Assembly: GCA_021813405.1 (NCBI GenBank)
Contig: JAKAKS010000031.1
Coordinates: 62,001 to 126,000, forward strand
Length of the DNA stretch: 64,000 nucleotides
Direction: 5' to 3'
From: Nitrospirota bacterium
GTDB taxonomy: Bacteria > Nitrospirota > Thermodesulfovibrionia > Thermodesulfovibrionales > JdFR-88
How positions within the stretch are numbered: the stretch's first letter is position 1; every line of letters begins with the position of its first letter. The notes beneath the pieces were generated by a model, which was given only the letters and a program-made list of their open reading frames with translations, was not told where the DNA came from and did not search any database. Of this stretch, positions 1 to 64,000 are shown piece by piece. Both the position numbers and the translations under genes were made by a program.

Positions 1-2
1 GC

Positions 3-3000
3 GGCAATTCCACCGGTCATGGGATAAGTATCCAGACGCCCGGAGCATTTACGATCCGCGGGGTTCCGCCCGGTACTTACCTGCTGGGCGCCGGAATGGA
101 CGTTCTGGGGTATGGCGTGCCGAATGTGATTGACCCGCAATACATGTCGGTCAATGCAACAATTGTAAATGGGGACGTAACCGGGCAAACTTTAACTCTT
201 GCTAACCAGGCATCTCCGGCTCCAGTTGCGCCAACTTTAAAAAAGGTAAGTCCAGCCGATCATGCGGCGTTTATCAACTGGAAGCCTGCTTATAACGCCA
301 GCAACCTGGAGATAGACGATCATTATCGTATCTACTGGGGCACCGATCCGGCCGCTTCAAACGGGGGGATCATAAACGTTCCGGCGGACGGACAGCATAT
401 GTACATCCAGTCCGGTCTTACGAACGGTACGCAGTACTATTACAAGATGACAGGCCTGGTAAGCGGAATGGAGAGCGCAGCCACCGCAGTTTACGGGCCT
501 GTTACGGTTGGGCCAGCATCCGGCCTGTACACGGTATCGGGCATAGTTAATGTGCCTGCCGGGACTACGGGGCCGTTGTACGTGGGCATTCGCGACGATT
601 ATTCGGGGGCACTATACGCTACCGAGATAAGCTCGCCTTTAGCGGGCGCAAATTCTTATAATGTTGCGGGCATATCGAACGGCACGTATGGGGCATTTGC
701 CTTCATAGACCAGAACAACGATGGCCAGCCGGACACTGGCGATCTCACCACGGGGATGAACGGCGATTACATCCCGGTTGTTGTAAACGGCTCCGGCATG
801 ACGCAGAATCTTTCTCTTGCCTTCGAAAACGGCACGTCAAGCGTCACTACAACTCATTGGACTGATGGCGTAAACAGCAGTTACAGCCTGAATCTGGAAA
901 TGGATGGCATGCAGAAGCTGCCTGTGAACGTTGCACTTGTCAATGGGCCCAATGTTCCTTATCCCGTCGATATATCGCCAAGCGCCAACGATAATCCCGG
1001 GTCGTTCCGCGACTGGACGGGCACCGGCGCTACCAGTCCCAACGTAGGGGATACTTACACGTTTGCCGTCACATATGCAGACGGGAGCACGGAAACATTT
1101 AGCTCACCAGTTGGGGCCGTGCTGGACAGCTTTGCGCAAAATCTGGGCGTTATAAATTCCCCCAGCATGAATGTGCCTACGTTCAACTGGAGTGGCCCGG
1201 CCTCGCCCCCGGCGTTTTACTCATACAGCATCAATGTCGGGCAGCAAAACGGAGGGCAGGTATGGAATTATCCCAAAAAGGGGAATATGCCCAGCAATCA
1301 GACTTCCGTTCAGTTCGATGCAGACAAAAGCGCAAACCAGTCCTCGCTTGTAAACGGGACAACATATGACTGGCAGGTTTCCGTAAACGATGCAAGCGGC
1401 AACCAGGCACAGTACAGCGCATATTACACGCCCGGCGGGGCATCCGTATCTGGAAACGTCAGCGGGGCCGTTTTAAACGGGGTCACCATCACGCTATCCG
1501 GAGCTGCAAGCGGAAGCACCGTAACGAACGTAAACGGCAATTACTTGTTTGCAGGGCTTTCAAATGGCATTTATACGGCAACGCCTCAGCTTTCTGGGTA
1601 TACGTTCAGCCCGCCGAGCCAGTCCATTACAATAAACGGCCAGGACTTGACGGGCGTGAACTTCACGTCCATTTCCAACTCAGTCTCTCAAACATATAGC
1701 ATATCAGGGCAGGTCAGCGGGGCCGTTTCAAACGGAGTCACCATGACTTTGAGCGGCACTTCAAACGCAACCGCCACTACCGATATAAACGGCAATTACT
1801 CATTCACCGGCCTTGTGAACGCTGGCAGTTACACGGTTACGCCGTCTGATAGCGGCTATTCGTTTACTCCGGCCAGCCAGTCCGTCATAATAAACGGATC
1901 GAGCGTAACGGGGGAAAATTTCACTTCCTCCGCCTCCGGCCACTCTATATACGGGAACGTATCGGCCAATAACGGAGGGGCTGCGGCACCGGGCGTAACA
2001 ATGGCCCTGGTACAGAACGCCGTTACCATTGCCACCTCCAGCACGGATGTCAACGGCAATTTCGCGTTTGCCAATGTGCCGGATGGCACATACGCAATCA
2101 CGCCCAACCTTTCTGGTGGCAGCGCCACATTCAGTCCGTCCAGCCAGACGGTGACAGTAAACGGGAGCGACGTTAACAGCGTCAACTTCCAGATGAACGG
2201 CGGGTACGACGTCTCCGGCACGGTAAGCTATGTTGGCGCGCATACCGGGCGGATTTACGTAGGCCTGTTCGATCCAAATAAAAATGCTGTAGGCCTGGGC
2301 GTAAGCATCACATCCCCCGGCGCGTTTACGATCAGGGGGGTGCCGCCGGGCAGCTATACCCTGGGCGCCGCCATGGATATCCTCGGCTACGGCACGATGA
2401 ACGCCGCGGACCCTATGGGCGGCACGGTCATAATTGTAAACGGAACCATGACGGGGCAGAACGTCACGATAACAGACCAGCCCATACCCACGCCGGTTAC
2501 GCCCACGTTAAAGAACGTTATGACAAGCGGAGGTACGGCGATAATCCAGTGGAAAACGCCTGAAACCAATTCTCCGGTTAATGGCCTGGAGATAGCGGAC
2601 CATTACCGGATTAACTGGGGCACCGACGCGGCCGCCTCAAACGGAGGGATAATAAATGTTCCGGCGAACGGCCAGAACATTTACATCCAGACCGGCCTTG
2701 TTAACGGCAGCAGTTATTACTACACCATTGAAGCGATAGTAAACGGTACGGCAAGCGCGCCTTCCTCTGTGGCCGGGCCTTATACTGTCAATGCCGGTTC
2801 AGGCCCGTATACTGTCTCCGGTATCGTCAATGTTCCCGAAGCGCCCATCGGGCCGTTATATGTGGGAATTTATAACGGGAACGATGTATATGCGGCCTTT
2901 ATCAACTCGCCGGTTATTGGATCGAATGCCTATACAATCCCTGGCGTGCCTGACGGCGAATACTCTGCCTTTGCCGTGTTGGACCAGAATAAATCCGGCC

Positions 3001-6000
3001 AGTTCAATGCTGGAAACCTGATGATGGGTGTTAATGGCAACGGTTACATCCCGGTGGTAATAAACGGGGCCGGTGTGGCACAGGACCTGGATCTGGCAAT
3101 CGCAAACGCTACGGCATTGGCCAGCACAATTCATTCGACCGGGGTCAATGGCGATAATTACAGTCTGGACTTGGAACTGGAGCCCCAACTGAAGCTGCCG
3201 GTAAATGTTGCGCTGGTCAGCGGGCCAAATGTTCCTTACCCTGTGGACTTGTCGACTAGCGGCATAGACAAATCGGGCATAGATGAATGGGTCAATATAG
3301 GTCCTATCAGGCCGAACATTGGCGACACCTACACATTTACGGTTTCTTATGCCGACGGAAGCTCCGAAAACATTTCCTCATCGGTTTCGGCGGTGCTTGA
3401 CAGCTTTCCTCAAAACTTGGGCGTTACTAATACTCCAGATGCGTTTGACCCCACGTTCAACTGGGCGGCCCCGGCTTCGCCGCCTTCCTACTACGTCTAT
3501 TACTTGAACGTCCAGCAGAATAACGGCGGCCAGGTCTGGTCTTATCCCAACCAGGCCAACGGCATGCCCAGCACCCAGAGCTCCGTGAGGTACAACGCGG
3601 ATGGCAACGCCAATCCGGCCTCGCTTGTAAGCGGGACGGCTTATAACTGGCAGGTCAGCGTAATGGATCCCAACGGAAACCAGGCGCAATACCAGAGCGC
3701 ATATACGCCCACCGGAACGCAACTATATTCAATATCCGGTTATGTGAGCGGAGCTGTCATCAACGGGGTGACCATGACCCTTTCCGGCAGCGCAAACGCT
3801 ACAACCACTACCGATGCCAGCGGATATTACTCCTTCACCGGGCTTGTAAACGGTAGCGGTTATAATTATACTGTCACACCGTCGCTTGCCGGGTACTCGT
3901 TCAACCCCCCCTCTATGCCGGATATTTACATATACAGCACGGATGTGACGGGCGTGAACTTTACCGCTACTGGCGTATGCACAGCGCCATACTTCGTAAA
4001 CGTGCCTTCCAGCGCCAGCGGGTACAGCCCCAGTATCGGGATTGTCTGGAATGACGACCACAGTGCCGGATATACTTACGTCATTGACAGGAGTAAGGAC
4101 GGCGTTAACTGGACGGCAACTGACATTAACAACGGGACCAGTTCTGCTTGCCCGGCTGGCTGGGGGCAGTGCATGTATTACACTGATACAGACCCTGGCC
4201 TGCAAAACGGCGTTACATACTACTACCGCGTAACGGCCACCAAGTCCGGTTACATCAATAGCGCCCCTGTTCATGGCCCCAACGGGTGCGCGCTTACGCT
4301 TCAGGCCAGGGCGCCGTATTACGTCTCGGTGCCTTCCAGCGCCGCGGGATACAGCCCAAGTATCGCTATCACATGGAATGATGATTCCAGCGTCGACAGC
4401 GGATATACGTACGTGATAGACAGGAGCTCTGACGGCGGCACAACTTGGACCAACAACATCAATAGTGGAACAAGTGCCGCATGCCCTGCCGGATGGGGGC
4501 AGTGCATATACTACACCGATACTAGTTCCAGCCTGGTAAACGGAGTTACCTACAACTACCGGGTGACGGCCACCAAGGCGGGCTACGCCAGCAGTGCAAA
4601 GGTGCAGGCGCCCAACGGGTGCGCGCTTACGCTTCAGGCCAGGGCGCCGTATTACGTCTCGGTGCCTTCCAGCGCTTCGGGGACCAGTCCGCAGATAGGG
4701 ATTACCTGGAATGACGACCAGAGCGCCGGATATACCTACGTGATAGACAGGAGCGCTGATGGAGGCGCCACATGGACAACCAACATCAACAACGGCGTCA
4801 GCGCCGCATGCCCGGCCGGATGGGGACAGTGCATGTATTACACCGATACTAGTTCCAGCCTGGTAAACGGAGTTACCTACAGCTACCGGGTAACGGCCAC
4901 CAAGACGGGCTACGCCAGCAGCGCAAAGGTGCAGGCGCCCAACGGGTGCGCACTTACGCTTCAGGCCAGGGCGCCGTATTACGTCTCGGTGCCTTCCAGC
5001 TATACTGGGTACAGCCCCGGCATCGGGATTGTCTGGAATGATGACCAGAGCGCCGGATATACGTACGTGATAGACAGGAGCTCTGACGGCGGCACAACTT
5101 GGACCAACGACATCAATAGTGGAACAAGCGCCGCATGCCCGGCTGGCTGGGGGCAGTGCATGTATTACACCGATACTAGTTCCAGCCTGGTAAACGGAGT
5201 TACCTACAACTACCGGGTGACCGCCACCAAGACGGGCTACGCCAGCAGCGCAAAGGTGCAGGCGCCCAACGGGTGCGCGCTTACGCTTCAGGCCAGGGCG
5301 CCGTATTACGTCTCGGTGCCTTCCAGCTATACTGGGTACAGCCCCAGCATCGGGATCGTCTGGAACGATGACTCCAGCGTTGACAGCGGATATACGTACG
5401 TGATAGACAGGAGCTCTGACGGCGGCACAACTTGGACCAACAACATCAATAGTGGAACAAGCGCCGCATGCCCTGCCGGATGGGGGCAGTGCATGTATTA
5501 TTACGACACGGATCCAAGCCTGGTAAACGGGGTTGCCTATTATTACCGGGTGACCGCCACCAAGACAGGCTACGCCAGCAGTGCAAAGGTCCAGGCGCCT
5601 GGAGCTTGCACCATGATGTATCGGAGCCAGCCGCCGTATTACATTGCCGTGCCATCGCTCAGCTCCGGCGGCAGCATTGCTGTACGGTGGAGCGATGGCT
5701 CCAACGGCTATACCTACGTAGTGGACAGGAGCGCGGACGGGGTCTCATGGACCTCTGGCGTATGGAGCGGTACGGCCACATCGTTTACCGACACTGGACT
5801 TGCGGGCGGCACTTATTATTACCGCGTGAAGGCGACGAAATCCGGTTACCAAGACAGCGGTTATCAGACATCGAGTGCCTGCATTGTGACAACCCCCAAT
5901 AATTGGACGACATTAGCCTCTGCTCCGGGAGTTGTCAATGGAGGCTCTATGGCGTACGACGGTAGCAGTAATCTCTATGTGTTACTTGGGAATGGGACCG

Positions 6001-6713
6001 ACGCATTCTGGAAATACAACATCGCCACCAATTTGTGGACCCAAGAAGCCTCTGTTGGGCAGGGTGGAGCAATTGTAAACGGAGGCTCCATGGCGTACGA
6101 CGGCAATGGGAATTTCTATGCATTGCCGGGAAATGGGACTGACGCATTCTGGAAATACAACATCGCCACCAATTTGTGGACCCAAGAAGCCTCTGTTGGG
6201 CAGGGTGGGGTAATTGTAAACGGAGGCTCCATGGCGTACGACGGCAATGGCAATTTATATGTGTTGCCGGGGAACAACACCACTTCCTTCTATAAATATA
6301 ACGTTGCCACTAATGCCTGGTCGCAGATAAGCTCTGCTCCGGGAATTGTCAATGGAGGCTCCATGGCGTACGACGGCAATGGCAATTTATATGCATTGCC
6401 GGGGAACAACACCACTTCCTTCTATAAATATAACGTTGCCACTAATGCCTGGTTGCAGATAAGCTCTGCTCCGGCAATTGTCAACGGCGGCTCCATGGCC
6501 TATGATGGCAACGGCAATTTCTATGCATTAATGGGGAACAATACCAATTATTTCTATAAATACAACGTTGCTCAAAATATATGGTACACAGGCGCCGCTG
6601 CCCCAGCCCAAGCTCCTGGAAATGTCAACGGAGGTGCTCTGGCTTTTGGAAACGGCAGTTTCTTTGCACTACAGGGCAATGGCGCTACCGGTTATTGGGA
6701 ATACGTCCCCTGA
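3..6713 (+). CDS. Giant repetitive secreted/surface protein (carboxypeptidase-regulatory-like, Fn3-like and kelch-like repeats), 5' end outside the window
   Basis: Frame of the 96..6713 ORF is open back to base 3 (GNSTGHGISIQTPGAFTIRGVPPGTYLLGAGMD...), matching an internal repeat (SITSPGAFTIRGVPPGSYTLGAAMD). Many SGxVSGAVxNGVTxTLSG, APYYVSVPSS and VNGGSMAYDG repeats. Confidence 0.85.
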   Translation, partial: GNSTGHGISIQTPGAFTIRGVPPGTYLLGAGMDVLGYGVPNVIDPQYMSVNATIVNGDVTGQTLTLANQASPAPVAPTLKKVSPADHAAFINWKPAYNASNLEIDDHYRIYWGTDPAASNGGIINVPADGQHMYIQSGLTNGTQYYYKMTGLVSGMESAATAVYGPVTVGPASGLYTVSGIVNVPAGTTGPLYVGIRDDYSGALYATEISSPLAGANSYNVAGISNGTYGAFAFIDQNNDGQPDTGDLTTGMNGDYIPVVVNGSGMTQNLSLAFENGTSSVTTTHWTDGVNSSYSLNLEMDGMQKLPVNVALVNGPNVPYPVDISPSANDNPGSFRDWTGTGATSPNVGDTYTFAVTYADGSTETFSSPVGAVLDSFAQNLGVINSPSMNVPTFNWSGPASPPAFYSYSINVGQQNGGQVWNYPKKGNMPSNQTSVQFDADKSANQSSLVNGTTYDWQVSVNDASGNQAQYSAYYTPGGASVSGNVSGAVLNGVTITLSGAASGSTVTNVNGNYLFAGLSNGIYTATPQLSGYTFSPPSQSITINGQDLTGVNFTSISNSVSQTYSISGQVSGAVSNGVTMTLSGTSNATATTDINGNYSFTGLVNAGSYTVTPSDSGYSFTPASQSVIINGSSVTGENFTSSASGHSIYGNVSANNGGAAAPGVTMALVQNAVTIATSSTDVNGNFAFANVPDGTYAITPNLSGGSATFSPSSQTVTVNGSDVNSVNFQMNGGYDVSGTVSYVGAHTGRIYVGLFDPNKNAVGLGVSITSPGAFTIRGVPPGSYTLGAAMDILGYGTMNAADPMGGTVIIVNGTMTGQNVTITDQPIPTPVTPTLKNVMTSGGTAIIQWKTPETNSPVNGLEIADHYRINWGTDAAASNGGIINVPANGQNIYIQTGLVNGSSYYYTIEAIVNGTASAPSSVAGPYTVNAGSGPYTVSGIVNVPEAPIGPLYVGIYNGNDVYAAFINSPVIGSNAYTIPGVPDGEYSAFAVLDQNKSGQFNAGNLMMGVNGNGYIPVVINGAGVAQDLDLAIANATALASTIHSTGVNGDNYSLDLELEPQLKLPVNVALVSGPNVPYPVDLSTSGIDKSGIDEWVNIGPIRPNIGDTYTFTVSYADGSSENISSSVSAVLDSFPQNLGVTNTPDAFDPTFNWAAPASPPSYYVYYLNVQQNNGGQVWSYPNQANGMPSTQSSVRYNADGNANPASLVSGTAYNWQVSVMDPNGNQAQYQSAYTPTGTQLYSISGYVSGAVINGVTMTLSGSANATTTTDASGYYSFTGLVNGSGYNYTVTPSLAGYSFNPPSMPDIYIYSTDVTGVNFTATGVCTAPYFVNVPSSASGYSPSIGIVWNDDHSAGYTYVIDRSKDGVNWTATDINNGTSSACPAGWGQCMYYTDTDPGLQNGVTYYYRVTATKSGYINSAPVHGPNGCALTLQARAPYYVSVPSSAAGYSPSIAITWNDDSSVDSGYTYVIDRSSDGGTTWTNNINSGTSAACPAGWGQCIYYTDTSSSLVNGVTYNYRVTATKAGYASSAKVQAPNGCALTLQARAPYYVSVPSSASGTSPQIGITWNDDQSAGYTYVIDRSADGGATWTTNINNGVSAACPAGWGQCMYYTDTSSSLVNGVTYSYRVTATKTGYASSAKVQAPNGCALTLQARAPYYVSVPSSYTGYSPGIGIVWNDDQSAGYTYVIDRSSDGGTTWTNDINSGTSAACPAGWGQCMYYTDTSSSLVNGVTYNYRVTATKTGYASSAKVQAPNGCALTLQARAPYYVSVPSSYTGYSPSIGIVWNDDSSVDSGYTYVIDRSSDGGTTWTNNINSGTSAACPAGWGQCMYYYDTDPSLVNGVAYYYRVTATKTGYASSAKVQAPGACTMMYRSQPPYYIAVPSLSSGGSIAVRWSDGSNGYTYVVDRSADGVSWTSGVWSGTATSFTDTGLAGGTYYYRVKATKSGYQDSGYQTSSACIVTTPNNWTTLASAPGVVNGGSMAYDGSSNLYVLLGNGTDAFWKYNIATNLWTQEASVGQGGAIVNGGSMAYDGNGNFYALPGNGTDAFWKYNIATNLWTQEASVGQGGVIVNGGSMAYDGNGNLYVLPGNNTTSFYKYNVATNAWSQISSAPGIVNGGSMAYDGNGNLYALPGNNTTSFYKYNVATNAWLQISSAPAIVNGGSMAYDGNGNFYALMGNNTNYFYKYNVAQNIWYTGAAAPAQAPGNVNGGALAFGNGSFFALQGNGATGYWEYVP
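3970..5880 (+). repeat. Tandem Fn3-like repeat units of about 300-330 bp, several nearly identical at DNA level
   Basis: NGCALTLQARAPYYVSVPSS and SAACPAGWGQCMYYTDTSSSLVNGVTYxYRVTATKxGYASSAKVQAP recur in consecutive units. Confidence 0.85.
5925..6700 (+). repeat. Kelch-like tandem repeats (VNGGSMAYDGNGNLYALPGN...FYKYNVATNAW)
   Basis: Six VNGG(S/A)(M/L)A units at about 120-135 bp period. Confidence 0.8.
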
Positions 6714-6746
6714 GGAGATGTTGGGGCTGTATTGAATACCTGCAGT

Positions 6747-6783
6747 AAAAACCAAATCCCCGGTAATCGGGGATTTGGTTTTT
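6747..6783. terminator. Bidirectional intrinsic terminator between convergent genes
   Basis: Perfect 16-bp stem AAAAACCAAATCCCCG-GTAAT-CGGGGATTTGGTTTTT with A-tract and T-tract flanks. Confidence 0.92.
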
Positions 6784-6835
6784 TATTTCTAAAGTATTCC
6801 GCAGGTGTGAACCGTAGGCAAGGAGCGCGGGTATT

Positions 6836-9313
6836 TTAATTTCCCATGCACATCCCGTTTATCGTGTCGTTTTCAAAATCAGCTACGCCTGATGGGGCAT
6901 TCAGCACTACTCCCGTTGCCGTCAAAGACGCCTGCTTTAGTGTTATGCCCTGTGTAACATCCTGAAATGTGCAGGTGGGGGCGTTGGCAAAAGGCTGGTT
7001 TGCATTGAACGTTACCGCGCAGGAGTTCGTTACCCCGCTTCCTACGGTAATCACCATCGCCATATTTGTCCCGTTTGCGATTGAGCCTGTGCCGCAGCTT
7101 GAAACAGACGGTTTGTAACTGGCAGAGGGCGCGGCATCGGCCTGCTGCCTTAAGCGCGCATTAACCAGTGTAATGCCTTCCGCCGTATTGCCGCTTGCGG
7201 ATGCGCCCACTATGGCAAGCGGCACCATAGTGCCGGCCACATCATCTCCAATGGATATATAAGAGCCTCCAATGCTCTGGCCGCCGTTTTCGTCGGTTAT
7301 AGGCTCATTGCCAGGCGTTGCCGGATAGCCGCCGGTCAAGCCATAGTACCATTTGTTGTTTATCAGCACGGACGTGCCATAGCCGGCATTATTATTGGTA
7401 TCCAGCGCCAGGTTGTCCGCGCCCCAGCCAGTATCTACGGTGTTGTTTTCCAGCAGTAAATGTCCTCTGGTATACATCAGGTAGCCGTCCGGACCAAGGC
7501 CGGATGTGGCCAGGCGGCAATTTTCAACCTGTAAATTTGTTGCGCCAGGATAAGTCAGAAATTCCTGCGCCCACTCCGTAGTACAATCTTCTATCCTGCC
7601 GTTGGTTGATACAATGCCGGGGTGTACATCAAGGACATTCTGCTCAAAGTTGGCGTCCTTTAAATCAAATGAACCCACGCGGTTGAAATTGACGCCTATG
7701 TCCCGGTTGCTGATGCTGATGTCGTTAAAATACTCGTTATAGGTTTCCTGCGAGTCGCCATGGATGCAGGCCCATCCTCCGTATCCGTTAGGGTCGTCGC
7801 AGTAAAGGTTGTTAATTTCAAAGTTCTCTATGTTCTGGTTTGTAATCGGATTGCCCATCTCCAGGCAAACGCCTGACTCCCCGCACTCAACATTTTCCAA
7901 CCGCCAGGCGGTTGTGTTTACTGTTCTGCCGCTGGGGTCCCCGCCAGGGCCGTAAGTGTTCCATGCCGGGCCGGTATATTTGTCCGGGTCAAAAACAATA
8001 CCAGGCGTGTTGTTTGAACTGCCGCTTGGAACGCCTATGTCTTTTATTATTAATCTCGCAGCATGGTTTCCGTTGAACACTATGCCACCGATGGGGCCAA
8101 GCCAATTTATCTGGGTGCCCCCTTCGTTGTTATACCTGGAACCCTGCCCTTCAATGGTAACTCCCATCAGCCCTACCAGGCTCATAGGCTGCCCGAAGTT
8201 ATAAGGGGTGGCACAATCAGGCGCAAGAACTTCTCCGCCAGATATTTCACTAGCCGGCCCCATAGGAGAAACCGCCAATGCCGCGGCCTCAAAAGCCGGT
8301 TCGTCATCGTGGTACATGGTGAACGTGCCGCTTTGCGAAGGCGCGTTTGCCAGCGTTACAGTTGTGCCGCTTATGGCTGTGATGGTGGTGTTCAAAATCC
8401 CTGCCATCGCGCTTCCCGCAAGTGTGTACTCGCCATGGCCAAACTGGTTGCCCACGTCTATGAACTCAAAATTGCCGGATGCCGTCTGGCCCACCGGAAG
8501 ATTGGGCAGCACCTTGTAGATGCTGTTGTAGTTTGGCGTGCAGCTTGTTCCTGTACAGCGGTTGATTACATAGCCTATCGCGTTGGGGTCCGTATTCCAG
8601 GACAGATAAATGTGATTGGCGTAAGAGATTGTTGCCGGGCCGTTATTAACATACGCCACCGCCGATGGGGCGGACAAAGCGCCATCGAACCCCACGGCGC
8701 GCAGCGTATAGCCGTATGTGGTTGTGCAGGAGGCGTTATGGTACGGGCTGGCCGTGCTGTCCGTAGTGCATACGCCGGTGCGCGTATTGCCGTTTGAGGT
8801 TGGCCACCACGGGTTTGGCGGCAGGTTATGAGGGTTTACTTTGTACCCGTCAAGAACGGCATTCGTAAACCCCGCAGGCGTGGCTGGCGCGTCCGATGCC
8901 CCGGCAAGCGGGATAACCACCGATTGCCCAACCTTGAAATCCCCTATTGCGCCAACCGTTACCGTGCCGGAGCCTGCCGTGGTTGTTACGGTTTCGGTGG
9001 TTGCGGAGCACGTTGCCCCGTAGGCCCGCACGTCCGCCCAAGGGCCTTTGGTCTTTATGTCCGAAAAAGTGGTTGAGCCGTCAAACGGATTGGCATTGGG
9101 TACGTTGCCAAGCCCCACCTGTGCTGGAGTGTAGTCCCCGCTTTGCGGCATTATTGCGCCGGTGCGGCCATTAAATGTCTGAACTCCGCCGCCGTAATGA
9201 ACGGTGTCTGCGATAACGCGCTTTGCGGATACTACGTAGAAAAAGCAAAAAAGCAGCAGAACCGGCAAAACAGCCTCAAACCGCATATTCGAAAATTTTT
9301 TAAATTTCCCCAC
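6836..9313 (-). CDS. Secreted right-handed beta-helix (pectate-lyase-3-like) protein with phage tail-fibre-like N-terminal module
   Basis: Signal peptide; FNGRTGAIMPQSGDYTPAQVGLGNVPN resembles tail-fibre modules; PWADVRAYGA resembles the pectate lyase 3 start. Confidence 0.7.
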   Translation of the reverse strand: MGKFKKFSNMRFEAVLPVLLLFCFFYVVSAKRVIADTVHYGGGVQTFNGRTGAIMPQSGDYTPAQVGLGNVPNANPFDGSTTFSDIKTKGPWADVRAYGATCSATTETVTTTAGSGTVTVGAIGDFKVGQSVVIPLAGASDAPATPAGFTNAVLDGYKVNPHNLPPNPWWPTSNGNTRTGVCTTDSTASPYHNASCTTTYGYTLRAVGFDGALSAPSAVAYVNNGPATISYANHIYLSWNTDPNAIGYVINRCTGTSCTPNYNSIYKVLPNLPVGQTASGNFEFIDVGNQFGHGEYTLAGSAMAGILNTTITAISGTTVTLANAPSQSGTFTMYHDDEPAFEAAALAVSPMGPASEISGGEVLAPDCATPYNFGQPMSLVGLMGVTIEGQGSRYNNEGGTQINWLGPIGGIVFNGNHAARLIIKDIGVPSGSSNNTPGIVFDPDKYTGPAWNTYGPGGDPSGRTVNTTAWRLENVECGESGVCLEMGNPITNQNIENFEINNLYCDDPNGYGGWACIHGDSQETYNEYFNDISISNRDIGVNFNRVGSFDLKDANFEQNVLDVHPGIVSTNGRIEDCTTEWAQEFLTYPGATNLQVENCRLATSGLGPDGYLMYTRGHLLLENNTVDTGWGADNLALDTNNNAGYGTSVLINNKWYYGLTGGYPATPGNEPITDENGGQSIGGSYISIGDDVAGTMVPLAIVGASASGNTAEGITLVNARLRQQADAAPSASYKPSVSSCGTGSIANGTNMAMVITVGSGVTNSCAVTFNANQPFANAPTCTFQDVTQGITLKQASLTATGVVLNAPSGVADFENDTINGMCMGN

Positions 9314-9578
9314 CAGGCCATACCTCCGTTTGGCTTCTTTTTATATGTTCAATTGAAAAAATGCAACTACCTGTTTTTAATGTGAATCTCAACTTTTTAT
9401 GTTCAATCTGTTCAATGCCCGTCCTTTTTTGATCAGCCATATTCTCCATTGCCTTTCCGTTTTTTACTGATTTTCATTTTAATCCTGCGGCCAGACATTT
9501 GCATTTAAAAAATCCATGGCCAGCTCCTTTCCGCTCCGGTGGTTTTCCACCCATTACGGAAGTTTAGAACGGTACACC

Positions 9579-9620
9579 ATGACATTGTCCATATGACATG
9601 CGTCATGATTTTTGTGTCAT
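9579..9620. promoter_or_regulatory. Four-half-site dyad operator candidate (copy A)
   Basis: ATGAC-N9-ATGAC-N4-GTCAT-N9-GTCAT; same arrangement at 34874-34915. Confidence 0.7.
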
Positions 9621-10081
9621 GCTTAACCGGTGCTCTCATTTTTGGCCGCCGCTGCCAATATTGCATGATTGTTAAGTCCACGTTACAGGCAGCTCCTTGA
9701 CATTACATTGCTATAATTCTTAATCTATATCAATTATTTATTTAATCTATAACTAAATAAATAGTTTTTTGAAAAGTGCGAAAAAGTGGGGCTTTATTAA
9801 GAGCGGGAACGTTCGGCGTGAAAGCAGGCCAGAAAAAAGATTCCAGGATGTCCTTCCCGGCATTTAAAAAATCCGTTCAAAAAAAAGCAGCTATGGGAAA
9901 ATTGCGCCTTGCCTTTTGGCTGTGCGTAAATTAGAACGGCAAAAACTGTCCTGCTGTTAAAAAAATCTGCCCTGTGTGTGCCGGGAATATCGCGGCGGAA
10001 AGAGTTGTTGGATTGATCAGTTCTTTTTAAAGGGGGCTGAAATGGCGGGGCAGCGCCCGCCTGAAATCAGAAGACAAGAAA

Positions 10082-13006
10082 ATGTGCGGCATAGTTTCCA
10101 TATTCAACTATAAAAACGTCCTGGCCGTCAGCCGTGAAGAACTCCGCCGTATTCGTGATCATATGGCCCTTCGCGGCCCGGACGGCGCGGGCGAATGGTA
10201 TGCGGCCAACAACAGGGCTGGCCTTGGGCACAGGAGACTGGCGATACTGGACCTGTCGGAGGCCGGTGCGCAGCCTATGGGCAATGAGGACGGAACGGTC
10301 TGCATTACCTTTAATGGCGAGATATACAATTACCAGCCGCTGCGGGCAAGCCTGCAGGAACTGGGGCACAGGTTCAAATCCGGGTCGGACACGGAGGTTT
10401 TAATACACGGCTACGAGCAGTGGGGCATAGAGGGCCTTCTTCCGAGGCTGCGGGGCATGTTTGCCTTCGTGATTTATGACGGGCGGCAAACTGCACACCC
10501 CCGGCTTGTCGCCGCGCGCGACCCCTTTGGGATCAAGCCTCTGTATTACGCTGATGACGGCAAGACATTCAGGGCGGCATCGCAGGTAAAGGCCCTTCTA
10601 GCCGGGGGCTGCGTGGATACAACCCCGGCACCCGCCGGGCACGTGGGGTTTTTCCTGTGGGGCTGCGTGCCGGAGCCGTACACCATGTATAAAGGAATAC
10701 GGGCGCTGCCGGCGGGCAGTTACATTGCGGCAGATGGCTCCGGCGCGGGGTCCCCGCATGTTTACTGCCATGTGCCGTCTTTGATTGCTGAGGCTGGGAA
10801 AAAACCTGTCAGCTTTACCGGGCAGGAAACCATGGCCAGGCTGCGCGAGGCCGCGCTGGATTCCGTGAAGCACCATCTTGTGGCCGATGTGCCGGTGGGC
10901 GTGTTCCTTTCCGCCGGGCTGGACTCCGGCACGCTTGCCGGGCTGGCTTCGGAGGTTGTTCCGGGCAGGCTGCACACCGTGACGCTGGCCTTCAGGGAGT
11001 ACCTGAACACACTTGCAGACGAGTCCACTATGGCCACGCTTGTGGCGGACCATTACCGGACGGCGCATGAAACGGTATGGGTGGAGAAGAAGGATTTTGA
11101 GGCTGAGACAGAGGCGCTCTTTCAGGCCATGGACCAGCCAACAACTGACGGGGTGAACAGTTATTTTGTTGCGAAGGCGGCGGCAAAGGCCGGCCTGAAG
11201 GTTGTGCTTTCGGGAGTTGGGGGGGATGAGCTGTTTGGCACCTATCCCAGCTTCAGGCAGGTGCCGCGGATGGCGCGGCTTTTAGGCCCGTTTGCAGCCA
11301 TGCCGCTTCTGGGCCGAGGTTTCAGGGCGGTATCCGCGCCATTTTTCAGGCGTTTCACCTCTCCAAAGTATGCCGGGCTTTTTGAATATGGCGGGAGCTG
11401 CGCCGGGGCCTATCTGCTGAGGCGCAGCCTGTTCATGCCGTGGGAATTGCCCAGGCTGCTGGACGGCGAAATCGTAAGGCAGGGGTGGAACGAACTGCAA
11501 ACGATGGCCCGCCTGGATGATGCGGCAGGAGGCATAAAAAGCGATTACCTGAAGGTCTCTGCCCTGGAATTGCAATGGTACATGAGAAACCAGCTTCTGC
11601 GCGATACGGACTGGGCGGGCATGGCGCATTCCCTGGAAGTGAGGACGCCTCTGGTGGACCTGGAATTTTTACGCGCCGTTGCCCCCATGCTTGCATCGGC
11701 AAACAGGCCGGCCAAGCGGGATTTTTCGCTTACTCCCGAAAAGCCACTGCCTCAGCCGGTGCTGAACCGGGGAAAGACAGGGTTTGCGGTGCCTGTGAGG
11801 CAATGGCTGGCGCACAATGAGAGCGGCCGGGCCGGGGAGCGGGGATTAAGGGACTGGGCAAGGCATGTTTACGGCAACATGGGCTGGACGGACTATTTAA
11901 AATCGAATGCAAAATGCCACAGAAATATATCCAGCGCACATTCACCGCATGATGGCAAACATGAAGGCAGTCTGCTTGTTTACAGGATAGGGCAGCTTGG
12001 CGATACCCTGGTTTCGATGCCGGCGCTGCAGGCTATAAGGCGTAAATTCCCAAACCACAGGTTTGTGCTTTTGACAGACCGTCATCCTGGCAAGGGGTAC
12101 GTGACCACATGGGACGTGCTGAAGCCTGCCGGGTGGTTTGATGATGCCATTTTTTATGTGCCGGGCAGAAATGCCTGGAGCAATGCGAAGAACGGATTTG
12201 CCCTTGTGAGAAAGCTCAGGAAGATATCGCCGGAATATGTTTTCAACTTGTCGCCTGACAGGAATATGATGCAAACGTATCGCGACACCTTTTTTTTCAA
12301 GCATCTGGCCGCGGCGCCGTATTATAGGAGCGCTCCAGCGCCTAATGGCGCGCATGACGGCAATGCCGAGCCTGAATGGAAAAGACTAATGAGGATTATC
12401 GAGGAACATCCGTCCGCGTCCGGTTTCCGGCTAACCATACCAAAGGAAGCGGAGGACGAATTTCAAAGGGTGTCCGTTGTCAGAGGATTGCCGCAGGATA
12501 TGGAATTTATGGCGGTAGGGCCCGGCTCCAAGATGCCGGCCAAAAGATGGGCGGCTGAGAGGTTTGGCGAGGTGGGAAGGCTGCTGCTGGCGGAATTTCC
12601 GAGGCTCTTTTTGCTGGTTTTGGGCGGCAAGGAAGATGAAGAACTGGGCAATGGCCTGTGCCGGGCCTGGGGTGAAAGATCGGCCAACCTTGCCGGCGCA
12701 CTTTCCATCTACGGCTCCGCGGCGGCGCTGGAAAAGTGCGCGGCATACATAGGCAACGATACGGGAACAATGCATCTGGCCGCCATGGCCGGCGTGCCGT
12801 GCGTGGCCCTGTTCAGCGCCAGGGACCACGCCGGGAAATGGGACCCCTACGGGGATTCCCACATAATATTGCGCCACGGCATCGAGTGCGCATGGTGCAT
12901 GCTGGAAGAATGCATGAACAACAACAGGTGCATGGACCTGATTACGGTTTCCGAGGTCTTCGAGGCTGTAAAAAAGGCATTGGCAGGGGCTGGAGCGCAT
13001 GCTTAG
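10082..13006 (+). CDS. Asparagine synthase (glutamine-hydrolysing) fused to GT9/heptosyltransferase-like domain
   Basis: N-term MCGIVSIFNY, GPDGAGEW, SAGLDSGTLA (PP-loop); C-term LLVYRIGQLGDTLVSMPALQAIRRKFP and GNDTGTMHLAAMAGVP. Confidence 0.85.
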   Translation: MCGIVSIFNYKNVLAVSREELRRIRDHMALRGPDGAGEWYAANNRAGLGHRRLAILDLSEAGAQPMGNEDGTVCITFNGEIYNYQPLRASLQELGHRFKSGSDTEVLIHGYEQWGIEGLLPRLRGMFAFVIYDGRQTAHPRLVAARDPFGIKPLYYADDGKTFRAASQVKALLAGGCVDTTPAPAGHVGFFLWGCVPEPYTMYKGIRALPAGSYIAADGSGAGSPHVYCHVPSLIAEAGKKPVSFTGQETMARLREAALDSVKHHLVADVPVGVFLSAGLDSGTLAGLASEVVPGRLHTVTLAFREYLNTLADESTMATLVADHYRTAHETVWVEKKDFEAETEALFQAMDQPTTDGVNSYFVAKAAAKAGLKVVLSGVGGDELFGTYPSFRQVPRMARLLGPFAAMPLLGRGFRAVSAPFFRRFTSPKYAGLFEYGGSCAGAYLLRRSLFMPWELPRLLDGEIVRQGWNELQTMARLDDAAGGIKSDYLKVSALELQWYMRNQLLRDTDWAGMAHSLEVRTPLVDLEFLRAVAPMLASANRPAKRDFSLTPEKPLPQPVLNRGKTGFAVPVRQWLAHNESGRAGERGLRDWARHVYGNMGWTDYLKSNAKCHRNISSAHSPHDGKHEGSLLVYRIGQLGDTLVSMPALQAIRRKFPNHRFVLLTDRHPGKGYVTTWDVLKPAGWFDDAIFYVPGRNAWSNAKNGFALVRKLRKISPEYVFNLSPDRNMMQTYRDTFFFKHLAAAPYYRSAPAPNGAHDGNAEPEWKRLMRIIEEHPSASGFRLTIPKEAEDEFQRVSVVRGLPQDMEFMAVGPGSKMPAKRWAAERFGEVGRLLLAEFPRLFLLVLGGKEDEELGNGLCRAWGERSANLAGALSIYGSAAALEKCAAYIGNDTGTMHLAAMAGVPCVALFSARDHAGKWDPYGDSHIILRHGIECAWCMLEECMNNNRCMDLITVSEVFEAVKKALAGAGAHA

Positions 13007-14297
13007 CGATGCGGCATTAGCAGTGCGGCTTACGCTGAAAAAGACCCGTCTCATTGGTGAGGGGGCTTGGATGGCATTTGGCCAGGCGATTGCGGCCATC
13101 GGGCTTCTGGCAGGGGTGCGGGTATTGACGGAGTTTGTGCCACCGAATGTTTTTGGGGCCATAAGCCTGTCCGTGGGCGTGTCCACCTTCGGGATGTCCA
13201 TTTTCTGCAAGCCGTTTCTTCATGCCGCGCTCAGGTTTTATCCCGATGCGTCGCAAAAAGGGCGGATACCCGCGCTTAAAAAAATTGTGAACGGCTTTCT
13301 TTTCAGAACAACCGGCATGCTCATCCTTGCCCTTGCGGCAGCCGGCTTCATCTTCAGGCAAAGGATGGACCCTCTGCTTGTGATTTCGCTGATAGGCCTT
13401 TTGATTGTAGATGTAACCAGGATAAGGGAAATGAATTTCCTGAACGCCGCCAGAAGACAAAGGCCGTTTGCCCTGTGGCAGGCTTCGGATGCGTGGGCAA
13501 GGCCGCTGGCCGCGCTTGCGGTGATATTTGCATTTGGTGTTTCCGCAGGAAAAGTGCTGGCGGGTTATTTTGCCGGTTCGCTTCTTGTGCTGGTTCTGTT
13601 TTATAAAAGCCTTAACCGGGACGCCCAGGCCGTCAATCCCGGAGCGGAGGATGGGCACATGGCGTCTGAAATCCGCCGGTTCGCCATGCCGCTTGTGCCG
13701 CTGGCGGTAATAAGCTGGATTACTTCAATCAGCGACCGCTACTTGATAGGCGGCATGGCCGGGCTGCAACAGGTGGGCATATACGCCGCGGTGTACGGGC
13801 TTGTAAGCCAGCCGTTTCTGATGACGCAACTGGTTATAGAGCAGACGGTAAGGCCCGTTTATTTTGAAGCGGTGGCCCGTGGCGAAATACGCCGCGAACG
13901 AAAGGCGTTTCTTTCCCTGCTGTTGGCGACCGGATTGGCCTGTCTTTTGGGCGTAATACTGATAACATTGCTGCGCGGCGAGGTGGCCGGCCTGCTGCTG
14001 GCTAAAAAATACCGCTCCGGCGCGGGGCTGATCCCGTGGATAGCCCTGGGGTATGCCTTTCTGGCGATGAGCTATGTTTTTGAAAAGATATGTTATGCAT
14101 ATAAAAGGACAAGGGACGTTCTTTTCATAGAGGCCGCGGGCGCGGCGGTGTGCCTGTGCATTGAAATCCCGGCCATTTATTACTACGGGATTTACGGCGC
14201 GGCGCTCTCGGTGCCGGTCTATTTCGGCATTCAGCTTGTTATATCAATAATCATGGCCAGCCGCGTAATGCGCCAGCATAAAAGGGCGTGGGCTTAA
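12999..14297 (+). CDS. Polysaccharide flippase (Wzx-like)
   Basis: Polytopic membrane protein, RFAMPLVPLAVISWITSISDRYLIGGMAGLQQVGIYAAVYGL. Confidence 0.8.
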   Translation: MLSDAALAVRLTLKKTRLIGEGAWMAFGQAIAAIGLLAGVRVLTEFVPPNVFGAISLSVGVSTFGMSIFCKPFLHAALRFYPDASQKGRIPALKKIVNGFLFRTTGMLILALAAAGFIFRQRMDPLLVISLIGLLIVDVTRIREMNFLNAARRQRPFALWQASDAWARPLAALAVIFAFGVSAGKVLAGYFAGSLLVLVLFYKSLNRDAQAVNPGAEDGHMASEIRRFAMPLVPLAVISWITSISDRYLIGGMAGLQQVGIYAAVYGLVSQPFLMTQLVIEQTVRPVYFEAVARGEIRRERKAFLSLLLATGLACLLGVILITLLRGEVAGLLLAKKYRSGAGLIPWIALGYAFLAMSYVFEKICYAYKRTRDVLFIEAAGAAVCLCIEIPAIYYYGIYGAALSVPVYFGIQLVISIIMASRVMRQHKRAWA

Positions 14298-15418
14298 AGA
14301 TGCATGCGATGTTCTTCAGGCATGGCATGGTTGCGCTGAGGCATCCGTATGCCACCCCGGCCATTATAATAGCCATTCTTGCAGCGGCCATTTTTATTCC
14401 GGGCAGACGGCAAGCCGCTGGTTTTCTGGATATGGAGGCTTCGCTGACGATCCGGGGGCTGGCTATACTTGCGCTTATCCTGGGGCACCTGGCGCAGTAC
14501 GTGCTTCAAAGGTCGATTTTTGATTTCAGCTATGGCAATTACGCGGTGGTTGCCTTTCTGTTTCTGTCCGGGATAGGGGTTGTGAAAAGATACGGGTTCG
14601 GCCCCCTTGGCATGGACTTCTGGCGCAACAGGCTCCTTAAACTGATGATACCGCTTTGGCTGACCATGGGGCTTTTTATTGTTATGGATTATTTCCTGCT
14701 TGGCATAAGGCATGATGGGGCGTGGGTGTTCCTGAACCTCATGGGTGTTTTTGCCACCAACATTGATAACTCGATAAATTCAACCGACTGGTTCATAACT
14801 TTTCTGCTGGTCATGTATGTATTGTATTTCCTTGTCTCGCTTATAAAAGCAAACCCCTTAAAAAAGGCGCTGGCATTGTTTTTTGCCTGCTGCGCGGTGT
14901 TCCTGGGTATAAGGCTGCTGGCTTCAAGGATGCCATGGATTGTAAACAACATTGGCATATGGCGCCAGTATCTGTTTGTATTCCCGGTGTCCATCATGTT
15001 TGCCCTCTATTTGTCCGGGGGCGGCAGGCTTCCGGAATACCTGAAAAGAAAAAAGTACGTTGCCGTGCTGCTTCTTCCGGTTGTTTTCGTACTCCTCGAT
15101 TCAGCGGGCGTCTATTTTGTTTTCAAATACCTGGCGCTCATGGCCGGCATCGTTCTGTTTGCTGGTTTAATCCAGGCATCCGGGTTTAAGAGCCGTGCAC
15201 TGACTTTCCTTGGCAAATATTCATACGAGATATATATACTGCATTTTCCGTTTATGGTCCGTTACGATCTTCTGCTTGGCAGGAAACCGTTTGTTGCGGC
15301 TTTTTTCACGTATATTCTGCTTGTCGTTTTCCTTGCCACAATCCTTAATAAAATATCCTCGCGCATACTGGTTTCATTTAAGCATGGCATGGGGCGGGTG
15401 CGGGGCGCAGAGGCATAG
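14288..15418 (+). CDS. Acyltransferase 3 family membrane protein
   Basis: Polytopic; RGLAILALILGHLAQY and FLGKYSYEIYILHFPFMV. Confidence 0.75.
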   Translation: MGLKMHAMFFRHGMVALRHPYATPAIIIAILAAAIFIPGRRQAAGFLDMEASLTIRGLAILALILGHLAQYVLQRSIFDFSYGNYAVVAFLFLSGIGVVKRYGFGPLGMDFWRNRLLKLMIPLWLTMGLFIVMDYFLLGIRHDGAWVFLNLMGVFATNIDNSINSTDWFITFLLVMYVLYFLVSLIKANPLKKALALFFACCAVFLGIRLLASRMPWIVNNIGIWRQYLFVFPVSIMFALYLSGGGRLPEYLKRKKYVAVLLLPVVFVLLDSAGVYFVFKYLALMAGIVLFAGLIQASGFKSRALTFLGKYSYEIYILHFPFMVRYDLLLGRKPFVAAFFTYILLVVFLATILNKISSRILVSFKHGMGRVRGAEA

Positions 15419-15432
15419 CCCCTTGGCAATAA

Positions 15433-17019
15433 ATGATATTGCGTAAAAAAGGCGATTATTTAAAAAAGGCGGATGCAGGCGGGCTTGACGGCCTTAGCGG
15501 GAATGGCAGCCCCCTGGCGGGCTACTGCGTCTTCATGGTGGGGCTGCTTGTTTTTTACATATTTGCCGGGTTGTTTGAGAGCAGGGAGATCAGCCGGTTT
15601 GCCAACTGGTTTGGCCCTATGGTCTTTATCGCGGCGTCCGTTGTGGTTTGTTATAAGCTGCTGCGGGCCAACCCGGCGTTAATCTGGACGCCTCTGCCAT
15701 GGCTTTTGATGGCAGTGGCGGTTGAATTCGGGTTTGGCCCCCTGGTATATACGTTCGGGAATTGGGCCACATTGGAATCCATCGACAGCGTGTGGCATGT
15801 TAACAGCGCGGGGCTGCTACGGACAAACGTGCTTAATACATTCGGGATGGCGGTGATGGCACTGTCCTTCCTTTGGGTTGTCCGCAAGGTAAAATTTGCC
15901 GGGCTTGACAGGATGATTATGCCCTCAAGCGAAAACGGCATCAAGATACTTGCGGTTGTATTTTTCTGCATCGGCGCGGCTGTGAAGTACGGCCTCTCCC
16001 TGCCATACGAGTTTGGCATGATGAATTTTATTCTGCCAGGCAGCATATATCAGATCAAGCAGCTTACCCTGCTGGCGCTGATTTTATTTGCTTACCTTGC
16101 CGCTACATCGCGGGAGGCGAAGTGGAAGATTGCGTTGCTGGTTTTTCTGCCGGTCGAATTGGTTACCAACCTTCTGAGGTTTACAAAGATGTCCCTGCTG
16201 CTTACCATCTTAATGCCTTTTCTGGGCTGGTTTATGGCAAACAGGAAGATAAAAGTGCTGGTGGCCGGGGCGGCGGTATGCGCATTGACTTATGTTCTGA
16301 TTACGCCGGTTGTAACCTGGAGCAGGGACGAGATAGGAAGGATCAACAGATATCATATGACCCAGTCCTACGGGGGAACTTTTTACAAGATTTCCCTGCG
16401 TCAAAGGGTGGCCATTGCGTTTGAATCCTTAACGCGCGGGGGCGAAAGCGCGGATGAATCCGGCGGGCCCGACAATGTGCAGGCATGGTGGGCCAGGCTC
16501 AATTTCGCCCCTAACGAGGACTTTGTGATGAGGGAGTACGACAACGGCCGGCCCTCAACGGATTACTCCAATATTTTATGGGTTTTTGTGCCCAGGTTTA
16601 TCTGGAAGGACAAACCCGTGATGACGCAAGCGGGCCTAAAACTTTCAGAGCTCATGTTCGGTGTGAAAAACTCATCCATCGGCACCGGCATCTTTGCCGA
16701 CGCGTATTACAACGGAGGCTGGCTGATGCTTGCCATTGTTTGCAGCGTTGTTGGCTGCATCCTGGCCATCATGAGCAGGCTGGCGCTTATAATTTTGCAA
16801 AAGAATGCCTTTCTGTTTCTTCCATGCGTATTACTGGCCATTCGAATTGGGTTCATGGTGGAAGGAGGCTTTGTAGTAGCTTATCTGGGCCCTGCGGCCG
16901 TTTACGCCGCCTATTTTGCCCTGTGTCTGTTCCTGGTAAAAAAAGCAAAACAGCGCAATCCGCTTGTGGCGGGTGGGGTAAGCGGCATTGCATCAAAAGA
17001 GGGCCTGACACGGCCATGA
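15433..17019 (+). CDS. Polytopic membrane protein, O-antigen polymerase-like (Wzy-like)
   Basis: Many TM helices, position between Wzx and glycosyltransferase. Confidence 0.6.
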   Translation: MILRKKGDYLKKADAGGLDGLSGNGSPLAGYCVFMVGLLVFYIFAGLFESREISRFANWFGPMVFIAASVVVCYKLLRANPALIWTPLPWLLMAVAVEFGFGPLVYTFGNWATLESIDSVWHVNSAGLLRTNVLNTFGMAVMALSFLWVVRKVKFAGLDRMIMPSSENGIKILAVVFFCIGAAVKYGLSLPYEFGMMNFILPGSIYQIKQLTLLALILFAYLAATSREAKWKIALLVFLPVELVTNLLRFTKMSLLLTILMPFLGWFMANRKIKVLVAGAAVCALTYVLITPVVTWSRDEIGRINRYHMTQSYGGTFYKISLRQRVAIAFESLTRGGESADESGGPDNVQAWWARLNFAPNEDFVMREYDNGRPSTDYSNILWVFVPRFIWKDKPVMTQAGLKLSELMFGVKNSSIGTGIFADAYYNGGWLMLAIVCSVVGCILAIMSRLALIILQKNAFLFLPCVLLAIRIGFMVEGGFVVAYLGPAAVYAAYFALCLFLVKKAKQRNPLVAGGVSGIASKEGLTRP

Positions 17020-18200
17020 ACATACTTATCATAATCGGCAGTTTTTATCCTGCAACGTATTATGGGGGGCCAGTTTTTTCAACCCTTTACACGGGCCGGG
17101 AGCTGGCAAGGCTGGGCCACAATGTATATGTGGCCTCCACGAACGCCAACGGCCCGGAAAACCTGGATGTTGAGACGGACCGGTTTATCAGTTTGGGCGA
17201 AAACCTGCATGTGAAATATTACGGCGGGGCAACACCCGCCGGTTTTTCCTGGCGGCTGCTTTTGAACATCTGGAAGGACATAAAAAAGGCGGACGTGGTT
17301 TTTCTTCAGTCCGTGTTTTCCTCGCATGTGCCGGTCTCGCTTTTTTATGCGGCGCTGCTTGGCAAGCCGGTTGTGCTTTCCCCCCGCGGCTCCCTGAGCG
17401 CGTGGACCATCGCCAAAAGCAGGGCAGGCCTTAAAAGGTTATGGCTGCGCACGCTCATAACCCCGTTTTCTGCTAAAAAACTTGCATGGCACGCCACGTC
17501 TGATGAGGAGAGGGCGGCTATCCTGCGCAATTTTGCGCGCGCCAATGTATATATAGCGCCTAATGGAATAGATTTTTCAGAGTATGAAAAACCAGAAACG
17601 CTATCATCCGGCGAATACATGGCAAAGTTTGCGGGAGTTAAATCTAATGCCGGGCTGAAGATTGTATCAATGGGGCGGCTGCATCAGAAGAAAGGCTTTG
17701 ACATACTGGTCCGCGCATTTTCGGCCATCAGGAAGGATTTTCCCGGTTCCGTCCTTCTTATCGCCGGGCCGGATGGCGGCGAGCGCGCCAACCTGGAACG
17801 GTTGATTAATGAGTGCGGGCTGGAGAATTTTGTGTTCCTTACAGGCGAGATATCCGGTGCGGACAAGGTGGCCTTCCTTGCCAATGCCGATCTATTCGTA
17901 CTGCCGTCTCATGACGAGAATTTCGGCAATGTTTACCTGGAGAGCCTTGCCGCCGGCACGCCAATAATAGCCAGCACAAACACCCCATGGGCCGGTGTTG
18001 AAGCGAATGGCTGCGGGCTGTGCGTGCCTAATACGGTGGAAGGCACGGCCGGCGCCATGCGCAGGCTGTTGGAGCAGGACCTTGATGAGATGGGGCGGGC
18101 GGGCAGGGCCTGGGCCAGGGAAACATTCTCCTGGACGGCCATCGCAAATAAACTGACCGGCATTTTTGAGCGGGTTGCGGCGGGGGCGGCCAATGGATAA
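17016..18200 (+). CDS. Glycosyltransferase family 4
   Basis: MNILIIIGSFYPATYYGGPVFSTLYTGRELARLGH; ESLAAGTPIIAS. Start 17016 overlaps upstream stop (ATGA); the 16578 ORF start is too far upstream. Confidence 0.85.
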   Translation: MNILIIIGSFYPATYYGGPVFSTLYTGRELARLGHNVYVASTNANGPENLDVETDRFISLGENLHVKYYGGATPAGFSWRLLLNIWKDIKKADVVFLQSVFSSHVPVSLFYAALLGKPVVLSPRGSLSAWTIAKSRAGLKRLWLRTLITPFSAKKLAWHATSDEERAAILRNFARANVYIAPNGIDFSEYEKPETLSSGEYMAKFAGVKSNAGLKIVSMGRLHQKKGFDILVRAFSAIRKDFPGSVLLIAGPDGGERANLERLINECGLENFVFLTGEISGADKVAFLANADLFVLPSHDENFGNVYLESLAAGTPIIASTNTPWAGVEANGCGLCVPNTVEGTAGAMRRLLEQDLDEMGRAGRAWARETFSWTAIANKLTGIFERVAAGAANG

Positions 18201-18768
18201 CGGCAACGGCGTGTGGCTCCGGGAATCTCAGTCGCCATACTCGCTTAAAGAGAAGATGCGGATGGCGCTGTGGTGGGCCGTGGAGGCTGTGCTGTTCAAG
18301 CCCTCTTTGCATAAAATGCACGGCTGGCGGCGTTTCCTGCTGAAAGCCTTCGGAGCGAAGCTTGGAAAAGGATCAACCGTGCATGCCAAGGCAAGGGTAT
18401 GGTTTCCGTGGAACCTGGAAATGGGGGAAAATTCCGGAATAGGATTTGACGTGCTTGTTTACAACCTGGACAAAGTGATAATCGGTGATTTTGTCACGGT
18501 TGCCCATAAAACGGAGATCAATACGGCCAGCCATGACCTGGCCGATGAGAATTTCAGGATAGTTACAAAACCGGTCAGGATTGCTTCCGGTGTTTTCATA
18601 GGCTCAGGCGCTTACATAAACATGGGCGTGACAATCGGCCAGATGGCAGTAATAGGGGCCAGAAGCGTTGTGGCAAAGGACATGCCGGCGGGCATGGTCT
18701 GCGTTGGCCATCCGTGCAGGCCTGTAAAGCCGCGCGCTCAAAGGGAGCAGGACAGTGGACATGCCTAA
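18193..18768 (+). CDS. Hexapeptide-repeat acyltransferase (WcaF-like)
   Basis: MDNGNGVWLRESQSPYS; left-handed beta-helix repeats ending VVAKDMPAGMVCVGHPCRPVKPR. Confidence 0.75.
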   Translation: MDNGNGVWLRESQSPYSLKEKMRMALWWAVEAVLFKPSLHKMHGWRRFLLKAFGAKLGKGSTVHAKARVWFPWNLEMGENSGIGFDVLVYNLDKVIIGDFVTVAHKTEINTASHDLADENFRIVTKPVRIASGVFIGSGAYINMGVTIGQMAVIGARSVVAKDMPAGMVCVGHPCRPVKPRAQREQDSGHA

Positions 18769-19705
18769 AGAAGCAGGAAAGCCTGCCGATATGCAGCGCG
18801 ATATGAAATTGCCTCTTACGGCCGTCATTATGACTTTCAACGAAAAACGCAATCTGCGCGGCTGCCTGGAGTCCGTCCGGGCGTGGGTGGACGAGATTGT
18901 AATCGTGGATTCGTTTTCCACCGATGAAACTATTGCGATTGCAAAGGAATACGCCGCCAAAATCTATCAGCATGAATTCATAAACCATGCAAAGCAGTTT
19001 GCCTGGGCCATGCGGCATACGGATATAAGAAATGAATGGGTCCTGCGGATAGACGCCGACGAGAGGTGGACCCCGGATGCGTTTTGGAAGGCGGCCGATA
19101 TAATCGCCAACGACAGGGCCGACGGCATAAATGTAAAGATGAAGATATATTTCATGGGCCGATGGATACGGCATGGCGGCTTCTATCCGAACTATTTTCT
19201 CCGCGTATTCAAGAAAAGCAAGGGAACCATCGAGGACCGCTGGATGGACGAGCATATACGTGTGGATGGCAGGGTGGCTTCGCCGGACATCGACGTGATA
19301 GAGGCCAATTACGACCGGCAGAAGAACCTGGCCTTATGGACGGACAAACACAATACCTATTCCACGCGTGAGGCTGTGGAGTCGCTTATCCGGAAGCACC
19401 GGCTTTCGCAAATCGATACAATAGGCAATCTCTCCGGAGGGAAAACGCAGAGGAAGCGCTGGATGAAAGAGAACGTGTATCTCAAAACTCCGCTTTTTGT
19501 GCGTCCTTTCCTTTATTTCATTTACCGCTATGTCTTCAGGCTTGGTTTCCTTGACGGGAAAGAGGGGTTCGTTTTCCACACGCTCCATGCCTTCTGGTAC
19601 CGCTTTCTGGTGGATGCAAAGGCGTACCAGATTGAAAAGAATGCGCGGGACGAGAATGTGGACGTCAGGACCGCCATAAAAAATCATTACGGGATGGATG
19701 TATGA
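18755..19705 (+). CDS. Glycosyltransferase family 2 (WaaE/KdtX-like)
   Basis: LPLTAVIMTFNEKRNLRGCLESVRAWVDEIVIVDSFSTDET. Confidence 0.8.
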   Translation: MDMPKEAGKPADMQRDMKLPLTAVIMTFNEKRNLRGCLESVRAWVDEIVIVDSFSTDETIAIAKEYAAKIYQHEFINHAKQFAWAMRHTDIRNEWVLRIDADERWTPDAFWKAADIIANDRADGINVKMKIYFMGRWIRHGGFYPNYFLRVFKKSKGTIEDRWMDEHIRVDGRVASPDIDVIEANYDRQKNLALWTDKHNTYSTREAVESLIRKHRLSQIDTIGNLSGGKTQRKRWMKENVYLKTPLFVRPFLYFIYRYVFRLGFLDGKEGFVFHTLHAFWYRFLVDAKAYQIEKNARDENVDVRTAIKNHYGMDV

Positions 19706-20292
19706 AACATTTGAAGCGCAACCTGCTTTTTACATTTGCCTTGCTGGCGGCCCTTGCGGTATATGGTTTTTTGAATGCGGGGCGGTTTCTTGCGGCGCCT
19801 GCCGGCTTGCCCGCTAAGGCTGACGCCATTGTTGTGCTTGGCGGCGACGGGGGAGCAAGGGGGGAGCGCGGCCTGGCGCTTTACAGGCAGGGTTATGCCA
19901 GCCGTATCCTTCTTACCGGGATGCAGGAGGGGGAGCGCGGCGCGCAAGCGTATTATCTGAACTGGCGCGCGCAAATGCTTCTTTCAAACGGTGTTAAAAA
20001 AAGCCGCATATTTTTTGACGATTCAACCGATTCCTGGCAGGAGGCCGGCAACACGCTGGCGCTTATGAAGAAACAGGGGTGGAAAAGCGCCATCGTGGTG
20101 AGCGACCCGCCGCAGATGAGGCGCCTGCATTGGACATGGGGCCGCAGGTTTAAAGGCTCCGGGCTGCGCTTTTTCCTGGTGGCCAGCTGGCCGGCCTGGT
20201 GGGGCCAGGGCCGGTGGTGGAAAAACAGTATTGCAGCGAAAAACGTTATCTCGGAATACATTAAGTTGATCTATTACGTGCTGGCGCATTAA
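19702..20292 (+). CDS. YdcF-like (DUF218) membrane protein
   Basis: ADAIVVLGGDGGARGERGLALYRQGYASRILLTG. Confidence 0.75.
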   Translation: MKHLKRNLLFTFALLAALAVYGFLNAGRFLAAPAGLPAKADAIVVLGGDGGARGERGLALYRQGYASRILLTGMQEGERGAQAYYLNWRAQMLLSNGVKKSRIFFDDSTDSWQEAGNTLALMKKQGWKSAIVVSDPPQMRRLHWTWGRRFKGSGLRFFLVASWPAWWGQGRWWKNSIAAKNVISEYIKLIYYVLAH

Positions 20293-20326
20293 GCCGCCGC
20301 ATCAGAAAAAAGGCAACGGAGAGCAC

Positions 20327-22078
20327 ATGGTTATTTTAGGGTTGAATGCATATCACGGAGACAGTTCGGCCTGTATTGCCGTTGACGGCAGGCTGGTGGC
20401 CGCTGTTGAGGAAGAACGCTTTACAAGGATTAAGCACTGGGCTGGCGTTCCGGCGGAATCCGTGAAGTACTGTCTTTCTGAGGCCGGGGTTTCCCTGAAG
20501 GACGTGGATCATATCGCTATTAACCGCAACCCCGGGGCTAATGCGGCAAGGAAGGCCATTTACGCCCTTTCCAAAAGGCCGTCTGCCAGGCTTGTTGCCA
20601 GCAGGTTCAGAAACGCATCCAAAATATCCGTCGTGAAAGCCGCTTTGTGCGCCGCGCTGGGGACGGACGCGGCACAGATGAAGGCGGCCGTTCACAATGT
20701 GGAGCACCATATAGCCCACCTGGCAAGCTCCTTTTATGTTTCGCCTTTTGAAAGGGCGGCGGTTGTTTCGGTGGACGGATTCGGGGATTTTGTAGGGGCG
20801 ATGTGGGGTGAGGCAAACGGAAATAAAATCAAAGTGGACCGCCGCATATTCTTCCCTCATTCGCTGGGCCTTTTTTATCTTGCCTTCACCCAGTATCTTG
20901 GTTTCATGAATTATGGGGACGAGTACAAGGTGATGGGCCTTGCCGCCTACGGCCAGCCGGAGTATATGGAAGAAATGCGGAAGATCGTAAGGACCACCGG
21001 GGACGGGGGTTTCGTGCTTGACCTGGACTATTTTACCCATCATAAGGAAGGCGCCGCCATGACCTGGGAAGGCGGGGAGCCAAAGATGGGGCCGGTCTTC
21101 TCCGGAAGGCTTGAAAAGCTGTTTGGCCCGGCCAGAAAGAAAGAAGAGCCGCTGGAACAGAGGCATAAAAACATGGCTGCCTCTCTCCAGAAGCGCTATG
21201 AGGAAGTTCTATTCCACATTCTCAACCGCGTGCAAAAAAGCACCGGGCTTTCCGCGCTTGCGCTGGCTGGCGGCTGCGCCATGAACAGCCTGGCAAACGG
21301 AAAAATATTTGCAAATACCGGCTTCAGGGACATTTACATCCAGCCCGCGGCTGGTGATGCGGGGGGCGCAATCGGAGCGGCCTATTATGTCTGGAACCAT
21401 CTGCTTGGTAAAAGCAGGTCTTTTGTACTTGAAAAACCCTATCTCGGGCCGGAATCCGGCAATGACGCCATAGAAAGGCTTCTAAAAGAGAACGGCGAAA
21501 GATTAAAAGCGGAAAAGTGCGCTATCGGGCGCACTGGTGATACGGAGGCCCTTTGCCGCGAGACAGCGCAGGCCATATCCGAAGGCAAGGTGGTGGGCTG
21601 GTTCCAGGGGCGGGTTGAATGGGGCCCCAGGGCGCTTGGAAACCGCAGCATAGTTGGAGACCCGCGCCGGGCCGACATGAAGGAGATACTGAACCTGAAG
21701 ATTAAAAGACGCGAGTCTTTCAGGCCCTTTGCCCCTTCAATTCATATTGAGGCGACAGGGGATTATTTTGAAACAGATTACCCGGACCCGTTCATGCTGA
21801 AGGTCTATAAGATAAGAGAGGAAAAAAGGGGCATCATACCCGCCGTAACCCATGCGGACGGAACCGGAAGGCTTCAGACTGTAAGGCGGCAGGACAACCC
21901 CAGGTACTGGCAGTTGATAGAAGAGTTCAGAAAGATTACGGGGGTGCCCGTAATCCTGAATACGTCTTTTAATGAGAACGAGCCTATCGTGTGCAAGCCG
22001 TCGGAAGCGCTTGAGTGTTTCCTCAGGACGAAAATGGACGTGCTTGTATTAAATGACTTTTTGATAAAAAGGACCTGA
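20327..22078 (+). CDS. Carbamoyltransferase (NodU/CmcH family)
   Basis: ILGLNAYHGDSSACIAVDGRLVAAVEEERFTRIKHW; EWGPRALGNRSIVGDPR; ILNTSFNENEPIV. Confidence 0.9.
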   Translation: MVILGLNAYHGDSSACIAVDGRLVAAVEEERFTRIKHWAGVPAESVKYCLSEAGVSLKDVDHIAINRNPGANAARKAIYALSKRPSARLVASRFRNASKISVVKAALCAALGTDAAQMKAAVHNVEHHIAHLASSFYVSPFERAAVVSVDGFGDFVGAMWGEANGNKIKVDRRIFFPHSLGLFYLAFTQYLGFMNYGDEYKVMGLAAYGQPEYMEEMRKIVRTTGDGGFVLDLDYFTHHKEGAAMTWEGGEPKMGPVFSGRLEKLFGPARKKEEPLEQRHKNMAASLQKRYEEVLFHILNRVQKSTGLSALALAGGCAMNSLANGKIFANTGFRDIYIQPAAGDAGGAIGAAYYVWNHLLGKSRSFVLEKPYLGPESGNDAIERLLKENGERLKAEKCAIGRTGDTEALCRETAQAISEGKVVGWFQGRVEWGPRALGNRSIVGDPRRADMKEILNLKIKRRESFRPFAPSIHIEATGDYFETDYPDPFMLKVYKIREEKRGIIPAVTHADGTGRLQTVRRQDNPRYWQLIEEFRKITGVPVILNTSFNENEPIVCKPSEALECFLRTKMDVLVLNDFLIKRT

Positions 22079-22131
22079 TCGGGAGAGAGCGGGCATACTT
22101 CCGGACAGATTGAAACAGCCCTTTTGCCTTT

Positions 22132-23016
22132 ATGCTTATTTCCATAATAACCGCTGTTTATAACAACAAGGCCTGTATCGGGACATGCCTGGATAGCGTG
22201 GCCGCGCAGGCATATCCGGATATCGAGCACATCGTAATAGACGGCGGCTCCACGGACGGAACTCTGGATATTATCAAAACCCGCGGCCGGCGGATATCAC
22301 GGCTGGTCTCCGGGCCCGATAAAGGCATCTATGACGCCCTGAACAAGGGTATCGGCCTGGCAACGGGTGACGCGATAGGATTTCTGCACTCGGATGATGT
22401 TTATGAAAACAGCCTTGTAATCGGGGGCGTGGCTTCGTTTTTAAAGGAACAAAAGACGGACAGCTGCTATGGAGACCTCCTGTATGTCAGCAACAAGAGC
22501 ACAGACAAGATCATCCGGTACTGGCGTTCAGGCCCGTACAGGGCTGGGCTGTTCAAGATGGGGTGGATGCCTCCGCACCCAACTTTTTTTGTGCGGCGCG
22601 AGGTATATGAAAAATACGGGGTATTTAACCTGTCACTGGGTTCCGCGGCGGACTACGAGCTGATGCTGCGGTTTCTTGAGAAACACAGGATATCCACAGG
22701 GTATATCCCGGAGGTGCTTGTGAGGATGAGGATGGGCGGCGCCAGCAACAAATCCGTTTTAAACCGCATCCGCGCCAACCGGATGGACCGGAAGGCGTGG
22801 GAGATAAACGGCCTGAAACCGTATCCGGTCACTTTATTTATGAAGCCTCTTCGTAAATTAGGGCAGTTCGTAAGCGGGTACCCAGCCCCCGGGCGGCGTG
22901 AAATTGGTTATCCGGCAAACGCGGCTGAGGCGTTGTCCGCTGCTGAGCCGGTTGCGGAATACCGCAATGACGGGCCGGAAAGACAGGCGAAGCAGGGGGG
23001 GGAAGAAAAATCTTAA
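22132..23016 (+). CDS. Glycosyltransferase family 2
   Basis: LISIITAVYNNKACIGTCLDSVAAQAYPDIEHIVIDGGSTDGT. Confidence 0.88.
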   Translation: MLISIITAVYNNKACIGTCLDSVAAQAYPDIEHIVIDGGSTDGTLDIIKTRGRRISRLVSGPDKGIYDALNKGIGLATGDAIGFLHSDDVYENSLVIGGVASFLKEQKTDSCYGDLLYVSNKSTDKIIRYWRSGPYRAGLFKMGWMPPHPTFFVRREVYEKYGVFNLSLGSAADYELMLRFLEKHRISTGYIPEVLVRMRMGGASNKSVLNRIRANRMDRKAWEINGLKPYPVTLFMKPLRKLGQFVSGYPAPGRREIGYPANAAEALSAAEPVAEYRNDGPERQAKQGGEEKS

Positions 23017-23023
23017 TTCCGCT

Positions 23024-23063
23024 GTAACCTGGCCGTTACATATCGATAACGTATATATGTTAT
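23024..23063. promoter_or_regulatory. Two tandem inverted repeats upstream of the WecA-like gene
   Basis: GTAAC-ctggcc-GTTAC (23024-23039) and ATAAC-gtatatat-GTTAT (23046-23063). Confidence 0.45.
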
Positions 23064-23124
23064 ATTGGGCGTACACATAACAAAGCGTAAATAGTATAAA
23101 GAATCAAAACTGGAGGATGTTGGC

Positions 23125-24642
23125 GTGCGAAGTGAGTTGGTTGGTTATCTGCCCTATTTCCTGGCCTCTTTGGTGATATCGGCCTCTACAGTGCCTCTCT
23201 TCCGCAGTTTGTCTTACAGGGTTGGTGCGCTTGACAAGGGTGGCGGAAGGAGAGTGCATAAAGGGATAATCCCAAGACTTGGAGGCGGAGGCATTTTTTT
23301 TGCTTTCCTGATCCCCTCGGTTTATTTGATTGCTACGCGCGACACCGGGAAAATGCCGGCCATAGCGCTGTCCTCACTTATTGTGTTTGCCCTGGGGGTT
23401 TACGACGACATAAGGGGCGCGCGCGTATGGGTAAAGCTGATGGCCGAGCTGCTCGGGGCGCTGCTTTTGTATCATTTTGGCGTAAGAGTAAACGCACTGG
23501 CCGACCTGGGCGGCTTTTTTGCGCATGACTGGCTCAGCCTGCCGGAGACGGTGCTCTGGATTCTGGTTGTGACAAACGCGGTAAACCTTATCGACGGCCT
23601 GGACGGGCTTGCCGCCGGCACGGGGATCCTGGTTGCCATAACGCTGCTGCTGGTTTCCGGTTTTGGCCTCTCATACAACAATATTGCATGCGTGCTGCTT
23701 ATCGGAAGCCTTGCCGGCTTCCTGATATATAACTTTCCCCCGGCATCGGTGTTCATGGGGGATTCCGGCAGCCTTTTTACCGGGTTTATCCTGGCCTCGC
23801 TTTCAGCGGCATCCTCTGCGAAGGCGTCCACCATGGCAGCACTGATGGTCCCCATCCTGGCCTTTGGCGTTCCACTGGTGGATATGCTTTACGCAGTTTT
23901 AAGAAGATATTACAGAGGGGTCCCGCTTGGGCAGGCGGATAAGGAGCACATTCATCATAAACTGCTGGGCAAGGGGCTTTCCAGGAAGAAAGTTCTCGTT
24001 GTGCTTTATTCTATGAACGTTTTCATAACGCTGGTGTGCCTGGCCATGGTTGGCAGGCACAAGCTCCTCAGCATGAGCGCGCTTATTACACTGCCGCTTG
24101 CGGTGGTCCTTGGGTTGCGGGTATTTGGCTACATAGAATTTATTCCCTTTGCCAGGGAGATAATCAAAAATCTGGAAAAAAGCAGGAAAGGGCGCTATTA
24201 CAATTACTTGATAAAACGGTTCAGGCTTGGCGTGTCCAGGGCGGAATCGCTTGATTCCTTCAGGGCGGAAATTACAGAACTGGTAAATCTGAAAGATATA
24301 ATAACCCTGGAAATTATACTGGACAGGAATGCCTGCCTTGAGGGAGATAAGCCATTTTTCCTGTATGCCGGCGGCGACAGTTCAAAAAGGGCTTTTACTG
24401 TCACTTTTCCGGTATTCTGTGAAAACATGTCACCGGCCTTGCCTAAACCGCGGCTGTCCGCAGATCCAGCCGGGGGACTGGTGCGCATGACTGGCAGTGC
24501 GGATGGCGACTTCCCTATTTATTGCGCCGAGTTTGTGCAGGCAATTTCGGAAGAGGTTTCGGCTTATTATGCAAAAAAACCTCTTAATGTGCCGGCCTAT
24601 GTTCAAAAAAGTGGAGGAAACGTCAAGCCTGTGTCTGTGTAA
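23125..24642 (+). CDS. Undecaprenyl-phosphate GlcNAc-1-P transferase family (WecA/TagO-like) with C-terminal extension
   Basis: GTG start; VNLIDGLDGLAAGTGI, FMGDSGSLFTGF, HIHHKLL motifs. Confidence 0.87.
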   Translation: MRSELVGYLPYFLASLVISASTVPLFRSLSYRVGALDKGGGRRVHKGIIPRLGGGGIFFAFLIPSVYLIATRDTGKMPAIALSSLIVFALGVYDDIRGARVWVKLMAELLGALLLYHFGVRVNALADLGGFFAHDWLSLPETVLWILVVTNAVNLIDGLDGLAAGTGILVAITLLLVSGFGLSYNNIACVLLIGSLAGFLIYNFPPASVFMGDSGSLFTGFILASLSAASSAKASTMAALMVPILAFGVPLVDMLYAVLRRYYRGVPLGQADKEHIHHKLLGKGLSRKKVLVVLYSMNVFITLVCLAMVGRHKLLSMSALITLPLAVVLGLRVFGYIEFIPFAREIIKNLEKSRKGRYYNYLIKRFRLGVSRAESLDSFRAEITELVNLKDIITLEIILDRNACLEGDKPFFLYAGGDSSKRAFTVTFPVFCENMSPALPKPRLSADPAGGLVRMTGSADGDFPIYCAEFVQAISEEVSAYYAKKPLNVPAYVQKSGGNVKPVSV

Positions 24643-24652
24643 GCATTGTCAC

Positions 24653-24682
24653 TTGACCGTATCTATAGGGAATGTCTATAAT
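24653..24682 (+). promoter_or_regulatory. Sigma70-type promoter
   Basis: TTGACC - 18 bp - TATAAT, 33 bp before the ATG at 24715. Confidence 0.75.
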
Positions 24683-24714
24683 CAAACACGTTTATTTTAT
24701 AAGGGGGAGACGTA

Positions 24715-25488
24715 ATGGGACGCGTATTTAATAAGGCAATTGTGTTATCAGCGCTTGTTTTCTTTATAACCGGGCAGATGGCTTTTGCGGCTGCGCCGCA
24801 GCTGAATATAGCCGGGCAGGTTCACGGGGCTGGTGTTGCCAGTATGAAGACCGCTACGGGATGGACGAGCGTTTCCGGCAAGGACTATCCTGTTGCCAAC
24901 GGTTCGAATCTCGTTACCGGGGAAAATGGCGGCATGACGATTACGCTAAAAAACGGCGCGCGTCTTGAGATGGGCAAGAATTCCGAAGTTGTCATTTACA
25001 GTTCAAACGGCAAGGACTCAGTGCTGGTGCAGAGGGGTACTATGGCTTACAACGTGCCGCAGTCTGCGCAGATTGCGATTAACACCGCAAATACGCGGAT
25101 AACTGTAAATTCGCTTTCGCAGGGTTTTGTGGGCGAGGGGAAGGACACTTATATAAAATCTATTGCCGGCAATGCAAGCGTAAGCAGCCCGAATAAGGCA
25201 AGTTCCAGCCTTGTGAAGGCCGGGGAGACACTCCGGGTGGCCCAGGCAAACGGCACTTTTTACTATGCGCCGGTCTCTTATGACCAGGCCGAGATTGAAT
25301 CTGCCATCACAGCCGATCCCGCGCCTGTAGCGGATGCATCTGCCGGGACAACCGGTGCGGACATAGTTGCCGGCTCGAATGGAGGCATTTCCACGACCAC
25401 CGGGCTTCTGATTGGGGGCGCAGTAGTGGGGGGCGCGATTGCGGCAGTTGCGGCAACAACCCATAGCGGCAGCTCCAGCCCATACTAG
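24715..25488 (+). CDS. Secreted FecR-domain-like protein
   Basis: Signal peptide; NGSNLVTGENGGMTITLKNGARLEMGKNSEVVI; C-terminal Gly/Ala TM segment and SGSSSPY tail. Confidence 0.7.
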   Translation: MGRVFNKAIVLSALVFFITGQMAFAAAPQLNIAGQVHGAGVASMKTATGWTSVSGKDYPVANGSNLVTGENGGMTITLKNGARLEMGKNSEVVIYSSNGKDSVLVQRGTMAYNVPQSAQIAINTANTRITVNSLSQGFVGEGKDTYIKSIAGNASVSSPNKASSSLVKAGETLRVAQANGTFYYAPVSYDQAEIESAITADPAPVADASAGTTGADIVAGSNGGISTTTGLLIGGAVVGGAIAAVAATTHSGSSSPY

Positions 25489-25594
25489 CAGGGGATTTTT
25501 TAAGGAAGTTTCATAGCATATTGTTATCGGTTGTGGTGGAAATAGTCCGGGGTGGGGCTGTGTTTTCTCCTTCCATGGGAATCCGAAAATTAAA

Positions 25595-26617
25595 ATGAGG
25601 ATGAAATACCCTGTCGTAGTCCTTTGTCTGACTGCGGCGCTGCTTCAGGCCTGCGCCAGCGGCGGCGAACTGAAGCGCAGCCAGGCGGCCCTGGAGGCAA
25701 AAAAAGAGGCTTCCGGCCAGCAGTCGCGGTCGGCTGAGCGCCTGGCCGCGCTTGCTATGGAAAACGCCCCCAGCCCCGATACGGATTACATCATAGGGCC
25801 GGATGATCTGCTGGATATACGGGTGTACCAGGCCGGGGACCTTGGCGGTGTTGTTATGGTAAGCGCTCAAAACCTGATAGATATGCCCCTTATAGGAGAT
25901 GTGTCCACTAAGGGGATGACCCCTGCCATGCTGCAGCAGAAAATAGCGCTGAAGCTTAAGGAATACATTAAACAGCCCTTCGTAACCGTTATCGTAAAGC
26001 GGTACAGGGCCCAGATGGTAAGCGTGGTAGGAGCGGTCAACGCCCCGAAGGTTTATTCCATGACCGGGCCCAAACGCCTTCTTGACATGCTTGCCGGCGC
26101 GGGTGGGCTTACTCCCAAAGCGGGGCGGTTCTGCACCGTACTGAGGCCTGGCACCGAACAGGGACAGCCGCCTGCCACAATGGTAATCGACTTGTCCGAA
26201 CTTCTGGACAAGGGAAATCTGGCCTTGAATGTCCCGATCAGGGGCGGCGACATAATAAATGTGCAGAAGGCGGGTATGGTCTATATAGACGGAGAGGTGC
26301 GCCGGGCGGACGCGTACCGGCTGCGCAGAGGTACAACTCTTGTAAAGGCCATTGCCATGGCCGGAGGGCTGAAAAAAGATGCCGACAATTCGCATATACG
26401 GATTTACAGGGACAACGGGCAGGGTGGCCGGAATGTTATAACGGCAGACTTTGATGCTATAAACAAGGGCAGGCAGCCAGACGTAAAACTTGCGGCTAAC
26501 GACATAGTAATAGTATCCAGAAGCGGCGCGAAAGCCGTTCTTTTCGGCATCCTGAATACTATCCGGGGATACTTCAATTTCGGTAATTTTGGGGCAGGCG
26601 GGGGGTTCGCGCCATGA
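25595..26617 (+). CDS. Polysaccharide export outer-membrane lipoprotein (Wza-like, SLBB)
   Basis: Lipobox LLQAC; YIIGPDDLLDIRVYQ; SLBB-like repeats. Confidence 0.87.
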   Translation: MRMKYPVVVLCLTAALLQACASGGELKRSQAALEAKKEASGQQSRSAERLAALAMENAPSPDTDYIIGPDDLLDIRVYQAGDLGGVVMVSAQNLIDMPLIGDVSTKGMTPAMLQQKIALKLKEYIKQPFVTVIVKRYRAQMVSVVGAVNAPKVYSMTGPKRLLDMLAGAGGLTPKAGRFCTVLRPGTEQGQPPATMVIDLSELLDKGNLALNVPIRGGDIINVQKAGMVYIDGEVRRADAYRLRRGTTLVKAIAMAGGLKKDADNSHIRIYRDNGQGGRNVITADFDAINKGRQPDVKLAANDIVIVSRSGAKAVLFGILNTIRGYFNFGNFGAGGGFAP

Positions 26618-28920
26618 GCTCAGTGAACGACGGTATGAAAGAAGGCCGCCAGTTGCAGAGGCCCCCGGAGTATCCTGTGCCTATGGCGGCCGTGCAGCCG
26701 CAGGGTGAGATAAACATAAGAGACTACCTTTACGTCCTTTACAGACGCAGGTGGCTGGCGCTTACGTTCTTTACGCTTGTGGTGTTTACGGTCTTGCTGG
26801 TGGTCTTTCTTAAAAAACCGGTGTACAGGGCAACGGCCACCCTCAAGGTGGAGCAGGAGACTTCCCCGGTGCTCAACTTCAAGGACGTCTATCAAACACA
26901 GAAGGACGATTTTAATTTCCTTAAAACACAGTACCGCATATTAAAAAGCAGAAGCGTTGCAAAAAGAGCGGTGCGCTCCCTCAGACTGGATGGCGACCCG
27001 GAGTTTGCCGGCGCGTTCTCCCGGGAAAGCGCGGATGCCGGATCTCAGACCGGCGGCATGCCGGTTCCTGGCACCGGGAAAATAGAGCTTTCCGGTGGCC
27101 TTGGCGGAGATATAAAGCCTTCTGTAATAGATAATTTCCTGAAACGGCTGACGGTGACGCCTGTCCGTGATTCCTGGATAGTACTGGTCAGCTTCGATGA
27201 TAAAAACCCGGCACGCGCCGCCCAGGCCGTAAACGAAATAGCCAGGCAGTACATAGGCTTTAATATTGAAAGCAAGCTTAACGCCTCACAGGTAACGCGC
27301 GACTGGCTTGAAAACCACCTTGACGACATGAAAGCCAAGCTGGAACGAAGCGAGGAGGCCCTGAACAAGTATGCCGCCCAGAACGGAATTCTGCTTGCAA
27401 GCGCGGGAGACCAGGACAAAAATAATCCAAACGGCAGCGGCGGCCAGGATTTGGAGACAAGCAGGCTGGTGCAGATTTCAGACCAGCTTGTAAAGGCCAC
27501 AGCGGACAGGATAAACAAGGAAGCGCTTTATTATCAGGTGAGGCATGGCGGGCCTGTGGGGTCAGAGGTAGGCAATAACCGGCTTCTACAGACCCTTGAG
27601 GAGCAGTACTCGGCGCTTGAAGCACAGTATGCCCGCCTTGCTGCGCTTTACACTCCTAAATACCCCGAAGTGGTCCAGACAAAGGAGCAGATGGACCAGC
27701 TTTCAAAACGGATAGGGCAGGAAACCGATAAGGCTGTGGCCGCGCTGCGTACGGATTATGAGGCCGCCCGCCAAAGGGAAGATGACCTTGCCCAGACATA
27801 CGAGCAGTACAAGCAACAGGCCTTGAATTTGAACAATAAGATGGTGCAGTACAATATTTTAAAAAGAGAGGCTGATACAAACCAGCAGCTTTACAATGGG
27901 CTCCTCCAGCGCATGAAGGAGATTGGCGTGTCTGCCAGCCTGAACGCAAGCAATATACAGGTTTTGGACCAGGCGGAGGTGCCCAGAAAACCGTTTGCGC
28001 CCAAGAAGGCCAGGGACATTTTGGTATCGGTACTAGTCGGGCTTCTTGGCGGCGTGGGGCTTGCGTTCGGCGTGGATTACATAGACAACACGCTAAAGAA
28101 CCCCGAAGATATTGAAAATTCCATATCGCTGCCGTGCCTTGGGCTGGTGCCAGCGATAGAGACGGTCCCGGCGGGCAAGCGGCTTCTGGCGTGGAGCGAG
28201 GAGGAGCATGCCCCGATCCTCCTGGAAGCTTACAGCGCCATAAATACATTCATTCAGTTTTCATCCGGCAGCCAGGCGCCCAAGCTGATGATGGTGACTT
28301 CTCCGCTTAAAGGTGACGGCAAGACCATGACCAGCGTGAATCTGGCGGCAACAATGGCCCGTACCAGGGGAAGGGGCCTGATAGTAGATTCCGACCTCAG
28401 AAACCCGCAGCTGCATAAGATATTCGATGTGGACAACACCAGGGGGTTTTCGGATTATCTTGCCGGAATGATGCAGGTTGAAGACGGGCTGGTCCGTAAG
28501 AGCGGCCTGGAAAATCTTGATATTATCACCTCCGGGCCAAGGTCGCCAAACCCTCCGGATCTTTTTAACTCGCCCAGGCTTGCGGACTTGCTGCGAAAGC
28601 TTGGTCCGGAATATGAATTCATACTGTTTGACTCGCCGCCCGTGATCGGCTTTTCAGAGAGCCTGATACTCAGCACATCGGTGGATGGGGTAATAATGGT
28701 TGTGCGCACCGGGCGCACCACCAGGGAAGCCGCGCTTCAGAGCAGGCGTGCAATCGAGAGCATAAACTCCAGGGTGCTGGGCGTTGTCCTGAATGCCATA
28801 AGGCAGGTGGACCTTAAATATTCCTCCTATTACCACTACGGCGATTATTATTACTATTCTGACGGCGAAAAAAAGGCAGGCCGGAAAAAGCAAAAGGCAA
28901 AAAACGCTATTGAAAATTAA
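26614..28920 (+). CDS. Wzc-like chain-length determinant/BY-kinase fusion
   Basis: Wzz N-term; TSPLKGDGKTMTSVNLA Walker A; LIVDSDLRNP Walker A'; C-term Tyr cluster YSSYYHYGDYYYYSDG. Confidence 0.9.
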   Translation: MSSVNDGMKEGRQLQRPPEYPVPMAAVQPQGEINIRDYLYVLYRRRWLALTFFTLVVFTVLLVVFLKKPVYRATATLKVEQETSPVLNFKDVYQTQKDDFNFLKTQYRILKSRSVAKRAVRSLRLDGDPEFAGAFSRESADAGSQTGGMPVPGTGKIELSGGLGGDIKPSVIDNFLKRLTVTPVRDSWIVLVSFDDKNPARAAQAVNEIARQYIGFNIESKLNASQVTRDWLENHLDDMKAKLERSEEALNKYAAQNGILLASAGDQDKNNPNGSGGQDLETSRLVQISDQLVKATADRINKEALYYQVRHGGPVGSEVGNNRLLQTLEEQYSALEAQYARLAALYTPKYPEVVQTKEQMDQLSKRIGQETDKAVAALRTDYEAARQREDDLAQTYEQYKQQALNLNNKMVQYNILKREADTNQQLYNGLLQRMKEIGVSASLNASNIQVLDQAEVPRKPFAPKKARDILVSVLVGLLGGVGLAFGVDYIDNTLKNPEDIENSISLPCLGLVPAIETVPAGKRLLAWSEEEHAPILLEAYSAINTFIQFSSGSQAPKLMMVTSPLKGDGKTMTSVNLAATMARTRGRGLIVDSDLRNPQLHKIFDVDNTRGFSDYLAGMMQVEDGLVRKSGLENLDIITSGPRSPNPPDLFNSPRLADLLRKLGPEYEFILFDSPPVIGFSESLILSTSVDGVIMVVRTGRTTREAALQSRRAIESINSRVLGVVLNAIRQVDLKYSSYYHYGDYYYYSDGEKKAGRKKQKAKNAIEN

Positions 28921-30166
28921 CATCGTCAGGGGAGTTCTGTCCTTTGTTTCAGTACTGGTCCTGATAATTCTTGTGCGCCCCGCAGTCTCCGAGCATTATG
29001 AATCGCTGTTTCTCAAGGGCAAAAAGGAAGGTGCGGCAATTGCCGCGGCTGTAACCAGCGAGAATGCAGGATATAACAGGGCGCTTGGGGCCGTTTATCT
29101 TGAAAGGCACGGGGATTCCGATTTAAAAACGGCCGAGGCTCTCTTTAAAAAAGCCATTTCACTTGAGCCGCTGAATTCAGATTCGTGGCTCTGGCTTGCC
29201 AGGATGTATCAGTGGACAGGCAGGCAGCAACAGGCCGGTCTTGCAATTAAAAGCGCGCTGGCCAGAAGCGCAGGCGCTCCGGATATAACCTGGGACGCCG
29301 GGGTGCTGCTGCTTCAGATGGACTACACCGCAGCCGGTGTGGAGCAGTTCAGAAAATACATCCTGCTTAAACCGGCGGAACAGCAGAAGGTGTATGACAT
29401 CTGCATTACACTGGGATTGCCTCCTGATTACATGCAGGCAAACCTAGTGCCTGCGGAAAGGCCGTATTTGCGGCAGTGGCTTTATTTTCTCATGGATGCC
29501 GGGCAGCAGGAAGCCGCGGGGCGCGCATGGGAGGCGCTTAAAAGCCTTGGCGGCGGCGCGGGGAAAGGCCCGTCGGAGGGCGATTATCTTAAATACTGTG
29601 ATTTCCTGATATCAAAAAATAATGAAACAGATGCCATTGCCGTCTGGAATGAGCTCTTCAGCCGCGCCAATCTTGTGCTTAAGCCAGGCAGTATCTGGGA
29701 TGGCGATTTCGGATTGCCGGTTACAGGGAAGGGATTTGGCTGGAGGATAGGGAACGCGCCCGGGGTCCGGATATTTCTGGACGGGGACATTAAGATGCGC
29801 GGCCAGTACTCCCTGAGCGCGTCATTCGACGGCAGTTCCAATCCCGGCATAAACCTGGCCAGCCAGATAGTGCCTGTGGAAAAGGGGCATAAGTATGAAG
29901 TGTCCGGCTACATCAAGACGTCTGGGATAACCACGGATAACGGGATTTTTTTAAACGTGCAGGGATATAATTGCGCGGGCCTTCAGGCCAGCTCTCAGCC
30001 CATTACAGGCACCAGCTACTGGCAGAAGCAGAGCGTCGATTTCACGGTGCCGGCCGATTGCAACGCCATCCTCTTTTCAGTAAGAAGGAATGAATCTTTC
30101 AAGCTGGACAACAAGATAAGGGGAGATGTCTGGATAGACTCCATAAAAATGGCGGACCAGGGATAA
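28910..30166 (+). CDS. TPR-containing EPS-locus protein with C-terminal carbohydrate-binding-like region
   Basis: TTG start; TPR-like N-half (AEALFKKAISLEPLNSDSWLWLARMYQ); C-half FDGSSNPGINLASQIVPVEKGHKYEVSGYIKT. Confidence 0.65.
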   Translation: MKINIVRGVLSFVSVLVLIILVRPAVSEHYESLFLKGKKEGAAIAAAVTSENAGYNRALGAVYLERHGDSDLKTAEALFKKAISLEPLNSDSWLWLARMYQWTGRQQQAGLAIKSALARSAGAPDITWDAGVLLLQMDYTAAGVEQFRKYILLKPAEQQKVYDICITLGLPPDYMQANLVPAERPYLRQWLYFLMDAGQQEAAGRAWEALKSLGGGAGKGPSEGDYLKYCDFLISKNNETDAIAVWNELFSRANLVLKPGSIWDGDFGLPVTGKGFGWRIGNAPGVRIFLDGDIKMRGQYSLSASFDGSSNPGINLASQIVPVEKGHKYEVSGYIKTSGITTDNGIFLNVQGYNCAGLQASSQPITGTSYWQKQSVDFTVPADCNAILFSVRRNESFKLDNKIRGDVWIDSIKMADQG

Positions 30167-31452
30167 TGAAGGCAGTTTCAAATTTGAAATTTCAAACCCC
30201 GGATTTTATGGCTGTTGGCCTGGTAGCGGCTGCGGCGGTTCCGGCTTTGTTATTCGGGGCTGTTGAGTACTGGGCAATGGCCGCTTCAGGCGCGCTGGCC
30301 ATCATTGTTTTCATGGCCGGGGTGTTTACGTATTCCGGCGGCATAGGTGGAAAGAAAAAGCTGATTTGTACGGCCCTTGCGCTTGTTTTGTATCTGGTGT
30401 TCCAGATGGTCCCGTTACCGGCTTCAGTACTAGGCCTTCTTGAGCCGCGCATGGCCGCCATGATGGGTCCTGTTGCGTTTCACAGCGTCACGGTATATCA
30501 GTTTAAAACGGAAGAGGCACTCGCCAGGCTGGCCGTTTATTTGATGGTCTTTTTCACTTCCGCGCTTTTTATTGATGGCCGTTCGGTTAATAAGGTATTA
30601 AAAGGGCTTTCGATATTCGGTTTTGCCCTGGCGCTGTTTGCGATAGTGCAGCACGTCACCTGGAACGGGAAAATATACTGGTTTGCGTCCTTTACTCCAG
30701 GCGGCAATCCTTTCGGGCCGTTTGTGGACAGGGACCATTTTCCAGGCTATATAAATATGATAATCCCGCTTTCGCTTGCTGTTGCAGTGGCCTCGAAGAG
30801 TATAGAGAAAAAAGTGCTGTACACCTTCTTTGCCGCGGTAATGGCGCTTTCCGTATTTTTGAGCCTTTCCAGGGGCGGTGTGATATCCTTCATCTGTGGG
30901 CTGGCTGTTTTCTCGGCCATTCTGCTGATACGCCGCAGCCCTAAATGGCAGCTTATGTTGCTGGCCGTTTTTGCCGTGGCTTTTGCCTCATTTGTGCTGT
31001 ACGCCGGCGTTGCGCCCCTTCTGGCGCGATTTTCAAAAGAGGGGGTTTCAGATACAGCCAGGCTTATGGCCTGGAAGGGCGCGTGGGCAGCATTCAGGGA
31101 TTTTCCCGTATTTGGCACGGGGCTTGGCACGTTTGTAAATGTGTTTACTTATTACCAGCCCATTCACTTGCAGAAAATATGGGAGCACGCCCATAACGAT
31201 TATCTGGAGCTGCTTACCGAGGGCGGCCTGGCAGGTTTTCTTATAAGCGCGGCATTTGTGGTTGCTATCCTGCGGGCGGCGTTTGGGGAAAAAAGCAACT
31301 GGGAGGGCAGGGCCGCTTATTTTAAGGCCGGGTTTATAGCATCCCTTGTAACTATCTCCGTGCACAGTTTCGTGGACTTTAACCTTCACGTGCCTTCAAA
31401 CGCAATTCTACTTTCCATAATAATAGGGCTGGCTGTGGCAAAAGGAGATTAA
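30166..31452 (+). CDS. O-antigen ligase/polymerase family membrane protein
   Basis: Polytopic; FGTGLGTFVNVF...HAHNDYLELLTEGGLAGFLI. Confidence 0.85.
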   Translation: MKAVSNLKFQTPDFMAVGLVAAAAVPALLFGAVEYWAMAASGALAIIVFMAGVFTYSGGIGGKKKLICTALALVLYLVFQMVPLPASVLGLLEPRMAAMMGPVAFHSVTVYQFKTEEALARLAVYLMVFFTSALFIDGRSVNKVLKGLSIFGFALALFAIVQHVTWNGKIYWFASFTPGGNPFGPFVDRDHFPGYINMIIPLSLAVAVASKSIEKKVLYTFFAAVMALSVFLSLSRGGVISFICGLAVFSAILLIRRSPKWQLMLLAVFAVAFASFVLYAGVAPLLARFSKEGVSDTARLMAWKGAWAAFRDFPVFGTGLGTFVNVFTYYQPIHLQKIWEHAHNDYLELLTEGGLAGFLISAAFVVAILRAAFGEKSNWEGRAAYFKAGFIASLVTISVHSFVDFNLHVPSNAILLSIIIGLAVAKGD

Positions 31453-31637
31453 TATCCCGGGCACTGCCAGCTTGCTTGGAGCAAAGGGGGCTTGCAGGCA
31501 GCCAGCCATACTTTCAATAACCCGCATATCAGGTTTATCATGGGACGAAATCGAAGTTCATGCCGCACTGGTCGCGGCTTAGCGAGGCCGGGATTTGCCA
31601 TTTCCGGATAAAAAACCGGCCCCGCCATCAAACTGTC

Positions 31638-34193
31638 TCAAAATACCGCCCCCGCCGTTGTATCGGGTTTCTTTTCATAAGCCCCTGCACTGCCATGGCC
31701 GTCATTGAACCGGGTATTGCCGTCTATGTCGAACGGCAGAACCGCTCCGCTTATTGGAACCAGGTCTACCGAAGGTGAGCCGAACGTCAGGTGGTAATCT
31801 CCGTCCCCGCTATGCGTGCTTGTGCCGTCCCACGCCTGCCGGTTCACAAAATCGTACCAGTTGCCTGCGTGCATGGCCGCGCTGTTTGAAGGCGGTTCCG
31901 TGGATGTCTGCGTGTTCGGCGTGCCATCGGCAGCAGTAGAGATAAAATAACTGTCCAGGCCGGTAAACTCCCCCTGGAATGTGCCGTTTACGCCAACGGG
32001 GGTGCCTGATGTGCCTATCTCCCCATCAATGCTATCTCTGCTGCCCGCTCCATATTCACACGTCCAGTTGCCTATACGCGCCGCATTCGGAGTGCCAAAC
32101 GTGTCCGCCTTGATAGCTGCGGATTCATAAAGCATCCCTATCTCAGACCACCCCGTGCGCAGATATGCCGCACTTCCCTGGTCGTTATAACAGCGGTTTA
32201 TGCGCTGGCCTACCACAGAGTTATCCCATAGCATTACATTGTTCACCGGATTATTTGTGCTGGCATCGGCGGCAATCCTTATCAGAGGCGTGGAAACAGA
32301 ATTATTGTATTCAAAGACATTCTGGACAACCGCCGCTCCTATAGGCGCGGATTGAGTGCCAAACAGATTAATGGGGCTGCCTGATGTGATTTTAAAGTTG
32401 TACAGCCTGTTAAACGCCCATATAGGCTGCGTATCCGTAGGCATGTAGCCGCTACTTGCGTTATCCCAGGTCTGTACGGCAAAGCTGGTATCTGATGCGG
32501 AAGGGTCAAACAGATTGCCTAAAAATGTAAAGCCGTTTACCGTAAACCCCAGGCCCGTTAAATTGTTGCCGCGCACCAGATCAGCAGGCGAAGTAGTGCT
32601 GTAATTTGTAAAGGCATTCACAGCACACGATGAAGAACTGCCCTGGTTGCACGTAGCATTGCTGCCCACCGTGTTATCCGTCCAATAGACCGCGGGCCAG
32701 CCGTAAATAAGCGTCATGCCGGAGGTCATTGTAAGCGCGCAATTATGTATCCACAGGTAACTTCCGTTGGCATTGAATATCTCTACGGGGGAACCGGAAG
32801 TAACATTCACCGTTATGCCGGACACTTTCAAGGGCGTAGTGCCCCAATAGTTGCCCGATGCCGTAATGCCGTTTATTATCACGGCGGATTGCGCCACGCC
32901 GGGGAACGTGGTTACAGTAGACCACGCCTTGTCGTAGTTTGTTCCGGAGCTTGCGCCTATGGATGTGGATTCCCCTATCCAGCTATACGTGCCCGCCTTC
33001 ACATACACTGTTCCGGCCTCGTCCGTCCTTGCGGGCGAGGAGTTGGCCGCGTTCCATGCCCGGAGGACTATCCCTGCCTTCCCTATGGTCTGGCACGGGT
33101 TTAAAGTGGCCGCATCGGAAGAGCCGTTAAATGCCGATTCCGCAACCGCCTGGCAGGTATTATCATTGCCGCTTGTGCCGTCCACCACAACTGCGCCCGT
33201 GCCATAAGTGCCGCTCTTGTCGTTGATGAAATACTCCGGCGCATATAAAGGCGTTGGCTGGGCGTTCACGCCGTCAGCGGTATTCATTATGGCCGTGGAA
33301 TCTCCCACCCAGGGCATTGCCCTGAAGTTCACCGTTATCAAATCGCCCTGCGTAAGCGTGCTGGTGGAAAGCGTGCCTATATACTCAATCACCTTCCCGC
33401 CAGCGTCCTGCATTGCCGGGTCTATTGTAGGCGTATTTACCAGGGCCGTCACCGTATTGCTGTGCTGGTCCGTAGCCGTAAAAAGCACCGCGGCAACGGG
33501 CTTGCCGTTCTGCGCGTGCCGCTGAAAGGCAACCGCCCGCACGGTAAAAGATGGGCCCGTTATCCTGGTAAAGCCGGGCCAGCTCCAGTTTGCGATAACA
33601 CGCGCCTGCGAATAGGCAAGCGTGGAATCATTGACTGCGGAAACGCCGGAGGCCGCATTGCTTGAATGCGTGCCGTCATTGTAAAACCCCGCCGCAATGT
33701 TGCAGGAAACCGTATCTGCGTTGTAAACAACATCAGAGAGCGCAACCCGTATATACAGGTTGCCTCCGCTGGATGTTTCATCGTTCGGGTATGGCGTTGT
33801 ATAGCCGGAGTTATAGACCTTCCGCAGTATCTTCGTGCCGTACAGAGTGCGGTTGATGGTGGTTGCGTTTCCGCCCGCGTCATAGCCCGGAGACGTGGCC
33901 GTGCAAACAATCTTTGCATTGGCCGGATTGTTGTGCGCGCCGATGCCCAGGCTGTAAGTGCCTCCGGAGGCCACGCCGTTTACAACAACCTCCGCAACCC
34001 ACCCGTCACATGCCGCTGGCGTGTTGCAGGCGGACGTAACATCCGCCGCCGCCGTGGTGTTTATCACCGTCACGGACAAAATATCGCCAGTGGCCGCATG
34101 GGCAAGCGATACCCATACTATGCCGATAAGCACATAGAGCAATATAATCAGGCACATCAGCCCCTTCAAGGTCAGCTTGCGTTCTAGTTGCAT
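31638..34193 (-). CDS. Secreted beta-helix-type repeat protein
   Basis: Likely start MQLERKLTLKGLMCLIILL at 34193 rather than 34244; signal peptide; long Gly/Asn/Thr-rich ORF. Confidence 0.65.
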   Translation of the reverse strand: MQLERKLTLKGLMCLIILLYVLIGIVWVSLAHAATGDILSVTVINTTAAADVTSACNTPAACDGWVAEVVVNGVASGGTYSLGIGAHNNPANAKIVCTATSPGYDAGGNATTINRTLYGTKILRKVYNSGYTTPYPNDETSSGGNLYIRVALSDVVYNADTVSCNIAAGFYNDGTHSSNAASGVSAVNDSTLAYSQARVIANWSWPGFTRITGPSFTVRAVAFQRHAQNGKPVAAVLFTATDQHSNTVTALVNTPTIDPAMQDAGGKVIEYIGTLSTSTLTQGDLITVNFRAMPWVGDSTAIMNTADGVNAQPTPLYAPEYFINDKSGTYGTGAVVVDGTSGNDNTCQAVAESAFNGSSDAATLNPCQTIGKAGIVLRAWNAANSSPARTDEAGTVYVKAGTYSWIGESTSIGASSGTNYDKAWSTVTTFPGVAQSAVIINGITASGNYWGTTPLKVSGITVNVTSGSPVEIFNANGSYLWIHNCALTMTSGMTLIYGWPAVYWTDNTVGSNATCNQGSSSSCAVNAFTNYSTTSPADLVRGNNLTGLGFTVNGFTFLGNLFDPSASDTSFAVQTWDNASSGYMPTDTQPIWAFNRLYNFKITSGSPINLFGTQSAPIGAAVVQNVFEYNNSVSTPLIRIAADASTNNPVNNVMLWDNSVVGQRINRCYNDQGSAAYLRTGWSEIGMLYESAAIKADTFGTPNAARIGNWTCEYGAGSRDSIDGEIGTSGTPVGVNGTFQGEFTGLDSYFISTAADGTPNTQTSTEPPSNSAAMHAGNWYDFVNRQAWDGTSTHSGDGDYHLTFGSPSVDLVPISGAVLPFDIDGNTRFNDGHGSAGAYEKKPDTTAGAVF

Positions 34194-34708
34194 GTCCAGC
34201 CACCGTTTATGCCGGTGAGATACCATTTGCCCGATGCCAGGCAACTGAGACCCATCATGGTGCCTATGTTGGCATCACTGGTCACGGAATGTCCGGCAGT
34301 ACAATTCAGTCCGCCCACGGCCACCTGGTCCGTGCCATTAGGGGCTATCGTGATTGTGTTTGCCACGGTCACATAGAACACGCCGGAATCCACCGTGGAC
34401 GTACAGGCCGGAAGCGTAAGGGTAATATTCGAAGTTGCCCCCGTGTTGTCCACAAAGCCGCGCTCCAGGGCCGCATCCGGCACTGTTGCGTTGGCCGTGT
34501 AAGCTGTTACCGTGGGCGTGCTGGAACCCCCGCCGCCACACACGCCGCCGGTACACGTCAGGGTGCCGGTCCCGGAAACTGTAACACCTGCCAATCCAGA
34601 ACCGCCGTAATGGACGGTATCCGCCCAGGCCCATGGAAGACAACATAAAATAAACAGGACCAATAATACGATTTTAAATGCGAGATTTGAAATGCTCGAT
34701 TGTTCCAT
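34184..34708 (-). CDS. Small secreted protein sharing the ADTVHYGG N-terminal motif with the 6836-9313 product
   Basis: Signal peptide ...WAWADTVHYGGSGLAG; stop overlaps next start (ATGCAACTAG). Confidence 0.65.
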   Translation of the reverse strand: MEQSSISNLAFKIVLLVLFILCCLPWAWADTVHYGGSGLAGVTVSGTGTLTCTGGVCGGGGSSTPTVTAYTANATVPDAALERGFVDNTGATSNITLTLPACTSTVDSGVFYVTVANTITIAPNGTDQVAVGGLNCTAGHSVTSDANIGTMMGLSCLASGKWYLTGINGGWTCN

Positions 34709-34873
34709 AAAAAATAACCTCCCCTCGCGGTTAACTCTTTTTTTTGTGGGTTGTGTTCAAGTGAAATAATCTCTCTCCTGTTTTGTTATAAACCGGCAAT
34801 GGGAACCATAGCGCCTCCTGCACGTTCAATCCGGGGTTTTATCTCCCGTCGCGACAGTTTAGAATGGAAAGAT

Positions 34874-34915
34874 ATGACATTGTCCATATGACATGTGTCA
34901 TGATTTTCATGTCAT
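34874..34915. promoter_or_regulatory. Four-half-site dyad operator candidate (copy B)
   Basis: ATGAC-N9-ATGAC-N4-GTCAT-N9-GTCAT; extended 61-bp block matches copy A at 52/61 positions (hand count). Confidence 0.7.
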
Positions 34916-35128
34916 GTTTGTTCTGCGGCAGGCTTATGCCAGGCCTGCGCTTTCCCATGTTTCTTTACTGGTTCGTATTCAGCAGCATGCTGCTTTCTTC
35001 GATGCCGGGGCTGGTTGCTGCCTTGGGTGAAATAAATATTAGGGTTGACCGGAGTGAAAGCCGGTTTTTATGATAAACTAAAAAGGTTTTAGTATAATTT
35101 TTCCCGGAGAGAAAACCGTTTATAGAAT

Positions 35129-36211
35129 ATGAAAAAAGCGCTTATTACCGGTGTTACCGGCCAGGACGGGGCTTATCTTGCCGGATTTCTGCTTGATAAG
35201 GGATATGAAGTACATGGCATAAAGCGGAGGGCCTCGCTTTTCAATACCGACAGGGTGGACCACCTGTACAAAGACCCGCATGAAAAGGGCGTGCGGTTCA
35301 AGCTCCATTACGGAGACCTTACGGACGCAACAAACCTTATCCGCATAGTGCAGGACGTTCAGCCTGATGAGATTTACAACCTGGCGGCCCAAAGCCATGT
35401 TATGGTTTCCTTCGACACCGCCGAGTATACGGCAAATGCCGATGCGCTGGGGACGCTGCGGTTGCTGGAGGCTATCAGGATACTGGGCCTGTCCAAAAAG
35501 ACGCGCTTTTACCAGGCGTCCACATCGGAACTGTTTGGCAAGGTGCAAGAGGTGCCCCAGAAGGAAACAACACCCTTTTATCCAAGAAGCCCTTACGGGG
35601 CGGCAAAGCTTTACGCTTACTGGATCACCGTGAATTACCGGGAGGCCTATGATTTTTTTGCGTGCAATGGCATTCTTTTCAATCACGAATCACCCGTGCG
35701 CGGCGAGACGTTTGTTTCCAGGAAGATAACCCGCGCGGTGGCGCGCATAAAACTGGGGCTGCAGGACAAGCTTTACCTTGGCAACCTGGATGCCCGCCGC
35801 GATTGGGGGCACGCCATGGACTACGTGGAGGCGCAGTGGCTCATTTTGCAGCAGGACGCGCCTGATGATTTCGTTATCGCCACCGGGCAGCAGCATTCCG
35901 TGCGCGAATTCGTTGAGCTTGCGTTCGGCGAAGTTGGCATCAAGATCGGCTGGGAGGGCAACGGGGTTGACGAAAAGGGGGTGGACGGCTCCGGCCGGCC
36001 GGTTGTAGAAGTGGACAGGCGGTATTTCCGGCCCTCCGAGGTGGACACGCTCCTTGGCGACCCCGCAAAGGCAAAGCAAAAGCTGGGCTGGTCGCCCAGG
36101 ATTTCCTTTAAAGAACTGGTGTCCGAGATGGTCCGGGAAGACCTGAAGGAGGCCGAAAGGGACCTTCTGTGCAAACGGGAAGGGTTCAGGACGTTCAAGA
36201 GACATGAATAA
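35129..36211 (+). CDS. gmd: GDP-mannose 4,6-dehydratase
   Basis: [41 protein letters not shown]; Yxxx[19 protein letters not shown]. Confidence 0.95.
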
Positions 36212-37139
36212 GTACTCCAGAATATTTGTGGCGGGGCACCGCGGGCTGGTAGGCTCGGCCATTTCAAGGAAGCTTGAATCGCTGGGGTTTAATAACCTGA
36301 TCACCCGTGCCAGCATGGAACTGGACCTCACGCGCCAGCAGGACGTGGAATATTTTTTCAAAGAGCAAAAACCGGAATATGTCTTTCTTGCTGCTGCCAA
36401 GGTTGGCGGCATCCTGGCCAACCATACCTATCCGGCGGATTTCATCTACAAAAACCTGATGATTGAGGCCAACGTGATTCATGCCTCTTATCTAAACGGC
36501 GTGAAGAAGCTCCTTTTTTTAGGAAGCTCCTGCATCTACCCCAGGCTTGCGCCCCAGCCCATAAAGGAGGAATACCTTTTGACTGGCGAGCTGGAGCCTA
36601 CCAACGAGCCTTACGCTGTGGCCAAGATTGCGGGGATAAAGATGTGCCAGGCCTACAACAGGCAATATGGATGCAATTTCATACAGGCGATGCCTACAAA
36701 CCTGTACGGCCCGTTTGATAACTTTGATCTTCAGTCATCCCATGTGCTTCCGGCCATGATACGCAAATTCCACGAGGCCAAAATTTCTCCTGAAAAAAGG
36801 CCGGTGGTGATATGGGGTTCAGGCGCGCCGAAGCGTGAATTCCTGTATATTGACGACCTGGCTGATGCCTGCGCCTTTCTGATGGAGGGTTACGACGGCC
36901 CCGGGGTCGTAAATGTGGGCATGGGCCTGGACGTTTCAATAAGCCAGCTGGCGTCCATGGTAAAAGAGATTACGGGATATGACGGGCAGGTAGTCTATGA
37001 CAAGACCAAGCCCGACGGAATGCCTAGAAAGATGCTGGACGTTTCAAAAATAAACTCGATGGGCTGGAAGTATTCCGTTTCGCTTGAAGAAGGAATTAAA
37101 AGAACCTATCAATGGTATCTGGAAAACTGCGGCAAGTAG
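36204..37139 (+). CDS. fcl: GDP-L-fucose synthase
   Basis: [63 protein letters not shown]. Confidence 0.95.
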
Positions 37140-37152
37140 TTTCCGGCCGCGT

Positions 37153-37190
37153 CACCGGCTGTTTTCAAACAGCGGTGTTTTCTTCATTTT
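37153..37190 (+). terminator. Intrinsic terminator after gmd-fcl
   Basis: CACC-G-GCTGTTT-TC-AAACAGC-GGTG followed by TTTTCTTCATTTT. Confidence 0.75.
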
Positions 37191-37481
37191 GCAACGGCAT
37201 TCGCCGATGCTGCATTTTTTATATTAAGTTTGCTTTTTTTGCGGGGCGGTGTTTGTCGCCCACGCTTTCCCAGGCCATATGAATACAGTGGCTGTTATGC
37301 TTTTCTTTTATTTTTAATCGTTGCCGTCAAGACAAAATCCTCTATTGACGAGGGGCCCGATTTCAAATATATTTTGGTATTCGGTTATTTCCCGCAGTTA
37401 TGACCCTGCAAAGATCATATCCCTGCAAAGGCGTTTTTTCCCCAAATGGCAAAATATTGCCGTTTAAGAAAGGAGACTGTT

Positions 37482-38570
37482 ATGGGCTTCCCTGCACAGC
37501 GTTTAAGAAGGCTGAGAAAAAACGATAATATGCGCAGGCTTGTGCGCGAGACGGGATTGTCTGCGGACGATTTTATACAGCCGCTTTTTGTTGTGGAAGG
37601 CGATGGGGTGCGCAGGGAAATATCCTCCATTGCCGGAAACTACCACCTTTCCGTAGACATGCTTGTGGAGGAGGCCATGGAACTCAGTGGCCTGGGCATA
37701 CCCGCCGTTCTGTTATTCGGGGTACCCGAAGGCAAGGATGATTCGGCGGCCGGGGCGTATGCGCCGGACGGCATAGTGCAGAGGGCGGTCCAGGCGATTA
37801 AAAAGGCCGTTCCCGGGATGGTGGTAATAACCGACGTGTGCCTTTGCGAACATACCACCCACGGGCACTGCGGGATAATCAGAAACGGGTATCTTGCAAA
37901 CGATCCCACAACCCAGATAATAGCCAGGATTGCGCTTTCACATGTTGAGGCCGGCGCGGACATAGTTGCCCCCGCCGCAATGATGGACGGGCAGATCCGC
38001 GCCATCCGGACAATGCTTGAGGAGCATGGGTATCATGAGGCCGCCATAATGGCGTATGCGGCCAAGTACGCTTCGAAGCTTTACGATCCTTTTTTCAAAC
38101 ATGGCACCCAGTCCCCGGTGGCCTTTGGGGACAAGCGGTCTCACCAGATGGATTTCGCCAACTCCAGGGAGGCCATGCGGGAAATAGAGCTGGACATTGA
38201 AGAGGGGGCGGACATCGTTATGGTGAAGCCCGCCCTGTTTTACCTGGATGTCGTTTACCAGGCAAGGCAGAGGTTTGATACCCCTCTGGCGGTATACAAC
38301 GTAAGCGGCGAATATGCCATGGTGCAGGCGGCTGCCGAAGCCGGAAGGCTGGACTTTGACGCGGTGATGCAGGAAGCGCTGGTCTCCTGCAAAAGGGCCG
38401 GAGCGGACGTGATAATCTCCTATTACGCAAAAGAAGCCGCCAGGCTGCTCAACAGGCCGGCGTATTCATGGCATTCAGCCCGCCCATTGCCAGAATTTCA
38501 ATCCGATGCCCCGGCCCTGGACGGCAACGCACGCGGCGTATCCTCTGTGGACGTGGAGGTGGGCAGTTGA
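37482..38570 (+). CDS. hemB: Porphobilinogen synthase (delta-aminolevulinate dehydratase)
   Basis: Start refined to ATG at 37482 (RBS AAGGAG); TDVCLCEHTTHGHCG, MVKPALFYLDVV. Confidence 0.93.
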   Translation: MGFPAQRLRRLRKNDNMRRLVRETGLSADDFIQPLFVVEGDGVRREISSIAGNYHLSVDMLVEEAMELSGLGIPAVLLFGVPEGKDDSAAGAYAPDGIVQRAVQAIKKAVPGMVVITDVCLCEHTTHGHCGIIRNGYLANDPTTQIIARIALSHVEAGADIVAPAAMMDGQIRAIRTMLEEHGYHEAAIMAYAAKYASKLYDPFFKHGTQSPVAFGDKRSHQMDFANSREAMREIELDIEEGADIVMVKPALFYLDVVYQARQRFDTPLAVYNVSGEYAMVQAAAEAGRLDFDAVMQEALVSCKRAGADVIISYYAKEAARLLNRPAYSWHSARPLPEFQSDAPALDGNARGVSSVDVEVGS

Positions 38571-39209
38571 CCACTGCCTCCGGCAAGCGGTTTGCACCGG
38601 AATGGGGCAGGCATCGGACAGCCCGGCCCCAATGGCTTTCAGGTATGCTTCCCTGCGGGTCCAGAACCTGAAGAAGTTTTTTCCACGCATGCGTGCTGGG
38701 CATGCTTTAAGCCAGATGCTTTCCATGCGGGGGAAATACTGCCGGGCGATATCGTCAACGGCGGCAGAAGGGATATTGATGACCTGTTCAATGTCCACGC
38801 CTACTTCCCGCCCAGGGGAGAACGCGTAAAGCGCCAGCCCGCCCGAATGCGAGACGCTGAAACGAAGGGCGTTATCTCCCTGGGCGTAATCAAGCTGCGG
38901 CTTTCCGGAAGGCCCGTACCGGAACCGGACCAGACCGGGCCGGGTTTCAAGATAACCGGCCAGTATTTGCCTGAGTGCTCCGCGTGCGGCTATGTAATGG
39001 TTTCCACCGTCTGTAAAACGGAAGCGGCCGGCTTTTTCCAGTTCGTCTTCAGAGAGGATTTCCCGGAGCGCATCCAGTCGCCATTCCGGCATGTCCAGAA
39101 AGGCGCGCCATATATGGATCTGGTTTGCGCTCAGGTATGGGAAATTTCTACCGGGGGGAGGCCAGTTTTGCGGCGAGTGCCGCCTAGGCCCAAACCATTG
39201 CGCCAGCAC
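38475..39209 (-). CDS. 4'-phosphopantetheinyl transferase (Sfp-like)
   Basis: RFRYGPSGKPQL...LRFSVSHSGGLALYAFSPGREVGVDIEQV; WTRREAYLKAIGAGL. Confidence 0.87.
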   Translation of the reverse strand: MLAQWFGPRRHSPQNWPPPGRNFPYLSANQIHIWRAFLDMPEWRLDALREILSEDELEKAGRFRFTDGGNHYIAARGALRQILAGYLETRPGLVRFRYGPSGKPQLDYAQGDNALRFSVSHSGGLALYAFSPGREVGVDIEQVINIPSAAVDDIARQYFPRMESIWLKACPARMRGKNFFRFWTRREAYLKAIGAGLSDACPIPVQTACRRQWSTAHLHVHRGYAACVAVQGRGIGLKFWQWAG

Positions 39210-41874
39210 TGGTGTTTGGCTCCATTAAGCCGTTTATCTCCTCAAGGTAACCGGCCAACTGCCTGCCCCATGTCCCCACAAAAGGCTCCTCCATGATCTT
39301 GAGATGTGAGGCCCCGCGGATTTCATGAATGTGCGTTCCGCCAGCGGCAAGACCGCTGTAGTCCGGCAGGTGTACACACCTCTTATCGGCAATGAAGATT
39401 ACGGCTTTCCCAGGGTATGGACGGGCCTTGTAATGCTTCGCGGTGTTTATCCGGTAGAAATCAAGGAAACGCTTGGGGACGGGCCGGCCAAGCGAAAGGG
39501 AAGTATGGCAGATTGCTGTTTTTACCATGCCTATTGCCGGGCTCTGCCTGATCCTGCCTGATACCGGCGTTCTTTTTACACTTCCCTGCGAATCGGCGCA
39601 GGTTATGTTGATCCTGGCCAGAAGCGATTTCCTGAGCGGTGATACGCCATTGTCATTGCTGTTTACAGGCACACATTGCGGAGGCGGATCTATCATGCAC
39701 AGCAACGGAACTTCATGCCCGCGCTTAAGCAATTGCTGGGCCATCTCCATTGCAACCAGCCCCCAGAAACACCAGCCTCCAAGCATGTACGGCCCGTTTG
39801 GCTGTATGGCAAGCATGTCTTTCAGGCAGAGGCCTGCCAGTTCCTCAAGGGAGCGGAAGACCGCCGGTCTCCCGTAATCGCCCGGCAGCAGCATCCCGTA
39901 TAGCGGCTGGCCCTGGCCGATGTGGCGCGGCAAAAAAGCATTTATGCCTATCCAGAACAGTGGCAATTTGTGGCCGCCGGCCTGGGCCACTATGGAGGGT
40001 GTTTTTGAAACCCGCACTTCCGCTTGCATGGCCATGGCAAGCTGCCTGATTGTGGGCGCCTGGATTAAAGATGACACCGGGACGATTTTGCCGGTCAGTT
40101 TTTTAATCTCCGCCGACATGCGGGCCGCAAGCAATGAGTGCCCCCCCAGGTCGAAGAAGTTGTCATGCGCGCCTATGCGCTCTATTCCAAAGAGGTTTCT
40201 CCAGACACTGGCCAGCATCAATTCATCCGGCGCACCGGGGGCAATATAATTCTCCTCCTGGCTTGTGTTGCCGGGGATGGGCAGCGATTTGCGGTCCACC
40301 TTGCCGCTTAATGTAAGGGGCAAGGCGTCCAGGAACACGAAACGCGACGGCACCATGTAATCGGGGAGCTTTTTAAGCAGAAAATTTCGCAAGTGGCTTG
40401 CTTTCAGCTGTTCGCCTTTGCGCGCCACCACATATGCCGCAAGGAATTTTCCCCCCTGGCCGTCATCGAATCCGGCTACGGCCGTTTCTTTAATGCCGCC
40501 TATCCCGTTCAGCACTGTCTCTATCTCGCCGGTTTCAACCCTGTAACCCCTTATCTTCAGCTGATGGTCCTTCCGCCCAAGGTGCACCAGGCATCCGTCG
40601 GGCTGCATGTAGCCGATATCACCCGTCCTGAAAACACGATGGCCGGGTTTCTGTTCATCAGGCTTAAACGGCGACCCGGCATCGCCGTCTTTCCGGTAAT
40701 ACGCACGCGGCAGATAAGGGCTGCTTACTACGATCTCGCCGGGGGCGTTGGGGGCAGCCCTTTTCCCTTTCTCATCCAGTACAAACACTTCCATATCTTC
40801 CACTTCATAACCGGCCGGCACTATGCCGCCGCTGAACCGGGTATCATGATCGCAGAAGAACTGGCGTACTATGTTGGTTTCCGTGGAGGCGTAAGATACA
40901 TGGAAGATGCAGCCGCGATGGAAATGCCTGCTGTAAGATTCCACGTCTCTTTTTAGGACGGGCTCGCCTGAAAGCTTTATCATACGGAGCCTGGGAAACA
41001 TTTCTTTACCCGAAAGGGTGGAAACGAAATGCCGGTAAACGGTCGGCACGGAATGGTATATGGTTATCTCTTCCTTCTCAAGCCAGCCTGCCAGCCCTGC
41101 AATGCCCTCTTTTTTTATATCGAAGGGGAAGAGAGCCGCGCCGTTCAGCAGCGCGCCAAACACGTTTGGCACAGATGCGGCAAAGCTGCAGGACCAGAGC
41201 AGCGAAAGCCGGTCGTCCGGGGCCAGATGCAGCATATTGGAGCATCTCATGACGTTATGAAGAACATTCCGATGATCATGGGAAACACCCTTTGGTTCCC
41301 CTGTGGACCCGGATGTATAAATAATGTAAGCCGCCGTTTCGGGCGCTACCCGCAGTTTAAGATTTTCTGGAGAAAACCTGGAAACAGCCTCTATTTCCAG
41401 GAGTTGCGATGCATTGTCAACCAGCTTGCTTGCCAGTGAATAATGCCCCCTGCCGGTTATCACAAGCCCTGGCTGGCAATGTTTAATTATCGAGATGTTT
41501 TTTGAAAGTGTGAAGGATGTGTCCAGCGCAATATATGGTTTGCCTGCCTTCAGCGCGCCCAGTATTGCCGGAATGAGCTGGGCCCCCTGGTCCAGGAAAA
41601 GCGCTACCGGCTCATTATCCGTTCCGCGCAATTTAATTATAGCCCTGGCAATGCGGTTTGCTGCCTGGTTTAACCCATCATATGTAAGGTGGGCTGTTGC
41701 CGTCTTAACCGCAAGCCTGTCAGCATGCTTTGCCACCTGTTGCTCAAAGCGTTCCGCAACGGATTGGTTGATTTCTGATTTTAAAAACCTGGGAAAAGGT
41801 TTTCCCGGCCCCACCCGGCCCGGCAAAACAGCGCCGCTTATTTCTTTTCTCATATTATTAAGGAAAGTACCCAT
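39184..41874 (-). CDS. Stand-alone NRPS-like A-PCP-TE protein
   Basis: A3 YIIYTSGSTGEPKGV; FRTGDIGYMQPDG; GRKDHQLKIRGYRVETGEIE; PCP FFDLGGHSLLAARM; TE GGWCFWG. No condensation domain. Confidence 0.88.
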   Translation of the reverse strand: MGTFLNNMRKEISGAVLPGRVGPGKPFPRFLKSEINQSVAERFEQQVAKHADRLAVKTATAHLTYDGLNQAANRIARAIIKLRGTDNEPVALFLDQGAQLIPAILGALKAGKPYIALDTSFTLSKNISIIKHCQPGLVITGRGHYSLASKLVDNASQLLEIEAVSRFSPENLKLRVAPETAAYIIYTSGSTGEPKGVSHDHRNVLHNVMRCSNMLHLAPDDRLSLLWSCSFAASVPNVFGALLNGAALFPFDIKKEGIAGLAGWLEKEEITIYHSVPTVYRHFVSTLSGKEMFPRLRMIKLSGEPVLKRDVESYSRHFHRGCIFHVSYASTETNIVRQFFCDHDTRFSGGIVPAGYEVEDMEVFVLDEKGKRAAPNAPGEIVVSSPYLPRAYYRKDGDAGSPFKPDEQKPGHRVFRTGDIGYMQPDGCLVHLGRKDHQLKIRGYRVETGEIETVLNGIGGIKETAVAGFDDGQGGKFLAAYVVARKGEQLKASHLRNFLLKKLPDYMVPSRFVFLDALPLTLSGKVDRKSLPIPGNTSQEENYIAPGAPDELMLASVWRNLFGIERIGAHDNFFDLGGHSLLAARMSAEIKKLTGKIVPVSSLIQAPTIRQLAMAMQAEVRVSKTPSIVAQAGGHKLPLFWIGINAFLPRHIGQGQPLYGMLLPGDYGRPAVFRSLEELAGLCLKDMLAIQPNGPYMLGGWCFWGLVAMEMAQQLLKRGHEVPLLCMIDPPPQCVPVNSNDNGVSPLRKSLLARINITCADSQGSVKRTPVSGRIRQSPAIGMVKTAICHTSLSLGRPVPKRFLDFYRINTAKHYKARPYPGKAVIFIADKRCVHLPDYSGLAAGGTHIHEIRGASHLKIMEEPFVGTWGRQLAGYLEEINGLMEPNTSAGAMVWA

Positions 41875-42137
41875 AGCGTAAATTTATTATCTTTGATGAT
41901 GCTGTACAATGGCGTATATTGCGCCGGTTTGTTCAAACCTTGCCAGTTCCTTAAAACCCGGAAAGCCCGGATTTGCCCGTCTGAATTCTATTAATTTCCG
42001 TTGACATCGGATACGAATGCCACTATCTTTTTAGGTAGCCGCACCCCCAAGAACCTGGCGGACAGTTAAGCCGGTAAAAAGAAGCTCATCGCTGTTTTCA
42101 AAGAAAAGCCAGACCGTTTTATTTTGCGGAGATTTTT

Positions 42138-44864
42138 ATGTGCAGGAAAATCTTTCCGGTGTTTGTGGCTTTGATCTTTTCCGTGCTGTTTATCTTGGGT
42201 GTAACTGGCGCATCGGGCAAATGCAATGGCGGAGCCCCTGCCTTCAAGAAGGGCACGGTGCTTATCAAATACAAGAATCCGGCCCTTGCCTGCGCAGGCA
42301 GGTTTTCTGCGGCTGAAACCCGGCTTGCCCTGCGTACCAGGAAAACGTTCTCCGCGTTGGGCATAAAAGAACTGAAATTGCCGCCGGGCGTCAGTGTTAA
42401 AGATGCCCTGGCCGCGCTCCGGCTGGACCCCGATATAGAATTTGCCGAACCGGATTACGCGGCCCGTATTCAAACCGCTCCCAACGATCCCTTATACGGA
42501 AGCCAGTGGGCGCTGCCAGCCATAAATGCCCCTTCAGCCTGGTCCTATGTCCAGGGGAATTCAACAGTGGTCATAGCGGTCCTTGATACCGGGGTGGATT
42601 ATACTCATCAGGACATAACAGCTAATATATGGGCCAATCCAAACCCGGCCGCCCCGGCTGAGGCCGGCTCTTACTCTATTACCGGCGATGTTCGCGGGTG
42701 GGATTTCGTAAATAACGGGCCGCAGCCTTTTGACGATAACGGGCACGGCACTCATGTCTCCGGGATCGCCGGGGCGGATGGCAATGATAACCTTGGTATA
42801 GCCGGGACTAACTGGCAAGCAGGCATCATGCCGGTAAAGGTGCTGGATGCCTCCGGCGCCGGCTATCTGGACACCATTCTCCAGGGAATACAGTACGCTG
42901 CGGCCAGGGGCGCCAGCATTGTAAACTGCAGTTTCGCGTTTGCGCCCGGTATCTCTTTTCCGGCCAGCCTGCAAAGCGCAATTGCCTTGTACCCGGATAT
43001 GCTGTTTGTGTTTGCGGCAGGCAACGACGGGGCCAATATAGACAATTACAATTATCCGGTGCTGCCAAATCTGCTGTTTGTGGCATCTGTTGGCCAGGCA
43101 GGGAACCTGTCCGCCTTTTCCAATTACGGCCCGGCTACTGTGGGGTTGGCCGCCCCCGGCGAACAGATTCTCTCGCTTAAAGCCGGCAGACAGACTGTAT
43201 ACCTGGACAATTTTGATAACCCTGACTGGACGGACCCCACAGGGCTGTGGACGGTATCCAACAGCAGCCTTGCCGATGCGCCCCAGTCCGGTTCCGATTC
43301 ATACGCCCAGAGTCCGCCCATAGACCTCACCGGGCAAAGCGCGTGCATTGCCGGTTTCAACCTGGGCCTTATCGCCTCCGGCGGCGATTCGCTATACGCG
43401 GAAGCTTCAAGAAACGGCACAAACTGGACCACACTTGGCCAGTTCCGTGGGGCAGTGCCTAACCCTTCCGATACCGGCGCGGAGCTTGTCTCGCTGGACC
43501 AGTTTACAGGCGCTACAGTATATTTCAGGTTCAGGCTCCAGACCTCCGCGCCAGGTGAGAGCGCGGGAATTCACAATTTCAATGTAACCTGCACGGCGCC
43601 GGGAACAGGATACCTGTATGAAAGCGGCACTTCCATGTCCACGGCGTTTGTGACAGGCGCAGCCGCCCTGATAAAATCTGAATTCCCGTCCGTTTCCGCC
43701 GCGGGCCTTAAGACGCTTATACTCGGTGGTGTGGACAAGGGGCCATCCCTTAGCGGGAAGGTCTCCAGCGGCGGGAGTCTGGACGTGTATAAAAGCCTGC
43801 TTCCGCCTGCGCCCGCAGATTTCGCGGCAAGCAGTATAGGCGCCAGTTCGGTAACGCTTGCATGGACCCCGGCCCCCAATGCCTCCGTTTACGTTCTTTC
43901 CAGGGCGTCCCAGGGCGGAAGTTTCCAGGTTATTGCGGACCTGTCCGGCGGCGCATATACCGACAGCGGGCTGTCCCAGAATACCACATATCAATACAGC
44001 ATAAGCGCCCAAAACAAGATAGGCGCTTCACCTCAGCCCACGCAAATTACCGTAACCACGGATTCCACCTCTTCGCCTTCATCGGGAGGGCATGGGTGCT
44101 TTATAGCCACGGCGGCCTTCGGCAGCCCTATGGCACAGGACGTCCTTCTCCTGGATCATTTCAGGGACAGGTACCTTCTTACTAATTGGGCAGGCCGCGG
44201 GTTCGTTACCCTTTATTACCGCTACTCTCCTGCCGCCGCCGGCTTCATAGCCCGGCATGAAGGGCTGAGAACAGTTGTAAGATGGATGCTTTATCCCGTC
44301 GTCTACGCTGCAAGGTATCCGGCCATTATAATGGCCCTGATGTTGACGGCCCTAGCGTATGTAGCCATAAAAATTGTAAAATACACTACATGCGGATTGA
44401 AGAAAAGGTTTTACGACATGCCGATTGAAAGCAGAAAAGGTTTTACGCTTCTAGAGGTCCTTGTAGTGCTTGTAATCCTTGGAGGGCTTGCTGCGATAGT
44501 TGCTCCCAAGATTATAGGCCACATCGAAGAGTCGAAGGTAACAGACGCCAAGATACAGATAAGGAATCTGGAGACAGGGCTTAAGTCCTATTACCTGGAT
44601 AATGGCTTCTATCCATCAACGGACCAGGGCCTTCATGCCCTGGTGGAGCCGCCCAGCACCGGCCGCATCCCCCAGCATTACAGGAAAGGCGGCTACCTGG
44701 AACAAAACAAGGTGCCCAAAGACCCCTGGGGAAACCCATACGTTTATACCTCGCCCGGCCAGCACGGCGATTACGACCTGCTGAGCCTTGGGCCGGATGG
44801 CGGCCAGAATGACGGCCAAGGTGATGACAAGTCCATCAAGAGCTGGGACCTCGGCCAGCACTGA
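42138..44864 (+). CDS. Subtilisin-like S8 protease + Fn3 + CFI-box-like C-terminal region fused in frame to GspG pseudopilin
   Basis: Asp AVLDTGVDYTHQD, His NGHGTHVSGIAG, Ser ESGTSMSTAFVTGAAA; CFIATAAFGSPMAQDV; then RKGFTLLEVLVVLVILGGLAAIVAPKI. No intervening stop. Confidence 0.85.
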   Translation: MCRKIFPVFVALIFSVLFILGVTGASGKCNGGAPAFKKGTVLIKYKNPALACAGRFSAAETRLALRTRKTFSALGIKELKLPPGVSVKDALAALRLDPDIEFAEPDYAARIQTAPNDPLYGSQWALPAINAPSAWSYVQGNSTVVIAVLDTGVDYTHQDITANIWANPNPAAPAEAGSYSITGDVRGWDFVNNGPQPFDDNGHGTHVSGIAGADGNDNLGIAGTNWQAGIMPVKVLDASGAGYLDTILQGIQYAAARGASIVNCSFAFAPGISFPASLQSAIALYPDMLFVFAAGNDGANIDNYNYPVLPNLLFVASVGQAGNLSAFSNYGPATVGLAAPGEQILSLKAGRQTVYLDNFDNPDWTDPTGLWTVSNSSLADAPQSGSDSYAQSPPIDLTGQSACIAGFNLGLIASGGDSLYAEASRNGTNWTTLGQFRGAVPNPSDTGAELVSLDQFTGATVYFRFRLQTSAPGESAGIHNFNVTCTAPGTGYLYESGTSMSTAFVTGAAALIKSEFPSVSAAGLKTLILGGVDKGPSLSGKVSSGGSLDVYKSLLPPAPADFAASSIGASSVTLAWTPAPNASVYVLSRASQGGSFQVIADLSGGAYTDSGLSQNTTYQYSISAQNKIGASPQPTQITVTTDSTSSPSSGGHGCFIATAAFGSPMAQDVLLLDHFRDRYLLTNWAGRGFVTLYYRYSPAAAGFIARHEGLRTVVRWMLYPVVYAARYPAIIMALMLTALAYVAIKIVKYTTCGLKKRFYDMPIESRKGFTLLEVLVVLVILGGLAAIVAPKIIGHIEESKVTDAKIQIRNLETGLKSYYLDNGFYPSTDQGLHALVEPPSTGRIPQHYRKGGYLEQNKVPKDPWGNPYVYTSPGQHGDYDLLSLGPDGGQNDGQGDDKSIKSWDLGQH
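44418..44864 (+). CDS. gspG: Type II secretion major pseudopilin GspG (possible internal start in the protease-GspG ORF)
   Basis: ATG at 44418 in frame; prepilin cleavage motif RKG/FTLLE; GspG C-term PKDPWGNPYVY...DLLSLGPDG. Confidence 0.75.
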   Translation: MPIESRKGFTLLEVLVVLVILGGLAAIVAPKIIGHIEESKVTDAKIQIRNLETGLKSYYLDNGFYPSTDQGLHALVEPPSTGRIPQHYRKGGYLEQNKVPKDPWGNPYVYTSPGQHGDYDLLSLGPDGGQNDGQGDDKSIKSWDLGQH

Positions 44865-45294
44865 CGGCTTTACATTCCTGGAACTTGCCGTAGTGCTCTT
44901 CATAATATCCCTGATGCTGGCGCTGGTATATCCGGCGCTCAGGTCAAGGTCCTCCGATTCCGTGCCTTTGAGGATCGCCTCCGTTCTTAAACAGATAAAT
45001 GAGGCCTCCCAGGCAAGGAAGCAAAACTACTCCATAACGTTCGATATGGACAACCACACAATCAATTGGGACGGGCCGGACGGCAAAAAGACGATGGATG
45101 CCCCAGGCCTGCAGTCCGTTACCATTCCATCCAGGGGCGAAGTTAACCAGGGCACTCTGCAAGTGCTGTTTGATTACTCCGGCGCGCCGGAAGACATCAC
45201 GGTGCTGCTGGACGAGCACGGCGGCAAGGCGTACAAGGTAAAGCTGAATGAGATGAGCGGCAGGGTGCACATTGAAAATGCCGATGCGCAATAA
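44824..45294 (+). CDS. gspH: Type II secretion minor pseudopilin GspH-like
   Basis: TDG/FTFLELAVVLFIISLMLAL; order G-H-I-J-K. Confidence 0.75.
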   Translation: MTSPSRAGTSASTDGFTFLELAVVLFIISLMLALVYPALRSRSSDSVPLRIASVLKQINEASQARKQNYSITFDMDNHTINWDGPDGKKTMDAPGLQSVTIPSRGEVNQGTLQVLFDYSGAPEDITVLLDEHGGKAYKVKLNEMSGRVHIENADAQ

Positions 45295-45631
45295 AAACGG
45301 TTTTACGCTTTTGGAGGTGCTGGTTGCGCTTGCGATAGCCGGCGGCCTGCTGATAAGCGTTATCGAGCTTGTTAACCATAACCTCTCCGTAGTAAACAGG
45401 TATCAGACCGAGGCCGTTGCCGGGATGCTTGCCCGGCAGAAGATACAGGAGTTGAAGCAATCCCCGAAAGAGGAGAACGGCAGCTTCCCGGAGCCTTACG
45501 CCGATTACGAGTATTCCACAAAGATAGAGGACGGGCCGCTGCCAGGTCTGAAGTCCATCGTGGTAGTGGTAACCAAGGGCGGTACGGCGGGCCGGGATTC
45601 AGCCAGCTTCAGGGTGTTTTACAGGGGATGA
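45278..45631 (+). CDS. gspI: Type II secretion minor pseudopilin GspI
   Basis: NG/FTLLEVLVALAIAGGLL. Confidence 0.82.
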   Translation: MPMRNKNGFTLLEVLVALAIAGGLLISVIELVNHNLSVVNRYQTEAVAGMLARQKIQELKQSPKEENGSFPEPYADYEYSTKIEDGPLPGLKSIVVVVTKGGTAGRDSASFRVFYRG

Positions 45632-46263
45632 AAAAAACCTGTATCAAAATCGCTTCCGGCTGTCCCGCCCTGGCAGGGCTGAAATCACGGACAGGCTCTA
45701 AAAAGGGGTTTACCCTTCTTGAAGTGCTGGTTGCCGTTGCCATCGGGGCGCTGGTGCTTGCCGCCGTTTACGGCACTTTCTTTATGGTGCAGAAGGCCAC
45801 GGACACGGCGGGCGGCTCACTGGACAGGCTTTACGAATGCCGCAAGGCCATAGACGTGCTAAGGGACGAACTGGCCTCGGCGCAGGCGCCGGTCAACGTA
45901 ACCGGCAAGGAGTACCTGGGGAAAAAGGGTTCCACAGTCTCTTTTGTGACCTATTCGCCTAAAACAGGCCTGCTTACAGCAACCTCTTATTTTGTCAGGG
46001 AGAAAAAAGGCAATCTTTCGCTTGTAAAACAGATTGTGGAGCCGGGCAGGCCTGCCAGGGAAGCGGTTATACTGGACCGGATTAACTCCTTTCTCGTTGA
46101 AGTAAACACCGGCGGCGGCCAATGGACGGACAGCGGCTCATATTCCGGCGGGCAGATGAGTGCCGGGCAGGAGGCTATCAGGATATCGCTTTCGCTGGAC
46201 TTCAAGGGTTCCCCTATAACCCTGAGCGAATCGGTAACGCCTATGATAGGCAGGACATTGTGA
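45628..46263 (+). CDS. gspJ: Type II secretion minor pseudopilin GspJ
   Basis: KKG/FTLLEVLVAVAIGALVLAAVYGTF. Confidence 0.82.
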   Translation: MKKTCIKIASGCPALAGLKSRTGSKKGFTLLEVLVAVAIGALVLAAVYGTFFMVQKATDTAGGSLDRLYECRKAIDVLRDELASAQAPVNVTGKEYLGKKGSTVSFVTYSPKTGLLTATSYFVREKKGNLSLVKQIVEPGRPAREAVILDRINSFLVEVNTGGGQWTDSGSYSGGQMSAGQEAIRISLSLDFKGSPITLSESVTPMIGRTL

Positions 46264-46278
46264 GCAGGATTTAAAGGC

Positions 46279-47160
46279 ATGCTTAATACTTATAAACGGC
46301 AAAAGGCCAGTCAGCAGAAAGGGTTTATCCTTGTGATAGTCCTGCTGGTCACGGCACTGCTTGTGACCATGGCGGTGGAGTTTGCCCACAAGGTTTACAC
46401 CGGTATAACCGGGCTGCATAACCTGATGATAATGGAACGGCTTTCCGTGGAGAGCGATTCGCTGGTTGAAAGCGCATCGGGCATGCTTTCGGGCGCTCTC
46501 CAGCAGGGGATAATAAACGCCGGGGGGCCGGAGATGCAGTTTGCGCTGGAAAACGGCGTTACGCTGTACTTCGATGCCTCGGACGAGAACGCCAGGTTCA
46601 ATGTGAACACGGTGGTAAGCCCGAACGGGGATGTAAACCAGGACGCTTACCAGTCTTTCCAAAGGCTCCTTGGCGCGCTGGGGCTGGACAAGTCCATCGC
46701 GGACCAGCTTGTGGCCTGGGTAAACGCGAAACGCGCAAAGGGCGGCACTGCTTTAAACGGCGGCTGGCTGGGCAGCACATCGGAGTTCCGCCTCTTTGTG
46801 GACCCTGCTTCCTATGATAAACTAAAGGACTATATAACCGTGTTTGGCAACGGGCTTATAAATATCAACACGGCGGATGTCCCAGTGCTGATGAGCCTGG
46901 CTGACCAGAACGGCAACGCGGTTTCAAACGACCTGGCGGAAAACATAGTTACCAGGAGGAGCATGCAGCAATACGGCAGCATCGGAGAGCTTTCAAGCAC
47001 GGCAGGTTTCGAAAGCCTTGGTATGGCGCTTGCCGGAAAAATAACCACCTCCAGTTCCGCAATGGACCTTACTGCAAGGGCGGAGCAGGAAGGGATTAAA
47101 AGGATAACCCAGGCCGTGGTGTCCACATCGGGCACTGTTATTTACTGGAGGGAGTTTTAG
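46279..47160 (+). CDS. gspK: Type II secretion minor pseudopilin GspK
   Basis: QKG/FILVIVLLVTALLVTMAVEFAH; large periplasmic domain. Confidence 0.85.
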   Translation: MLNTYKRQKASQQKGFILVIVLLVTALLVTMAVEFAHKVYTGITGLHNLMIMERLSVESDSLVESASGMLSGALQQGIINAGGPEMQFALENGVTLYFDASDENARFNVNTVVSPNGDVNQDAYQSFQRLLGALGLDKSIADQLVAWVNAKRAKGGTALNGGWLGSTSEFRLFVDPASYDKLKDYITVFGNGLININTADVPVLMSLADQNGNAVSNDLAENIVTRRSMQQYGSIGELSSTAGFESLGMALAGKITTSSSAMDLTARAEQEGIKRITQAVVSTSGTVIYWREF

Positions 47161-48276
47161 TTGAGCAGGGGGATGTTCGATTTAAAAGATGCCTCCGGCG
47201 GGGTCCTTTACGTATTCAGCGGCGGCAAGGCCGTCTCCGAAATCCCCTTTACGCTGGATGGCGCTTTCAATGTTTCCTCCAGGGCAAACGAAAAAATTCC
47301 CGAACTGGATACGGTTTTTTTAAGCCTGCCCCTGCAACTGCTGGACTTCAGGGTAATTGAGTTCCCTTTTTCGGACCCGGCCAAGATAAGGCAGGCGGTT
47401 CCTTTTGAGCTTGAGGGCATAACCCTTAAAGGCGCAGGCCGTGTGGCATTTGACATCGTGCTCGGGCCGGAGGAATACGCGGCGGGCACTGCCGGGGCGC
47501 AGAAAGGCGCCGGACCGGCCGTGGCAGGCCGCAAGGTGCTGGCGGTGTATGCGGAGAAAAAACTTCTTCGCGGCATTATCACCTCCCTTAAATCCCTGGG
47601 TGCTGAACCCTCCGTGATAACCTCGGTGGAGCTTGCTGGCCTGGCCCTGCCAGGGCAGGCCGACTCATTCCAGAAACTTGTCCCTGCACTTGCCGCGGAG
47701 GCGCAGGCTGCTGGCAAGGAGGAAAGAAAGGCCCTGGCCCTGAAGGAGTTTGAAAAGCCGGTAATCAACCTGAGGCGGGGTGACCTGGCTTACACGAAGG
47801 AGCAGGAGGAATTCAGCCGCTCCCTGAAAAAGACATTTATGCTTGCAGCCGTGCTTGTGCTTGTGCTCTCCGTGAAAAACGGTGTGATGGCCATGATATA
47901 TAACAGCCGCGCCAGGGCCGTTGAAAATGAGATGGCGCTTGCCTACAAAAAGAGCTTTCCCGGCTCCAGGGTCTCCGGCGGGCCGGCCTCGCTTTATGCC
48001 TTAAGAAGCGATATTGCCAGCATGCAGCGGAAGCTGTCTGGCATCGGCGGGATACCGGCGATGGAAGACCTGAAGGCGCTTACGGAAAACAAGGTAAATA
48101 ACGTTGCATACAATGATATACATATGGACCAGTCCGGCATTACCGTGAAGGGGGAAGCAAAATCCCTGGACGACATATCGACCGCAAAAAAGGCGCTGTC
48201 TAAGGCGTTTTCTGTAAACGTGACCGAGACCAGCAATTCGGCCTCCGGTGTGTCGTTTACCATGAGGCTCAAATGA
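47161..48276 (+). CDS. gspL: Type II secretion GspL-like protein
   Basis: TTG start; actin-like N-term (VFLSLPLQLLDFRVIEFPFSDPAKIRQAVPFELEG), single TM; gene order. Confidence 0.75.
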   Translation: MSRGMFDLKDASGGVLYVFSGGKAVSEIPFTLDGAFNVSSRANEKIPELDTVFLSLPLQLLDFRVIEFPFSDPAKIRQAVPFELEGITLKGAGRVAFDIVLGPEEYAAGTAGAQKGAGPAVAGRKVLAVYAEKKLLRGIITSLKSLGAEPSVITSVELAGLALPGQADSFQKLVPALAAEAQAAGKEERKALALKEFEKPVINLRRGDLAYTKEQEEFSRSLKKTFMLAAVLVLVLSVKNGVMAMIYNSRARAVENEMALAYKKSFPGSRVSGGPASLYALRSDIASMQRKLSGIGGIPAMEDLKALTENKVNNVAYNDIHMDQSGITVKGEAKSLDDISTAKKALSKAFSVNVTETSNSASGVSFTMRLK

Positions 48277-48794
48277 AACTGTTCGGCAATCTGGAGCTGG
48301 ATGCGGACAAGAAGAAATACCTGCGTCCCGCGATGGTTGTGCTGGTGCTGTGCGTGATTTTTCTTGTTACAGCATTTGCTGAAAGCTCCGCCCAAAAGAG
48401 ACTGCGGCTTATAAAAAAGGAGGGCGCGGAGTTTGCTTCGCTGGACTCCCAATATTCCGGGCTGAAGGCCCAGGTGGACGAATTGGACAAGCGTGTGGCC
48501 CTAAGCCCCAAGACCGGCATTCTCAAGACAGCCGGGGACATCTTTGCATCGATGGGACTTCAGGACCGCATCTCCTCGATTAAACCTATGGATACAACCC
48601 AGTCTGGCGGGCTGACATCAGAAAAGGCCGAGGTATCGCTTAAAAAAATGGACTTGAACCAGGCTGTAAACGTGCTGTACCGGCTGGAAAACGCTCCGAT
48701 GCTGCTGACCTTGAAGGAGGTGGACCTCAGGAGCTCTTTTTCCGCCCCAACGCTGGATATGCGGCTGGTATTGGAGCTGACTTCAAAGAAGTGA
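48273..48794 (+). CDS. gspM: Type II secretion GspM-like protein
   Basis: One N-terminal TM plus coiled-coil; gene order. Confidence 0.65.
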   Translation: MKLFGNLELDADKKKYLRPAMVVLVLCVIFLVTAFAESSAQKRLRLIKKEGAEFASLDSQYSGLKAQVDELDKRVALSPKTGILKTAGDIFASMGLQDRISSIKPMDTTQSGGLTSEKAEVSLKKMDLNQAVNVLYRLENAPMLLTLKEVDLRSSFSAPTLDMRLVLELTSKK

Positions 48795-49573
48795 AAAAAG
48801 TATTAATCGCATTGGCCGTGCTGATTGCCGTTCCTTTCGCGCTGTGGTACGTGGCCATCCCCAATTCGTCCGTGCCCGCCTTTATCAATTCCGGGCTGTC
48901 CAGGGCTGGGGCGGCGGTAACGGCGGATAACTTCAGAAAAACCCTGTTCCTCGGATTCCGGGCCGATGGCGTGGACGTGACGGTTGCGGGCAGGAATGCG
49001 ATGAAGATAGACCATCTGCGGGGCGCCATAAGCCCGCTTTCGCTTTTTACCCTTAGCCCGAAGGTCCGCTTCAACATCGAAGCCGCGCAAGGGACGGTAC
49101 ATGGCGTTTTAACCTATCGTATTATAGGTGGCAAGAGCAGCCTGGCCGCGGAGGCCGATGGAATCCGGCTGGCCGCAATCTCCTCCATAAAAAGGGGCAT
49201 GGACGGCACGTTTGAGGGCAACCTCAGCCTTGACGGGGCCCGGGGGAAGCTGACATTCGAGATGGCCGGGCTTTCCAATTTTCCGTACGGGTTTACAAGC
49301 GCAAACGGGCTTGTCCGCATAAACGGCGGGGACCTTAAGCTTGAGTCCATCTCGCTTGAAAGCGCGCTGATGTACGCCAAGGTGAAAGGCGATATAAAGG
49401 ACGGCCGTTACAACGTGGTAACAGAGATAATGAAACAGCCCGCCAGCCTGACGGCATCGGGAACGGCAGGTACGGCTGGTACGGAGCCGTCGCTGGACCA
49501 GTCCCTTGGTAATTTTCTGCCTTCGGGCAAGATGACCGTGCCTGCATCAGGAACGATTCAGGGCTTGTTCTAG
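48791..49573 (+). CDS. gspN: Type II secretion GspN-like protein
   Basis: GTG start; N-term TM, beta-rich; gene order. Confidence 0.65.
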   Translation: MKKVLIALAVLIAVPFALWYVAIPNSSVPAFINSGLSRAGAAVTADNFRKTLFLGFRADGVDVTVAGRNAMKIDHLRGAISPLSLFTLSPKVRFNIEAAQGTVHGVLTYRIIGGKSSLAAEADGIRLAAISSIKRGMDGTFEGNLSLDGARGKLTFEMAGLSNFPYGFTSANGLVRINGGDLKLESISLESALMYAKVKGDIKDGRYNVVTEIMKQPASLTASGTAGTAGTEPSLDQSLGNFLPSGKMTVPASGTIQGLF

Positions 49574-49634
49574 CAGGCATCCAGACCATTTCGGGATTTT
49601 CTTTGTTGCGCCACTTGACCCAAAATGCAGCAAG

Positions 49635-51503
49635 TTACATTTTTTTTATTGTATCCGGTTTTTCTGAAACAAAAACGCTGCTTATGCCGTGCTCCGTTTT
49701 TTCCCAATAGCTTGGATTGGAAAACAACTGATAGAGCGCCCGGTAGCTGGCAAAACTCGCCAACAGCCAGTAAATTGGCGCGGTCAATACATAAGGCATT
49801 ATCGAATACATGCGCCTTCGCAATACCCCCATTAAATTAAAAAGAATCAGCAATAAGTTGCCGGCTATAAGATTAAACCAGGCCAATTGCAATGTGGGAG
49901 AAGGAAAAAGATTGCTGACCTTGCTGTATCCAAATATAAGGCTGGCTATGAAAATAAGGAGAAGAACGATATTGGCCAAATTTGAAACTACCGTTCCGCC
50001 AACAAAAAACTGAAAACTCAAAAAACCCCAGCCGCCCAGGTCTTTAATCAGTTTTACCGGGTTTCGCATGTGCACAAGATAGGTTTGCATATAGCCCTTT
50101 ATCCACCTGGTCCTCTGTTTTATCCAGTTGGAGATTTTGCAGTTGGCTTCCTCGTAGGTTGTTGACGGAATAACCCTGGATATATATCCCAGTCTGCCCA
50201 TTCTTATCCCCAGGTCCGCGTCTTCGGTTACATTGAAAGGGTCCCACGCAACCATTTGTTTGAGCAAGGCGGTTTTGAAATGATTGCTGGTGCCGCCCAG
50301 GGGGATCGGGGCGTTAAGCTTGCTCAGCGCGGGCAGCATAAGATCAAACCAGAATGTGTATTCCATGGTAAACATCCTGGTCAGCCAGTTTTCCTTGCTG
50401 TTGTAATAATTGAGGCAGCATTGTACGCAGGCCAGGCGTTCACCGCCATCTCTAAATGCCTTGATAGCTGATTTTAGCTGATTTGGGTCCGGCCGGTCCT
50501 CGGCGTCAAAAATGGTAATGTACTCGCCGCGGGCAAATTTAAGAGCATAGTTACAGGCCCTGGGTTTGGTCCTGGGGCTGCCGTGGGGGACAAGCACTAT
50601 TTCAAAGTAGGAAGGCAGCCTGAGGTCCTTCACTATCTGGATGGTCTCGAAATCGTCATATTCAAGCACCAGTTTTATATCCAGCTTATGGGCAGGGTAA
50701 TTGAGCAGCTGAAGATTTTGGGAAAGATGTTCTATCGTTACAAGCTTCTCTTTCCGGAGCGGGACCAAAATAGTATATACAGGCAGTATGCGTTCATCGG
50801 TCTGCGGCTGGTTATCTTCTTTTTCATGATGAATTTTCATCCCTATTGCCGTCAACGTGAACTTGAAAAGAAGGACCCCGGTTATAGACATGGTAAGGAA
50901 GGTGTTAAGCGCCATCACACCAAACGGATAACTGACATACAGCACAAGGGAAAACATTATCAGCAGGCCAATGCCCGTATACTTTTGCGAAGGCGTAAAG
51001 GTGTTCTTTGCGCTTTTGGTGCTGTCGTTTTCGTAAAGCTCGGCCATGATTTCATGTGAATAATTTTTGTTGAAGGTTTTTTGCAAAATGGAAAAAATAT
51101 CGAATTTGGCCGTTGCTACAATCCTTGTGCCGGGCCCCCATGTGTCCCTTATTTTTTTAAACGTATTTTCGTTGGGATCAGCGGTTGCCACTATGGCCTG
51201 TCCGTTTTCAGTCCCTACAGGAAGGAGCAATCCGGATGCATACATATGGCGGTCCTGCTCATTAAGCAGCGAAGTGTCCGGATTAAATTGGGTGAGGTCG
51301 ACAAAATCAAGCCCGTAATAAACGGACAGGGCTTTATAATAATCCAGAGACCTGATGCCTGTTGCAGCCTGTAATATTTCGCCCAGTCTGCCGCCGGTCT
51401 TTTTTTGCTGTTTCAGGGCTGCCCGGATCTGCCCATCCGTAACCAGGCCCTTGCGGACCAGAAATTCGCCGATCGGCAATTTCGGCTCTAAAATTTTTCC
51501 CAT
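49635..51503 (-). CDS. GT2 membrane glycosyltransferase with N-terminal GspE_N/MshEN-like domain
   Basis: PIGEFLVRKGLVTDGQIRAALKQQKKTGGRLGEIL (MshEN-like); GT2 core YTILVPLRKEKLV, EDRPDP, TEDADLGIRMGRLGY, QRTRWIKGYMQT. Confidence 0.85.
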   Translation of the reverse strand: MGKILEPKLPIGEFLVRKGLVTDGQIRAALKQQKKTGGRLGEILQAATGIRSLDYYKALSVYYGLDFVDLTQFNPDTSLLNEQDRHMYASGLLLPVGTENGQAIVATADPNENTFKKIRDTWGPGTRIVATAKFDIFSILQKTFNKNYSHEIMAELYENDSTKSAKNTFTPSQKYTGIGLLIMFSLVLYVSYPFGVMALNTFLTMSITGVLLFKFTLTAIGMKIHHEKEDNQPQTDERILPVYTILVPLRKEKLVTIEHLSQNLQLLNYPAHKLDIKLVLEYDDFETIQIVKDLRLPSYFEIVLVPHGSPRTKPRACNYALKFARGEYITIFDAEDRPDPNQLKSAIKAFRDGGERLACVQCCLNYYNSKENWLTRMFTMEYTFWFDLMLPALSKLNAPIPLGGTSNHFKTALLKQMVAWDPFNVTEDADLGIRMGRLGYISRVIPSTTYEEANCKISNWIKQRTRWIKGYMQTYLVHMRNPVKLIKDLGGWGFLSFQFFVGGTVVSNLANIVLLLIFIASLIFGYSKVSNLFPSPTLQLAWFNLIAGNLLLILFNLMGVLRRRMYSIMPYVLTAPIYWLLASFASYRALYQLFSNPSYWEKTEHGISSVFVSEKPDTIKKM

Positions 51504-52309
51504 AATGCTAAAAAGGGCATGGTGCCCAGTCCGGCATTCCTGCCGTAGAAATCCTGTGCCAGGCCTGCCTGGAGGCCGGTCTTTTGGCCTGCCCAGTAAA
51601 GAGCGCTCAGGGTGGCCTTGCTCAGATCATAATTGACGGGCTGATAAGGGTCTGCCGCTATAACCCCGCTGTTATTGCGCAAGCTGATAATATTTTCCTG
51701 CTTGAAATCAATTTCCCATTTTTCCCCGGCGCTCTTCCAGCCCATCATCCAGTCCAGCCGCACCTCATCGGCGGGAGGGCCAAGCCTTTTCCGGAACGCG
51801 CCTTCGGCATCGATGAACCAGAAGTGTTTACCCCATTTCCACCAGCGGCCGTAAAGGATGCGCCCTTCAGCGTCGTACTGTCCAAGGCCCAGAAGGGGCT
51901 TGGAATGATGATCGTAAGCATCCGGGACCTTAACCAGCAATTGAGCGGAGATTACGCTGTGCAGATCATTCCAAAGCCTGTACCTGCCAAAAACCTCGAT
52001 GTCCCCAAATCCGGAATTGCTGCCATCTGCACTGTTTTTTATGTTTTCAATATATGCGTTTACGCCGGCAGTGAGATTTTTGGTGATTCCGTATTCCAGG
52101 TATGGATTGATTTCAAGTTTGTGATAATACGGACCACCATGGTTGGGCCCCCAGAATGTGTCGCCATCGTACCAGCCTAAGGGATTCTGGAACTCCGTAG
52201 CATCCCGGTCCTCCGGCGGGCCCGCAGAATATGAAGGCGATAACCTGCCGCTTGGGTTGTGTTCCCAGTGTATATTAAAAAAATACGGTTTATCCTTTTT
52301 TTTTGACAC
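51488..52309 (-). CDS. Outer-membrane beta-barrel-like protein; no signal peptide in this ORF
   Basis: Alternating aromatic strand-like pattern, C-terminal PFLALWEKF; GTG start in a run of A. Confidence 0.55.
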   Translation of the reverse strand: MSKKKDKPYFFNIHWEHNPSGRLSPSYSAGPPEDRDATEFQNPLGWYDGDTFWGPNHGGPYYHKLEINPYLEYGITKNLTAGVNAYIENIKNSADGSNSGFGDIEVFGRYRLWNDLHSVISAQLLVKVPDAYDHHSKPLLGLGQYDAEGRILYGRWWKWGKHFWFIDAEGAFRKRLGPPADEVRLDWMMGWKSAGEKWEIDFKQENIISLRNNSGVIAADPYQPVNYDLSKATLSALYWAGQKTGLQAGLAQDFYGRNAGLGTMPFLALWEKF

Positions 52310-52348
52310 TGCCGCATATAAAATCTTTTAGAATCATTTGGTTTTATG

Positions 52349-52364
52349 TGGCATGATGATTGCT
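52349..52364 (+). promoter_or_regulatory. Sigma54-type promoter (-24/-12)
   Basis: TGGCATGATGATTGCT versus TGGCACRNNNNTTGCW; GG/GC spacing correct; one mismatch in the consensus. Confidence 0.8.
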
Positions 52365-52446
52365 AGTTCTAGATTAGCGTGAAAAATTTCATATAGCGCA
52401 CTTGTATCAGCATTTAACGCGCGGCTGCAAGCCGCAGGAGGCATAT

Positions 52447-53214
52447 ATGGAAGAGGGGAAAAGGGTCCTGGTGGTTGATGATGACCCCGTCATCGGCCTG
52501 AGCTGTGAAAGGGTCCTGTGGGCCAAAGGCTTTGAGGTCCAAACCGTTACCAACGGCAAGGACGCTCTGAAAAAACTGGGCGCAGACAAGGTGGACCTGC
52601 TTATCTCGGACATCCGCCTGCCGGACATTTACGGCATCAACGTGCTAGCGGAGGCAAGGAAGCTCCAGCCTGGCGCCGACGTGGTGATGATAACGGGGTA
52701 TCCCACACTGGAGGACGCCAAGGAGTCCATCCGGCTGGGCGCTTTTGAATTTGTTGAAAAACCCTTCACTCCTGAGTTCCTTGGCAACATCGCGGCAAAG
52801 GTATTCAACAAGCGCGGTTGGATTTTAAGGAAATCCTTTGTAGACCAGTTCAATAAGTTCATAACTCCTGGCGCCGGCCTGGACGACACAGCCGTTTATT
52901 ACAAGGACGGCACATGGGCCAGGCCCTGCGGCGGAGGCGTCTGGGAGATCGGTTTCGATGTGCGCCATTGGCACCTTGGCGGGCACATGCTGTACATAGA
53001 CATGGTCCCGATGGATACTCTAAAATCCGGCGAGGTGTTTGCCAGGATACTGCTCAGCGAAGGCAAGATAGTTGAGCTTAAATCCCCAATGAGCGGGAAC
53101 GTGGCCGAGGCCAATCCGGGCGTGAATGACGCCCTTTGCAGCCTTGTTGCCGGGGGCTGCATGTCTGAAAGCTGGCAGGTATGGCTTTTAAGAGTGCGGC
53201 CGGCGGCGGTTTGA
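52447..53214 (+). CDS. Response regulator receiver domain fused to GcvH-like domain
   Basis: RBS GGAGG; REC VLVVDDDP...LLISDIRLPD...EKPF; C-term GFDVRHWHLGGHMLYIDMVPMDTLKSGEVFARILLSEGKIVELKSPMSGNVAEANPGV. Confidence 0.75.
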   Translation: MEEGKRVLVVDDDPVIGLSCERVLWAKGFEVQTVTNGKDALKKLGADKVDLLISDIRLPDIYGINVLAEARKLQPGADVVMITGYPTLEDAKESIRLGAFEFVEKPFTPEFLGNIAAKVFNKRGWILRKSFVDQFNKFITPGAGLDDTAVYYKDGTWARPCGGGVWEIGFDVRHWHLGGHMLYIDMVPMDTLKSGEVFARILLSEGKIVELKSPMSGNVAEANPGVNDALCSLVAGGCMSESWQVWLLRVRPAAV

Positions 53215-53220
53215 GCGCAA

Positions 53221-53678
53221 TGATGCCGGAGAAACCTCGAATAGAAGGCTGCTTTGCCTTTAATGGCGGCGATTTCGCGGATGCCGGCCAGGCGGCCATC
53301 GAGCTTAAGGCCAGGCTTGCCGCATTGGGCGTGCCGGCACAGACGGTAAGGCGCGCTGCGGTTTCGGCGTTTGAGGCCGAGATGAACGTAATCATTCACG
53401 CGAGGGCCGGCTCCATGTACTACGTAATACGGGGCGGCGAGCTTTTGATTACGGTAACCGATACGGGGCCGGGCATTGCGGACGTGGAGCTTGCCATGCA
53501 GGAAGGATACTCCACCGCGCCCAAATGGGCCAGGGACGTTGGCTGGGGCAGCGGGATGGGTTTGCCCAATATAAAAAATAATTCAGACGCGCTAAAGATA
53601 GATTCCATCGTGGGCGAAGGCACTACATTGCTGATAACAATAAAACTTGGAGCCGAAGGACAAAATGAAAATTGCTGA
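53221..53678 (+). CDS. Anti-sigma-factor/RsbW-like HATPase
   Basis: Start refined into MMPEKPR; AAVSAFEAEMNVIIHA, ITVTDTGPGIAD, GSGMGLPNIKNNSD. Confidence 0.75.
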
Positions 53679-54012
53679 GATTGCCGACAAGCTGGGACTT
53701 GAGGTTGTAAACGAAGGCCAGTGGGAGCGCGAGGCCAAATGCTGTTACGCAAGCGATATGCTCTCGGATGTGCTGGCAAACGGTGGCGAGGGCTGTCTCT
53801 GGATAACAAGGCAAAGCCATCCCAATATCGTGGCCGTGGCGGCCATCCGGGGCATGGCCGGTATAATCATAACCGGCGGCAAGCAGATAAACCCCGATAC
53901 AATCGAGAAGGCCGGGCAGGAACAGGTAATGATCTTCAGCACGCCCAAGCAGACCTGTGAACTGGCTGGCAAGCTGTACATGCTCCTATCGAATGAAATG
54001 GAGAGGGGCTGA
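53665..54012 (+). CDS. DRTGG-domain protein
   Basis: MKIAEIADKLGLEVVNEG...GCLWITRQSHPNIVAVAAIRGMAGIIITGGK. Confidence 0.75.
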   Translation: MKIAEIADKLGLEVVNEGQWEREAKCCYASDMLSDVLANGGEGCLWITRQSHPNIVAVAAIRGMAGIIITGGKQINPDTIEKAGQEQVMIFSTPKQTCELAGKLYMLLSNEMERG

Positions 54013-54020
54013 GTTGCCTT

Positions 54021-54758
54021 GTGGGGCGCGGCATGAGGATTTACTGGGCGGACTTGCATATCCACACCTGCCTTTCGCCCTGTGCGGAACTGGATATGAC
54101 GCCAAAAAGGATTATAAAAAGGGCCGCCGCAAAGGGATTGGACATGATCGCGGTAACTGACCATAATTCGGCGGGCAATTTAAGCGCGGCGCTGGGCTGC
54201 GCCGAGGGAGGGGCGGTTGCGGTAATCCCGGGCATGGAGATCACTTCAGCCGAGGAGGTGCATATCCTTGCGCTTTTTGAAACTATTGATTCCGCTGCGG
54301 AGATGCAGCGGCAGTTATACGATGGCGGGGACTTCCCGCCGGATGCCGGGCATAAGGCCTTCGGGACTGAACAGGTTATCGTAAACGTTGCGGATGAGAT
54401 ACTGGGTTTTGAGCCCAGGCTCCTTGCGGGCGCGTCTTCTAAAGGGCTGGAGGATATAATTGGCGCCGTCCACGCGCTTGGCGGCCTTGCAATCGCCAGC
54501 CATTCGGACAGGGAATCCTTCAGCGTGCTTTCACAGCTTGGTTTTTTCCCGGATGATGCGATGTTTGACGCCATCGAGGTTACGGGGAAAAAACCGGACA
54601 CTCTGTTGCCGGCGCAGTTTCCCCGGCTGCATTCGTCGGATGCCCACAGCCCGGACATGATAGGGCGGAAAAAAACGGGTTTCATGATGGAAGCCCCCAC
54701 GTTCAGGGAACTTGCAATGGCCATCAAGGGCGAAGGCGGCAGGGGCATAAGGGGTTGA
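54021..54758 (+). CDS. PHP-domain phosphoesterase
   Basis: WADLHIHTCLSPCAELDMTPKRI...IAVTDHNSAGN; SHSDRESFS; LHSSDAHSPDMIG. Confidence 0.88.
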   Translation: MGRGMRIYWADLHIHTCLSPCAELDMTPKRIIKRAAAKGLDMIAVTDHNSAGNLSAALGCAEGGAVAVIPGMEITSAEEVHILALFETIDSAAEMQRQLYDGGDFPPDAGHKAFGTEQVIVNVADEILGFEPRLLAGASSKGLEDIIGAVHALGGLAIASHSDRESFSVLSQLGFFPDDAMFDAIEVTGKKPDTLLPAQFPRLHSSDAHSPDMIGRKKTGFMMEAPTFRELAMAIKGEGGRGIRG

Positions 54759-54764
54759 AAACTG

Positions 54765-55310
54765 ATGGATGATATCTCGCTTCATATACTGGACATAGCT
54801 GAAAACTCCGCGGCAGCCGGCGCGCGCAATATTGCCATCAGGATTACGGAAGACCCGGAGGCGGACTCCCTTACGCTTGAGATAGAAGACGACGGCTGCG
54901 GGATGGACGCGGAAACCGCAGCCAGGGCCGCCGACCCGTTTTTTTCGGCAAAGGGCAAAAAATTCGGGCTTGGGATACCGTTTCTGGAGCAGGCCGCGCA
55001 GGAGACCGGGGGCGGCCTCAGGATAGATTCCAGGCCCGGCAGGGGGACAAAACTGACGTCTTCGTTCGGGCTTAGCCATATAGATATGAAGCCCATCGGG
55101 GACATCGGCCAGAGCGTTATGGCGCTGGTTGGCGGCCATCCGGATGTGCGGGTTGTCTTTGAGTACCGCCGGGGGACTTGCCGGTTTTACTTCGATACAG
55201 ATAAATTAAATGAGGGGGATATTCAAGAGGGCGGTCCGGCCAGTTTTCCGGACCGGCTTCTGGTTATCAAGGCCATGATAAACGATGGCATACAGAGGAG
55301 GCAGATGTGA
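54765..55310 (+). CDS. HATPase_c ATP-binding protein without a DHp domain
   Basis: HILDIAENSAAAGA (N-box), IEDDGCGMD (G1), FGLGIPFLEQAA (G2). Confidence 0.8.
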   Translation: MDDISLHILDIAENSAAAGARNIAIRITEDPEADSLTLEIEDDGCGMDAETAARAADPFFSAKGKKFGLGIPFLEQAAQETGGGLRIDSRPGRGTKLTSSFGLSHIDMKPIGDIGQSVMALVGGHPDVRVVFEYRRGTCRFYFDTDKLNEGDIQEGGPASFPDRLLVIKAMINDGIQRRQM

Positions 55311-56200
55311 AAGGCAATGTGCTCGTTGTGGATGATGAACCCATCGTCCTCAAGAGCTGTGAAAGAATTCTGGGGGCGGAAGGCTATTGCGTATCGGTGG
55401 CCGCGGACCCTTTAAAGGCCCTTGAGATGCTGGAGGCGGCAACGCCGGAGGCCAGGGACGGATATGATATTGTCATTACGGATTTGAAGATGCCCGGCAT
55501 GAACGGGATAGATTTCATGAGGAAGCTGCGGGAGAAAGACCCCACCCTCAGCCTGGTGCTGATAACCGGCTATCCGTCGCAGGAGAGCATAAAGGACGCC
55601 CTGGCCCTTGGAATAGTGGATTACCTGCCCAAGCCGTTCTCTCCTGCAATTCTAACCGGGGTGGCGGAGAAGGCCATAGAGTTTAAGAGGCGCCGCGCCG
55701 CGCATGGCGCCTCCGACGGGGGCGGCGGCCATGACGAGGAGGAGATGGCCGCTAAACTGGACATGATAATACAGAAATATAAAAACAAGCCCGGCAGCCT
55801 CATCCCCGTGCTTCAGGAAGCACAGGAGATTGTCGGCTACCTTCCTCCGGCTGTTCAGCGGCATATAGCCAGGGGGCTTAACGTGCCGGTAAGCGAAGTG
55901 CACGGCGTTGTGTCCTTCTATTCCTTTTTCACCATGAAGCCCAAGGGGAGGCACAACATAAGGGTATGCCTGGGCACCGCCTGCTACGTGAAGAGGGCCG
56001 AGGAGATACTCCAGAAACTGAAAGACAAGCTACATATAGACATAGGCGAGGTCACGAAGGACCGCAAATTCTCCCTGGAAAGCGTCCGTTGCCTTGGCGC
56101 GTGCGGCCTTGCGCCGGTTGTGGTTGTGGACAAAGATACGCATGGCTCGGTCAACCCGGTGCAGGCCCTGGACATTCTGAAGAAATACGAGGAGAGCTGA
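55307..56200 (+). CDS. REC domain fused to NuoE/HndA-type [2Fe-2S] subunit
   Basis: GTG start; REC VLVVDDEP...IVITDLKMPGMNG...PKPF, then NuoE IPVLQEAQEIVGYLPP, CLGTACYVK, CLGACGLAP. Confidence 0.9.
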   Translation: MKGNVLVVDDEPIVLKSCERILGAEGYCVSVAADPLKALEMLEAATPEARDGYDIVITDLKMPGMNGIDFMRKLREKDPTLSLVLITGYPSQESIKDALALGIVDYLPKPFSPAILTGVAEKAIEFKRRRAAHGASDGGGGHDEEEMAAKLDMIIQKYKNKPGSLIPVLQEAQEIVGYLPPAVQRHIARGLNVPVSEVHGVVSFYSFFTMKPKGRHNIRVCLGTACYVKRAEEILQKLKDKLHIDIGEVTKDRKFSLESVRCLGACGLAPVVVVDKDTHGSVNPVQALDILKKYEES

Positions 56201-56203
56201 AAA

Positions 56204-56599
56204 ATGCCTGGAGAAGCCAGAAAGCTTACGGTTGAAGACCTCAAGAGGATAAAAGAGGAGCACAGGGCCACTTTTACGTTAAGGGAAGGCGGGTACAGGG
56301 CCAAGGTAACCGTAAACATGGGCACGTGCGGGATTGCCGCGGGAGCCCGCGAGATAATGAACGCACTGGTGGAGGAGCTGTCCGCCAGCGGAGCAAAGGA
56401 CGTTATTGTAACCACTTCGGGCTGCGGCGGGCTGTGCAGCAGGGAGCCGATGGCCTGGGTGGAGATTGCCGGACAGCCGGTAGTAAGGTATTGCGATTTA
56501 AACGGGCAGAAAATAAAGAGGATACTCAAGGAGCATATACTTGATGGCCGTGTGGTGGAAGAGTATGCCCTTGCAGTAGGCGACGAGACCTCTTATTGA
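56204..56599 (+). CDS. Thioredoxin-like [2Fe-2S] ferredoxin subunit (HndB-like)
   Basis: NMGTCGIAAGA...TTSGCGGLCSREPMAWVE. Confidence 0.82.
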   Translation: MPGEARKLTVEDLKRIKEEHRATFTLREGGYRAKVTVNMGTCGIAAGAREIMNALVEELSASGAKDVIVTTSGCGGLCSREPMAWVEIAGQPVVRYCDLNGQKIKRILKEHILDGRVVEEYALAVGDETSY

Positions 56600-56620
56600 G
56601 CACGAAGGAGAGTAATTAAA

Positions 56621-58474
56621 ATGGGCAATTATAGAGGCAACCTGGTCATATGCGGAGGCACCGGGTGCATAGCGGGCGGAGGGGCGAAGATAAGGGACGC
56701 CATGCAAGCCGAGCTTGCTGCCCGCGGCCTTGAAAAAGAGATAGGCATAGTCATGACCGGCTGCAACGGGTTCTGCGCCAAGGGGCCAATAATGACCGTT
56801 TACCCCGACGGCACTTTCTACGAAAAGCTTACCCCCGCGGACGTGCCGCTTATAGTGGAAGAGCACCTTTTAAAGGGCAGGCCTGTTGAAAAACTGATGC
56901 ATAAGGACCCCGTGCTCAAGCGGGCCGTTCCGGCGATGCACGACATTCCGTTTTTCAATCTCCAGGTTTTAAGGGCGCTAAGGAACAAGGGGCTCATAGA
57001 CGCGGAGAAGATTGAGGAATACATTGCAAGGGACGGGTACATGGCCGCGGCCAAGGCCCTGCTTCAGATGACGCCGGAGCAGATTGTAAACGAAGTGAAG
57101 GCCTCCGGGCTGCGGGGCAGGGGCGGCGCGGGTTTCCCCACCGGGGTTAAATGGGAGCTTTGCGCGCGCGTGCAGGGCGATGTCAAATACATACTTTGCA
57201 ACGGCGACGAAGGCGACCCCGGCGCGTTCATGGACAGAAGCGTCATGGAGGCGGACCCGCACGTGGTGCTGGAAGGCATGATAATAGCCGCCAGGGCGAT
57301 TGGGGCGCATAAAGGATACATCTATGTGCGCGCGGAATATCCTCTTGCCGTAAGCAGGCTTCAAATGGCGATAGACCAGGCAAATGAATACGGCCTGCTG
57401 GGCAAAAACATACTGGGCAGCGGGTTTGACCTTGATGTGGAAATTTACCAGGGCGCGGGCGCTTTCGTATGCGGCGAGGAAACCGCGCTGATGCGTTCCC
57501 TGGAGGGCAAGCGCGGCATGCCCATACCAAGGCCTCCTTTCCCGGCGGTGCAGGGTTTATGGAAAAAACCCACCGTGCTCAATAACGTGGAGACCTACGC
57601 AAATATCCCGCCCATCATCCTTAACGGGGCTGGGTGGTTCAGGGAACTGGGCACCGAAAAGTCCGCTGGCACAAAGGTGTTTGCCCTTACCGGGGCCATA
57701 AACAATATCGGGCTGATAGAGGTGCCGATGGGCATCCCTCTGCGGAAGGTCATTTACGACATAGGCGGCGGGCTAAAACAAGGCCGGCAGTTCAAGGCGG
57801 TGCAGCTTGGCGGGCCGTCGGGCGGCTGTATTCCAAAGGAACTGCTGGACACGCCTGTCACTTACGAGGACATCACGCAGACAGGCGCCATCGTCGGCTC
57901 CGGCGGCATGGTTGTGATGGACGAATCAAACTGCATGGTGAGCGTGGCCAAATTCTTCCTGGAATTCACCACGGACGAGTCCTGCGGGAAATGCCCGCCC
58001 TGCCGGATAGGCACAAAGATAATGCACGGCAAACTAAAGGACATAACCGAGGGCCTTGGCAAGCCGGGCGACATAGAGCTTTTGCAGGACCTGGCGCATG
58101 ACATAATTAACACGTCGCTGTGCGGGCTTGGGCAGACTGCTCCGAACCCGGTGCTAAGCACTATTAAATATTTCAGGGACGAGTATGAGGCCCACATAAA
58201 CGAGGGCTGGTGCAGGGCCGGCGTGTGCAGGCCGCTTACCACCTTCTATATCGATGCCTCCAAGTGCATCGGCTGCGGCGCGTGCGCCAGGGCCTGCCCT
58301 CAGAAGACGGTGTCCGGGGAGAAGAAAAAGCCCCATTCAATAGACCAGAGCGGCTGCATAAAATGCCGCTCCTGTTACGAGGCCTGCAAGTTCGGCGCTG
58401 TAAAAATAGGCCCAGGCAGCCTCAAGCAGAAATTGCTGGAGGAGGCGGAAGCAGCAAAAGGAGTTTCAGAATGA
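56621..58474 (+). CDS. NuoF/HndC-type flavoprotein with N-terminal [2Fe-2S] and C-terminal 2x[4Fe-4S]
   Basis: GLRGRGGAGFPTGVKWE; CNGDEGDPGAFMDR; ESCGKCPPCRIGT; CIGCGACARACP and CIKCRSCYEACKFGAV. Confidence 0.93.
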   Translation: MGNYRGNLVICGGTGCIAGGGAKIRDAMQAELAARGLEKEIGIVMTGCNGFCAKGPIMTVYPDGTFYEKLTPADVPLIVEEHLLKGRPVEKLMHKDPVLKRAVPAMHDIPFFNLQVLRALRNKGLIDAEKIEEYIARDGYMAAAKALLQMTPEQIVNEVKASGLRGRGGAGFPTGVKWELCARVQGDVKYILCNGDEGDPGAFMDRSVMEADPHVVLEGMIIAARAIGAHKGYIYVRAEYPLAVSRLQMAIDQANEYGLLGKNILGSGFDLDVEIYQGAGAFVCGEETALMRSLEGKRGMPIPRPPFPAVQGLWKKPTVLNNVETYANIPPIILNGAGWFRELGTEKSAGTKVFALTGAINNIGLIEVPMGIPLRKVIYDIGGGLKQGRQFKAVQLGGPSGGCIPKELLDTPVTYEDITQTGAIVGSGGMVVMDESNCMVSVAKFFLEFTTDESCGKCPPCRIGTKIMHGKLKDITEGLGKPGDIELLQDLAHDIINTSLCGLGQTAPNPVLSTIKYFRDEYEAHINEGWCRAGVCRPLTTFYIDASKCIGCGACARACPQKTVSGEKKKPHSIDQSGCIKCRSCYEACKFGAVKIGPGSLKQKLLEEAEAAKGVSE

Positions 58475-60975
58475 CGGAACTTACAATAAACGGGAAAAAG
58501 GTCCAGGCGGAGCCGAATGCCACAATCCTCAAGGCGGCACTGGACAATGGAATATATATCCCGCACCTCTGCTGGGATTCCAGGCTTGCCCCGTACGGCG
58601 GGTGCAGGCTGTGCCTGGTTGAGATTGAGGGGCAGAAAAAGCTCCTTGCCTCCTGCTCCACTCCGGCCGAAGCGGGCATGGTTGTGCATACCGAAACCCC
58701 CAAGCTGGCCAAGGCCAGGCGCACCGTGCTGGAGCTTCTGCTTGTCCATCATCCGCTGGACTGCCCGGTGTGCGACAAGGCCGGGGAGTGCGAGCTTCAG
58801 GACCTTGCTTTCAAGTACGGCCCCTCGGAAAGCCGGTTTGCCGACGAAAGAAAGCACGCGCCGGAAGCAAACGCCGCTCCGCTTATCGAGAGAAACCCAA
58901 ACCGGTGCATACTTTGCGGCAAATGCGTGAGGGTATGCAAGGAGCATCAGGGCGTGGGGGCCATAAACCTTATAGGCAGAGGGTTTGAATCCAAGGTAAG
59001 CCCGGCGTTTGAGGAGACGCTGGATTGCGAGTTCTGCGGGCAATGCGTGGACGCCTGCCCCGTTGGCGCGCTGGGGACAAAACCGTCAAAGTTCGGCTCC
59101 AGGGTATGGTTTCTGGAGGACAGGCAGAATATCTGCCCTTATTGCGGGGTAGGGTGCGCGGCCCTGCTGGGCATCAGGGAAGGCAAGATAGCCAGGGTGC
59201 AGGGCAAAGAGGGCGTGGGCATAAACAACGGTGACCTCTGCTCCAGGGGCAGGTTCGGTTTCGATTACATAGGCTCCGAGCACAGGCTTACCACGCCGCT
59301 TCTGCGCAAAAACGGCAACCTGGAGCCGGCAAGCTGGCAGGAGGCCCTTGAATACACCGCAAAGAGGATAAACGAAATAAAGGCGGCCCACGGGCCCGAT
59401 GCGATAGGCGCAATCGGCTCCGAGAGGTGCTCCGTAGAAGATAACTACATGCTGGTAAAGTTCATGCGGGAGGCCGTGGGCTCGGGCAATATCGATTCCC
59501 GCGCCAGCCTGGGTTTTGCCGTGCAGGCCGGGGCCATGGAGCAGGCATTCGGGGCCGGGCTTTTCCCAATGGATATAAACGCACCTTTGAAATCGGACTG
59601 CCTCTTCGTGCTGGAATCGGACCTCACGTCCACCCATCCGGTTTACGGGCTTAAGCTTATTGCGGCCAGACAGCAGGACGCCAGCCTGATAGTTGCGGAC
59701 TGGCGGGAATCCAAGCTGGCCAGGTGGGGTTCAAGCTGGCTTCGGATAAGGCCCGCCACCGGCGTGGCCCTGGTAAACGGGATTATGAGCGTCCTTATCG
59801 AAGAAGGGCTTTATTCCAAAAACACGGAGAAGCTGAACGGTTTTGAGGCCCTTAAAAAGGGCGTTGCCGGATACACCGCGGCAAAAGTGGCGCAGATTAC
59901 CGGCATAAATGAAGATGAGATACGTTTTGCGGCGCGCGAGCTTGCCGGTGCCAAAAATCCTATGCTGCTGGCCAGTTTCGGCAGCGCTGAAAACACCAAG
60001 AACAGGGCGGACGCCCTGGCGCTGATAAACCTTTGCCTGCTGCTTGGCCGCGGGCCGGAATCCCTTGGGTTCCCGCCGGAGCTGGCCAACTCCGCCGGGA
60101 TGCTTGCGGCCGGGGTCAAGCCCGCCGTAAACGGTACCGTAAACGGCGCTGCAAGCGGGAAAGGCCTTAAAGAGATGCTCTATGACGGCGCTGTAAAGGC
60201 CATGTACATAATGGGAGAGAACCCGGCTGTGACCTTCCCGGACTCTTCCAATGTTGAACAGGTGCTCAAAGGGCTGGAACTTCTTGTTGTGCAGGATATC
60301 ATGATGACGGCCACCGCCAGGCTTGCCCATGTGGTGCTGCCAGCCGCAAGCTGGGCGGAAAAGGAGGGCACTTTCATAGGGCTTTCGGGAAAACCCGAAA
60401 GGTCGTCAAAATGCCTTCACGACACCGGCGGCTCCCTGCCGGACTGGAAGATACTCTCCGATCTGGCAAGGCTCGTTAAAGCCGGCGGCGCAAACGGCCA
60501 TTCCGGAGAAGGGCCTGGCTTCGATATGGTGTCGGCTGAGGCCGTTTCTGCGGCACAGGCCGGTTTTGCGGATGCCAGCGCAGTGGCCGCAAACGCATCG
60601 TTTAATTTTACGGAGCAGGAAACTCCTGATATTGGAGATGGCGGATACCCGCTGACATTTGTCACAGGCAACCTGATGCAGCATTCAGGCAGCCTGAGCT
60701 CCCTTTCAAAAAACCTGGGCTCCGTATCAGCGGACGCCTACTTGCAGATTAATCCGGCCGACGCTGACAAGCGCTCGATTAAAAATGACGACTACGTAAA
60801 GATAACGTCCAAAACCGGAAAGTCTATTCTGCTTAAGGCAAACGTTACCGGCGAGGTGCCTGCCGGCACGGTGTTTGCCCCGTCTCACTTCGCGCATTCA
60901 GGGGTGAACATGCTTACCGCCCTGCCAAGAAACGGAGCGCCCCCGGTAGTGCCGGTTAAGATAGAGCCTGCGTAA
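58471..60975 (+). CDS. NuoG/formate-dehydrogenase-like molybdopterin oxidoreductase-family subunit
   Basis: Start refined to 58471 (RBS AAAGGAG); CWDSRLAPYGGCRLC; HHPLDCPVCDKAGEC; CILCGKCVRVC; CEFCGQCVDACP; CPYCGVGC; LPAASWAEKEGTFIG. Confidence 0.9.
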   Translation: MTELTINGKKVQAEPNATILKAALDNGIYIPHLCWDSRLAPYGGCRLCLVEIEGQKKLLASCSTPAEAGMVVHTETPKLAKARRTVLELLLVHHPLDCPVCDKAGECELQDLAFKYGPSESRFADERKHAPEANAAPLIERNPNRCILCGKCVRVCKEHQGVGAINLIGRGFESKVSPAFEETLDCEFCGQCVDACPVGALGTKPSKFGSRVWFLEDRQNICPYCGVGCAALLGIREGKIARVQGKEGVGINNGDLCSRGRFGFDYIGSEHRLTTPLLRKNGNLEPASWQEALEYTAKRINEIKAAHGPDAIGAIGSERCSVEDNYMLVKFMREAVGSGNIDSRASLGFAVQAGAMEQAFGAGLFPMDINAPLKSDCLFVLESDLTSTHPVYGLKLIAARQQDASLIVADWRESKLARWGSSWLRIRPATGVALVNGIMSVLIEEGLYSKNTEKLNGFEALKKGVAGYTAAKVAQITGINEDEIRFAARELAGAKNPMLLASFGSAENTKNRADALALINLCLLLGRGPESLGFPPELANSAGMLAAGVKPAVNGTVNGAASGKGLKEMLYDGAVKAMYIMGENPAVTFPDSSNVEQVLKGLELLVVQDIMMTATARLAHVVLPAASWAEKEGTFIGLSGKPERSSKCLHDTGGSLPDWKILSDLARLVKAGGANGHSGEGPGFDMVSAEAVSAAQAGFADASAVAANASFNFTEQETPDIGDGGYPLTFVTGNLMQHSGSLSSLSKNLGSVSADAYLQINPADADKRSIKNDDYVKITSKTGKSILLKANVTGEVPAGTVFAPSHFAHSGVNMLTALPRNGAPPVVPVKIEPA

Positions 60976-60987
60976 ACGGATGCAAAA

Positions 60988-61009
60988 GGGGCGGGGCAAT
61001 CCCGCCCCC
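60988..61009 (+). terminator. GC-rich hairpin after the redox operon, probable terminator
   Basis: GGGGCGGG-gcaat-CCCGCCCC; only a short AT-rich tail follows. Confidence 0.55.
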
Positions 61010-61196
61010 ATCCGCATTAAAATTTTTCTACATGCTTATCCTCGTTAATCTCCTGATTGCTGTTCTTGTTTGATTCCAGCCGGCATCTTTCCTGTTCCGC
61101 TTTCCGGCGGCGTCTGCCGGTATGCCTGAATCTCGCAACTGAGTTTTTCTTTTTTTCGCGGGGCGGTGTTCGCTTCCGTTTGGCCGCGTTTCGCTC

Positions 61197-62021
61197 TTAA
61201 CGGGACCGTGGCCGGTCTGCACCGGCGTTTTGCCTTGGCATTAGATTGCCCGTTGGGCGCGGCGGCGCGTGTACGTTGCGGCTGGTTGCCAGCGAAGCGC
61301 TCTTGGATGCTCCTGATGCAAGGCTTTGCAGATCGTACCGAACCTGGAAATCGGTAAGGGCCGAGACCTGCGCCTGCTGCATCAGGGCCGTTACGTCGAT
61401 GTCCACAAAATTGCCTTCGTCCGAGAAGAAGAAATCCAATGCCCGGTACGAAGTGGGCGTTATGAGTGGCGCATCGAAATCGGCTGCGGAAAGGCCGCGG
61501 AAAGGGTATTGTATCATGTCAACAAAAGTGGGGATAACGGATGCAAAATCCACATCGTCCACAAATACCTCCAGCACCGCGGAATTTATGGTTGCGTCAC
61601 CGGGCACCACCGGCTGCCCGGTGGCGCCGTCCAGCGGGAATGTATGGAAGGCCCGGAATTCCGGCAGGTCCGGGTTCGCGCTGTCTTCCCCAAAAAAATC
61701 CTTGGACGGGGCCACGGTTGTAGTATAGGTGTTCTGGACCGGGTCGAATTCGACGTCGCCGTCCGACAGGGGGTCGCTAAGTATCTGCACCGTGGCAGAG
61801 CCGGCAGTGGGCGATGTGTATGATACGGTAAGGAGCGGGGCGAAACTGGACGAAGTGTCATCCAGAGCAATAAATCCAGGCCCGGTTATGTTTGCCCCCT
61901 CATTATTGCCATTGCCGCACGATGCCACCATCGCCAGCAAAAGGGAAATGGCCAAAAACTTTGCGTTCCGGAACGTCCGGCATTTTTTCATTTTGGACTC
62001 CGCATAAATTATATATAGCAC
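61197..62021 (-). CDS. Secreted lipoprotein, DNRLRE-like
   Basis: Lipobox MVASCGNG; INSAVLEVFVDDVD...FVDIDVTALMQQ. Confidence 0.6.
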   Translation of the reverse strand: MLYIIYAESKMKKCRTFRNAKFLAISLLLAMVASCGNGNNEGANITGPGFIALDDTSSSFAPLLTVSYTSPTAGSATVQILSDPLSDGDVEFDPVQNTYTTTVAPSKDFFGEDSANPDLPEFRAFHTFPLDGATGQPVVPGDATINSAVLEVFVDDVDFASVIPTFVDMIQYPFRGLSAADFDAPLITPTSYRALDFFFSDEGNFVDIDVTALMQQAQVSALTDFQVRYDLQSLASGASKSASLATSRNVHAPPRPTGNLMPRQNAGADRPRSR

Positions 62022-62092
62022 TTTTTCAGCCGGTTATCCATTGCAGTTTATGCCCGGGGAAGCCTGACGCGCCCAAATGCTAAAATAAACGC

Positions 62093-62383
62093 ATGTTCGA
62101 GGAAAGGCATGATATTGACGAGGTGCTGGGCATTACCAGGTGCGTCCAGTGCGGGCATAGGCTGGACGGGGATGTGGAATGTCCTTTCTGTGCTGCTTTT
62201 GAGGGGCCTGTTACCGCAAACGGCAAGCCTGGAATGCCTAAGTGGGTTTATTTCACGGCCTGCTTTTTAACCTCACCCCTGAGCATTTATTTTGTTTTTA
62301 CCAACAACCGACTGAAATTGTATGAAAAGGTGCTCGCCGCGTCAGGCTGCCTGCTCTGGATGGGCCTTTATATGTGGCTTTAA
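62093..62383 (+). CDS. Small zinc-ribbon membrane protein
   Basis: CVQCGHRLDGDVECPFC followed by two hydrophobic segments. Confidence 0.55.
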   Translation: MFEERHDIDEVLGITRCVQCGHRLDGDVECPFCAAFEGPVTANGKPGMPKWVYFTACFLTSPLSIYFVFTNNRLKLYEKVLAASGCLLWMGLYMWL

Positions 62384-62529
62384 CCCCAGGGTTATTTACA
62401 CGTATTTCCGGAGAGTGGCCGAATAAACCCGGGCTTATCTCCCCGTTAAAGATATAACCTATACCAGATATCTGCTTAAACGACTGGACTGCCGCCCTGA
62501 GGATGATATGCTTTTAACGGGGAGGAATA

Positions 62530-63750
62530 ATGGAACAGAAAAGCGGATTCTGGAATGAGGAAACTGTGCTGCTGGCCGAGCACGACGCTTACGAAGCGGG
62601 GCGGGTTTGCAAGATACTGCAGAAGAACAATTATTCCGTCCTTCTGGCCTGCAACGGGGAGCAGGCGTTTGATACTGCCGTAAAAAGCAGCCCGTGCCTG
62701 GTGCTGGCCGCGGTGGACCTGCCGGGCACAAACGGGTTTGACCTGTGCAAGCAGATTAAGAATGAAAAAACGCTTGCCGGCGTGCCTGTTTTTCTCAGCA
62801 CCCCGTATTCCGAGACGGCGGACATATTAAAGGCCCTGGAGTGCGAGGCCGACAACCTGATAGTAAAGCCGTATGTGGAGCGTGCTTTGCTGACCAGGAT
62901 GGAATTTACAATGTCCAACCTGCGCCTGCACCGGCATAACCGTTTGCCCTCGGAGGGGATAGAGATTTTTTTAAAAGGCCGGCGGCACGTGGTAACATCC
63001 GGCCGCCAGCAGATATTGAACCTGCTTGTGTCCATGTTCGAGGCAGTAATGCACAAGCAGACCGATATCCTAAAAGCCGAAGAAAAGCTTAAAACCATGA
63101 ACGAGAACCTGGAAAGGATAAATCTGGAGAGGACCTCGGAGCTTATAGCCGAAATCGGCGAGAGAAAGAAAACGGAAGGCAACCTCAAGAGTTCCATTGA
63201 GGCGCTGAACAGGGCAAACCGGGCGCTGAGGACGGTTAATGCCTGCAACAGGGCAATGGTGAGGGCCTCAGGGGAGGAGGAACTGCTACAGGATGTGTGC
63301 CGGGCCATAGTGGAACTTGGCGGGTTCAGGCTGGCCTGGGCCGGCTGCGCCGCGCAAGGGCTTGAATCAAAGGACATTCGTCTGCTGTCCTTGGCCGGGT
63401 TTGCCGACCATGGGGGCTCCATTCATGGCCTGCCGGATACGGAATTTGGCGCCGGGCGGAAACCCGGAGGGCCTGTTCCAGTCGTGATCAGGAGCGCAAA
63501 GCATGTGCTTGTAGACGATATTTTATCGGACCAGTTCTGCCGCGAATGGAAAGACGAAGCGCTTAAATACGGGCTTGCCTCGGCCCTTGTAATCCCGCTT
63601 GTGCTGGAGGCCAGGTGTTTTGGTGTGCTTTGCGTCTGTTCTGCGGAAAAAGAAGCGTTCGGGCAGGATGAGATACGCTTCCTCAATACAATCGCCAACG
63701 ACCTTGTGTACGGGCTGGCCGCCCTCGGACGCCAGGAGGCAAGGGCCTGA
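62530..63750 (+). CDS. Degenerate receiver + coiled coil + GAF protein, no output domain
   Basis: REC-like N-term with VKPY; coiled coil; GAF-like C-term. Confidence 0.75.
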   Translation: MEQKSGFWNEETVLLAEHDAYEAGRVCKILQKNNYSVLLACNGEQAFDTAVKSSPCLVLAAVDLPGTNGFDLCKQIKNEKTLAGVPVFLSTPYSETADILKALECEADNLIVKPYVERALLTRMEFTMSNLRLHRHNRLPSEGIEIFLKGRRHVVTSGRQQILNLLVSMFEAVMHKQTDILKAEEKLKTMNENLERINLERTSELIAEIGERKKTEGNLKSSIEALNRANRALRTVNACNRAMVRASGEEELLQDVCRAIVELGGFRLAWAGCAAQGLESKDIRLLSLAGFADHGGSIHGLPDTEFGAGRKPGGPVPVVIRSAKHVLVDDILSDQFCREWKDEALKYGLASALVIPLVLEARCFGVLCVCSAEKEAFGQDEIRFLNTIANDLVYGLAALGRQEARA

Positions 63751-63867
63751 AAATTCCAGATTCCAGTATCCAGCCTTCCATTTTATGTGTTATCATAAGG
63801 CGTTAAGGGTTCGTTAAGGGGTAACGCCTTTAAACGGACCGACCCATCAAAACAGGAGGTGAAGTCA

Positions 63868-64000
63868 ATGCTAGGGGATCTCTTTCAACCCATGCACTTG
63901 ATCCTGATCCTTATCATAGCTCTTCTGGTATTCGGCCCCGGCAAGCTCCCGCAGATAGGGGCGGGGCTGGGCAAGAGCATCCGTGAGTTCAAGAAGGCCC
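63868..64000 (+). CDS. tatA: Sec-independent translocase TatA/E, 5' part (runs off window)
   Basis: AGGAGGTGAAGTCAATG; MLGDLFQPMHLILILIIALLVFGPGKLPQIGAGLGKSIREFKKA. Confidence 0.93.
   Translation, partial: MLGDLFQPMHLILILIIALLVFGPGKLPQIGAGLGKSIREFKKA

Follow-up and report, generated by a model that had tools for sequence, protein, structure and literature searches.

A subtilase with a CFI-box tail is fused in frame to the complete pseudopilin GspG of a T2SS in a few uncultured Nitrospirota, where the fusion is real and conserved. Its recurrence, the duplication at its junction and a conserved element before gspG are likewise established at the level of sequence. The fusion is probably a tolerated merger of overlapping genes, in which GspG would come mainly from an ATG at 44418 on its own transcript and a minor fusion product would be cut by prepilin peptidase. 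Positions refer to the window, i.e., the whole stretch of 64,000 nucleotides analyzed, from genome G000, and the features are as follows.

42001-42029 (+): putative promoter-like site of the protease gene, TTGACA-N17-TATCTT, 10/12 consensus match
42138-44864 (+): frame of 908 aa in which the CFI-box subtilase and GspG are fused; open in the sequence, recurs in G001 and G004
42234-42455 (+): subtilase prodomain PF22148, residues 33-106; profile match
42561-43802 (+): S8 protease domain (PF00082, from residue 142) with D150, H203, N296 and S499; profile, motifs and alignment
43809-44051 (+): fn3 domain, residues 558-638; profile match
44097-44303 (+): CFI-box NF041770, residues 654-722; 94.1 bits against a cut-off of 40
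44322-44378 (+): hydrophobic helix of the protease tail, residues 729-747, predicted TM; hydropathy 2.35
44377-44382 (+): TAAAAT, kept -10 half of the promoter-like gspG element of the family, 7 nt upstream of ATG in copy 1; family comparison
44388-44415 (+): first tandem copy (copy 1) of the gspG start region, 28 nt; its ATG at 44390 is out of frame with GspG
44403-44408 (+): AAAAGG, Shine-Dalgarno-like, nine bases before ATG 44418; identical in G001
44416-44447 (+): tandem copy 2 of the gspG start region, 32 nt
44418-44864 (+): gspG from the internal ATG, 148 aa; TIGR01710, 161 bits
44439-44444 (+): codons of G768/F769, predicted prepilin peptidase cut; motif
44788-49573 (+): gspH, gspI, gspJ, gspK, gspL, the gene in the gspM position, and gspN; profiles and gene order (gspH, I, J, K and L lie below curated cut-offs and were named with the help of gene order, gspM by order only)

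The fused frame runs through 908 codons with no stop over the protease/GspG junction, as the original prediction had read it, and a GGAG at 42128-42131 lies six bases upstream of its start. It encodes, in order, a signal peptide, a subtilase prodomain, an S8 protease, an fn3 domain, the CFI-box, a TM helix, a basic loop and a complete GspG. With its PF00082 match and the triad D150/H203/S499 in order, plus N296, the N-terminal part can be classed as a predicted S8 protease; the catalytic residues were located by motifs and by alignment to solved subtilases, and an inserted stretch sets N296 and S499 apart. The complete triad and the CFI-box-like tail proposed earlier thus both hold. The CFI-box is not C-terminal, being followed by 186 residues that include the helix and GspG: after the tail helix come the basic loop, the prepilin motif RKG/FTLLE and the GspG helix (residues 771-789), and the peptide spanning the junction reads KYTTCGLKKRFYDMPIESR. 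In a profile search of the fused protein, residues 767-904 match TIGR01710 at 157 bits (cut-off 89), and the assignment to GspG is completed by the prepilin motif GFTLLE and the other gsp genes downstream. The match is full-length and gspG stands in its usual place before H-I-J-K, as expected of a major pseudopilin (TIGR01710, PF08334). Such proteins usually have only a short leader, whereas here a membrane-anchored protease lies in frame ahead; the leader would be eight residues before F if ATG 44418 is used, and the fused product has no short leader. The genome as a whole contains a single S8 gene, a single CFI-box and a single match to prepilin peptidase, the last on contig C15. The fused gene adjoins an AMP-binding/PP-binding/thioesterase protein and a 4'-phosphopantetheinyl transferase (38475-41874, -), found in the same place in G001. 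A second gspG-like gene lies on contig C33 (78701-79099; L137 8618-9115), adjoined by gspE- and gspF-like genes.

The same 908-codon frame is present in G001, a second species of the window's genus (JAJYLE01, Nitrospirae bacterium isolate DBS2-1.bin64), at 93% identity and with zero indels over the 2727 bases, and dN/dS between the two is 0.23 for the whole frame and 0.087 for GspG. A fused frame with a different junction and 48% identity occurs in G004, from another genus of the family. The genomes concerned are drafts, and a sequencing or assembly error could in principle have joined two genes; an identical frame in two assemblies and a third fused frame in another genus refute this in practice and leave it a negligible probability. 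The case of a fusion unique to one assembly, which the original prediction had raised against itself, is answered by the same two genomes. Among the matches listed for 179 genomes in the order and for 396 across the phylum, no further fusion was found; one whose tail differs strongly or whose GspG is weak could escape this survey. A 615-codon frame before gspG in G204 was rejected as a fusion, being an alternative frame over the place of gspF.

All three possible overlap phases of the protease and gspG are found among four genera. In G018 and G005 the protease stop and the gspG start overlap as ATGA, in G003 the two genes overlap in another phase and are unfused, in G004 the protease is in frame with gspG with no inserted linker, and in G000 and G001 it is in frame via a linker. 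The gspG start region has been duplicated in tandem to form this linker (44388-44447), and the copies align as ACATGCGGATTGA----AGAAAAGGTTTTACG over ACATGCCGATTGAAAGCAGAAAAGGTTTTACG, with a score matched by 0 of 20,000 random adjacent pairs. When copy 1 is removed, the protease frame stops within gspG; copy 1 being needed for the open frame, the fusion in the window's genus arose by duplication, and that of G004 by another change. Copy 1 also supplied the AAAAGG before ATG 44418. The linker is the only short-unit tandem repeat at a score of at least 60 in the window, the units of the other rows being 132-327 bases; long tandem repeats with units of 327 and 132-141 nt occur in a 2205-residue protein at 96-6713.

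The protease tree, (G004,(G003,(G000,G001))), places the unfused G003 between the fused lineages with an inner fork supported at 90/92, a topology that fits two fusion events; support in a tree of GspG only is too weak for ordering the genera. If the common ancestor of the four genera already had the fusion and G003 later reversed it, the history would be as short (one gain and one loss against two gains), and the fork has less than full support; but G004 lacks the tandem-duplication linker and has nothing inserted at its junction, and we regard this history as unlikely. The window's genus has long branches in both the GspG and the protease trees (0.6 and 0.93 changes per column), and change there is faster than in its sister genera.

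In all nine family genomes that were examined beyond the window's genus, an element TTGGNN-N17/18-TARAAT precedes the gspG start by 5-9 nt, six of the nine having no CFI gene upstream of gspG; its frequency in shuffles is at most 0.002, for a pattern defined after the sequences had been seen. The geometry is that of a leaderless promoter, and the element may be called promoter-like. In leaderless and short-leader genes the -10 box lies at the start codon; judged from box spacing, the TARAAT of this family resembles them, with the difference that here the box lies within the coding sequence of the upstream gene. In family genomes with the protease, the box falls inside its last codons (KIVKY), and G008, which has no protease gene, carries DNA identical to that of the window's genus, AAAATTGTAAAATAC, which argues that the DNA rather than the peptide is conserved. 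Residues 723-757, which contain the box, show five non-synonymous and zero synonymous changes between G000 and G001; with about 3-4 expected, the lack of synonymous changes is suggestive only. In G000, TANNNT is in excess 5-6 nt upstream of starts (27 against about 5 per position elsewhere, over a sample of 446 kb), so this genome does have genes whose -10 box directly precedes the start. G000 and G001 both retain the box of gspG 7 nt ahead of the ATG in copy 1, but their -35 half is not recognisable, making promoter activity least certain in the window's genus, and a consensus sigma-70 scan, which found no site at the junction itself, agrees with this. In other families, a Shine-Dalgarno site takes the place of this element before many gspG genes. 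The in-frame ATG at 44418 with a weak AGG upstream, as described earlier, is present, and the AAAAGG makes a modest case for a ribosome site; RNA folding around this ATG gave no notable structure (z = 1.16).

These observations bear on how GspG is supplied. The original prediction had proposed a polyprotein, and its fusion, CFI-box tail and cut site stand; that GspG is mainly supplied in this way is not supported, since gspG has its own conserved promoter-like element, kept where no protease gene lies upstream, the close sister G003 is unfused, and the junctions of the two fused lineages are unrelated. The alternative offered with it, GspG made from an internal start, is better supported by the conserved element and the internal ATG. 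A dedicated polyprotein, with most or all GspG of this T2SS made on a membrane-anchored protease and freed by prepilin peptidase so as to couple the two, would account for a frame that has stayed open in two congeneric species and in another genus as well, for the intact cut site, for a helix order and a loop with five positive against two negative residues that fit a cytoplasmic site, and for the missing -35 half in the window's genus. Against this, the element is conserved in other genera, the fused G004 included, the internal ATG has its AAAAGG, unfused sisters have identical gene order, and the need for a major pseudopilin exceeds that for a protease. We therefore consider a dedicated polyprotein improbable, although likelier in the window's genus than elsewhere because the element is incomplete there. 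No paper on pseudopilin polyproteins was found in the literature searched.

Under a tolerated merger, a CFI-box subtilase gene belonging to the T2SS operon directly precedes gspG, its last codons overlapping the promoter-like element and the start of gspG, and the overlap drifts in phase within the family. The duplication of the start region (28 + 32 nt) brought the frames into phase in the window's genus, and a different junction change did so in that of G004. GspG would arise chiefly from ATG 44418 on its own transcript, and ribosomes starting at 42138 would yield the protease-GspG fusion as a minor product. The protease part of the latter would be exported, the tail helix would cross the inner membrane, and the leader of GspG would end up on the cytoplasmic side. 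The prepilin-peptidase site RKG/FTLLE is intact, as first noted, and the predicted topology permits cleavage at G/F: the order of the helices and the basic loop would place the motif on the cytoplasmic side, so that the fusion is probably cut there by prepilin peptidase, and the merger may be tolerated for this very reason. That the fusion has been kept open in two lineages is also expected of a useful polyprotein, and counts against a tolerated merger.

The tail matches the CFI-box-CTERM domain (NF041770), followed, as in other members, by a hydrophobic helix and basic residues; the frame of unfused relatives ends soon after the basic tail, whereas that of the window continues into GspG. We know of no sorting peptidase for the CFI-box, and in the literature searched no paper named it and no published function was found. 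MYXO-CTERM and GlyGly-CTERM clients of the T2SS, among them the serine protease VesB, have a tail made of a motif, a TM helix and a basic cytoplasmic end, and reach the surface via the T2SS (PMC11980579, PMC6219818). The tail of the fused protein has the same tripartite plan but a CFI-box signature motif, and because the signature differs membership is not claimed. MXAN_5598 carries an internal MYXO-CTERM, which the authors of its description explain by two genes having possibly fused; they also propose that the N-terminal part is processed (PMC11980579). The sorting tag is mid-protein there, as is the CFI-box here, but MXAN_5598 continues in its second half as an outer-membrane barrel with OmpA domains, as opposed to a pseudopilin with its own peptidase site.

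The association of CFI-box genes with the T2SS extends beyond the fused lineages. The order gspC-D-E-F-protease-G-H-I-J-K-L-M(-N) is found in G003, G004 and G005, and G018 and G057 (family f8) likewise have the protease in the slot from gspF to gspG; in G052 (family f13) this slot is taken by a CFI-box protein belonging to the MXAN_6640 metalloprotease family, and CFI-box genes occupy it in G163 and G164. Among the matches listed, a CFI gene directly precedes gspG in 10 of the 40 CFI-positive genomes of the order. CFI-box proteins in the slot in family f13 are encoded at L130 5770-7638, L131 6398-8266 and L133 7004-8863, that of L130 being an MXAN_6640-family metalloprotease and not a subtilase. 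In G000 the operon is split, with gspC-D-E-F on contig C34, where GspD (L138 12503-14650) ends in a subtilase-prodomain-like PF22148 domain, the only other match in that genome besides the prodomain of the protease itself. The same C-terminal domain of GspD also occurs in L126, L127, L128, L130, L134 and L146. In an alignment search, most GspD proteins across the order had the C-terminal extension, whether or not a CFI protease was present, and it is thus probably older than the fusion. The prodomain-like domain may bind subtilases; in the literature searched, no paper was found that links secretins and subtilisin prodomains.

An uncut fusion could itself be functional, e.g., as a protease tethered to the pseudopilus or the assembly platform, a reading in keeping with protease genes within the T2SS operon in three families and with the prodomain-like domain of GspD. 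Set against the intact cut site, a gene order common to unfused relatives, and the expectation that uncut GspG does not assemble, it appears very unlikely. Also unlikely is a single chain of protease and major pseudopilin parted by prepilin peptidase within a broader partnership, with the prodomain-like domain of GspD binding the same protease.

If a tolerated merger is the correct reading, the fusion would clearly illustrate how two neighboring genes become one, by way of an overlap whose phase drifts, a small duplication, and a processing enzyme that renders the result harmless. It would also warn that a fused frame, even if conserved, is not necessarily the main product. The gspF/gspG slot, occupied in three families (two with a subtilase there, one with a metalloprotease), provides genomic evidence tying CFI-box proteins to the T2SS. 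Together with the prodomain-like domain of GspD across the order, the proteases of this slot are a side result that may matter more than the fusion.
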